Shown: one piece after another, positions 1-41,073 of the stretch
Numbering within the stretch: the first letter of the stretch is position 1
How the letters are laid out: the number at the start of each line of letters is the position of its first letter
NCBI GenBank assembly: GCA_947487165.1
Contig: CANKWX010000033.1
Location: 1 to 41,073, forward strand
Source: Burkholderiales bacterium
GTDB taxonomy: Bacteria > Pseudomonadota > Gammaproteobacteria > Burkholderiales > Burkholderiaceae_E
Reading direction: 5' to 3'
DNA length: 41,073 nucleotides
Position numbers and translations under genes: made by a program
Notes under the pieces: generated by a model
Databases searched by the model: none
Told to the model about the DNA's origin: nothing
The model's input: the letters and a program-made list of their open reading frames with translations, nothing else

Positions 1-568
1 CACCCGGGACCGAGAACGACCGGTCGATCGCGAGGCGGAACTGGCCGTCGCCGGCGCTTGCGGCGGTCTGCTGCGCAAGCCCAACGAGATAGTTGCGCAG
101 GCTTTCGATACCGATGTTTTGCGGCGTCTCCACCTCGAAGCGCAAGGCGCCCGCAAAGCGGCTCTCCTCGAGCAGCGAATCGATGGCGGCAATCGCCTGT
201 GCCTTTTGCCCGGCCGATGCCGGACCGGTCTTGGTCAGAACCACCGCAAGCCGTCTGGCGCCAAGCAACTCCAGGATCGCCAGATGCTCGCGGGTCTGCG
301 GCATCGGTCCATCGTCGGCGGCAACAACCAGCAGCGCCAGGTCGATCGCGCTGATGCCGGCGAGCATATTGCGCACGAAGCGCTCGTGGCCCGGCACATC
401 GACGAAGCCCATCAGTTCGGGGCCGCCGAAGTCGGCATAGGCAAAGCCCAGGTCGATCGTCAGGCCACGGCGCTTTTCCTCCTCGAGCCGGTCGGTGTCG
501 ACGCCGGTAAGTGCCCGCACCAGGCTGGTCTTGCCGTGATCGACATGGCCTGCGGTGGCAACGATCAT
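1..568 (-). CDS. selB: Selenocysteine-specific elongation factor SelB (N-terminal part, cut by window edge)
   Basis: SelB is an EF-Tu-like GTPase that carries Sec-tRNA(Sec) to the ribosome at UGA codons marked by a SECIS hairpin. Only the first 189 residues lie in the window; the C-terminal winged-helix SECIS-binding domains would lie beyond base 1. The visible part is the G domain. It has the P-loop GHVDHGKT (residues 7-14), the RGLTIDLGF switch region (about 34-42) and DVPGH (57-61), all typical of SelB rather than EF-Tu. Start is ATG at 568-566, overlapping the selA stop as ATGA, so translation is probably coupled. It is the last visible gene of a minus-strand operon that also encodes a selenoprotein. 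Identification is firm; the missing C-terminus cannot be judged. Confidence 0.95.
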   Translation of the reverse strand, partial: MIVATAGHVDHGKTSLVRALTGVDTDRLEEEKRRGLTIDLGFAYADFGGPELMGFVDVPGHERFVRNMLAGISAIDLALLVVAADDGPMPQTREHLAILELLGARRLAVVLTKTGPASAGQKAQAIAAIDSLLEESRFAGALRFEVETPQNIGIESLRNYLVGLAQQTAASAGDGQFRLAIDRSFSVPG

Positions 569-1971
569 GGCGTGATGTCGGTCTCGAACAGTCGGACGAA
601 GGCGGCCTCGTCGTCGAGGCAACGCAGATCGAGCCAGAGCGCGCCATCGCTCACGCGACCGATGACCGGTGTCGGCAGGTGGCGCAATTGGGTGGCAAGC
701 CGCCCCAGTGCCGAGCCGGCGGATCGCTTCGTCGCACGAGGCTCGATGCGCAGCCCGAAGCTCGGCAGGGTGTCCAGTGGCAGCGAGCCGCTGCCGATCT
801 GGCTGAACATCGGGGCGATGCTGAGGTGTGCGCGATCTCCCAGCCAGCGTGCCACGGCCGGGCCCACGCGCTGTGCCAGCGCTTCGATCGGCGCGCGTGG
901 GCGGGCCAGCTGGCGCAGCGCGGGTACCCGCTCGATCAGCCGATCGGGGTTGCTGTAGAGGCGCAGCACCGCGCCGAGCGCGGCCAGGGTGAGCTTGTCG
1001 CAGCGCATCGCCCGCTTGAGCGGATTGCGCCGGATGCGTTCGATCAGATCGGCGCGTCCGACCAGCATGCCGGCCTGCGGCCCGCCGAGCAGCTTGTCGC
1101 CGCTGAAGGTCACCAGATCGGCGCCATTGGCCAGCGCCTGATCGGGCGTCGGTTCGGCAGGCAAACCGAAGCGGGTGAGGTCGGTGAGGGTACCGCTGCC
1201 CAGGTCGATCACGAAGGGAATGCCGTGCGAGCGGGCGAGCGCTGCGAGTTCGCGCTCGTCGGGCTCGGCGGTAAAGCCCTCGATGCGATAGTTGCTGGCA
1301 TGCACTTTCATGATCAGGGCGGTCTGCGGCCCGATGGCGTCTGCAAAATCACGCAGGTGCGTACGGTTGGTGGTGCCGACCTCGCGCAGCCGACAGCCCG
1401 CCCGGGACATGATGTCGGGCAGGCGAAACGACCCGCCGAGCTCGATCAGTTCGCCGCGCGAGACGATCACTTCGCGGCGCAGCGCCAGGGCATTGAGCAG
1501 CAGGACGACGGCGGCCGCATTGTTGTTCACCACGGCGGACGCCGGCGCACCGGTCAGGCGGCACAGCCACTGTGCGACATGATCGTCGCGCTCGCCGCGC
1601 TTGCCAGTCGCCAGATCGAACTCGAGGTTCGAGGCGCCGCTGGCGACCCGCGCGATCGCCTCGAGCGCTTCCGGCGGCAGGGGCGCTCGACCGAGATTGG
1701 TGTGCAGGACCGTGCCGGTGAGGTTGAGGACCGGCCGCAGCGAATCGGCCATCAGGGTCTGCAGCCTCGCTGCGATGGCCTGAACCAGGTCGAGCGCCGC
1801 GTCGGCCGCGACTGCCTCGAGCTGCGGGCGGCTCGCGGCGAGCACTTCCCGCGCGACTGACAGGACCATGCTTCGGCCATGGGCCCCGATCAGCTCCACG
1901 ATCTCGGGCCGGTTCATCAGCCGGTCGACCGAGGGCAGGCCTGCTCGCGCATCACGCGGTGCAGCCCTCAC
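565..1971 (-). CDS. selA: L-seryl-tRNA(Sec) selenium transferase SelA
   Basis: SelA is a PLP enzyme that converts Ser-tRNA(Sec) to Sec-tRNA(Sec) using selenophosphate. The product is 468 aa, close to the usual 460 or so. The N-terminal LPSVDRLM (residues 12-19) matches the family opening. The core includes TGTVLHTNLGR (85-95) and the PLP-lysine motif SGDKLLGG with K293. Start is GTG at 1971, preceded by a good purine-rich ribosome site (GGGAGGG, about 1986-1980) in the 33-base gap after the upstream UGSC selenoprotein. The selA frame is the same as that gene's frame, separated by its terminal TGA. The 3' end overlaps selB by four bases. Neither selD nor the tRNA(Sec) gene selC is seen in the window, so they must be elsewhere. 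Confidence 0.96.
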   Translation of the reverse strand: MRAAPRDARAGLPSVDRLMNRPEIVELIGAHGRSMVLSVAREVLAASRPQLEAVAADAALDLVQAIAARLQTLMADSLRPVLNLTGTVLHTNLGRAPLPPEALEAIARVASGASNLEFDLATGKRGERDDHVAQWLCRLTGAPASAVVNNNAAAVVLLLNALALRREVIVSRGELIELGGSFRLPDIMSRAGCRLREVGTTNRTHLRDFADAIGPQTALIMKVHASNYRIEGFTAEPDERELAALARSHGIPFVIDLGSGTLTDLTRFGLPAEPTPDQALANGADLVTFSGDKLLGGPQAGMLVGRADLIERIRRNPLKRAMRCDKLTLAALGAVLRLYSNPDRLIERVPALRQLARPRAPIEALAQRVGPAVARWLGDRAHLSIAPMFSQIGSGSLPLDTLPSFGLRIEPRATKRSAGSALGRLATQLRHLPTPVIGRVSDGALWLDLRCLDDEAAFVRLFETDITP

Positions 1972-1993
1972 CCGCCCACCCTCCCGGGGCGGC

Positions 1994-2006
1994 GAGCCGT
2001 AGGCTC
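1994..2006 (-). other. Small hairpin on the terminal TGA of the UGSC gene, just before the selA ribosome site
   Basis: The stop codon of the selenoprotein forms the edge of a perfect stem GAGCC-UAC-GGCUC (2006-1994). It is followed within about 10 bases by the purine-rich selA ribosome site. The hairpin is short, but its position could affect termination efficiency or selA translation. Function is inference only. Confidence 0.35.
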
Positions 2007-2529
2007 AGTGGCCGCTGATCGAGCGAATGATCTGATCGACCGCCGAGTCGGCGAGTGCGCGCAGTTCGGCATCGCTGCGATCCTGGATCGGATGCGCAAC
2101 GAAGACCATCGCCGGATCGAAACCCAGCGAGCGCGACTGCATCTGCGCGGCGAGAACAAATTCTGTCGACGCAATTCCGACTCCGGGAATGCCGCGACCT
2201 TCGAGATCCGCAATGTCATGCATACAGCACGACGTGCAGGATCCTCAGTCGGCCAGCCCTTCAACGACCAGATCGCATTCGGCGGCGATGGTCTGGGTGA
2301 GTGAAGTGGGCGCCGGACGGGTGAAGGTCGGCTTGCGATAGCGCTTGACCGCGACGCCGCGCGCCTGCAGCAGTTCGTCGAGACGATCGAGGAACACATT
2401 GCCGCGGGCCTTCGAGATGTCGAGGATGCCGACGGTCAGGCCGTCGAGCGCTGCCGGTCTGGCCAGCAGGGCGCGTGCCGCGGGCGAACGCTCTGCGGTC
2501 GGATCGAGCAGGATTACCGGGTCATTCAT
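2005..2529 (-). CDS. UGSC-family selenoprotein with in-frame TGA as selenocysteine
   Basis: Read through the TGA at 2247-2245, this is one 174-residue protein with Sec at position 95 in the motif U-G-S-C, followed by T-S-C-C (C98, C101, C102). Frame and codon composition continue on both sides of the TGA. The N-terminal half has an alpha/beta pattern (VILLDP near 5-10, LTVGILDISK 31-40, CDLVVEGLAD just before Sec). The C-terminal half continues as GIPGVGIAS and ends ISGH. This fits the known UGSC family, in which U or C occupies the first position; the biochemical role is not established. The start ATG overlaps the upstream Trx-fusion gene by four bases. selA and selB follow directly, which strongly supports Sec decoding. 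A simple gene caller would give two fragments (2245-2529 and 2005-2223). A Sec-U-x-x-C arrangement suggests a redox site. Confidence 0.9.
2191..2244 (-). promoter_or_regulatory. Candidate bacterial SECIS region after the Sec codon
   Basis: Bacterial SECIS hairpins lie inside the coding sequence just 3' of the Sec UGA. Two small stems can be drawn by eye on the minus-strand RNA. One is GCAC-GUC-GUGC at 2237-2227. The other, at 2211-2194, pairs GCG and AUCU with AGGU and CGC around a CGA loop, with one bulged G. The second begins 33 bases after the UGA, slightly distal for a classical element. I cannot compute folding energies, so which stem SelB would recognise is open. Confidence 0.4.
2245..2247 (-). 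other. Selenocysteine codon (TGA recoded)
   Basis: This TGA lies inside an otherwise open frame between 2529 and 2005. It is followed directly by codons for G, S, C, T, S, C, C, which gives the UGSC signature. The same operon encodes SelA and SelB. Recoding rather than termination is inferred from the motif, the conserved frame downstream and the gene context. Confidence 0.9.
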
Positions 2530-4019
2530 GCAGTGATCTCCTGGGTGACTGGGGTTGAGCCGACCGCGCCGGAGGCGGCCCAGCCGGCCACAACCGCCGA
2601 AAAAAGGCCGGCTGTGCCGCCGGCCCGAACGATAAGGATGCCGCCGGGGCGAAACTTCGAGACCGTGGTGCCGGCCATCGATGCCGGCAGGCCTTCGGTG
2701 ATGCCGCCCGCGCCCATCACCATGTCGTCGGCGGGCAGTTTGAGCAGATCGACCAGTTCCTTTAACAGACGGGCTTTCGACCAGCCGGCATCAATGAAGA
2801 CTCGGGCGTGTTCGGGCGAGACGATCAGCAGGGCGTCGCCTGCCATCGCCAGCTTCGGATGATCCACCACCCGCATGCAGGCGGCAAAGGTCCGCGCAAG
2901 CGACTCGGGCGTGCGCGACTTCTGGTCGACGATGCCCTGCACGCCTTCGCCGGCAAACAGCGTCACGGTGGAAGCGCCGGGCGCGAAGCCGCGTTCGACA
3001 GACAGGGGCGCCCAATCGCTGTCTTCGGCTTCGGCGAAACAGAAAGTGTATTTGCCGGGTGTGCCGAGCGCCGAACGATCAATCTCGCCGGGGCGCCCGC
3101 CGCCCACATTGCGGATGACCAGCTGCAGTGCGCGCCCGATGCTGGCGTTGGCGCGATTGCCCTGGCCAAGCGCATTGACCCCCGAGTTCATGCCGATCGC
3201 ACGGGAGACCGGACCGTTGGCAATGACAACCGGGCCACAGAACATGGTGGTGCACAGAATGCCGTGCATGCCGAATTCATCGATCAGCGCGGCCTCGACC
3301 GCGGCCAGCACGACCGGCATGTATTCGGGTTTGCAGCCGGCCATCACCGCATTGATCGCGACTTTCTCGACGGTACAGGGGGCGAGATCAGGCGGGATGC
3401 TGCCAAGGATTTCGTCGGGTGAACGCGTGGTGCCGGCGAGCATGCGCAGCACACGTTCGGGCGTGGGTGGCACGACCGGCAGGCCATCGGTCCAGCCGCG
3501 GTCAAAACACGCCTCAAGCGGGTCTTCGGCATCGCCCAGCGCAAGCTGCCGCGAATTGAAACCGGCCTTGCCGAAACGGATCGCCAGCCGTTCGGCGATG
3601 CCGGGCTCAAGGGTCATCGAGCCGCAGCCCGGGCGCAGTGCCGGCAGATCGATGCCGAGCCGGTCGATGCCGCTGACGCGCTGCCACTCGGCGCGATCCC
3701 AGCCATAGGTTCGGGCGACTTCTTTGCCGCCCTCGACGCGAATGAGCGTCGGGACGATTTCGACATCGAGGCGATAGGAGTACTCGAGATGCGCGTCATG
3801 CACGCTACCCTGAAGGCCTGCGCCGAAATCGGGGTCGTCCTGGCTGTAGACCGCCAGACCGGCCGATTCGGCGGCGAGGCGATGCAGCAGCGGCTCGATC
3901 AGAACGCAGGTCGGGCATTCGCGCTTGGCGACGACGATCAGGCCGTCGGTCATGCCGCTCAGTGGGTCGCTGAGTGAGTTGCTGAGTGAGTCGCTGAGGT
4001 GGGTCGACGAGGTGCTCAT
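2526..4019 (-). CDS. Thioredoxin-fold domain fused to a large uncharacterised domain (partner of the UGSC selenoprotein)
   Basis: The product is 497 aa. Residues about 24-115 look like a thioredoxin fold: a beta strand GLIVVAK, a CPTC dithiol (C35, C38), then EIVPTLIRVEGG with a likely cis-proline (P90). Residues about 165-497 form a second domain I cannot name. It starts near GWTDGLPVVPPT (175-186) and is rich in cysteines (C171, C215, C229, C256, C261), with glycine-rich segments toward the end. I recall similar domains occurring next to UGSC proteins, but the function is unknown to me. No signal peptide is evident, so it is probably cytoplasmic. The first 22 residues are a low-complexity Ser-Leu-Ser repeat made by a 12-base tandem DNA repeat, so the true start may instead be the ATG at 3953. 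The last codon overlaps the UGSC gene (ATGA). Likely role, by inference: thiol/selenol redox partner of that protein. Confidence 0.75.
   Translation of the reverse strand: MSTSSTHLSDSLSNSLSDPLSGMTDGLIVVAKRECPTCVLIEPLLHRLAAESAGLAVYSQDDPDFGAGLQGSVHDAHLEYSYRLDVEIVPTLIRVEGGKEVARTYGWDRAEWQRVSGIDRLGIDLPALRPGCGSMTLEPGIAERLAIRFGKAGFNSRQLALGDAEDPLEACFDRGWTDGLPVVPPTPERVLRMLAGTTRSPDEILGSIPPDLAPCTVEKVAINAVMAGCKPEYMPVVLAAVEAALIDEFGMHGILCTTMFCGPVVIANGPVSRAIGMNSGVNALGQGNRANASIGRALQLVIRNVGGGRPGEIDRSALGTPGKYTFCFAEAEDSDWAPLSVERGFAPGASTVTLFAGEGVQGIVDQKSRTPESLARTFAACMRVVDHPKLAMAGDALLIVSPEHARVFIDAGWSKARLLKELVDLLKLPADDMVMGAGGITEGLPASMAGTTVSKFRPGGILIVRAGGTAGLFSAVVAGWAASGAVGSTPVTQEITA
3957..3998 (-). repeat. 12-base tandem repeat, 3.5 copies, at the 5' end of the Trx-fusion gene
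   Basis: On the minus strand the unit CTCAGCRACYCA is repeated 3.5 times with only single-base differences. In frame it encodes repeats of L-S-(D/N)-(S/P). A 12-base unit keeps the frame when copy number changes. It lies between two possible start codons (4019 and 3953), so it may be either coding or leader sequence. Confidence 0.8.
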
Positions 4020-4065
4020 TGAGATGCTCGCTGTTGTGCTCGTTGGCGCAAGCTCGCGTCGTGTT

Positions 4066-4094
4066 TTGACGGATGTCTTGCAACCGAGTGTAAC
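4066..4094 (+). promoter_or_regulatory. Candidate sigma-70 promoter for the lumazine-binding-like gene; a divergent -35 lies in the same stretch
   Basis: TTGACG (4066-4071) and TGTAAC (4089-4094) are spaced by 17 bases and point to the plus-strand gene at 4171, giving a leader of about 70 bases. On the opposite strand a perfect TTGACA (4101-4096) faces the selenocysteine operon, but its -10 partner is poor. The two would overlap as divergent promoters. Positions are matched by eye only. Confidence 0.45.
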
Positions 4095-4170
4095 CTGTCA
4101 ATTCCGTGCCGGATTTTCCCCGGGGCGCGATACAGCACCCGGGCCGGCAGCCCCTTCCGAGGAGACGACA

Positions 4171-4548
4171 ATGAGCATTACCGATCGCGGCGCCATCGAG
4201 GCGACCATTCAGACCTATTTCGACGGCCTCTACGAGGGCGACACCGACAAACTCGCCAGCGTCTTTCACGAAACCAGCTCGCTCACCTGGGACCAGGAGG
4301 GCAAATTGATGGCCATTTCGCGCGACGCCTGGCTGCAGTCGGTCCGCGAGCGGCCCTCGTCAAAGTCGAAGGAACTGGACCGCGACGACGCGATCCTGAT
4401 CATCGACCAGTCGGGTCCGACCACCGCCTTCGTCAAAGTGAAGTGCCAGATCCCGCCGCGCTATTTCACCGACTACCTGAGTCTGATCAAGGTCGATGGG
4501 CACTGGCAGATCGTGCAGAAGGTCTATGCCTTTGAGGTCAGGCGCTAG
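4171..4548 (+). CDS. Putative lumazine-binding / SnoaL-like (NTF2-fold) protein
   Basis: This 125-aa protein opens with a helix and the segment YFDGLYEGDTDKLASVFH, continues with SRDAWLQSVRERPSS, and ends with a strand pair (DYLSLIKVDGHWQIVQKVYAF). This is the layout of the small NTF2-fold family annotated as putative lumazine-binding (PF12893-like). Members are cone-shaped barrels that bind small ligands or act as minor enzymes; the ligand here is unknown. The ATG at 4171 is chosen because GAGGAG (4160-4165) is well placed, although the frame is open upstream to 3925. It is divergent from the Sec operon and stands alone before the marR gene. No signal peptide is visible, so it is probably cytoplasmic. 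Confidence 0.75.
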   Translation: MSITDRGAIEATIQTYFDGLYEGDTDKLASVFHETSSLTWDQEGKLMAISRDAWLQSVRERPSSKSKELDRDDAILIIDQSGPTTAFVKVKCQIPPRYFTDYLSLIKVDGHWQIVQKVYAFEVRR

Positions 4549-4600
4549 GATTTTCGCGCCGCCCGGCTGTCGGTAGGGGTTTCTCCGGGATTTGCAGTGG

Positions 4601-4637
4601 TTTGATTGACATGGCAACATTTGCCTATGCAATCAAA
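4601..4637 (+). promoter_or_regulatory. Two-layer palindromic operator over the marR start codon
   Basis: Outer arms TTTGATTG (4601-4608) and CAATCAAA (4630-4637) are perfect inverted repeats. Inner arms GGCAA (4613-4617) and TTGCC (4621-4625) are also perfect, and both share the centre at 4619. This is the size and symmetry expected for a winged-helix MarR dimer site. It covers the likely start codon at 4627, so repressor bound here would block transcription or translation of the gene it precedes. TTGACA at 4606-4611 could be a -35 element inside the site. Confidence 0.7.
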
Positions 4638-5130
4638 AAAAATCGGCTTTTACGGCAGCAATCGGGATCAGATCGTCGAAAGCGTCGGCTACAAGCTCTT
4701 GCAGCTTGCGCTGGCAATGCGGCGTGAAACTGCGTCCCGCCTGCTCTCGCTCGGTCTGACCGAGGCTCAGTGGCGTCCGCTCTGGATGCTCAAGGCCGGG
4801 CGCGCCGATACGCCGCAGGCCCTTGCCCGGGCGCTCGGCGTCGATGCCGGCGCCATGACGCGAATGCTCGACCGGCTCGAGGCCAAAGGGCTGATCGGGC
4901 GGGTGCGCAGCCTGACGGATCGGCGCGTCACGCGCTTGCGTCTGACTGCGACCGGCGAGGCTGCCACCGAAGGCATTCCGGAAGTTGTCGCGGGCGTCAA
5001 CAACGACTATCTCCAGGGTTTCAGCCGGGAGGAGTTCGAGCAGCTCAATGCGCTGCTGGCCCGCATGCGGGCCAACGGCCGAGCGCTGGAGCCGCTCGAG
5101 GGCGATGCCCGCGCGGGGGGGGGGCTTTGA
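4627..5130 (+). CDS. MarR-family transcriptional regulator of the efflux operon
   Basis: The product is 167 aa. It has the MarR winged helix-turn-helix: LGLTEAQWRPLWML (42-55), the recognition region QALARALGVDAGAMTRMLDRLEAKGLI (about 64-90) and the wing with DRR (98-100) before VTRLRLTATG. Proteins of this type (EmrR/MprA, MarR, FarR) repress drug efflux genes and release DNA on ligand binding. The efflux genes follow in the same direction, so autoregulation and control of the pump are expected. The ATG at 4627 is preferred; a TTG at 4606 would add seven residues but falls in the -35-like sequence. There is no strong ribosome site, and the start lies inside the palindromic operator. The C-terminal tail is Gly/Ala-rich, from a run of nine G at 5116-5124. 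Confidence 0.9.
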   Translation: MQSKKIGFYGSNRDQIVESVGYKLLQLALAMRRETASRLLSLGLTEAQWRPLWMLKAGRADTPQALARALGVDAGAMTRMLDRLEAKGLIGRVRSLTDRRVTRLRLTATGEAATEGIPEVVAGVNNDYLQGFSREEFEQLNALLARMRANGRALEPLEGDARAGGGL

Positions 5131-5246
5131 GACAACGCGGGCCCCTTGTTTCCCCATTGTCCGGCCCGTTGTTCGGCCAATTGTCCAGCCAATTTCTCGG
5201 GCAAGGTCGGGCGTCAGTCGCACGCCCCCACACGACCGCAGGCGTC

Positions 5247-6683
5247 GTGTCGGGCGGTTTTCGGCTGTCAATCGTCACGCTGGGATTTTTGCTGTGCGCC
5301 TGCGTCTCGCAGGGCGACTCGAACAAGCGTCTTGCGGTGCTTGAGGCCGACGCTGTCGGTGCGCGGGCGTCGCCCGCCGACTGGCCCGCCGCACGCTGGT
5401 GGGATGCCTTGCAAGACCCCGAACTGTCGGCGCTCATCGATGCCGCCCTGGTCGGGTCGCCGTCGCTCAAGCGGGTCGAGGCGCGTCTCGATCAGTCGCG
5501 CGCGGCAATGCAGTCTGCGCAGGCCGCACGCCTGCCTTCGGTTGCGCTGCGAGGCGAGGCTGCCGAGACGCTCTATACCCAGAATGGATTTATCCCGCCG
5601 CCTTATGCCGGCAATCGCTACTGGAACAGTCGTCTCGAATTCACCGCGAGTTGGGAGCTTGATCTCTTCGGCAGGCAGCGCGCAGTGCTCGACTCGGCGA
5701 TCGGCCAGACGCGCGCCGCGCAGGCCGATTCGCAGGCTGCATCGGTTTTGCTGACGGTCAATGTGGCTGGCGCCTACATCAACCTTGCGCGACTGCTGGA
5801 GGCTCGCACGCTGGCCCGTGCGACTGTCGAGCAAAGGCGCCGAATCAGCGCGCTGGTTGGCGAGCGCAAGGCAGCCGGACTGGACACCGCCATCGAACTG
5901 CGCCAGTCGGAGGGAACGCTTGCGCAGGCGCAGCTCGATGTTCAGGTTCTCGACGATCTGATCGCGCGACAGCGCCGCGCGCTCGCCGAACTGTGCGGAC
6001 AGCGCCCGGATGCGCTTGCCGGCTTATCGCCGCGTCTTACCGCGCTGCCGGGCCTGGCCCTGCCCGATTTTCTGCCCGCCGATCTGCTCGGTCGTCGAGC
6101 TGACCTGGTGGCGCAGCGCTGGCGCGTTGAGTCTGCGCTGCGCGATGTCGATGTCGCGCGCGCCCAGTTTTATCCGAATGTGAATCTGATGGCCTTCGCC
6201 GGACTGGCGAGTCTGGGTTATGCGAACTTTTTCGATTCGACCTCGCTCACCTATGGCGCCGGTCCGGCTATCCACTTGCCGATCTTCGATGGCGGACGGC
6301 TGCGTGCCAATCTGCGCTATCAGGAGGCCGGCATCGATGCCGCCATTGCCGGCTACAACGAGGCGTTGCTGCGCGCCGCACGCGAGGTGGTCGATGAGGT
6401 CGGCTCGGCGCAGGCACTCAAGCGCCAGGCGCGAACGCAGGCCGAGGCGCTGACTGCTGTCGAATCGGCTTATGCACTGTCGATGCAGCGATTCGGCGCC
6501 GGACTGGTCAGTTACCTGACGGTGCTCTCGGCTGAGTCGGCAGTCATTGCCCAGCGCCAGGCCGGTGTCGATCTGCGAGCCCGCCAGCTGAGCACCGACA
6601 TTGCGCTGGTGCGAGCCCTGGGCGGCGGCTTCGTCGGCGCCGGGCCGGTCCTCGAACCCTCTCTTTCGGCAAACCGGCCATGA
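5247..6683 (+). CDS. RND/MFS-type efflux outer-membrane lipoprotein (NodT/OprM family)
   Basis: Outer-membrane channel of a tripartite efflux pump. The 478-aa protein has two OEP repeats. The first includes the conserved WWDALQDPELSALIDAAL near residues 50-67 and WELDLFGRQRAVLDSA around 135-150. The second includes the second-repeat signature GPAIHLPIFDGGRLRANLRYQEA. The GTG at 5247 is chosen because it gives a short signal peptide with a lipobox (LCAC, cysteine 17 or 19). The frame is open far upstream, but that part lies within marR in another frame and lacks a signal. The TGA overlaps the ATG of the adaptor gene (ATGA at 6680). With EmrA and EmrB it forms a complete envelope-spanning pump. 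Confidence 0.9.
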   Translation: MSGGFRLSIVTLGFLLCACVSQGDSNKRLAVLEADAVGARASPADWPAARWWDALQDPELSALIDAALVGSPSLKRVEARLDQSRAAMQSAQAARLPSVALRGEAAETLYTQNGFIPPPYAGNRYWNSRLEFTASWELDLFGRQRAVLDSAIGQTRAAQADSQAASVLLTVNVAGAYINLARLLEARTLARATVEQRRRISALVGERKAAGLDTAIELRQSEGTLAQAQLDVQVLDDLIARQRRALAELCGQRPDALAGLSPRLTALPGLALPDFLPADLLGRRADLVAQRWRVESALRDVDVARAQFYPNVNLMAFAGLASLGYANFFDSTSLTYGAGPAIHLPIFDGGRLRANLRYQEAGIDAAIAGYNEALLRAAREVVDEVGSAQALKRQARTQAEALTAVESAYALSMQRFGAGLVSYLTVLSAESAVIAQRQAGVDLRARQLSTDIALVRALGGGFVGAGPVLEPSLSANRP

Positions 6684-7960
6684 GTCAAGTTGCGACGCCC
6701 GCCGAGCAGTACGCGTCCCGAGTCCGAAGCAATCGCACTGTCGTGATGGTGATGGTGATCGGTGCCTTGCTGGTCCTGGGGGCGGTCTGGGCCCTGTACT
6801 GGCTCAGCGTCTTGCGCGGCCATGAATCGACCGACAACGCCTATGTGCAGGCCCCGGTCGTCCAGATCACGCCGCAATCTGCCGGGACTGTGATTGCGGT
6901 GCTGGCCGACGATACCGATATCGTGAAGGCGGGCCAGCCGCTGGTGCGCATGGACCCGGCGGATGCGCAGCTCGCGCTGACACGCGCCGAAGCGCATCTT
7001 GGCCAGACGGTTCGCGAGGTCAGCACGATTTATGCGAACAATGCGGCACTCGCCGCCAGTGTGTCGATGCGGGTGTCCGATGAGGCCCGCCTGCAGGTCG
7101 AACTCGCTCGCGCCCGCGACGACCTTGCCCGGCGAGCGCCGCTGGTCGCAAGCGGCGCGATCGGGACCGAAGATCTCAAGCATGCCGAGGCCGCGGTCGA
7201 GTCGGCCCGCGGCGCGCTGGCAGTCGCCCGCGCCGCATTGCAGGTCGCCAGGGATCAGGCCTCGAGCAATCTCGCCCTCACGCAGGGCACCACCGTGGCG
7301 GCGCATCCGAATGTCGAACGCGCGGCCACCGCCTATCGGGAAGCGTGGCTCGCCTTGCAGCGATGCGAGATTCCTGCGCCGCTCGGCGGGCAGGTGGCTC
7401 GTCGCACGGTGCAGGTCGGCCAGCGGATTGCGGCCGGTGCGCCGCTGATGTCGATCGTGCCGCTCGAGCAGGTCTGGGTTGAAGCGAATTTCAAGGAAGG
7501 GCAGTTGCGCGATATGCGAATGGGTCAGCCGGTGCGTCTGCAGGCCGATGTGTATGGTCGCAAAGTCGATTTCGACGGCAAGATTCGGGGGCTGGGTGCA
7601 GGCACCGGGGCGGCCTTCGCGCTGCTGCCCGCCCAGAATGCCACCGGCAACTGGATCAAGGTGGTGCAACGTGTGCCAGTGCGCATCGAGATTGATCCTG
7701 AGCAGCTCGCCAGGCATCCGCTTCGGGTCGGCCTGTCGATGCAGGTCGATGTCGATGTCTCGGATGGTGACGGTGCGCCGATCTCGCTCGTCGTGGTTCC
7801 CGAGCGCAGCAACAGTACCGGGGTCTTCGCAGTCGCCGGCGATCAGGCCGATCAGCGCATCCGCGAGATTATCGCCCGTAACCTGGGGTCGGGCGCGACA
7901 GCGAGCGCTGCCCCGGTGACGCCGTCACAGGCCTCGCGTTCGGGCCGTCGCGGCTCATGA
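6680..7960 (+). CDS. emrA: EmrA-like membrane-fusion (HlyD family) efflux adaptor
   Basis: This periplasmic adaptor links the inner-membrane pump to the outer-membrane channel. Of 426 aa, residues about 20-44 form a single N-terminal membrane anchor. Then comes the HlyD/EmrA start of the barrel-sandwich domain (STDNAYVQAPVVQITPQSAGTVIAV, about 50-74). An Ala/Arg/Glu-rich coiled-coil hairpin covers about 95-210. The returning lipoyl half is IPAPLGGQVARRTVQVGQRI, followed by the beta-barrel region WVEANFKEGQLRDMRMGQPV. The STDNAYV motif is typical of EmrA-type adaptors that work with 14-TM MFS pumps. It sits between the channel gene (four-base overlap) and emrB (19-base gap). Confidence 0.93.
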   Translation: MSQVATPAEQYASRVRSNRTVVMVMVIGALLVLGAVWALYWLSVLRGHESTDNAYVQAPVVQITPQSAGTVIAVLADDTDIVKAGQPLVRMDPADAQLALTRAEAHLGQTVREVSTIYANNAALAASVSMRVSDEARLQVELARARDDLARRAPLVASGAIGTEDLKHAEAAVESARGALAVARAALQVARDQASSNLALTQGTTVAAHPNVERAATAYREAWLALQRCEIPAPLGGQVARRTVQVGQRIAAGAPLMSIVPLEQVWVEANFKEGQLRDMRMGQPVRLQADVYGRKVDFDGKIRGLGAGTGAAFALLPAQNATGNWIKVVQRVPVRIEIDPEQLARHPLRVGLSMQVDVDVSDGDGAPISLVVVPERSNSTGVFAVAGDQADQRIREIIARNLGSGATASAAPVTPSQASRSGRRGS

Positions 7961-7979
7961 AGCCGATGGCCGTCCGCCG

Positions 7980-9578
7980 ATGAGCTCAGCCCCTCCCGTG
8001 CCGGCTTCCTTCGAACCACTGAAGGGCGGCGAGCGCGTGCTCGGTACGCTCGCCCTGGCGTCGGCCACCTTCATGAATGTGCTTGATTCCTCGATTGCCA
8101 ATGTCTCGATTCCGGCGATCGCAGGCGACCTCGGCGTCAGCCCCTCGCAGGGGACCTGGGTCATCACCTCCTTCACGGTAGCCAATGCCATCTCGGTGCC
8201 GCTGACAGGCTGGCTGACCCAGCGTTTCGGGCAGGTGCGCCTGTTCGTCGCCAGTGTCCTGCTGTTTGTCCTGACCTCCTGGCTGTGCGGCTTTGCGCCG
8301 AATCTCGAGACCCTGATCGTCTTTCGCGTGATCCAGGGTCTGGTCGCCGGACCGATGATCCCGCTGTCTCAGACTCTGCTGCTGGCGAGTTATCCGCGCG
8401 AGTTGGCCGGCGTGGCCTTGTCGCTATGGTCGATGACGACGCTGATCGCGCCGGTGGTGGGCCCCTTGCTGGGTGGCTGGATCACCGAGACGATCAGCTG
8501 GCCATGGATTTTCTATATCAATGTGCCGGTGGGGCTGGTTGCTGCCATGGTGACCTGGTCGGTCTATCGCAAGCGCGACGCCGGTCCGCGCCGCGTGCCG
8601 CTCGATGTCGTTGGCCTGGCGCTGGTGATCATCTGGGTCGGTGCCTTCCAGATGACGATCGATCTCGGCAAGGACCTCGACTGGTTCGGTTCGACGCTGA
8701 TCATCGTGCTGGCGACCATCTCTGCGGTGGGCTTCGTCCTGTTCCTGGCCTGGGAGCTCACCGAGCCTTCGCCGATCGTCAACCTCAGGCTGTTCGGGCG
8801 TCGCAACTTTCTGGCTGGCACGGTCGCACTCTCGCTGTCCTATGGTCTGTTCTTCGGCAATCTCGTCCTGTTGCCGCTGTGGCTGCAGCAATGGATGGGC
8901 TACACCGCGACCTGGGCCGGGCTTGCGCTCGCACCGGTGGGTGTCTTTGCGCTCACGCTCTCGCCGCTGGTTGGCCGCAAAATTGGGCTGATCGACTCGC
9001 GGCTGCTGGCGAGCATCGCCTTCCTGCTTTACGGCCTGGTCTGCTGGATGCGCGCGGACTTCACCGTGCAGACGCCATTCGAGGTCATCCTGGTGCCAAC
9101 GCTCATCCAGGGTATTGCGGTGGCTTTCTTTTTCGTGCCGCTGCAGGCCATCATCTATAACGGCCTGTCGCCGCAGGAGATGCCGGCGGCGGCAGGATTG
9201 AGCAATTTCGCGCGGATCAGTGCGGGCGCCTTTGTGACCTCGATCTTCGGAACCGTCTGGGAAGATCGTGCCAAGATGCATCACGCCAACATCGCGGAGT
9301 CGATCAACAGCGGCAACACGGCGCTCGCCCAGTCCCGTGCCGACCTCACCGCGCAAGGCCTGAGCAGTGATCAGATCAACGCCATCATTAATCAGATGAT
9401 CGATACCCAGGCCCACACCATGGCAGCCGATGACCTGTTCTACATCTCGTCCGTTCTGTATGTGTCGCTGATTGTGATTGTCTGGTTTGCCTCGCCGAGA
9501 ACCATTGTTCATCGACCTCAGGTGTCTGCCGCGCCGCGACGGCCTGAGGGCAATGACCAGGCTGATGCGAAAGTCTGA
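7980..9578 (+). CDS. emrB: EmrB/QacA-type MFS drug:proton antiporter (DHA2, 14 TM)
   Basis: Inner-membrane pump of the tripartite system. The 532-aa product starts with TLALASATFMNVLDSSIANVSIPAIAGDLG, the DHA2 first-helix signature with the conserved Asp in LDSSIANV. WVITSFTVANAISVPLTGWLTQRFGQVRLF follows as the motif A region, and GVALSLWSMTTLIAPVVGPLLGGWITETISWPWIFYINVPVG is the antiporter motif C region. Hydrophobic segments are consistent with 14 helices. A soluble loop near residues 430-480 precedes the last helix. Substrates are likely hydrophobic drugs or uncouplers, by family analogy only. The last 26 bases overlap the DUF1345 gene. Confidence 0.95.
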   Translation: MSSAPPVPASFEPLKGGERVLGTLALASATFMNVLDSSIANVSIPAIAGDLGVSPSQGTWVITSFTVANAISVPLTGWLTQRFGQVRLFVASVLLFVLTSWLCGFAPNLETLIVFRVIQGLVAGPMIPLSQTLLLASYPRELAGVALSLWSMTTLIAPVVGPLLGGWITETISWPWIFYINVPVGLVAAMVTWSVYRKRDAGPRRVPLDVVGLALVIIWVGAFQMTIDLGKDLDWFGSTLIIVLATISAVGFVLFLAWELTEPSPIVNLRLFGRRNFLAGTVALSLSYGLFFGNLVLLPLWLQQWMGYTATWAGLALAPVGVFALTLSPLVGRKIGLIDSRLLASIAFLLYGLVCWMRADFTVQTPFEVILVPTLIQGIAVAFFFVPLQAIIYNGLSPQEMPAAAGLSNFARISAGAFVTSIFGTVWEDRAKMHHANIAESINSGNTALAQSRADLTAQGLSSDQINAIINQMIDTQAHTMAADDLFYISSVLYVSLIVIVWFASPRTIVHRPQVSAAPRRPEGNDQADAKV

Positions 9579-10251
9579 GACCGGCGCAGCAGGCTTCGTC
9601 TGGGTCAGGGGACTGCTGGTCAGGCCGCGGCTGATGTTCAGCGTCGCGTTTGGCGTTGTTGTCGCGCTTGCGCTGCCTGACACGCTCGGGCTGCATCCAC
9701 TGACCCGTGCCATCCTCGGCTGGAATGCCGGTGCGTGGGTCTATCTGGTGCTGGCCCTGCTGCTGATGTTCCGTTCGACCCATGAGTCGATGCGCTCGCG
9801 GGCGATTGCCGAAGATGATGGCCGCACGCTGGTGCTGACGCTGGTCGTGCTGGCAGCGATCGTCTGCCTTGGCACGATCTTCGCGCAGCTCGCGGTCGCC
9901 AGGGCGCTTCCCGAATCGGCGCGGCACTGGCCTGTCGCGCTGTCGGTGCTCACCGTGGTGTCATCCTGGGCGTTCACGCAGGTGGAGTTTGCGCTGCATT
10001 ACGCCCATGTCTACTATGCCGCCGAAGCGGCCGGTCATCCGGGCGGCCTCGATTTTCCGGGCGAAGAGAGGCCCGACTATGCCGACTTTCTCTATTTTGC
10101 GGCGATCATCGGGACGTCTGCGCAGACTGCCGATGTGGGGCTGAGCAGCCGCACCATGCGCCGTGTCGGTCTGGTGCATTGCGTGCTCGCGTTTTTCTTC
10201 AATGCAACCTTACTGGCACTCACGATCAATCTTGTTTCGGGGCTGATTTGA
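9553..10251 (+). CDS. DUF1345 inner-membrane protein
   Basis: The product is 232 aa with four to five hydrophobic segments (about 27-42, 55-75, 95-117, 132-150 and 208-230). It has the family pattern WAFTQVEFALHYAHVYYA, then a loop with GLDFPGEERPDYADFLYFAAIIGTSAQTADVGLSS, which matches DUF1345 (PF07077). Its function is unknown. ATG 9553 is taken as the start; an in-frame ATG at 9565 is also possible. It overlaps emrB by 26 bases, so it is translated with the pump operon. Whether it contributes to efflux is not known. Its TGA overlaps the TTG proposed for dusA. Confidence 0.88.
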   Translation: MTRLMRKSETGAAGFVWVRGLLVRPRLMFSVAFGVVVALALPDTLGLHPLTRAILGWNAGAWVYLVLALLLMFRSTHESMRSRAIAEDDGRTLVLTLVVLAAIVCLGTIFAQLAVARALPESARHWPVALSVLTVVSSWAFTQVEFALHYAHVYYAAEAAGHPGGLDFPGEERPDYADFLYFAAIIGTSAQTADVGLSSRTMRRVGLVHCVLAFFFNATLLALTINLVSGLI

Positions 10252-11333
10252 ACGTCATTGCACTGTCGACTGCGGTGTTGCCTCCTCGTGCGCCTGCGGT
10301 GTTCAGCGTGGCACCGATGATGGACTGGACCGACAGGCATTGCCGCTTCTTTCACCGGCAACTGTCGCGTCACGCCCGGCTTTATACCGAAATGGTGACG
10401 ACCGGCGCGATCTTGAACGGCGATCGGCAGCGTCTGCTCGGTTTCGATCCGAGCGAGCAGCCGGTGGCCCTGCAGCTTGGCGGCAGCGAGCCCGACGATC
10501 TGGCGCGCAGCGCTCGCATCGGCGAGCAATACGGCTATGACGAGATCAACCTCAACTGCGGCTGCCCGAGCGAACGGGTGCAGCGGGGTGCGTTTGGCGC
10601 CTGTCTGATGCGTGAGCCGGCGCTGGTCGCCGATGGCGTGAAGGCGATGCAGGACGCGGTATCGGTGCCGGTGACCGTCAAGCATCGCATCGGACTCGGC
10701 CGCGAGGAACCTTATGCCTTCGTGCGCGACTTCGTCGGTGCCTTGTATTCGGTCGGTATCCGGATGTTCATCGTGCATGCCCGCAATGCCTGGCTCGAGG
10801 GGCTCAGTCCCAAGGACAACCGCGAGGTGCCGCCCCTGCGTTATGCCGTGGTCCATCAGCTCAAGATCGATTTTCCCGATGCCGGCTTCCTGCTCAATGG
10901 CGGCCTCGATTCGATCGCCAGCGCCCTGCAGCACAGTGCCGGCCTCGATGGCGTGATGCTGGGCCGTGCGGCCTATCACGACCCGTGGCTGCTGGCCGAG
11001 GTTGATCGATGCTTTTATGGCGACGACACCTCACCGCTTGTTCGCGCCGAGGTGGTCGATGCCATGGCCGACTATGCGCAGCGGCAAATTGCCGAAGGCG
11101 TGCCCCTGCGCTCGATCGTGCGCCATATGCTGGGGCTTTATCATGGCCGGCCAGGCGCGCGCGCCTGGCGGCGCACACTCAGCGATGCCCGCCTGCTTGC
11201 CGGTGCCGACGCAGGCTTGCTGATGCAGGCAATGCGGGAGGTTGAACGGGCGGGTGCACTCGGGTCCGATCAGCCGCCAGCGCCGTCCGCGTCGTGGGTG
11301 CAAGCAGATGTTTCGAGCGTCGATTCCAGGTAG
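10248..11333 (+). CDS. dusA: tRNA-dihydrouridine synthase A
   Basis: FMN enzyme reducing uridine to dihydrouridine in the tRNA D-loop (positions 20/20a by family). Motifs include FSVAPMMDWTDRHCR near the N-terminus, NLNCGCPS with the catalytic cysteine, GACLM, VKHRIG, FIVHARNAWLEGLSPKDNRE and DGVMLGRAAYHDPWLL. The last is a DusA signature. The TTG at 10248, overlapping the DUF1345 stop as TTGA, gives 361 aa with 23 residues before the first conserved strand. The frame is open upstream to 10179, and GTG 10275 is another option. The 3' end overlaps the convergent alkane hydroxylase gene by 64 bases. Confidence 0.93.
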   Translation: MNVIALSTAVLPPRAPAVFSVAPMMDWTDRHCRFFHRQLSRHARLYTEMVTTGAILNGDRQRLLGFDPSEQPVALQLGGSEPDDLARSARIGEQYGYDEINLNCGCPSERVQRGAFGACLMREPALVADGVKAMQDAVSVPVTVKHRIGLGREEPYAFVRDFVGALYSVGIRMFIVHARNAWLEGLSPKDNREVPPLRYAVVHQLKIDFPDAGFLLNGGLDSIASALQHSAGLDGVMLGRAAYHDPWLLAEVDRCFYGDDTSPLVRAEVVDAMADYAQRQIAEGVPLRSIVRHMLGLYHGRPGARAWRRTLSDARLLAGADAGLLMQAMREVERAGALGSDQPPAPSASWVQADVSSVDSR

Positions 11334-12439
11334 CGATCGAGGCGCCTGTCCATGACCGCTCGCCACAGGGGTGGCACCAGCGCAAGCATCACCATGGCCC
11401 CATAGCCCGCCGGCATCTGGGGTGCATCACTCATGCTGCTCAGGCCGACATACGGCTTTGCGCCATGGCGGTGATGATCAGAGTGTCGCTGCAGATTCAG
11501 CAAAAAAGCGTTCACCAGGGTGGTGTTGGCATTCCATGAGTGGCGCGGCTCGACGGCTTCGTAGCGGCCGTCGGCCTGCCGCTTGCGCTCAAGCCCGTAA
11601 TGCTCGATGTAATTGATGATTTCGAGCTCCAGGATGGCCACTGCCGAGGCCACCAGCCAGAATGTCACTGCGTCGATCCCCAGGCTCAGCCCGATGGCAA
11701 TTGCCAGCATCAGGCTGACCGCTATCCAGGCCAGGGTCTCGTTGCCCGCGAAACGACGCAGCTGCGACGCAGGGTTGGACGCCGGATGCTGTCGCGCCAT
11801 GCGTAATGATTCGATTGCCAAGGCATGCCCGAAGGTCGAGATGACCGATCGCGGCACGAAATGCCAGAGCCCCTCGCCTCGCTGCGCGCTTGCGCCGTCC
11901 TCGGGCGTGGCCACCCGAAGGTGGTGTCCCCGGACATGCTCCACCTTGAAGACGCCATAGCCGACAGACGACAGCAGCAGTCCGCCGATCAGGCGCTGCA
12001 GGCGGGTCGGGCGATGGATCAGTTCATGCCCGACATTGATCGCGACAATACCGCCGGTCGCACCGGCCGATGCTGCCAGGGCCCACCAGGTCAGGCCCTC
12101 TAAGGCGAGGCTCGCCTGACAGCTGGCAACGAGAACCGCCAGCCAGGCAGGCAGACAGGCCATCGGCAGCAGGGTATTCAAGGGATGCGGTGTGCCGCTT
12201 TGCGCCGGGATCGCATCATCTCCTGCGAGGGCGTCAAGCAGAGGCAGTGCCAGGTGGATCGACAGCAGCGGCGCCAGTGCGATCCAGAACATGCCGCCGA
12301 CAGCGGCTGCGCCCGATGGCGTATCGAGTCTTTCGGGATGCACCGTCAGCGGCCACATCGTCAGCGACCACACTGTCAGCGCCATGCCGGCAGGGAGCAG
12401 CAGCACCGCCAGGAAGCGCCATTGCGGCGACGCGCTCAT
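11270..12439 (-). CDS. alkB: AlkB-type alkane 1-monooxygenase (non-haem diiron, membrane)
   Basis: Integral-membrane hydroxylase of the fatty-acid desaturase superfamily, which oxidises alkane terminal carbons using rubredoxin electrons. The 389-aa protein carries the histidine boxes HELIH (138-142), EHVRGHH (167-173) and LQRHSDHH (316-323). It also has the AlkB-type NYIEHYGLER (276-285), which separates it from plain desaturases. Hydrophobic helices flank the boxes. The start ATG at 12439 overlaps the DUF2069 stop as ATGA; the longer open frame upstream is ignored. No rubredoxin or rubredoxin reductase is near, so electron partners must be elsewhere. The substrate could be an alkane or another hydrocarbon chain. 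The last 64 bases overlap dusA on the other strand. Confidence 0.9.
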   Translation of the reverse strand: MSASPQWRFLAVLLLPAGMALTVWSLTMWPLTVHPERLDTPSGAAAVGGMFWIALAPLLSIHLALPLLDALAGDDAIPAQSGTPHPLNTLLPMACLPAWLAVLVASCQASLALEGLTWWALAASAGATGGIVAINVGHELIHRPTRLQRLIGGLLLSSVGYGVFKVEHVRGHHLRVATPEDGASAQRGEGLWHFVPRSVISTFGHALAIESLRMARQHPASNPASQLRRFAGNETLAWIAVSLMLAIAIGLSLGIDAVTFWLVASAVAILELEIINYIEHYGLERKRQADGRYEAVEPRHSWNANTTLVNAFLLNLQRHSDHHRHGAKPYVGLSSMSDAPQMPAGYGAMVMLALVPPLWRAVMDRRLDRYLESTLETSACTHDADGAGG

Positions 12440-12792
12440 GGCGCCTTGCCCGATCGCGCGGCCATCACATACGCGATGATCGCGCCCCAGGTCAGGGTCG
12501 ACAGCGCGGCTTCTGCCCAAGCGAGCGCTCGCCCGACGGACGAGACGTCGGTCATGCCACGCACCACGCCTTCGCACAGATAGATCAGGATCAGCATCGA
12601 CCACCATTGATAGGCGCGCACACTGCCGCGGGCAAAAGCGGGCAGGGCGAGCACCAGAGGCAAGGCCTTGAGCGCGAGCGTCGAGCCGCCCGCGCGGGCC
12701 GGCGCCAGCCAGAGCTCCCAGGCCAGCATGAGTGCCGCCAGGGCGCCTGAGCAGGCGAGCGCAAGGCCTCGCAGTCGATCGGATCGGGTCAT
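12436..12792 (-). CDS. DUF2069 small membrane protein
   Basis: This 118-aa protein has about four hydrophobic segments: ALACSGALAALMLAWELWLA (11-30), LALKALPLVLALPAF (39-53), WWSMLILIYLCEGVVRGM (63-80) and the C-terminal TLTWGAIIAYVMAA. The pattern L-K-x-L-P-L, then Y-Q-W-W-S-M, then Y-x-x-E-G, matches DUF2069. The role is unknown. It is co-transcribed with the alkane hydroxylase through a four-base overlap. Its start lies only 22 bases from the start of the divergent YihY-family gene. Confidence 0.85.
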   Translation of the reverse strand: MTRSDRLRGLALACSGALAALMLAWELWLAPARAGGSTLALKALPLVLALPAFARGSVRAYQWWSMLILIYLCEGVVRGMTDVSSVGRALAWAEAALSTLTWGAIIAYVMAARSGKAP

Positions 12793-12814
12793 CGCGCGAA
12801 GGTATCATGGCCGG

Positions 12815-14053
12815 ATGCATGAATTCATCGCCAACCTGCGGATGCTGCTGCGGGCGATGCGGCGTCAGGCCTTCGAGCTCAGGCTGCAGGAAACCGCGAG
12901 CAGCCTGACCCTGCTCACCCTGGGCGCCATCGTGCCGATGGCCGTGGTCGGACTGATGCTGATCACCGCCTTGCCTGCCTTCGAATCGATGCGCACCGAT
13001 ATCGAGCGTTTCCTGGCCACGAATCTCTTTTTGCCGTCCTTCAGCACGATCATCATCCGCTACCTGAACCAGTTTCTGGAGGCCGCGGGCAAGCTCTCGG
13101 CAATCGGTACCGTGGCCTTTTGCGCCACTGCGATCACCTCGATGCTCACCATCGACAAGACCCTGAACCAGATCTGGCGCACACCGCGTCCGCGCCCGCT
13201 TGCGCAACGCATGATGCTCTACTGGACACTCCTCACGATCGGCCCGGTGCTGCTTGGCGGCGCGCTCGCCCTGCAGACCTCGCTGGTTGCAAGGGTCCGG
13301 GCGTTCACCGGCATCGCTGATGTCATGGGTGGCTGGCTGCCTGCGGTGTTGGGCATCGCTGCTCTCTCGATGCTTTACTGGCTTGCGCCGAATGACCGCG
13401 TCCGATGGCGTCATGCCCTGGTCGGAGCGCTGGTCTCAGTCGGATTGCTCGGTTTGCTCAACCTGCTGCTTGGGCTCTATTTCACGCGGTTTCCAAGCTA
13501 TGCGATTGTCTACGGCGCATTTGCGGCGTTGCCGCTCTTTTTGCTGTGGCTGTTTGCAGTCTGGATGAGCGTGCTGATCGGCGCACTGGTCGCCGCCAAT
13601 GTCCGGTTCTGGGGGGTATCGCTTGGCGATCCGCATGTGGCAACGCCATCGGCCGAATTCGAGCGGATGGTTCACATCCTGTCTGCGCTGGTGCGGGAAT
13701 CGCCCAGGCCGGTCCCAAGCGAGCGGTTCCGGGCCGAGTTCGACGCAGATGCCAAGGCGGCTGACCGGGTCGTCGCTTTGCTGGCGTCGCAGGCCTATCT
13801 GATGCGGGTCTGGCCGGTTCGGGCCGATGGCGGATCCGCCGGTGTCTGGGATGAATACTGGCTGCCTGCAGCCGGGTTACCCGGCAAGACATTGCGCCCG
13901 CTGTTCGATCGGGTCTGGTCGCTGCAGCCCGGCCTAGCCGCCCGCGCTGACCGCCAGCCGAGGGGCGCTTCCTTCGATCCGGGCAGTCCGCTGCTCGATC
14001 GGCCCTTGTCCGAGATCCTTGCCCTGCCTGCGACCGGCAACTTGCCGACCTGA
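12815..14053 (+). CDS. YihY/BrkB-family inner-membrane protein
   Basis: The product is 412 aa. Six hydrophobic segments lie in the first 280 residues, including LTLLTLGAIVPMAVVGLMLI, LSAIGTVAFCATAITSMLTID and the late YAIVYGAFAALPLFLLWLFAVWMSVLIGALVAA, which is highly characteristic of YihY (once misnamed ribonuclease BN). The T-x-x-x-I-D-K-x-L-N-x-I-W signature is present (MLTIDKTLNQIW). A soluble C-terminal region of about 120 residues includes a winged-helix-like stretch (VRESPRPVPSERFRAEFDADAKAADRVVALLASQAYL). Its function is unknown. The ATG at 12815 is chosen by homology to the family opening; the frame is open to 12668. Confidence 0.9.
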   Translation: MHEFIANLRMLLRAMRRQAFELRLQETASSLTLLTLGAIVPMAVVGLMLITALPAFESMRTDIERFLATNLFLPSFSTIIIRYLNQFLEAAGKLSAIGTVAFCATAITSMLTIDKTLNQIWRTPRPRPLAQRMMLYWTLLTIGPVLLGGALALQTSLVARVRAFTGIADVMGGWLPAVLGIAALSMLYWLAPNDRVRWRHALVGALVSVGLLGLLNLLLGLYFTRFPSYAIVYGAFAALPLFLLWLFAVWMSVLIGALVAANVRFWGVSLGDPHVATPSAEFERMVHILSALVRESPRPVPSERFRAEFDADAKAADRVVALLASQAYLMRVWPVRADGGSAGVWDEYWLPAAGLPGKTLRPLFDRVWSLQPGLAARADRQPRGASFDPGSPLLDRPLSEILALPATGNLPT

Positions 14054-14077
14054 TCATCCCCCTCAGCAACCGGAGGC

Positions 14078-14902
14078 TCAGGCCGCCGCTATCACCTCAT
14101 TGGCCGGCAGACGAGTCATCCATTCGGCAAGCGCGTCTCGGGCCTCATCAGGCGCTTCGGCCATGATCGCGTGCCCGCACCCCGGGATTCGAACGACCGT
14201 GGAGGACCCCACCGCGTCGATCAGCGCCTTGGCCGCCTTCGGCGGGGTCATGGCATCGCGTGCGCCCAGCACGAAGAGCGCCGGGCAGTGCAGGTGGCTC
14301 GCACGATCGAGTCCGCGAGCGTAGACATTGCAGGCATTGAAGTCGTTGAGCAGCACGCCGGGTGCCTGGCGTTGCATCAGTCGCAGATTCTGGTTGAAGA
14401 CCGAAAAGCCTGGGCCCGGCGTGCCTGGTCGATGGGTCAGGCGGGCATGCGACCAGCGGTTGATCATGTCAAAGGCGGCCTGTTCATTCTGGTCGGCCGC
14501 CTGAAGCAGGGCGTCCGAGACCTGCATCGGAAAGGCGGTCGCAACCAGCGCAATCCCGCTGACCGATTGCGGCTGCTGGCCAGCTGCTTCGAGTGCAATC
14601 AGCGAACCCATGCTGTGGCCGACGATGGCAGCCCGCTGCACGCCCAGGGTGGCGAGCGAGCGCAAGACCCAGTGCGCCATCGATTCGATGTCGGTCAGCG
14701 GCGGGCCCGCGCTGCGGCCGTGTCCGGGCAGGTCGAAGGCCAGCACCGACCAGCCGTGATGCGCCAGCCATCGGCTCTGCAGGATCCAGACGCTGTGGTC
14801 GTGTTGCGCGCCGTGAACGAAGGCAATGACGGGGCGCGATGGGTCGAAGGCACGCCCGCCGGTATAGGCATAGCCGCTGCGGCCGTCGAGTTCGAATTTC
14901 AT
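14078..14902 (-). CDS. Alpha/beta-fold hydrolase
   Basis: A 274-aa single-domain alpha/beta hydrolase. The oxyanion-hole segment is FVHGAQHDHSVW (28-39). The nucleophile elbow is GHSMG with S97. The acid is D216 in LGARDAMTP, and the histidine is H244 in GCGHAIM, so the catalytic triad is complete. The cap region (about 125-200) includes many hydrophobic residues. The substrate is not deducible; ester or C-C bond hydrolases look alike at this level. It is probably cytoplasmic, with no signal peptide. It is convergent with the YihY gene, and its start is 24 bases from the stop of metY in the same direction, so the two may share a transcript. Confidence 0.88.
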   Translation of the reverse strand: MKFELDGRSGYAYTGGRAFDPSRPVIAFVHGAQHDHSVWILQSRWLAHHGWSVLAFDLPGHGRSAGPPLTDIESMAHWVLRSLATLGVQRAAIVGHSMGSLIALEAAGQQPQSVSGIALVATAFPMQVSDALLQAADQNEQAAFDMINRWSHARLTHRPGTPGPGFSVFNQNLRLMQRQAPGVLLNDFNACNVYARGLDRASHLHCPALFVLGARDAMTPPKAAKALIDAVGSSTVVRIPGCGHAIMAEAPDEARDALAEWMTRLPANEVIAAA

Positions 14903-14926
14903 GGTGCCGGGCTCCCCGAACGCCGT

Positions 14927-16237
14927 TCAGGCGCCTTTCTGTGCGGCACGAAGGCCGCGCTTGAGATCGTCGATCAGATCGTCAACGTCTTCCAGTCCGA
15001 TCGACAGACGCAGCGTCGCCTCACCGATGCCGGCGTTGGCCAGCGCGGCCGAGTCCATCCGGAAATGCGTCGTCGAGGCCGGATGGATGACCAGCGATTT
15101 GGCGTCGCCGACATTGGCCAGGTGCGAGAACAGTTCGAGGCTTTCGACGAAGCGCCGGCCAGCGGCGCGATCACCCTTGAGATCGAAGCTGAAGACCGCG
15201 CCGCAGCCGCGTGGCAACAAGCATCGTGCGAGCGCCTGGTCGGGATGCGAGTCGAGTTCGGGCCAGCCGACATGCGCCACCATCGGATGTGCATTCAGGA
15301 ATTCGACGACCTTTCGGGCATTGTCAACATGTCGCGCCATGCGCAGCGGCAGCGTCTCGATCCCCTGCAGGATCTGGAAAGCGTTCATCGGCGACAGGCT
15401 CGCGCCGAAATCGCGCAGGCCTTCACGGCGCGCGCGCAGCAAAAAGGGCGCAACCGTCGATTCTTCGGCAAACACCATGCCGTGAAACCCTGCATAGGGC
15501 TCGGTCAGTTCGGGAAAGCGGTTCGAAGCGACCCAGTCGAATTGACCCGAATCGACGAGCACGCCACCAATCACCGTGCCGTGCCCGCACAAGAACTTGG
15601 TTGCAGAGTGATAGACAAGATCGGCGCCGTGCTCGAAAGGTCGCATCAGCCAGGGGGTGGTGAAGGTCGAGTCGACCAGCAGCGGCACCCGATGGCCATG
15701 GGCAACTTCGGCAACACGCGGAATGTCGAGCACGTCCAGCCCCGGATTGCCGAGGGTTTCACCGAAGAGCAGACGGGTATTGGGACGCAGCGCGGCGCGC
15801 CAGGCGTCGATATCGCGAGGGGCCACGAAGGTGGTTTCGATACCGAAGCGGGCCAGCGTGTAGTGCAGCAGGTTGTGCGAGCCGCCGTAGAGGGCACTCG
15901 AGGCGACGATGTGCGAACCGGCGCCCGCCAGGGTTGCCACGGCCAGATGCAGTGCGGCCTGGCCACTCGCGGTGGCAATCGCGCCAACCCCCTGCTCAAG
16001 TGCGGCCATTCTTTCTTCAAGAACCGCCACGGTCGGATTGCTGATGCGTGAATAGACATGACCCGAACGCTCCATGTTGAAGAGCGCCGCGGCATGGTCG
16101 GAATCAGGAAAGACAAAGGCTGCGCTCAGGTGGATCGGCGTCGCCCGTGCTCCGGTCGCCGGATCGGGCACGGCACCGGCATGAATCGCCTGGGTGGCCA
16201 TGCCTTGGGGATCGCGCTGGGTCATGAGAAATCGCAT
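14927..16237 (-). CDS. metY: O-acetylhomoserine (or O-succinylhomoserine) sulfhydrylase, PLP-dependent
   Basis: Cys/Met-metabolism PLP enzyme making homocysteine from an activated homoserine and sulfide. The 436-aa length fits MetY better than the shorter MetZ/MetB. Motifs: IHAGAVPDPATGARATPIHLSAAFVF at the N-terminus, YSRISNPTV (62-70), SGQAALHLA, and YGGSHNLLHYTL. LLVDSTFTTPWLMRP is followed by the PLP lysine K214 in HSATKFLCGHG. The acetyl/succinyl choice cannot be read securely. ATG 16237 is used; the ATG at 16225 in the same frame is an alternative, and neither has a clear ribosome site. The neighbouring hydrolase downstream shows no obvious link to methionine metabolism. Confidence 0.88.
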   Translation of the reverse strand: MRFLMTQRDPQGMATQAIHAGAVPDPATGARATPIHLSAAFVFPDSDHAAALFNMERSGHVYSRISNPTVAVLEERMAALEQGVGAIATASGQAALHLAVATLAGAGSHIVASSALYGGSHNLLHYTLARFGIETTFVAPRDIDAWRAALRPNTRLLFGETLGNPGLDVLDIPRVAEVAHGHRVPLLVDSTFTTPWLMRPFEHGADLVYHSATKFLCGHGTVIGGVLVDSGQFDWVASNRFPELTEPYAGFHGMVFAEESTVAPFLLRARREGLRDFGASLSPMNAFQILQGIETLPLRMARHVDNARKVVEFLNAHPMVAHVGWPELDSHPDQALARCLLPRGCGAVFSFDLKGDRAAGRRFVESLELFSHLANVGDAKSLVIHPASTTHFRMDSAALANAGIGEATLRLSIGLEDVDDLIDDLKRGLRAAQKGA

Positions 16238-16500
16238 TAAAACCGCAGGGTCGAGATGCCCCGCCGGTGCTGCTTGATCCTAGCATGCAGCCCTGTGCGG
16301 CTTGAGTGGGCGCCAGGCGGCATCGTCGATAGCGTCATCCCCGCGCGTCGCGCCGCCGACGAATACCTGCCCACCGTTGGTCCGGCCTCAGGGCATCAGC
16401 GTCGCGGCTGCCCGACAGACGACTATCGGACAAGGCAATGTCAAGTCAGAATCTCATGATTGGCGACTGATATCCCCGGCCCGAGGCGTCTGACAACACC

Positions 16501-17391
16501 ATGAATCCCAAGCCTCGCTTTACCTTGGCCGTGACCGGGCTCGACCCGAACCAGCTTCGGATGATCGAGATCGTCTTTCGCCACAGTCTGCACAATCCCT
16601 ATGCCTACCGCCTGGCTGTCTCCGAGCACGGTCCGGCCATGCCGTTGCCGCCTGCCGGGGTAAGCGGTGCAGCGATTGATTCGCGCGGTATCGAAGCCGC
16701 AGACATTCTGCTTGCCGGGCGCTGCCAACACGCCGAGGCTGACTTGTCGGCCTGGTTGACCGCATTGCGCCGGGGTATCCCCGTGGTCGCCGCGCTCGGT
16801 ATCGATCAGATCGGCTCTGGCCGATACCGGATCGACCTGAGTTGTCTGGCGCGCGATCTGGTCAGAACCCTCAACGAAGTCGTCGAGGCCGAGGGCTTGC
16901 ACCATCAGAATGACAGCGGTGAATGTCTGCACCGCGTTGTCGCGCCATGCGATGCGGCCGATGCTCCGACCCAGTGTCCGCGCGTGCTGGTGATTGACGC
17001 CGATGCCGATTTTCAGCGCGAAGTCTCGCTCAGCTTCGCCGGGATGGGCATGCATGTCGAAGCAGTGTCGAGCGGGGCTCAGGCGCTCGAACGGCTGGTC
17101 CGCGGTCGGGTCGATCTCGCCACGATCGATATCGGGCTGCCCGATACCGATGGCCTGACGCTCGCGCGGAAGATTCGCAGTCAGCCGCAATGGCGAGGCT
17201 TGCCGATCCTCGCGCTCACCGACCGCGTGTCCACGCTCGACGTCATCCGGGGTGCTGCTGCCGGCTGCAGCGCCTACCTGGCCAAGCCGCTCGAGCTGCG
17301 TGACCTGCGAACTGCGGTCGTCCGTGAGCTTGAACGGACCCTGCCACGCGCGTCCTTGCCACCGCAGTTGCGCACGATCCAGACCCACTGA
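16501..17391 (+). CDS. Orphan response regulator with unusual N-terminal domain and C-terminal receiver
   Basis: The product is 296 aa. Residues 161-280 are a receiver domain: acidic cluster D166/D168/D170 in VLVIDADADF, phospho-acceptor D210 in TIDIGLPDTDG, T240 and K262 in AKPL. Residues 1-140 have no motif I know. The alternation of helices and strands (TLAVTGLD, ILLAGR, GIPVVAALG) suggests a degenerate receiver-like or alpha/beta fold without the acidic pocket. There is no DNA-binding or enzymatic output domain, and no histidine kinase is adjacent. It may act by protein contact, like CheY or PilG-type regulators. The upstream 263 bases hold no recognisable gene, and no clear ribosome site precedes the ATG. 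Confidence 0.75.
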   Translation: MNPKPRFTLAVTGLDPNQLRMIEIVFRHSLHNPYAYRLAVSEHGPAMPLPPAGVSGAAIDSRGIEAADILLAGRCQHAEADLSAWLTALRRGIPVVAALGIDQIGSGRYRIDLSCLARDLVRTLNEVVEAEGLHHQNDSGECLHRVVAPCDAADAPTQCPRVLVIDADADFQREVSLSFAGMGMHVEAVSSGAQALERLVRGRVDLATIDIGLPDTDGLTLARKIRSQPQWRGLPILALTDRVSTLDVIRGAAAGCSAYLAKPLELRDLRTAVVRELERTLPRASLPPQLRTIQTH

Positions 17392-17464
17392 CGGCCTGTT
17401 TTCGGCTTGCCAGCATTCGGGCGACTCGTTAGCATCAGGCTGACCGTCGTGCGAGGAGACTGCT

Positions 17465-17929
17465 ATGCAGGTCAGCGAAATCCTGAAAATCAAGGGCAAA
17501 ACGCTCTTTACCGTTACGCCTGACGAAATGCTGTCCGACGCGGTCATCGTGATGTCCGAGCACGACATCGGCTCTCTGGTTGTCATGGAGCGCGGGCGCC
17601 TTGCCGGCATGCTTACCTTTCGCGAGGTGATCCGGGTGCTGGCGCGCCGCCAGCAGGAGCATCGTCATGGCCCGACTCCGCCAGTCGCCGAGATCGTCGT
17701 GCGAGAGGTCATGAATCCCTCGCCGGCAATTGCCTCGCCCGAGATGGAGGTCAATGAGTTGCGCTGGCTGATGCTCGAGCATCATCAGCGATATCTGCCG
17801 GTAATGGATGGCGCTGTGCTGATGGGGGTGGTCTCCTTTCACGACGTCGCCAAGGCAGTGCTCGAAGAGCAGGGCTTCGAGAACCGGATGCTCAAGGCCT
17901 ATATCCGCGACTGGCCTACCGACGCCTGA
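17465..17929 (+). CDS. CBS-domain pair protein
   Basis: A 154-aa protein made of two CBS motifs. The first spans about 8-65 (FTVTPDEMLSDAVIVMSEHDIGSLVVMERGRLAGMLTFREVIRVLA) and the second about 78-140 (REVMNPSPAIASPEMEVNELRWLMLEHHQRYLPVMDGAVLMGVVSFHDVAKAVL). Such stand-alone Bateman modules bind adenosyl ligands and sense energy state; the target here is unknown. GAGGAG at 17454-17459 gives a strong ribosome site for ATG 17465. The gene is 73 bases after the response regulator, so co-transcription is possible. It converges on the CoA-transferase gene. Confidence 0.92.
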   Translation: MQVSEILKIKGKTLFTVTPDEMLSDAVIVMSEHDIGSLVVMERGRLAGMLTFREVIRVLARRQQEHRHGPTPPVAEIVVREVMNPSPAIASPEMEVNELRWLMLEHHQRYLPVMDGAVLMGVVSFHDVAKAVLEEQGFENRMLKAYIRDWPTDA

Positions 17930-17969
17930 GCCGAGTTCCGGGTCCATCCCCGGTCAAGGGTGTCTCGGC
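17930..17969. terminator. Possible stem-loop between convergent genes
   Basis: GCCGAG (17930-17935) pairs with CTCGGC (17964-17969). Inside, CCGGG (17938-17942) pairs with CCCGG (17949-17953). It lies exactly between the CBS gene and the convergent CoA-transferase gene. There is no T run on either side, so it is a weak terminator candidate. Confidence 0.4.
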
Positions 17970-17976
17970 GTATCGC

Positions 17977-19173
17977 TTAATTGCCGGTTTTGGTCCCGGT
18001 TTTGGCCGGCACGCGCACAGGCGGCACGCCGACCTCGTCATTGTGTTCACCCAGCAGCGGAGCGCGATGGCGCATCGGCGGGCGCACGCCGTCGATGGAG
18101 ATTGGCAGGCCGACAACCCGCAGGTCGATGTCGGGAAGCTGCTGAAAAATGCCGATTGCCTCGGTTTGTGGCTGCTCGCTGACCTGCGCGAGATCATTGA
18201 TCGGCGCGCAGGGCACCCCGATTGCCTCAAGCCGGTCGATCCATTCGCCCGTGGGGGCAAGCCGCATGATCCGAGCCACCAGTCCGACCAGCTCTTCGCG
18301 GTTCTCCACCCGCTTTGCATTGCTCGCATAGCGCGGATCACTCGCCCATTGCGGATGGCCCAGCTCCCTGGCGAGCTTGGCAAACAGGCGGTCATTGGCG
18401 GCAGCCACGACCACTTCACCGTCGCTGGTATCGAAGGCCTGGAAAATCACCAGTCGGGAGCTGCCGCTGCGATGACGTTCGGGCTGTACGCCGGTGACCT
18501 GAAAGCTCGCAAGATTCACGTTCAGCCATGCCAGAGCGGTCTCGAACAGCGAGGTGTCGACGACGCCGCCTTCACCGGTCTTTTCTCGCCGCAGCAGGGC
18601 CGCGATGCAGCCAAGTGCTGTCCAAAGCCCGGTTCCAAGGTCCAGTATCGACAGGCCGACTCGCGATCCTTGCCCTTCGGGCCCGCCATTGACGCTGAAG
18701 ATTCCCGAAAACGCCTGCATCATCGGTTCGTAGCCCGGATGCAGATGCATGGGTCCCTTGTGTCCGTAGGCCCACAGCGAGCAATAGACCAGACGTGGAT
18801 TGAGTGTCCGCAGCGTTGCGGCATCAAGGCCGAGCGCATCCATCGTGCCCGGACGCAGGTTTTGTACGAGCACATCGGCGCTGGCAAGATGCCCCTTGAG
18901 CCAGGCGACGCCCTCGGGATCCTTCAGATCGAGCGTGATGCCGCGCTTGTTCCGGTTGATGGTCTGGAACAAGGTCGACGTGCCGTTCAGGAAGGGCGGC
19001 CCCCAACCGCGCGCATCATCTCCGCCCTCGGGTCGCTCGATCTTGATGACGTCCGCGCCAAGGGTTGCAAGAATCTCGCCGGCGTAGGGGCCAGCGAGGT
19101 TTTGGGCGATTTCCACCACCTTGATGCCGGCAAGCGGCAAGCCAGTCGCGACACCTTGTTTTACTGAAATCAT
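17977..19173 (-). CDS. CaiB/BaiF-family (class III) CoA-transferase
   Basis: The product is 398 aa. It has the family opening LPLAGIKVVEIAQNLAGPYAGEILATLGADVIKIERPEGGDDARGWGPPF. NRNKRGITLDLKDPEG follows, then LVQNLRPGTMDALGLD, and the catalytic aspartate region SILDLGTGLW with D178. It transfers CoA between acyl-CoA donors and carboxylic acids through a mixed-anhydride mechanism. Relatives act on formyl-, succinyl-, carnitine- or benzylsuccinate-type substrates, and the specific acid cannot be assigned here. AGGAG lies just upstream of the ATG on the minus strand. It is alone on its strand, with no acyl-CoA dehydrogenase or hydratase nearby. Confidence 0.92.
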   Translation of the reverse strand: MISVKQGVATGLPLAGIKVVEIAQNLAGPYAGEILATLGADVIKIERPEGGDDARGWGPPFLNGTSTLFQTINRNKRGITLDLKDPEGVAWLKGHLASADVLVQNLRPGTMDALGLDAATLRTLNPRLVYCSLWAYGHKGPMHLHPGYEPMMQAFSGIFSVNGGPEGQGSRVGLSILDLGTGLWTALGCIAALLRREKTGEGGVVDTSLFETALAWLNVNLASFQVTGVQPERHRSGSSRLVIFQAFDTSDGEVVVAAANDRLFAKLARELGHPQWASDPRYASNAKRVENREELVGLVARIMRLAPTGEWIDRLEAIGVPCAPINDLAQVSEQPQTEAIGIFQQLPDIDLRVVGLPISIDGVRPPMRHRAPLLGEHNDEVGVPPVRVPAKTGTKTGN

Positions 19174-19401
19174 GCTTTGTCTCCTGGTCTATTCAGGTTT
19201 CTTCACCATTGTTTGCCGCGATTTGTGGCGAGGCCAGAGAAAGTTCCGTTTTGAGCCAATCCGGGGCGACGGTGGCCGGTCGGCATTTCGGGCTACCATC
19301 ACACGTCACAACACGATGTCGGCAGGCGGTCCGCTGTTGCCCGCAGCATCGACGCTGTCGCTTCCCGCAATCTGCTCACGCGGCCTCAGTCGCGATCAAT
19401 C

Positions 19402-20151
19402 ATGCGCATTCTGATCAGTAACGACGATGGTTATTTCGCCCCAGGGCTGGCGGCTCTGGCGCGCGAGTTGAAGTCATTGGCACAGGTCACTGTGGTCGCG
19501 CCCGAGCGCGATCGTTCCGGCGCGTCCAACTCGCTGACCCTCGATCGCCCTTTGTCGGTGCGCACTGCGGCCAGCGGCTTTCACTATGTCAACGGCACGC
19601 CAACCGACTGCGTGCATATCGCCATCACCGGGCTGCTCGATCACCGCCCGGATCTGGTCGTGTCGGGCATCAACGACGGGGCCAACATGGGAGACGACAC
19701 CATCTACTCGGGCACGGTCGCCGCTGCGATGGAAGGCTTTTTGCTCGGCGTGCCTGCAATCGCCTTTTCGCTGAGTCACCGGGGTCACGAGCACCTCGAC
19801 AGCGCAGCCAGAGTGGCGCGCGAGGTCGTCCAGCGCTTCATCGACAATCCCTATCCGGCGTCTGGGCCCGTCCTGCTCAACGTCAATATTCCCAACCGGA
19901 CTTATGATCAGATCGGGCCTTGGGTCTCGACCCGACTTGGCAAGCGTCATCACGCCGAAGAGGTCATCAAGGCACGCAATCCGCGCGGAGACGTGATCTA
20001 CTGGATCGGACCGGCGGGCAGCGCCAAGGATGCAGGGCCGGGGACCGATTTTCATGCCGTGGCAGCCGGCCAGGTGTCGGTCACGCCTTTGCGTATCGAT
20101 CTGACCGCCACATCGCTCGCAGACGCGACCCGCAATTGGCTGGCGTCGTAG
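19402..20151 (+). CDS. surE: 5'/3'-nucleotidase SurE
   Basis: Divalent-metal nucleotidase and stationary-phase survival protein. The 249-aa product carries the metal motif ILISNDDGY (D8, D9), [30 protein letters not shown], and [25 protein letters not shown], all diagnostic of SurE. It hydrolyses nucleoside monophosphates and polyphosphate ends in characterised members. The upstream 228 bases separate it from the divergent CoA-transferase and should hold its promoter; none stands out. The last 16 bases overlap the proposed TTG start of pcm, giving the classic surE-pcm-nlpD order. Confidence 0.96.
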
Positions 20152-20828
20152 GCACGCCGCCGGGTGGCGGGCTGACCTCTGACCGGGCGAGAGCCCGGAT
20201 GGTGGAGGCCCTGCGAGCGCAGGGCGTGCGAAGCGATCGTGTGCTGGCCGCGATGGGCATTATCCCTCGCCATGCTTTTATCGAGTCGGGTCTGGCCAGT
20301 CGGGCCTACGAAGACATTGCTTTGCCGATCGGGCAGGGCCAAACCATCTCCAAGCCAACCACCGTGGCCCGCATGATCGAACTGCTGGCCCGGGACCGGT
20401 CGACCGCTGAACTCAGATCGGCCAAGGTGCTGGAAGTGGGTACAGGATGCGGTTATCAGGCGGCAGTCCTGGCTCATGTGTTTGGCGAGGTGGTCTCGAT
20501 CGAACGCCTGCGATGGCTGCATGAAGCCGCGCGGACCCACATTCGGCCATTGCGCCTGCCAAATCTGCGTCTGGTCTTTGGCGATGGTTGGCAGGGTGTC
20601 GAGGCTGCTGCGCCCTACGATTCGATCATTCTCGCGGCAGCCGGAGACGCCATCCCCGAGCCGCTGCTGCTGCAAATGGCCATCGGCGGCAGGCTGGTTG
20701 CGCCGGTGCAGACCGGCATTGCCGGGGCTCAGGCGCTGCATCAGGTCGACCGCAACGGTCGCGACGATTGGGTCCTGACGGTGCTCGACGCGGTACGATT
20801 CGTGCCTTTGCGACGCGGCACTCACTGA
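20136..20828 (+). CDS. pcm: Protein-L-isoaspartate O-methyltransferase
   Basis: SAM-dependent repair enzyme that methylates isoaspartyl residues in damaged proteins. Motifs: [62 protein letters not shown] motif [17 protein letters not shown], then [14 protein letters not shown] and the C-terminal APVQTG. The TTG at 20136 gives 230 aa and keeps the conserved SDRARARM segment. The first ATG (20199) would lose it but is still possible. The frame is open to 19920 inside surE. It sits between surE and the nlpD-like gene, as in many proteobacteria. Confidence 0.93.
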
Positions 20829-20875
20829 AGCCCCGATCGCCTCCTAGCCCTGAAGCCTATTTGCGCCAAGATGCC

Positions 20876-21679
20876 ATGCTGCTTTTGCCACGCCTCGGAT
20901 TCCAAGTTCGTCATTGTCTGGCCGGTGCCCTGATCGTCGCCATGATCGGGCTGATCGCCGGTTGCGCGAGTGGCCCGCCGGCACCGATCGTCTCGCGCAC
21001 GTCGCCGGGTTCACCAAGCGGCACGGCGCAGACGTCTGCCAGTGGCGCTGCGGCCCGGCCTGCGACGCCGGCTGCGCCCAGCCCGACTGCGCCCAGCCCG
21101 GCTGCGCCGCGCACGACCCCGGATGCCGCGGGTGTGCAGTCGGCACCGGTTCGCAGCGGTTCGATCGATGCCAAGGCCATCGAGTCGCGCCCTCTCGGAT
21201 CGACGCCGGCGGCGCCACCGACGCAAGCGGCGCCGGCCGCGCCGGCAACGGTTGCACCAGCCGCAGGTGCGGGCGGGGCTGCGGCCACGCCCCCTGTCGA
21301 GGCCAGCAAATCCGACATCGAATGGAGTTGGCCCAGCGCCGGTCGCGTGGTGCAGAGCTTCAACGATTCGAACAGCAAAGGCATGTCGTTTGCCACCGGC
21401 ACAGGCGATTCGGTGCTGGCTGCCGCAGACGGCCGGGTGATCTTCAGTGGCGTCGGGCCGCGCGGCTACGGCAATCTGGTGATCGTCAAACATACGAACG
21501 ATCTGCTGTCGGTCTACGCGCACAATCGATCGCTGATGGTCAAGGAAGGCACGACCGTCAAGCGCGGGCAGAAGATCGCCGAGGCGGGCGACTCCTCCGC
21601 TGGCACGCAACGTTTGCACTTCGAAATTCGACAGCAGGGCAAGCCGGTCGACCCGGCGAAATACCTGCCCAAGCGCTGA
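20876..21679 (+). CDS. nlpD: NlpD-like LytM (M23) lipoprotein without LysM, degenerate catalytic site
   Basis: Envelope lipoprotein expected to activate a cell-division amidase. The 267-aa product has an N-terminal signal with lipobox LIAGC (C30). A long Ala/Pro/Thr/Ser-rich linker covers about 34-140. The LytM domain is SDIEWSWPSAGRVVQSF, then GDSVLAAADGRVIFSG, YGNLVIVKHTNDLLSVYAHN and LHFEIRQQGKPVDPAKYLP. The zinc ligands of active M23 peptidases near the domain start are replaced (KGMSFATG). This is also true of NlpD and EnvC, which regulate amidases instead of cutting. Unlike typical NlpD, no LysM repeat is seen. The in-frame ATG at 20876 is the start; the ATG at 20871 is out of frame. 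Confidence 0.85.
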   Translation: MLLLPRLGFQVRHCLAGALIVAMIGLIAGCASGPPAPIVSRTSPGSPSGTAQTSASGAAARPATPAAPSPTAPSPAAPRTTPDAAGVQSAPVRSGSIDAKAIESRPLGSTPAAPPTQAAPAAPATVAPAAGAGGAAATPPVEASKSDIEWSWPSAGRVVQSFNDSNSKGMSFATGTGDSVLAAADGRVIFSGVGPRGYGNLVIVKHTNDLLSVYAHNRSLMVKEGTTVKRGQKIAEAGDSSAGTQRLHFEIRQQGKPVDPAKYLPKR

Positions 21680-21691
21680 GCGGTCTTCGGG

Positions 21692-22465
21692 ATGGCCGCC
21701 ACACTGGTATTCGACATCGAGACCATTCCGGATGTCGCCGGACTGCGGCTGGCCTGGGGTCTTGAGGGCGACGATGACGCGGTCGCCCAGGCAGCCTTCG
21801 AGCGACGGCGCGAACAGACCAATGGCAGCGATTTTCTGCCGCTTCATCTGCATCAGATCATCGTCATTTCAATGCTGATGCGCGACGCCGACGGTCTGCG
21901 CGTGAAGTCACTGCATGGCGGGCCGGGCGAAGAAGGCAGGCTGATCCAGGCGTTTTTCAGGACGATCGAAAAGTATTCGCCCAACCTGGTCTCCTGGAAC
22001 GGCAGCGGATTCGATCTGCAGGTGCTCCACTATCGCGGTCTGATTCACAAGGTTCAGGCGCCGCGTTATTGGGATCAGGGCGATGACGACCGCGATTTTC
22101 GCTACAACAACTACATCAGTCGTTATCACTCCCGGCATACCGACCTAATGGATCTGACCGCGCTGTATAACGGCAGAGCGAATGCGCCGCTCGATCAGCT
22201 GGCGCGTCTGTGCGGGTTTCCCGGCAAGCTGGGCATGGATGGCGCCCAGGTCTGGCCGGCCTGGCGCCAGGGTCGACTCGAGGAGATTCGCGACTACTGC
22301 GAAACCGATGTGGCCAATACCTGGCTGCTGTGGTGTCGGTTTCAACTGATGCGAGGCGCGCTCGATCCTGCGCAATACGAGGCCGAAATCGCACATACCC
22401 GCAGCACTCTTGAAGGGCTGGAAGGAAGACATTGGCAAGAGTTCGTAACGCAGTGGCCCCGATAA
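21692..22465 (+). CDS. Predicted 3'-5' exonuclease related to the PolB exonuclease domain
   Basis: A 257-aa DnaQ-like nuclease. Exo I is VFDIETIPD (D8, E10). Exo II appears as [18 protein letters not shown]. Exo III region includes [17 protein letters not shown] and later [13 protein letters not shown], with the final catalytic aspartate. The protein matches the stand-alone PolB-exonuclease-like family (PF10108). Its biological role is not well defined; trimming of DNA or RNA 3' ends is likely. It begins 12 bases after nlpD, and its last 34 bases overlap the proposed start of rlmD. Confidence 0.9.
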
Positions 22466-23781
22466 CCCTGCGCCTCAAGATCGATTCGCTTGATCTCGAT
22501 GCGAATGGGGTTGCGCGAAATGACGGCAAGGTGGTTTTCGTCCGTGGCGCCCTTACCGGCGAAACCGTCACTGCCCGGGTCGTGCGTCGCAAGCCCAGCT
22601 ATGAGGTGGCCGAGGTCGAAACCATCGAGCGCGCCAGCGCACAGCGCGTGCAGCCACGGTGCCCCAACTTCGGTGTCTGTGGCGGCTGTTCGATGCAGCA
22701 TGTCGAGCCGCGCGCCCAGGTCTCGATCAAGCAGCGAGTGCTCGAAGACACCCTGTGGCACATCGGCAAGGTACGGTCCGAAACGATGCTCGCGCCGATT
22801 GTGGGCCCCGCCTACGGTTATCGTTATCGTGCCCGGCTTTCGGTGCGGCATGTGCCCAAAAAGGGTGGCGTTCTGGTCGGGTTTCACGAGCGCGGATCCA
22901 GTTATGTCGCCGACATGCGCGAATGCCACGTCCTGCCGACGGCCGTCTCGGCTCTTCTCGTGCCGCTGCGCGAGCTGGTCGCCAGCCTGTCTCTGCGCGA
23001 TCGCTTGCCGCAGATCGAGGTGGCCCATGGCGAGACCCATATCGAACTCGTACTGCGGGTATTGCAGCCACCAACCGATGCCGACCTTGCGCTCCTGCAC
23101 GAATTTTCAGCGCAACACAGTGTGGCCCTGTGGCTTCAGTCCTCAGGCCCGGATTCGATTGAATACCTGTGCGGCCCGGCTGGTTCGCGCTCAACGCTTC
23201 ACTATGCCCTGCCCGAATTCGGCGTGGTCATGCCGTTTCGACCGACCGATTTCACGCAGGTCAACCATGCCATCAATGCCGCGCTGGTCGGCCGCGCTTT
23301 GCGTCTGCTTGATGCCCAACCCAATGAGCGCGTTGCCGACCTGTTTTGCGGGTTGGGCAACTTCACGCTGCCCTTGGCAACCATGGCGGCCGAGGTCGTC
23401 GGTATCGAGGGCAGCAAGGTTCTTGTCGAGCGAGCCCGCGACAATGCCGTGGCCAATGGCTTGCACCTCAAGGCGAGCTTTCGAGCGGCCAATCTTTTTG
23501 AACTCACCGCCGAGGCCTGGCAGTCGCTGGGGCCCTTTGATCGCCTGCTAATCGATCCGCCGCGCGAAGGGGCGCATGCGCTGGTGCAGGCGCTAATCGC
23601 GCCGGGGTCGATCAGGCCCCGTCGAATCGTTTATGTTTCGTGCAATCCGGCGACGCTGGCTCGCGATGCGGCCATTCTCATTCACGAGGGCGGATTGGTG
23701 CTGCGAACCGCCGGGGTGATCAACATGTTTCCCCACACCTCGCACGTCGAATCGATTGCGGTTTTCGAGCAGTCGGACTGA
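22432..23781 (+). CDS. rlmD: 23S rRNA (uracil-1939 C5)-methyltransferase RlmD
   Basis: TrmA-type RNA m5U methyltransferase. The 449-aa protein starts with a TRAM domain ([19 protein letters not shown] to about residue 65). A [4Fe-4S] cluster site follows: C77, C83, C86 in [10 protein letters not shown] and C165 in RECHV. The SAM-binding domain has [16 protein letters not shown] and [10 protein letters not shown], and the catalytic cysteine is C404 in [11 protein letters not shown]. The start is TTG at 22432 with GGAAGGA just upstream, inside the exonuclease gene. A strong terminator follows immediately. It could be another RumA paralogue, but the cluster and length favour RlmD. Confidence 0.93.
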
Positions 23782-23783
23782 CC

Positions 23784-23811
23784 AAAAAAAACCGCCCCGA
23801 AGGGCGGTTTT
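23784..23811. terminator. Bidirectional intrinsic terminator
   Basis: Perfect stem ACCGCCC (23791-23797) / GGGCGGT (23802-23808) with loop CGAA. It is flanked by seven A on the left (23784-23790) and four T on the right. It ends both the plus-strand rlmD transcript and the minus-strand transcript of the Bax-inhibitor gene, which stops at 23846. Confidence 0.92.
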
Positions 23812-23845
23812 GAGGCTGGCCGCAGGGGGCGCAGCAGAAACGCTG

Positions 23846-24553
23846 TCAGTCGCGATCGCCGCCGAAGATGCCAAGAATCGACAGAAGGCTGGTGAACACG
23901 TTGTAGACGCTGAGATAGACGCCAAGCGTTGCGGTCACGTAGTTGGTCTCGCCACCACGAATGACACGCTGCAGGTCGACCAGGATGAAGGCCGAAAAGA
24001 TGCCAATGGCCAGCAGCGAGATGACCAGCATCAAGGCGGGCATCTGAAGCCAGATGTTCGCTACCCCCGCCAACAGGATCATGATCATTCCGATGAACAG
24101 GAACTTGCTCATGTTGGTGAAGTCACGCTTGCTCACCGTGGCAACCGTTGCCATCGCGCCGAAGATGGCAGCAGTGCCGCCAAAGGCGGTCATGATCAGT
24201 TGCGCGCCGTTATTGAAACCGAGGATCTGGCCGATCATTCGGGACAGCATCAGCCCCATGAAGAAGGTGAAGCCAAGCAGAAGCGCGACACCGACACCGC
24301 TGTTCTTGAAGCGCTCAATCACATAGAAAAAGCCGAAGGCGATCGCCATGAAGGCAATGAAACCGATCAGCGGGCTGTCCTGAAAAAACGAAAACCCGGT
24401 CTTCACGCCGATCCATGCGCCGATGACGGTCGGCACCATCGACAATGCGAGCAGGGCATAAGTGTTGCGCAGCACCCGATTGCTTGAGGTGCTGACAAGG
24501 CCGCCATCGCTGCCGTAGGGCAGCGACGGGTTCGAATTGCGTTCGTAAGCCAT
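23846..24553 (-). CDS. Bax inhibitor-1 / YccA-family membrane protein
   Basis: The 235-aa protein has seven hydrophobic segments starting with VLRNTYALLALSMVPTVIGAWIG. The family core follows: SPLIGFIAFMAIAFGFFYVIERFKNSGVGVALLLGFTFFMGLMLSRMIG. The C-terminal DLQRVIRGGETNYVTATLGVYLSVYNVFTSLLSILGIFGG has the conserved Asp-rich end (GDRD). YccA in Escherichia coli modulates FtsH, and BI-1 relatives are calcium-leak channels. Here it is notable that hflK and hflC, also FtsH modulators, lie further along the window. ATG 24553 is chosen for the GGAG ribosome site upstream; the frame is open to 24595. Confidence 0.92.
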   Translation of the reverse strand: MAYERNSNPSLPYGSDGGLVSTSSNRVLRNTYALLALSMVPTVIGAWIGVKTGFSFFQDSPLIGFIAFMAIAFGFFYVIERFKNSGVGVALLLGFTFFMGLMLSRMIGQILGFNNGAQLIMTAFGGTAAIFGAMATVATVSKRDFTNMSKFLFIGMIMILLAGVANIWLQMPALMLVISLLAIGIFSAFILVDLQRVIRGGETNYVTATLGVYLSVYNVFTSLLSILGIFGGDRD

Positions 24554-24718
24554 AGTGACTCCGATCTCCAGAAATGAAGGGCGCGCAGGATGCACGTGAC
24601 CGGAATGTAAGGGAGGGTAGTGCTTCTTTCAACCCGGCTGACGGTGGGGGTATCAAATAAATTTTCCGACTCGTCCCATCATGGCGGCTGTCAGCAGGGG
24701 TGGGGCCTGTCTATGGTA

Positions 24719-24774
24719 AACTCGCGAGTTAAGGTTTTATCAATGACCCGCACGCTAACCCTCTAATTTATAAG
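24719..24774 (+). promoter_or_regulatory. Candidate ndk promoter region with a 12-base perfect palindrome
   Basis: AACTCGCGAGTT (24719-24730) is a perfect palindrome about 60 bases before ndk. A -10-like TATAAG lies at 24769-24774. TATGGT at 24713-24718 is another possible -10, just upstream of the palindrome. No convincing -35 is seen for either. This is the only long intergenic space before the housekeeping run, so its main promoter should be here. Confidence 0.4.
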
Positions 24775-24792
24775 AAATTTTTCGGAGCTACA

Positions 24793-25218
24793 ATGGCTTT
24801 AGAGCGCACCCTCTCCATCATCAAACCCGACGCGGTCGCCAAGAACGTCATCGGTCAGATTTATTCCCGTTTTGAGTCTGCGGGGCTGAAACTTGTTGCA
24901 GCTCGCTTCACGCATCTGTCCCGCGGCGAGGCCGAGGCGTTTTACGGCGTGCATCGCGAACGTCCGTTTTTCAAGGATCTGGTCGACTTCATGGTGTCGG
25001 GTCCCGTCATGATCACCGTGCTCGAGGGTGAGGCGGCGATCCAGAAGCACCGCGATCTGATGGGCGCAACCGATCCGAAGAAGGCGGCTCCGGGAACCAT
25101 CCGTGCCGATTTCGCAGACAGCATCGATGCCAACGCGGTTCACGGTTCGGATGGTGTCGACACCGCGTCCGCCGAGATCGCCTTCTTTTTTGCCGGGATG
25201 AACGTCTACAGCCGATGA
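24793..25218 (+). CDS. ndk: Nucleoside diphosphate kinase
   Basis: Equilibrates nucleoside di- and triphosphates using a phosphohistidine intermediate. It has 141 aa, the standard bacterial size. Motifs: [10 protein letters not shown] at the N-terminus, [10 protein letters not shown] (51-60), and the active-site NAVHGSD with H117. CGGAG (24783-24787) is the ribosome site. It begins the long plus-strand run. The TGA overlaps the rlmN ATG (ATGA at 25215), the usual betaproteobacterial ndk-rlmN coupling. Confidence 0.98.
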
Positions 25219-26369
25219 CTGACGGCGGCGCCATCGATCGCATCGACCTGCTCGGGCTTGATCGCTCGGCGATGGTCGAGTTGTGTCGCGAGTGGGGTGA
25301 AAAGCCCTTTCGCGGACAGCAGTTGATGCGCTGGTTGCACCGGCGTTTCGAGTCGGAGTTCGACGCGATGACCGATCTGGCAAAGGGTTTTCGCCAGACT
25401 TTGTCCGAGCGTGCGAGGGTGCTTGCGCCTGCGGTCATCTCGGACCACTTGTCCGCTGATGGCACGCGCAAATGGCTCCTTGATGTCGGTCATGGCAATG
25501 CGGTCGAGACAGTGTTCATTCCCGAATCCGGTCGGGGCACTTTATGCGTTTCGACTCAGGCGGGCTGCGCGGTCAACTGTCTGTTCTGCTCGACAGGCAA
25601 GCAGGGTTTTGCACGCAACCTGTCGTCGGCTGAGATCGTCGGTCAACTGTGGCTCGCCAATCGGCTTGTGGGCGCTCGAAAGGCGGCCTTGAGCGATCCG
25701 GATGAAGAGCAGGCTGACGATCACGATCGGGCGGTGACCAACGTGGTCTTCATGGGCATGGGTGAACCACTGCTCAACTACGAGCCGACGCTCGCCGCGA
25801 TCCGCATCATGCTTGACGATCATGGCTACGGCTTGTCACGTCGGCGCGTGACGGTGTCAACCTCGGGTGTGGTGCCGATGATGGACCGGCTGCGCGACGA
25901 TCAGCCTGTGGCGCTGGCGGTGTCCTTGCATGCACCAGACGATGAGCTTCGCAACCGGCTGGTGCCGCTCAACCGCAAGTACCCGCTGGTCGAGCTGATG
26001 GCGGCCTGCCGGCGATATCTCGAACGGGCGCCCCGTGACTTCATCACCTTCGAATACGTCATGCTCGACGGGGTGAATGATGCTGACGAGCAAGCGAGGC
26101 AACTCATCGAGCTGGTCCGGGATGTGCCCTGCAAGTTCAATCTGATTCCTTTCAATCCCTTTCCTGGCGCTGGTGTGGGGCGTTCTTCGGCCGAGCGGAT
26201 TCGAAGTTTTTCAGCGCGGCTGCTCGATGCAGGCATCGTCACGACCGTCAGGCGCACGCGGGGCGACGACATCGACGCGGCCTGCGGGCAATTGGCGGGC
26301 GATATTCTCGACCGGACTCGTCTGGTGCAACGCACCGAACGCAGTCCGATCATGATCGAGCCGATCTGA
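25215..26369 (+). CDS. rlmN: Dual-specificity RNA methyltransferase RlmN (23S rRNA A2503 / tRNA A37, C2)
   Basis: Radical-SAM methyltransferase. Its 384 aa include LGEKPFR-like [17 protein letters not shown] at the N-terminus. The 4Fe-4S site is C118-x3-C122-x2-C125 in [16 protein letters not shown]. Other motifs are [51 protein letters not shown] and [11 protein letters not shown]. The C-terminal methyl-carrying cysteine is C357 in [13 protein letters not shown]. All catalytic residues are present. Translation is coupled to ndk by a four-base overlap; pilW follows nine bases downstream. Confidence 0.97.
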
Positions 26370-26378
26370 GGGGGGCGG

Positions 26379-27329
26379 GTGCGAACAGTCAGCCAGCGTG
26401 AACCGGGATTGTCGCCGTGGTGGCAATGCGCTGTAGCGCGCATGCTGCCCGGCCGTGCCTGTGCGCTGCTTGTTGTCGCAGTGGCCTGCGCCTTGATGCA
26501 GGCCTGTACGACGGTCGAGCAGTCCAGAAGAGTGGTCGACGACAACGCCTCCACCGTGACCGATACCCGGACAAATCGGCGCGACGCCGCAGCGGCCCAG
26601 CGTGCGCAAGACCGTGCGGTTGATCTGGTGCCGGGGGCGCCGAAGGTCGAAACCGACGTCTCGCGCAGAGCCCAGATCAGGATCGATCTGGCGGCCGGCT
26701 ACTATCAGCAGCGTGCCTTTGCGCAGTCGCTCGAAGAACTTCGTGCCGCGCTGGCAATCGATGCCAACAGCGCTCAGGCCTACGGGATGCTGGGGCTGGT
26801 CTACATGGAACTGGGTGAGCAGGCGCGAGCCGAAGATGGATTTCGGCAAGCCCTGAGGATCGCACCGGGCGACTCCGATCTCCTGAACAACTACGGCTGG
26901 TTTCTTTGCCAGACGGGGCGTTCCGATCAGGCGATCCCCCAGTTTCAGGCGGCCTTGAAAAATCCGCTTTATGCAACGCCTGCACGTCCGCTCCACAACG
27001 CCGGTATCTGTTCCTTGAGGATCGGTGATGAGCTCGGGGCGGAGTCTTATTTCCTGCGCTCGTTCCAGATCGATCCGCGCAATCCGGTCGCGATGTACAA
27101 CCTTGGCGAGATCAACCTGCGGCGTGGTGATCTCGATCGCGCCCGCTTCTACTCGCGGCGGCTGCTCGACACTTTTCCGCCGAGCGCCGAGACACTCTGG
27201 CTGGCGATCCGCATCGAGCGCAAGGGCAGCGATCGCGACAGTTTCAACAGTCTGTCGGCGCAGCTTCGTCGGCTTTTCCCCGGCTCCCGCGAAGCGGAGT
27301 TACTGCAGCGAGGGGCTTTCGATGCCTGA
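26379..27329 (+). CDS. pilW: Type IV pilus biogenesis lipoprotein PilW/PilF (TPR)
   Basis: Outer-membrane pilotin needed for multimerising the PilQ secretin. The GTG at 26379 gives 316 aa with a GAGGGGGG ribosome site. The ATG at 26442 would give a more compact signal peptide (lipobox LMQAC in both cases; cysteine 43 or 22) but lacks a ribosome site. After an Asp/Arg/Ala-rich spacer, TPR repeats run from about residue 98: RIDLAAGYYQQRAFAQSLEELRAAL, AQAYGMLGLVYMELGEQARAEDGFRQAL, DLLNNYGWFLCQTGRSDQAIPQFQAAL, then LHNAGICSLRIGDELGAESYFLRS. The conserved NNYGWFLC stretch is typical of PilF/PilW. The end overlaps rodZ by eight bases. Confidence 0.9.
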   Translation: MRTVSQREPGLSPWWQCAVARMLPGRACALLVVAVACALMQACTTVEQSRRVVDDNASTVTDTRTNRRDAAAAQRAQDRAVDLVPGAPKVETDVSRRAQIRIDLAAGYYQQRAFAQSLEELRAALAIDANSAQAYGMLGLVYMELGEQARAEDGFRQALRIAPGDSDLLNNYGWFLCQTGRSDQAIPQFQAALKNPLYATPARPLHNAGICSLRIGDELGAESYFLRSFQIDPRNPVAMYNLGEINLRRGDLDRARFYSRRLLDTFPPSAETLWLAIRIERKGSDRDSFNSLSAQLRRLFPGSREAELLQRGAFDA

Positions 27330-28332
27330 TTCCTCCGACGCGTTGCCGCATCCGATGTCGGGCGTCCCGTCCGTCGGTTCATCGTCCGAGCTTGCGGGGA
27401 TGCGAGAGCAGCGCGGCTGGTCCCAGGCCGACGTCGCCCAGCGGCTCAAGTTGCGGGTTCGTCAGCTTGATGCGCTTGAGCGCGGTGACTGGGAGGCCTT
27501 GCCGGGCAGGGCGTTTGTCCGTGGCACCTTGCGTGCTTATGCCAGGCTGCTCGAGGTCGACATTGAGCCTTTGCTGAAGGTTGTGGGCGGTTTTGCGCAA
27601 GCAGAAGAGCTGCGCCCCTCGGCGTCGCTTGGCACACAAATGCCTCGTTCAGGCGGGTTCGGCTTCGATGGCGATACCCGCAGCAATCGCCTGCCCTGGG
27701 CAGTGCTTGGCGTGCTGGGTGTGATAGCGCTGGCATTCTTTTTCGGACGGGACGGCGAGATTTCAAACCCCTCGCAATGGTTTGGCGTGCCGCCGGTGAC
27801 CAAGCCGTTCAGCCCGGCGAAGCCCGCGGCAGTCGACGGTTCGTTGCCGGCTGAAACTCCCGGTGCGGCCGGTGCAACGACGGTGCCAGCTGATCCGGCT
27901 GCAGCGCCTGCTCTGATGGTCCCGGGTCCGACGCTTGCCGTCCCTGATCCGGCGCAGGGCGCGGCAGTCGCCGGCCAGGCGCAATCGCCCGGCTCGTCGA
28001 TCACGAGCCCAGCATCGTCCGCGAGCCCAGGCTCGACCGGCCCATCCGGCGCAGCGTCTGGCGTCACGTCTTCCGAGATGGCTCGCGCACCCTCGACCCT
28101 GCGATTCACCGTCAGGCAGGATGCCTGGATCGAGGTCCGGCAGGCCGATGGGCGAACGGTTTTCAGTGCAATCGTCAGACCGGGCGCGCCGGTCGATGTC
28201 GATGCGAAGCAACCGGTGTCAATGGTGATCGGCAACGCCAATCAGGTCAGTCTCGACTTCGAGGGCAAGCCAGTCGATCTCAAGCCGCTGACCGTCATGC
28301 CCAACAACATTGCGAAGGTAAAACTGCCGTGA
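27322..28332 (+). CDS. rodZ: RodZ-like protein: HTH domain, membrane anchor, DUF4115
   Basis: Cytoskeletal adaptor thought to link MreB to the cell-wall machine. The 336-aa product has an N-terminal HTH_25 domain (22-86; [54 protein letters not shown]). One membrane helix lies at about 124-141. A Pro/Ala/Ser-rich periplasmic spacer of about 110 residues follows. The C-terminal beta domain starts near [20 protein letters not shown] and matches DUF4115. ATG 27322 is preceded by GAGGGG and overlaps pilW. The pilW-rodZ-ispG-hisS order is standard in beta- and gammaproteobacteria. Because the spacer is low-complexity, its length may vary between strains. Confidence 0.9.
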
Positions 28333-29654
28333 CCATTGCTCCGTCAGCTCCGAACGGCTTCGAGGGGCGTCCCATGCCAGTCGGACCGCTTGCCCGTCGG
28401 ATATCGCGTCAGGTCGACATCCGCTGGGGCAGTCGTGTTGTGCGGGTCGGTGGGGATGCACCGGTCGTTGTGCAATCAATGACCAATACCGACACCGCCG
28501 ATCCGATTGCTACTGCGATTCAGGTGAAGGCATTGGCGCAGGCCGGGTCAGAAGTCGTTCGAATTACCGTCAATTCGCCCGAGGCCGCTCGGGAAGTCAT
28601 CACCCTGCGCGAGCAGCTCGACCGGATGGGCGTGGATGTGCCGCTGGTGGGCGATTTTCATTACAACGGCCACAAGCTTCTGACCCAGTTCCCCGATTGC
28701 GCCAAAGCACTCTCCAAGTACCGCATCAATCCCGGCAATGTCGGCACATCGAGTCGTCGTGACGGCAATTTCGCGCAGATGATCGAAGTGGCAGCGCTGC
28801 ATGGCAAACCGGTCCGTATCGGCGTCAACTGGGGCAGTCTCGATCAGTCCCTGCTGGCCAGACTGATGGACGAAAATGCCGCGCGCGCCAGGCCATTCGA
28901 TGCCATGCAGGTCATGCGCGAAGCGCTGGTCACCTCGGCCATCGACAGCGCCATTCAGGCCGAGTCGCTCGGTTTGCCTGGCAACGCCATCATCCTGTCG
29001 GCCAAGGTGTCGAATGTTCAGGACGTGGTGGCGGTCTACCGTGAGCTCGCCCGTCGCTGCGATTACCCTTTGCATGTCGGACTGACCGAAGCGGGAATGG
29101 GCAGCAAGGGCATTGTTGCATCGACTGCTGCGCTGGCGGTTCTCCTTCAGGAGGGGATCGGTGACACCATCCGTGTGTCGCTGACACCCGAGCCAGGTGG
29201 CGACCGGACCCGCGAGGTGATCGTTGCTCAGGAAATTCTTCAGACGATGGGGCTTCGTGCGTTTACGCCGCTGGTCATTGCCTGCCCGGGTTGTGGTCGA
29301 ACCAGCAGCACCTTCTTCCAGGAACTCGCCGAGCATATCCAGAGCTTCCTGCGTACTCAGATGCCGGTCTGGCGGGCCAGTTATCCTGGCGTCGAATCGA
29401 TGCAGGTCGCTGTGATGGGTTGTGTCGTCAATGGCCCGGGCGAATCGCGTCACGCCGATATCGGCATTTCCTTGCCGGGCGCCGGCGAGGCCCCGGTTGC
29501 GCCGGTGTTCGTCGATGGCGAACGGACTGTGACGCTCAAGGGCGATCATATCGCCCAGGAGTTTCAGGCCATCGTCGAGAACTATGTTCATCGCCGTTAT
29601 GGCGGTTTCGCCGGCGGTTCAGCCACAACCGCCCCTGAAGCGCAAAACGCCTGA
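28329..29654 (+). CDS. ispG: 4-hydroxy-3-methylbut-2-enyl diphosphate synthase (IspG/GcpE)
   Basis: [4Fe-4S] enzyme of the non-mevalonate isoprenoid pathway. The 441-aa protein shows [17 protein letters not shown] (40-56), [15 protein letters not shown] and YRINPGNVG. The cluster cysteines are C319 and C322 in CPGCGRTSS and C365 in [10 protein letters not shown]. It is about 70 residues longer than the Escherichia coli enzyme, as in other betaproteobacterial forms. The GTG start overlaps the rodZ stop as GTGA. The window shows no other isoprenoid gene. Confidence 0.97.
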
Positions 29655-29712
29655 CCCTCTGACTCCAGCGGCCTGTGCTGCGCCAACCCTGCTGATTCGA
29701 CCTCTCCTGACT

Positions 29713-31056
29713 ATGTCCGACGCTGTGCCCCGCTCACCGAATGACACTGCCGCTCGACCCGCCGCACGGCTGGCCGGTGTCAAGGGTATGAACGATCTTC
29801 TGCCCGAGCAGATGGAGCGGTGGGAGCGACTCGAGCATGCGGTGGCAGCCTGGGCTCGCAGCTATGGCTATCGGCAGATCCGCACGCCGATCGTCGAGCC
29901 GACAGCGCTTTTCAAGCGCGGCATCGGCGAGGTCACCGATATCGTCGAGAAAGAGATGTATTCCTTCGAAGACGCGCTCAATGGTGAACATCTCACCTTA
30001 CGGCCGGAGAACACCGCCGGTGTCGTGCGAGCCGTGATTGAGCACAACCTGCTCTACGACGGACCGCGCCGGCTCTGGTACACCGGGCCGATGTTTCGCC
30101 ACGAACGCCCGCAGCGAGGCCGCTACCGGCAATTCCATCAGATCGGTATTGAAGCGCTCGGGTTTGCAGGGCCCGATATCGATGCCGAGGTCATCGCCAT
30201 GAGCCAGCGGCTCTGGGACGATCTCGACCTGACCGATATCCGTCTCGAACTCAACAGTATCGGCGATGCAAGCGAGCGCCTGGCCCATCGCGCAGCACTG
30301 ATTGCCTATTTCGAAGACAATGCGACGCTGCTCGACGACGATGCGCGTCGACGGCTGCACAGCAACCCTCTGCGTATTCTCGATACCAAAAATCCGTCGA
30401 TGCAGGCCTTGGTCGAGGCGGCGCCAAGGCTGTCCGATTATCTGGGTGACGAGTCGCGCGCGCACTTCGAGGGGGTGCAGGCCTTGCTGCGCACGATCGG
30501 GATCCCTTTCAAGATCAATCCGCGACTGGTTCGAGGTCTCGACTACTACAACCGGACAGTGTTTGAGTGGGTCACCGATCGGCTCGGTGCCCAGGGCACT
30601 GTCTGTGGTGGTGGGCGTTACGACCCGTTGATCGGAATGCTTGGCGGCAAGCCTGCGCCGGCCTGCGGTTTTGCGATCGGGGTCGAACGTCTGCTCGACC
30701 TCATGAGCCAGTCTAGCCAAAGCGATCAGGGTCCGGGCTGCGATGTCTATGTGGTTCATCAGGGCGATGCGGCGAGCATGAGTGCCTTCAGCGTCGCCGA
30801 GGGGCTTCGCAGTGCCGGACTCGATGTCGTGCTCAATGCCGGCGGTGGCAGCTTCAAGTCCCAATTCAAGCGTGCCGATGCCAGCGGCGCCGAGTTTGCG
30901 GTGGTGATCGGCGACGATGAAGCGGCCAATCGGACCGCGACCGTCAAGGCCCTGCGCAGCGCCGGCGGCGAGCGGGCGGCAGGTCAGCAACACTCGGTGG
31001 CGCTCGATGCGCTGGCCGACTATCTGGTTGATGCGCTGGTTGCCACAGGCGACTGA
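29713..31056 (+). CDS. hisS: Histidyl-tRNA synthetase
   Basis: Class II aminoacyl-tRNA synthetase. The 447-aa protein has [15 protein letters not shown] at the N-terminus. Motif 1 is in [25 protein letters not shown], and motif 2 is in [21 protein letters not shown]. The histidine-specific segment is [15 protein letters not shown], and motif 3 is AIGVERL. The C-terminal anticodon-binding domain begins near [10 protein letters not shown]. The ATG at 29713 is the first that gives the family N-terminus; the frame is open to 29584. The paralogue hisZ lies 7 kb downstream and lacks the synthetase specifics. Confidence 0.97.
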
Positions 31057-31091
31057 GCCCGACCGCATCACGATCCCTCTACGGAAACTTC

Positions 31092-31724
31092 ATGGCCTAC
31101 GATCTCGAGGAACAGGACCAGCTCGACGCCTTCAAGGCGTACTGGAAAAAATACGGCAATACCGTACTTACAGTGATCACCGTGCTGCTGCTTGCGGTCG
31201 CCGGCTGGCGCGGCTGGGGATGGTGGCAGCAAAAGCAGGCGGTCGAAGCGTCGGCTGCCTACGAGCAACTGCGCCAGGCCGTGCAACTCAACGATATCGC
31301 CAAGGTCAAGGTGGCATCAGGGCAGATCTTCGAGCAGTACCCCCGCACGATCTACGGGTCGATGGCGGCGCTGGTCGCCGCGCGTGCCTATTACGATGCC
31401 GGTGACATCAAGGCTGCCAAGGCGCCACTTCAATGGGCGATCGACAAGGCTGTCGAGCCCGAGCACCGACTGCTTGCCCGATTGCGCCTGGCGGGTCTGC
31501 TGCTGGATGAAAAGGCCTACGACGAGGGTCTGGGGTTGCTTACTGTCCCCGACGCAGGGTCGTTTGCCGGCCTGTTCGCCGATCGGCGCGGCGATCTCCT
31601 CCTCGCACAGGGAAAGCGCGATGAGGCAAAAGCCGCCTTTGTCGATGCGCTCGCCCGCCTCGATCGCGGCAGTGCGATGCGATCGGTCGTGCAGATGAAG
31701 CTCGATGCGCTCGGAGGGGCCTGA
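31092..31724 (+). CDS. yfgM: YfgM-family tetratricopeptide membrane protein
   Basis: This inner-membrane protein with a periplasmic TPR-like domain assists SecYEG-linked chaperone networks in Escherichia coli. The 210-aa protein has the family opening YDLEEQDQLDAFKAYWKKYGN. One membrane helix lies at about 23-39. An alpha-helical domain with repeated A-x-x-L patterns follows (YGSMAALVAARAYYDAGDIKAAKAPLQWAID and RLLARLRLAGLLLDEKAYDEGLGLL). It is between hisS and bamB, its usual place. Only one base separates its stop from the bamB start. Confidence 0.92.
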   Translation: MAYDLEEQDQLDAFKAYWKKYGNTVLTVITVLLLAVAGWRGWGWWQQKQAVEASAAYEQLRQAVQLNDIAKVKVASGQIFEQYPRTIYGSMAALVAARAYYDAGDIKAAKAPLQWAIDKAVEPEHRLLARLRLAGLLLDEKAYDEGLGLLTVPDAGSFAGLFADRRGDLLLAQGKRDEAKAAFVDALARLDRGSAMRSVVQMKLDALGGA

Positions 31725-31725
31725 G

Positions 31726-32865
31726 ATGCGCGAGCGTCTGCTCATGAGCCGGTCCGGGCGCTTCGTTGTGTTTGCGGCCGCACTCGTGCTTGCGGGCTGT
31801 TTCGGTTCGTCTCGCAAACCCCCCGATCCCTTGCCCGCAAGCACTGGTGGCGTCAGGGTCTCGCAGTTGTGGCGAGTCGCACTCGATGGTGACTCCGGTA
31901 TCGGTTTCGCGCCGGTGGCCATCGGTGACAGCGTCTGGGCAGCCTCCAAGAAGGGCGTGTTGACCCGCGTCGATATCGACACCGGCCGGGCGCGCTGGCG
32001 TACCGTCACCGGAAAAACCCTGACCGCCGGCGTCGGTACCGATGGCCTGGTGTCGGTCGTTGCGACCATTCAAGGCGAGATACTCGCCTATGACGTCGAT
32101 GGACAGTTCAAATGGTCTGCCCAGATTGGCGCCGAGATCGTCACGCCGCCCGCGGTGGCCGATGGCACGGTGCTGCTGAGAACCACCGACAATCGGGTGC
32201 TGGCATTCGACAGCGATAACGGCAATCGACGTTGGACCTTCCAGCGCCAGAATCCGCCGCTGGTGCTCCGGCAGTCGGGGGGCGTCGCGATGGTGCCTTC
32301 ATTGGGCTTCATTGGCATGCCGGGTGGCAGACTGGTGGCGCTCGGTTTATCGAGCGGGTCGCCGCGATGGGATGTGCCACTGGCTCAGCCGCGTGGTGCC
32401 ACCGAGCTCGAGCGAATGGCCGATGTCGTGGGAACGCCGCTGATCATCGGCCAGGAGCTGTGCGCAGCGACCTATCAGGGGCGTGTCGGTTGTCTCAACG
32501 CGGCAAACGGCGAGCCGATCTGGACCAAGGATTTCTCATCGGCAGTGGGCCTTGATGTCGACGGGCGGGGTGTCGTTTTGCCGGATGCCGACGATATCGT
32601 TCATGCCTTCGACCGCGCTGGTGCGCCGGTCTGGCAGCAGAAGGGCCTCGCGCGCCGGCGTCTGTCCGCGCCGCTGATCGCGGCCCGATCGGTCGCCTTC
32701 GGCGATTTCCAGGGCAATGTGCTGTGGCTGTCCCGCGATGACGGCACGCTTTCCGCAGTCAGAACGACCGACGGCAAAGCGATCGTTGCCCCGCCGACAG
32801 CGATCGGTTCGATCCTGGTGGTCCAGACATCCGGCGGGACGCTTCATGCGTTCCGGGTCGAGTGA
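31726..32865 (+). CDS. bamB: Outer-membrane protein assembly factor BamB
   Basis: Lipoprotein subunit of the BAM complex that inserts beta-barrel proteins into the outer membrane. The 379-aa protein has a signal peptide ending in the lipobox LAGC (C25). An eight-bladed PQQ-like propeller follows, with repeated blade ends such as [49 protein letters not shown] and [12 protein letters not shown] 31726 follows GGAGGGG; an in-frame ATG at 31744 is also possible. The stop overlaps the GTG start of der (GTGA), a typical linkage. Confidence 0.96.
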
Positions 32866-34310
32866 CGCAGGACAGGGTTCCGACGCCGGTTGTTGCGATC
32901 GTCGGTCGACCCAACGTCGGCAAGTCGACGCTCTTCAATCGCCTGACCCGCAGTCGAGATGCCCTGGTGCACGACATACCGGGTTTGACCCGCGACCGTC
33001 ATTATGGCCAGGGACGCTACGGTGATAGACGATTCATCGTGATCGACACCGGGGGCTTTGAGCCGGTCGCGCGTGACGGCATTGCCGCCGAGATGGCGAG
33101 ACAGGCACGTCAGGCGGTGATTGAGGCTGATCTGGTGGTCTTCGTGGTCGACGGGCGCGCCGGCATGGCGGCACGCGACCGTGATATTGCCAATGAGTTG
33201 CGCCGTACGGCAGCACGGGTCTTGCTCGCGGTCAACAAGACCGAAGGCATGGCGCGTGAGCAGACGATTGCCGATTTCTGGTCGCTGGGGCTGGGTCAGC
33301 CCTTTGCGATTTCCGCCGCGCATGGCGATGGCGTTCGCGAACTGATTGAAGACGCTTTGCCTGAGCTTGATCAGCCGATCATCGATGAGCCGTCTCCCGA
33401 AGTTGTTCGGGCACCCACTGCCGCCGAGCTTGCTGCCCTCGATGCCCAGCCTGCGCCGGCCGAAGGTGGCGCGGCGCCGACTGCCGTCGCAGCCGACCCG
33501 CGCGGACCGCGACGGGTGAAGGTGGCAGTGGTCGGTCGTCCGAACGCCGGCAAATCGACGCTGGTCAATACGCTGCTCGGTGAGGAAAGGATGATCGCCT
33601 TCGATCAGCCTGGCACCACTCGCGATGCGGTGGCGATCGATTTCGAACGCAGCGGCCGACCCTACACCCTGATCGACACTGCGGGCATGCGCAGGCGAGG
33701 CAAGGTGACCGACGTGATCGAAAAGTTTTCGGTCGTCAAGACCTTGCAGGCGATCGAAGACAGCAATGTCTGCATCCTCCTGCTCGATGCGGCCGAGGAT
33801 GTCGCCGATCAGGACGCGCATATTGCGGGCTATCTGCTAGAGGCCGGGCGGGCGGTCGTTGTCGGTATCAACAAGTGGGATCTGGCCGATTCGCATCACC
33901 GCGATCGCATCAAGGTCGAATTCGCCCGCAAGCTCGGATTTCTCTCGTTTGCCCGGCTGCATTTCGTTGTGGCCACCGAAGGCCGCGGTGTCGGCGCCCT
34001 GATGCGATCGGTCGATGAAGCCTTTGCAGCAGCCACTGCCAAGCTCTCGACACCAAGACTGACGCGCTCGATGATCGAAGCGGTCGAGCGCCAGCAACCA
34101 CCCCGTCGCGGCACGATCAGACCCAAGCTGCGCTACGCCCATCAGGGCGGACAGAACCCGCCGATCGTCGTCATTCACGGCAACTCCCTCGACAAGGTGC
34201 CGGACAGCTATCGGCGCTATCTCGAGGGATGGTTTCGCGAGCACTTCGAGCTCCAGGGAACGCCCCTGCGGATCGAATTCCGCACCTCCAGCAACCCTTA
34301 TGCGCGCTGA
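32862..34310 (+). CDS. der: Ribosome-biogenesis GTPase Der (EngA)
   Basis: Double GTPase needed for 50S assembly. The 482-aa protein has two G domains. The first P-loop is GRPNVGKST (15-23) with DTGG near 62-65 and NKTEG. The second P-loop is GRPNAGKST (225-233) with [10 protein letters not shown] and NKWD. The C-terminal KH-like domain (about 385-482) includes [20 protein letters not shown]. The linker between G domains is Ala/Pro-rich and longer than in Escherichia coli. The GTG start overlaps bamB. The next gene is 143 bases away, after inverted repeats. Confidence 0.97.
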
Positions 34311-34367
34311 GACCGGCGAATCCTTACGGCCCTTTCGGCCGCTTCACCCGATAGCCAACGGCCGGTC
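34311..34367 (+). terminator. Nested inverted repeats between der and hfq
   Basis: Outer arms GACCGGC (34311-34317) and GCCGGTC (34361-34367) enclose CGGCC-CTTTC-GGCCG near 34327-34341. The RNA could form a long branched hairpin just after der. It lacks a T run, so it may be a partial terminator, an mRNA processing site, or a feature of the hfq leader. Confidence 0.4.
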
Positions 34368-34453
34368 AATTCGTTAGATTCATGAGGTGAGACTTGCCAT
34401 GCAGCGTTTCGCCCCCACAACCGACAAGATGATCAGGAAGCCCCGGAGCCCCG

Positions 34454-34690
34454 ATGAGCAATAAAGGACAGCTGCTGCAAGACCCTTACCTCAATCTGCT
34501 TCGGAAGGAGCAGGTTCCGGTGTCGATCTACCTCGTCAATGGCATCAAGCTGCAGGGCCAGATCGATTCCTTCGATCAGTATGTTGTTTTGCTGCGCAAC
34601 ACCGTGACGCAGATGGTCTACAAGCACGCGATCTCGACCGTGGTTCCGGCCCGGCCGGTCAACTTCCAGGCTGAAGGCACCGAAAGCTGA
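34454..34690 (+). CDS. hfq: RNA chaperone Hfq
   Basis: Sm-like hexameric protein that pairs small RNAs with mRNAs. The 78-aa protein shows [45 protein letters not shown] (Sm1) and VYKHAIST (Sm2, with the YKHA motif). The C-terminal tail is short, as in other betaproteobacteria. GGAG (34444-34447) is the ribosome site. Its own promoter probably lies in the 143-base space after der. The last codon overlaps the apparent CTG start of hflX. Confidence 0.98.
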
Positions 34691-35877
34691 ACAATTCAGA
34701 GTCCCCTGTTTCCCGTGCACTGCTGATCGGCGTTGCGCTGGGTCGAGAGCGTCGAGACGATTCGTCCCTTGATGAGCTTTGCGCACTGGCCGAGTCTGCC
34801 GGTCATTCCGTGGCAGCCCGCCTGATCTGCCATCGTCCGCGACCCGATCCGAAGCTTTACATCGGCACCGGCAAGGCTGACGAGATTGCTGCGCTTCTTG
34901 CTGCTGACGGTACCCAGCTGGTTCTTTTCGATCATGAAATCTCGGCCGTCCAGCAGCGCAACCTTGAGCGCTTGTGGAAGGTCCGAGTACTCGATCGCAC
35001 CGAATTGATCCTCGATATATTCGGGCAGCGGGCCCGCAGCACCGAGGGCAAGCTCCAGGTCGAACTCGCCCAGTTGCAGCACCAGTCTTCACGACTGGTC
35101 CGTGCCTGGAGTCACCTCGAGCGTCAGCGTGGCGGTATCGGCGTTCGGGGCGGGCCTGGCGAAACCCAGCTTGAGATGGATCGCCGCATGCTCGGAAACC
35201 GTATCAAGCAGGTTCGAGAGCGCTTGGAGCGCAGCGAACGCCAGCGCCAGACCCGGCGCAAATCCCGCGACCGCAACGCGGCTTTCAAGGTGTCGCTGGT
35301 GGGCTATACCAACGCCGGCAAGTCCACCCTGTTCAATGCCCTGACCGGGGCTGGCACCTACGCCGCCGATCAGCTCTTTGCCACACTCGACACCTTGTCC
35401 CGCAAGCTGGTTCTGGGCCCGGATTGCGAAATCGTCCTGTCTGATACCGTCGGGTTTGTGCGCGACCTTCCGCACCAGCTGGTCGAAGCTTTTCGCGCGA
35501 CGCTCGACGAGACCGCGCAGGCCGATCTGCTGCTGCACGTGGTCGATGCTGCTGCCCACGACCGGACAGAGCAGATCGAGCAAGTCCAGCGCGTTCTGGC
35601 AGACATCGGCGCCGATCGGGTGCCGCAGTGGCTGGTCTGGAACAAGATCGATCTCGCCGGTCTTGAGCCTGATGTCGAGCTCGACGGCTGTGGTAGCATC
35701 CACCGGTTGTTCCTGAGCGCCCGTACCGGTGCAGGTTTACCCTTGCTTCGCAGGGCGCTGTCCGCTTCCTCCGGCACGAGAGGCCTGGAGGCTAATGTTT
35801 TCTCTCCCGACTTGTCGATCAACCCCAACGGCCTGCCAGATGTGGACCCGAATTCGCGCTTTGTTATCGCTCAATGA
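34687..35877 (+). CDS. hflX: GTPase HflX (apparent CTG start)
   Basis: Ribosome-binding GTPase that splits stalled or heat-damaged ribosomes. The frame from 34687 gives 396 aa. The N-terminal domain contains [16 protein letters not shown] and later [14 protein letters not shown], which are family-conserved. Then come [33 protein letters not shown], the P-loop GYTNAGKST (206-214), [17 protein letters not shown] and NKID. No ATG, GTG or TTG exists in this frame between the stop at 34672-34674 and the GTG at 34810. That GTG would remove the conserved RALLIGV strand. A CTG overlapping the hfq stop (CTGA) is therefore the most likely start, though unproven. Confidence 0.9.
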
Positions 35878-37150
35878 TCCGGGCTGGGGCCGCAGTGGCT
35901 CATCCGGTCAAGACGATCAGCGTTCCCGTCAGCAACGCCCGAGTGGCGGCAACGACGGTCCTCCCGACCTCGACGAGCTCTGGCGAGATTTCAATCGCCG
36001 TCTGAACCGCATTTTCACGAAGGGTGGTGGCGGTGGCGAGCCCCCTCGTGAGGGTGGCGGTCAATTCGGCCCATCCATGCGTGGCGCCGGGACCGGTCTT
36101 GGATTGTTGCTGGGTGCGGCCTTCCTGCTCTGGCTGGGCAGTGGTTTTTACATCGTTCAGGAAGGGCAGGCTGCTGCGGTGCTGCGCTTCGGCGAATTCC
36201 GCTACATGGTCGAATCTGCCGGTTTCAAATGGCACATGCCTTATCCGATCGAGACTGTCGAACCGGTTGATGTTCAACGTCTGCGCCAGGTCGAAGTCGG
36301 CTATCGCACCAACGTCAAGAACAAGGTCGCCCGCGAATCACTGATCCTGACCGGCGACCAGGCGATCGTCGATCTGCAGTTCGCGGTTCAGTACCGGATC
36401 ACCGACCCCAAGGCCTTCCTGTTCAACAACAACCCCGGCGGCGCGCCTGAAGAGATTGTGCGCCAGGCCGCCGAAACCGCGGTCCGCGAGGTGGTCGGGC
36501 GAATGGGTATCGACCAGGTGCTCTATGAAGAGAAAGAGCAGGTTGCCAAGGACTCGCTCAAACTGATGCAGGCGATTGCCGATCGCTACAAGGCCGGTAT
36601 CGGTATCGTCGATGTGACCATCCAGCAGGCCCAGCCGCCGGAGCAGGTCCAGGCTGCTTTCGAAGATGCCAATAAGGCTGCCCAGGATCGCGAACGCCTG
36701 ATCAACGAAGGTCGGGCTTACGCCAACGATGTCATTCCGAAAGCCCGCGGTACCGTCGGACGCCTGCAGCAGGAAGCTGAAGGCTACAAGCAGCGGGTGA
36801 TCGCATCGGCAGAGGGTGATGCGTCCCGTTTCAGGCAAGTCCTCACCGAGTACAGCAAGGCGCCGCAGGTCACGCGTGATCGACTCTACCTTGACACCAT
36901 GCAGCAGATCTTTGCCAATACCAGCAAGGTTTACATCGATTCCCGTGCGAGCGGCAACCTCATGTACTTGCCCCTGGACAAGCTGGTTCAGCAGGCTGCC
37001 TCGGCAGAAGCCACACGCGCTGCGTCTGCGTCATCGCCCGCGACTGCGCCCGGCAATGCACCAGAGCAGGCTCGCGGTGAATCCCCCACCATGCCGCCCG
37101 CCATGTCGCGTGATGGCCTGCGCGGTCGCGAACGCGATGCCGGCCGCTGA
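35840..37150 (+). CDS. hflK: FtsH modulator HflK
   Basis: SPFH/prohibitin-family membrane protein that with HflC surrounds and controls the FtsH protease. From ATG 35840 the protein has 436 aa. [10 protein letters not shown] (8-17) opens it, then PPDLDELWRDFNRRL. A Gly-rich stretch precedes one membrane helix (about 87-105). The SPFH domain starts at IVQEGQAAAVLRFGEF and has a long coiled region (FEDANKAAQDRERLINEGRAYANDVIPKARG). The C-terminal tail is Ala/Pro-rich. TTG 35861 is a second possible start just before the conserved segment. The gene overlaps hflX by 38 bases. Confidence 0.94.
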   Translation: MWTRIRALLSLNDPGWGRSGSSGQDDQRSRQQRPSGGNDGPPDLDELWRDFNRRLNRIFTKGGGGGEPPREGGGQFGPSMRGAGTGLGLLLGAAFLLWLGSGFYIVQEGQAAAVLRFGEFRYMVESAGFKWHMPYPIETVEPVDVQRLRQVEVGYRTNVKNKVARESLILTGDQAIVDLQFAVQYRITDPKAFLFNNNPGGAPEEIVRQAAETAVREVVGRMGIDQVLYEEKEQVAKDSLKLMQAIADRYKAGIGIVDVTIQQAQPPEQVQAAFEDANKAAQDRERLINEGRAYANDVIPKARGTVGRLQQEAEGYKQRVIASAEGDASRFRQVLTEYSKAPQVTRDRLYLDTMQQIFANTSKVYIDSRASGNLMYLPLDKLVQQAASAEATRAASASSPATAPGNAPEQARGESPTMPPAMSRDGLRGRERDAGR

Positions 37151-37174
37151 TCGAGTCGCTGACGAAGGCCAACC

Positions 37175-38077
37175 ATGAACCGACTCGCTTCCATTCTTCT
37201 AGGCATTCTTGTTGCACTGGGTCTCGCGTCGACGATGTTCTTCGTCGTCGATCAGCGCCAGTACGCCGTGGTTTTTGCACTTGGCGAAATCAAGGAAGTC
37301 GTCTCCCGCCCCGGTCTGCATTTCAAATTGCCGCCGCCCTTCCAGAACGTGCAGTATTTCGACAACCGTATCCTCACCATCGATACCGCGGACGTTGACC
37401 GTTTCATCACCTCCGAAAAGCTCAATGTCCAGATCGATACCTTCGTGAAGTGGCGGATCGCCGATCCGCGCCAGTTCTTCGTGTCGGTTGGTGGCAGCGA
37501 ACTGATTGCCAGCGATCGCCTGCAGCGCAGTCTTCGCGATTCGCTCAACAATGAGGTCGCGAAAAAGACCGTCACTGATGTGATCTCAGGCAAGCGTCAG
37601 GAGTTGCTCGATTCCGTGCGGGCCAAGATGAACGAAGACGCCAAGCAGATCGGCGCTGAGGTGATCGACGTGCGTCTCAAGCGCGTCGATTTCGCCCCTG
37701 AAGTCTCGGAGCGGGTCTTCGATCGCATGCAGTCCGAGCGTAAGCGCGTCGCCAATGAGCGGCGTGCCACCGGCGCAGCCGAGTCCGAAAAGATTCGGGC
37801 TGATGCCGACCGTCAGCGAGACGTGCTGATCGCGGAGGCCTATCGGGATGCCCAGCAGGTCAAGGGCGAGGGCGACGCCAAGGCCTCGGCGCTCTTTGCC
37901 GACGCCTTTGGCAAGAATCCCGAGTTCGCTGGCTTCTATCGCAGTCTCGAGGCCTATCGCAACAGCTTCCGCGGCCGCGGATCCGATGTCCTGGTCCTTG
38001 ATCCGTCGTCGGATTTCTTCCGTTATTTCCGTGCACCGGGTGGTCCGTCTGCAGCGCCTGCGACTCGGTCGAAGTAG
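37175..38077 (+). CDS. hflC: FtsH modulator HflC
   Basis: Partner of HflK. The 300-aa protein has one N-terminal membrane helix (about 4-25) and the SPFH start VVDQRQYAVVFALGEIKEVVSRPGLHFKLPPPFQNVQYFDNRILTID. The coiled-coil region is RMQSERKRVANERRATGAAESEKIRADADRQRDVLIAEAYRDAQQVKGEGDAKA. The C-terminal FYRSLEAYRNSF precedes a last LDPSSDFFRYF. All family landmarks are present. GAAGG lies before the ATG, 24 bases after hflK. It should form the HflKC cage with HflK in the inner membrane, periplasmic side. Confidence 0.96.
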   Translation: MNRLASILLGILVALGLASTMFFVVDQRQYAVVFALGEIKEVVSRPGLHFKLPPPFQNVQYFDNRILTIDTADVDRFITSEKLNVQIDTFVKWRIADPRQFFVSVGGSELIASDRLQRSLRDSLNNEVAKKTVTDVISGKRQELLDSVRAKMNEDAKQIGAEVIDVRLKRVDFAPEVSERVFDRMQSERKRVANERRATGAAESEKIRADADRQRDVLIAEAYRDAQQVKGEGDAKASALFADAFGKNPEFAGFYRSLEAYRNSFRGRGSDVLVLDPSSDFFRYFRAPGGPSAAPATRSK

Positions 38078-38088
38078 GCAAGCTGTCG

Positions 38089-38265
38089 ATGTTGCTGTCT
38101 GCCCTGGGCATGGTGCTCCTGATCGAAGGCCTGATGCCGCTGTCGTCCCCGGCGGGATGGCGTGCCGCGATGCAGCGGTTGACCGAATTGCGTGACGGTC
38201 AGCTTCGATTCGTGGGCCTGATGGCCACGTCGGCTGGTGTGCTGCTGCTGGCATTCGCCGGCTGA
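38089..38265 (+). CDS. Small DUF2065 (YjeT-like) membrane protein
   Basis: The ORF of 58 codons after hflC starts at ATG 38089 and ends with TGA at 38263-38265. It has two membrane helices: [18 protein letters not shown] (1-18) and [18 protein letters not shown] (41-58). They are joined by a short polar loop with [17 protein letters not shown]. The LxLxxEGLxP pattern in helix one and the small size match DUF2065/YjeT. This gene regularly lies between hflC and hisZ/purA. The function is unknown. It is short enough to be missed by length-limited gene calling. Confidence 0.9.
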
Positions 38266-38291
38266 CCAGTTTCGTCTCCAAGGTCCGGTTC

Positions 38292-40768
<2,477 letters not shown>

Positions 40769-40775
40769 GACCGCG

Positions 40776-41073
40776 GTGTCCAACTCTGATCTGCATGTCA
40801 CCTGGGCTCAGTACCACCATTTAATCGAGCGCCTCGCGGTGCAGGTGCAGGAGTCGGGTTGGCATTTCGATGCCATCGTCTGTCTGGCCCGCGGCGGTCT
40901 GCGGGTGGGGGATGTGCTTTCGCGACTGTTCGGATCGCCGCTGGGTGTGCTCTTTACCAGCTCCTACCGCGAAGCCGCCGGCACGCAGCAAAGTTCTCTG
41001 CGCATCGCCGACGCCCTGAGCAGTGCCGGCCCTTTGCCTGGGCCCAGATGGTTGCTCGTCGATGACATGGTCG
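40776..41073 (+). CDS. Phosphoribosyltransferase domain protein (5' part, cut by window edge)
   Basis: The frame begins with GTG at 40776, seven bases after the purA stop, and runs off the window after 99 codons. The protein shows VTWAQYHHLIERLAVQVQESGWHFDAIVCLARGGLRVGDVLSRLFG, with the RGGL motif of xanthine/hypoxanthine-type phosphoribosyltransferases. It ends at WLLVDDMV, the start of the PRPP-binding motif. It probably uses a purine base with PRPP, which fits its position after purA. The base specificity cannot be read from this fragment. Confidence 0.85.
   Translation, partial: MSNSDLHVTWAQYHHLIERLAVQVQESGWHFDAIVCLARGGLRVGDVLSRLFGSPLGVLFTSSYREAAGTQQSSLRIADALSSAGPLPGPRWLLVDDMV

Follow-up and report, generated by a model that had tools for sequence, protein, structure and literature searches.

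The window, a 41,073-nucleotide stretch of DNA from a Burkholderiales bacterium (contig CANKWX010000033.1), carries near its start four minus-strand genes in the order partner-UGSC-selA-selB, which confirms the layout originally predicted; all features located below are on this strand. The first gene (2526..4019) encodes a 497-residue protein, here called the partner, with a thioredoxin (Trx)-like N-terminus, a linker motif and a C-terminal core. An ATGA overlap joins it to the gene (2005..2529) for a 174-residue selenoprotein of the UGSC family (PF24696, E 2.1e-43, 148.9 bits, cut-off 25; NF041046, 148.6 bits, cut-off 125). The selenoprotein gene is separated by 33 bases (1972-2004) from selA (565..1971), encoding L-seryl-tRNA(Sec) selenium transferase (TIGR00474, 572 bits), and selA overlaps selB by an ATGA at 565-568. 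Only the first 189 residues of SelB are encoded (2..568), the rest lying beyond the contig end; the incomplete product scores 218 bits against TIGR00475 (cut-off 242), with a match that covers residues 1-189 of 581.

The system had been considered undescribed, but UGSC has been a named family since at least 2008. The portion of PMC2398784 available to us lists 255 Sec and 21 Cys UGSC sequences and a fusion to a domain termed ‘Unknown_1’, and gives there no function, constant partner, Trx fusion, partner Sec, copy number or kinship to glycine reductase selenoprotein B (GrdB). ‘Unknown_1’ may be the partner core. UGSC is already known, with no assigned function in the literature we found; the literature searched also holds no report of a partner adjoining UGSC, partner Sec, GrdB resemblance, a Rossmann/flavodoxin-like model or 29 copies in a genome.

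The UGSC active site, U-G-S-C98, has Sec95 at an in-frame TGA (2245..2247). Position 95 is Sec or Cys in all 143 homologues, its codon being TGA in 135, TAG in 2 and Cys in 6, and C98 is present in 141; because 135 of the 143 share the TGA, it is not a chance occurrence. A bacterial SECIS-like hairpin (2215..2233) begins at the 12th base past the UGA. Across 78 homologues it covaries and the GU of its loop is invariant, with 94.7% of cells paired, a covariation score matched by 0 of 500 shuffles, and three pairs changed on both sides (matched by 12 of 500). The window protein therefore has both the [UC]GSC motif and the Sec decoding signals of its family. The rest of the Sec trait, for which a search had been proposed, is present as tRNA-Sec (at the end of contig C113) and selD elsewhere in the genome (G000), and together with the hairpin these genes back the predicted decoding of the UGA as Sec. 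There is one SelA match in the whole genome; a second Rfam tRNA-Sec match above cut-off (contig C20) is a tRNA-Ser according to ARAGORN.

The Trx-like domain of the partner spans about residues 22-124 and contains C35-P-T-C38 (3906..3917). The single protein matches Pfam thioredoxin weakly (E 0.31), while the family profile matches PDB thioredoxin 2o85 at E 2.6e-4 and the best thioredoxin match by Foldseek is at E 9.5e-4; the N-terminus combines a CxxC motif with a predicted Trx fold. Nearly all of the 50 Foldseek matches listed for the partner are thioredoxin-type folds reached through this domain, and long alignments to the fumarase 6uqn (TM 0.24) and to 6yt3 (TM 0.14) were set aside as weak. 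V89-P90 is invariant across the 57 partner rows of alignment A3; these come from 64 listed partners preselected for C[PAG][TSQ]C, so that Cys invariance among them tests nothing. A CxTC-type motif precedes the partner core in 75 of 80 related loci. The other five are L067, which has Ns at this point, L085, which is cut, and L073, L097 and L098, where the motif lies upstream of an in-frame TGA. In these last three loci, which belong to two phyla, the TGA replaces the codon of C132 (3624..3626 in the window), giving PG[C/U]GS in the linker and making this the second site, with position 95 of UGSC, at which Sec and Cys interchange. The three sequences rank 6, 12 and 15 of 66 by local hairpin energy, which is only suggestive of a SECIS. 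The core (about residues 166-497) matches no Pfam or NCBIfam model; neither Cys229 (missing in 18/139) nor Cys327 (missing in 29/139) is universal.

Around Sec, 57 of 64 UGSC proteins (alignment A2, 64 of 83 rows used) match TIGR01917, the model of glycine reductase selenoprotein B, at E<=1 (best 8.5e-6), and residues 67-162 of the L126 protein align to positions 322-407 of 431. All are far from full-length GrdB: the window protein scores 12.2 bits against a cut-off of 602.2, and the proteins shown range from 12 to 27 bits, with a maximum of 26.7 (L126). UGSC thus distantly resembles the Sec domain of selenoprotein B, and its UxxC Sec motif lies within the homologous region. The selenoprotein B of glycine, sarcosine and betaine reductases (TIGR01917, TIGR01918) and PrdB likewise carry Sec in UxxC and use thioredoxin-dependent selenol chemistry. 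Compared with these, UGSC is much shorter and far below the cut-offs; no pyruvoyl subunit, GrdA or GrdC was found in the UGSC stretches and models examined, including NCBIfam and Pfam matches of 57 partner proteins. Unlike GrdB and PrdB, UGSC occurs also in genera known to be aerobic, e.g., Reyranella and Geodermatophilus; Pseudohongiella is among the cultured carriers as well.

UGSC lies within 300 bp of a partner gene in 75 of the 80 related loci (in 72 it follows the partner on the same strand, and in 3 the two genes diverge), and in a comparison of 14 loci the UGSC distances track those of the partner closely (rho 0.96, 0/2000 permutations). SelA and UGSC divergence, which had been proposed as a measure of whether they travel together, agree only slightly over 14 loci (rho 0.34, 77/2000 permutations). 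The unit is the UGSC-partner pair; a portable four-gene block, as first envisaged, is not supported. A second UGSC gene in G000, with one TGA and its own Trx-partner (63% identical to the window's partner), lies at C2:39963-41890, and the 18 kb examined around that pair contain neither selA nor selB; the idea of a single selenoprotein holds for the operon but not for the genome. Among the other families examined in G000, six molybdopterin and one Fdh-alpha matches contain no in-frame stop. Copy number is much higher elsewhere, with 29 UGSC genes above cut-off in the betaproteobacterial genome G757 and 16 in G332, all of which have a single TGA; in G757, 27 of the 29 have a partner within 1.5 kb. 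Two UGSC representatives of G332 start with an apparent signal peptide, in which case cytoplasmic thioredoxin would have no access to them.

A thiol/selenol reductase role, as originally proposed, is the best reading of these data, and on balance UGSC and its partner probably form a Trx-driven selenol reductase of small-molecule catabolism. The sequences themselves establish the genes, Sec decoding, the Trx domain, the constant pairing, the Sec/Cys interchange at two sites and the distant GrdB similarity; we infer the electron route, all of the chemistry and the substrate class as follows. The two proteins would be halves of one selenoenzyme, driven by thioredoxin and acting reductively on a small organic substrate. 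The electron path would lead from NADPH through thioredoxin reductase to C35/C38 of the partner, then probably through linker C132 (Sec in some relatives) to Sec95/Cys98 of UGSC. The structure model places Sec95 at a helix start; with the substrate held between UGSC and the partner core, this residue would act as nucleophile on an electrophilic substrate atom. The product would be freed as Cys98 forms an Se-S bond, which the Trx domain would reopen. A similar mechanism has been proposed for the B subunits of glycine and proline reductase, with the difference that no pyruvoyl subunit is seen here. Separate copies would serve separate substrates within catabolic gene clusters.

Where the partner lacks a Trx domain, a trxB-like gene occurs in the locus in 3 of 6 plasmid regions (the annotated ones among 11 plasmid matches), 2 of 15 G332 loci and 5 of 11 others, and one plasmid locus is a Cys-type trxB-trxA-partner-UGSC cluster. 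Such genes occur in 3 of 80 mostly Trx-fused loci and in 0 of 20 control stretches of G757, with none in any of the 28 G757 loci or in either G000 locus. The six trxB-like proteins scored, one of them a fragment, reach 169-264 bits, below the TrxR cut-off of 343.

It is unlikely that the pair catalyzes no net reduction, with Sec95 serving an isomerase, lyase or hydrolase as its nucleophile or metal ligand while the Trx domain merely keeps this residue reduced. Such a role would suit the partner core, in which D178, R296 and E330 are nearly invariant and for which profile searches found no known fold, redox or other, and also the MmgE/PrpD, CoA-transferase and acyl-CoA dehydrogenase genes near UGSC copies of G757, G759 and G761 (99 neighbors scanned). 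Against it, the Trx domain is fused in almost every close relative and the linker residue switches between Sec and Cys, both of which point to catalytic electron flow, and GrdB-like Sec domains are reductive.

No substrate can be deduced from the neighbors (the scans took 86 of 106 and 99 of 152 candidate proteins), and two leads failed their controls. MmgE/PrpD matched 7 of the 99 neighbors, yet with one query it was found at 5 of 28 G757 loci and 4 of 20 controls, i.e., without enrichment. ComA-like genes lie near UGSC in two plasmid loci, and a ComDE-like gene pair lies near the second G000 copy; among 69 UGSC genomes just 8 contain ComA, which, read by eye, is on no UGSC-bearing contig, and the coenzyme M/sulfo-acid lead was dropped for this reason. 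Solute-binding genes, annotated as tripartite tricarboxylate transporter proteins and of Bug/TctC type, number 65 in 260 kb at the G757 UGSC loci and 21 in 220 kb of 20 control stretches. This enrichment is modest by locus (24/28 vs. 11/20, p = 0.025), and such genes occur at 0 of 15 G332 loci.

We consider it improbable that the pair is instead a peroxiredoxin/Trx-type enzyme for general antioxidant defense or thiol repair, as the Trx domain, the UxxC motif and the Trx-like fold and redox role guessed for UGSC in PMC2398784 (in the portion available) might suggest. The structure model of UGSC (pLDDT 93.6) is parallel alpha/beta with alternating strands and helices; the 50 best PDB matches listed (TM about 0.3-0.5) are Rossmann/flavodoxin-like and others, including FprA, SsuE, flavodoxins and TIR domains with TM values of about 0.4-0.5, and none of the 50 is a thioredoxin. 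The modelled fold is Rossmann/flavodoxin-like, and up to 29 paralogs per genome fit substrate-specific enzymes better than a general antioxidant.

The linkage of sel genes to UGSC is real. A selA gene lies within 10 kb of UGSC in 16 of 64 genomes, about one being expected by random placement (an approximately sixteen-fold excess, uncorrected for relatedness). At least five arrangements occur, and 10 of the 16 sel-bearing loci scanned have tRNA-Sec in the same stretch; in L024, L026 and L031 selB is followed by the tRNA-Sec. The possibility that the linkage is incidental nevertheless draws on the 70 of the 80 closest loci that have neither selA nor selB (10 have at least one; the loci average 13.3 kb, and contig ends truncate several of them) and on the poorly matched SelA and UGSC divergence. 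These counts, and the many UGSC genes of some genomes, go halfway toward what the original prediction named as its refutation, namely UGSC mostly without selAB and among many selenoproteins. We still give this explanation little weight, given the excess over random placement, the variety of arrangements and a precedent: selA-selB-selC adjoins fdhA in cases where no other selenoprotein is present, according to the accessible part of PMC1794560, which also counters the premise that selAB is usually kept apart from selenoproteins. In our locus UGSC and its partner stand in for fdhA, with the difference that G000 has a second UGSC pair. We propose that selA, selB and often selC adjoin UGSC because it is a main, and sometimes perhaps the only, user of Sec. 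That the pair itself serves selenium delivery or Sec synthesis is very improbable: proximity to selA in the 16 genomes is what speaks for it, while 48 of 64 genomes (many fragmented) show no linkage, Cys versions occur in G495 and G793, which have no SelA match above cut-off, and there are many copies per genome.

A broader version of the Trx-driven reductase reading, which we put forward tentatively, is that the pair represents a new two-component class of thioredoxin-driven selenol reductases, a pyruvoyl-free counterpart of GrdB/PrdB found also in aerobes, multiplied in some bacteria (up to the 29 copies of betaproteobacterial G757) into a substrate-specific catabolic set, with a second Sec relay in some partners and able to carry its own selA-selB-selC. 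The relatives suggest a widespread, sometimes greatly multiplied kind of reductase, and the adjoining partner, Trx electron source, GrdB-like active site and high copy number are testable handles on the function of UGSC, one of the commonest selenoprotein families of aquatic metagenomes in the available part of PMC2398784 (255 sequences). The SAO and Tso operons, named in the accessible text of PMC13188914, are also built around Sec proteins, and one SAO component, labelled SaoT in NCBIfam, is Trx-like; their protein families differ from UGSC and the partner, with SaoT weakly matching 1 of 57 partners (E 0.19). As for selenoproteome size, the largest named for bacteria in PMC5029168 is at least 39 (Syntrophobacter), and with 29 Sec genes from a single family a betaproteobacterium would rank close to it. 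This number contrasts with the 2006 report (PMC1794560, as far as its available part goes), in which the Sec-using Betaproteobacteria known at that time had no selenoprotein other than fdhA.

The window carries a real, recurrent Sec operon built round UGSC (PF24696/NF041046), a known orphan selenoprotein. On its minus strand lie genes for a 497-aa partner protein (2526-4019), UGSC (2005-2529, with the UGA at 2245-2247), selA (565-1971) and the start of selB, cut off by the contig end after 189 codons; the original prediction's joints between these four genes are borne out. The most valuable content of the operon is the UGSC-partner pair, which is best read as a thioredoxin (Trx)-driven selenol reductase. 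The same genome (G000, in which the window is contig C33) encodes tRNA-Sec on contig C113 (6322-6413; 70 bits, with ARAGORN agreeing, anticodon tca) and selD on contig C25 (423 bits). C113 ends just past its tRNA-Sec and may be the next contig after that of the window, because the order partner-UGSC-selA-selB-tRNA-Sec is found at three related loci (L024, L026, L031). At the C113 end, tRNA-Sec is adjoined by an oxygenase-looking gene (L012, 4845-6413, minus strand), by appearance presumably a carotenoid/lignostilbene oxygenase. Divergent from the Sec operon on the plus strand of the window are a putative lumazine-binding protein (PF12893; 4171-4545), directly upstream of the partner gene, and an ordinary efflux operon (4621-9575) with a MarR/SlyA-like regulator, a NodT-type outer membrane factor, an EmrA-like adaptor and an EmrB-like permease.

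The unit is the UGSC-partner pair. Scanning genome contigs with the partner core gave at least 587 relatives; among the best 80 of these, UGSC lies within 300 bp of the partner in 75 loci (72 on the same strand downstream, 3 divergent), 3.9-7.4 kb away in 3, and is absent from the stretch examined in 2. The partner was also present in all seven further UGSC loci searched (six plasmid loci and the second UGSC pair of G000, L011). At 14 selA-bearing loci, the distances of the partner track those of UGSC nearly perfectly, whereas SelA and UGSC correspond weakly. Two architectures prevail, Trx-partner then UGSC, and UGSC then a Trx-less partner, the latter often in one shared reading frame; a third, Trx-less partner then UGSC, was also seen.

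SelA scored over cut-off in 64 of 69 UGSC genomes. Of the others, G495 and G793 are clear Cys-UGSC genomes, G627 has the motif CGSC, though one count credits it with a TGA from a partial match, and the last two, G135 and G796, have TGA-UGSC yet no SelA over cut-off. A selA lies within 10 kb of a UGSC gene in 16 of the 64 genomes (G000, G314, G332, G660, G747, G748, G749, G750, G757, G760, G761, G762, G763, G765, G775, G778), a count that misses some cases as broken contigs conceal linkage; random placement, ignoring kinship, predicts 1.0 linked genomes, with a maximum of 7 in 200,000 draws. In 6 of the 16 (G000, G747, G749, G750, G765, G778), selA comes after UGSC on the same strand, no more than 0.1 kb away. 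Other loci show selA-selB, tRNA-Sec on the opposite strand, then Trx-partner-UGSC (L084, L086, L087, L089); selA-partner-UGSC (L090); UGSC-partner-selA with divergent trxB and selB (L123); partner and selB with tRNA-Sec in between (L146); and divergent UGSC and selA (L171). L123, from G332, also has a second short SelA-like stretch (13023-13301, plus strand), perhaps a selA remnant, between selA and another UGSC-partner fusion. Sel genes adjoining a selenoprotein gene are known for fdhA, as described in PMC1794560 and PMC5029168. UGSC may be the main user of Sec: a TGA-containing formate dehydrogenase alpha gene occurs in 5 of 36 UGSC genomes; none of the six molybdopterin matches of G000 has an in-frame stop.

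Among 143 UGSC homologues, the Sec codon is TGA in 135, TAG in 2 (Blastococcus L036 and Geodermatophilus L081) and Cys in 6, so that position 95 is always Sec or Cys; C98 is present in 141. We aligned 78 UGSC genes with TGA or TAG (76 distinct) and found an 8-bp stem starting at the 12th base past the Sec codon, with pairing in 94.7% of cells and invariant GU bases in the loop. Both-side changes occur at 3 pairs, a number reached by 12 of 500 shuffles, and none of the 500 reached the covariation score.

UGSC is modelled (pLDDT 93.6) with a parallel alpha/beta fold in which Sec95 immediately precedes a helix (96-111). The top hits of this model in PDB score low (TM about 0.4-0.5, rmsd about 6) and are mixed, including F420H2 oxidase FprA, FMN reductase SsuE, flavodoxins and TIR domains. 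The Trx-like fold suggested for UGSC in a passage of PMC2398784 is at odds with this model and with the lack of any thioredoxin among the 50 PDB matches listed. The model of the glycine reductase selenoprotein GrdB was matched by 57 of 64 UGSC members at E≤1 (best 8.5e-6), and GrdF by 48; in the L126 UGSC, the GrdB match spans about 95 residues round Sec.

Family profile and fold both identify the N-terminal domain of the partner as a thioredoxin, and no relative of the core was found in Pfam, NCBIfam or PDB. All 57 close relatives aligned keep C132 and C229, as well as C35 and C38, although these rows were chosen for a CxxC motif; C229 is kept in 121 of 139 partner cores. In two betaproteobacterial MAGs (L073, L097) and an Acidimicrobiaceae MAG (L098), the C132 codon is TGA, and the same frame carries the Trx domain upstream and the core downstream. 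Hairpins near the usual place by these codons may be a Sec signal; if the TGA reading is right, the partner is a selenoprotein too, in two phyla.

The portions of the UGSC literature consulted give lists, habitats, TAG decoding in Geodermatophilaceae (PMC5330540) and a fusion to ‘Unknown_1’ (PMC2398784). Literature searches of titles and abstract starts, with subscription papers and supplements outside their scope, found no mention of the partner, the Trx fusion, the GrdB kinship or the expansion of UGSC. Few genomes encode UGSC (6 of 369 in the class), and the partner occurs in 6 of 398 genomes of the phylum, one of them (G469) marginal at 18.7 bits. Among 68 genomes chosen for having UGSC (25 + 43), 50 have one or two copies. 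G757, the MAG of L097, has 29 UGSC genes over cut-off with one TGA each, and a survey of the surroundings of all 29 placed a partner within 1.5 kb of 27; its single selA argues against a gross mixture of genomes. G759 and G769 have 8 copies each and G332 has 16 (L118-L125, L178-L184), with UxxC variants including USTC, USSC, USLC, UNGC, UHGC and UDGC.

For loci with a Trx-less partner, trxB-like genes were found in 3 of 6 on plasmids, 2 of 15 in G332 and 5 of 11 others but 0 of 28 in G757, compared with 3 of 80 mostly Trx-fused loci (the best 80 of at least 587) and 0 of 20 control stretches; one Cys-type plasmid locus reads trxB-trxA-partner-UGSC. One of three further fused loci (L145) has such a gene, and none was found in the two loci of G000. 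Six trxB-like proteins match thioredoxin reductase best, with scores below its cut-off. Two G332 UGSC proteins (cluster representatives L119 and L179) apparently start with a signal peptide, a poor fit with a cytoplasmic thioredoxin; judging from this start, these copies would lie outside the cytoplasm. In G757, UGSC loci have a higher density of genes for tripartite tricarboxylate-type solute-binding proteins than controls do, which points to organic acids; such genes are absent from G332 UGSC loci. No one substrate is singled out. In L011, which has no selA or selB in the 18 kb examined, two GST genes lie directly upstream of the second UGSC pair of G000, and a TPP enzyme split over two genes (N- and C-domain; 14073-15202, plus strand) lies about 6 kb from it.
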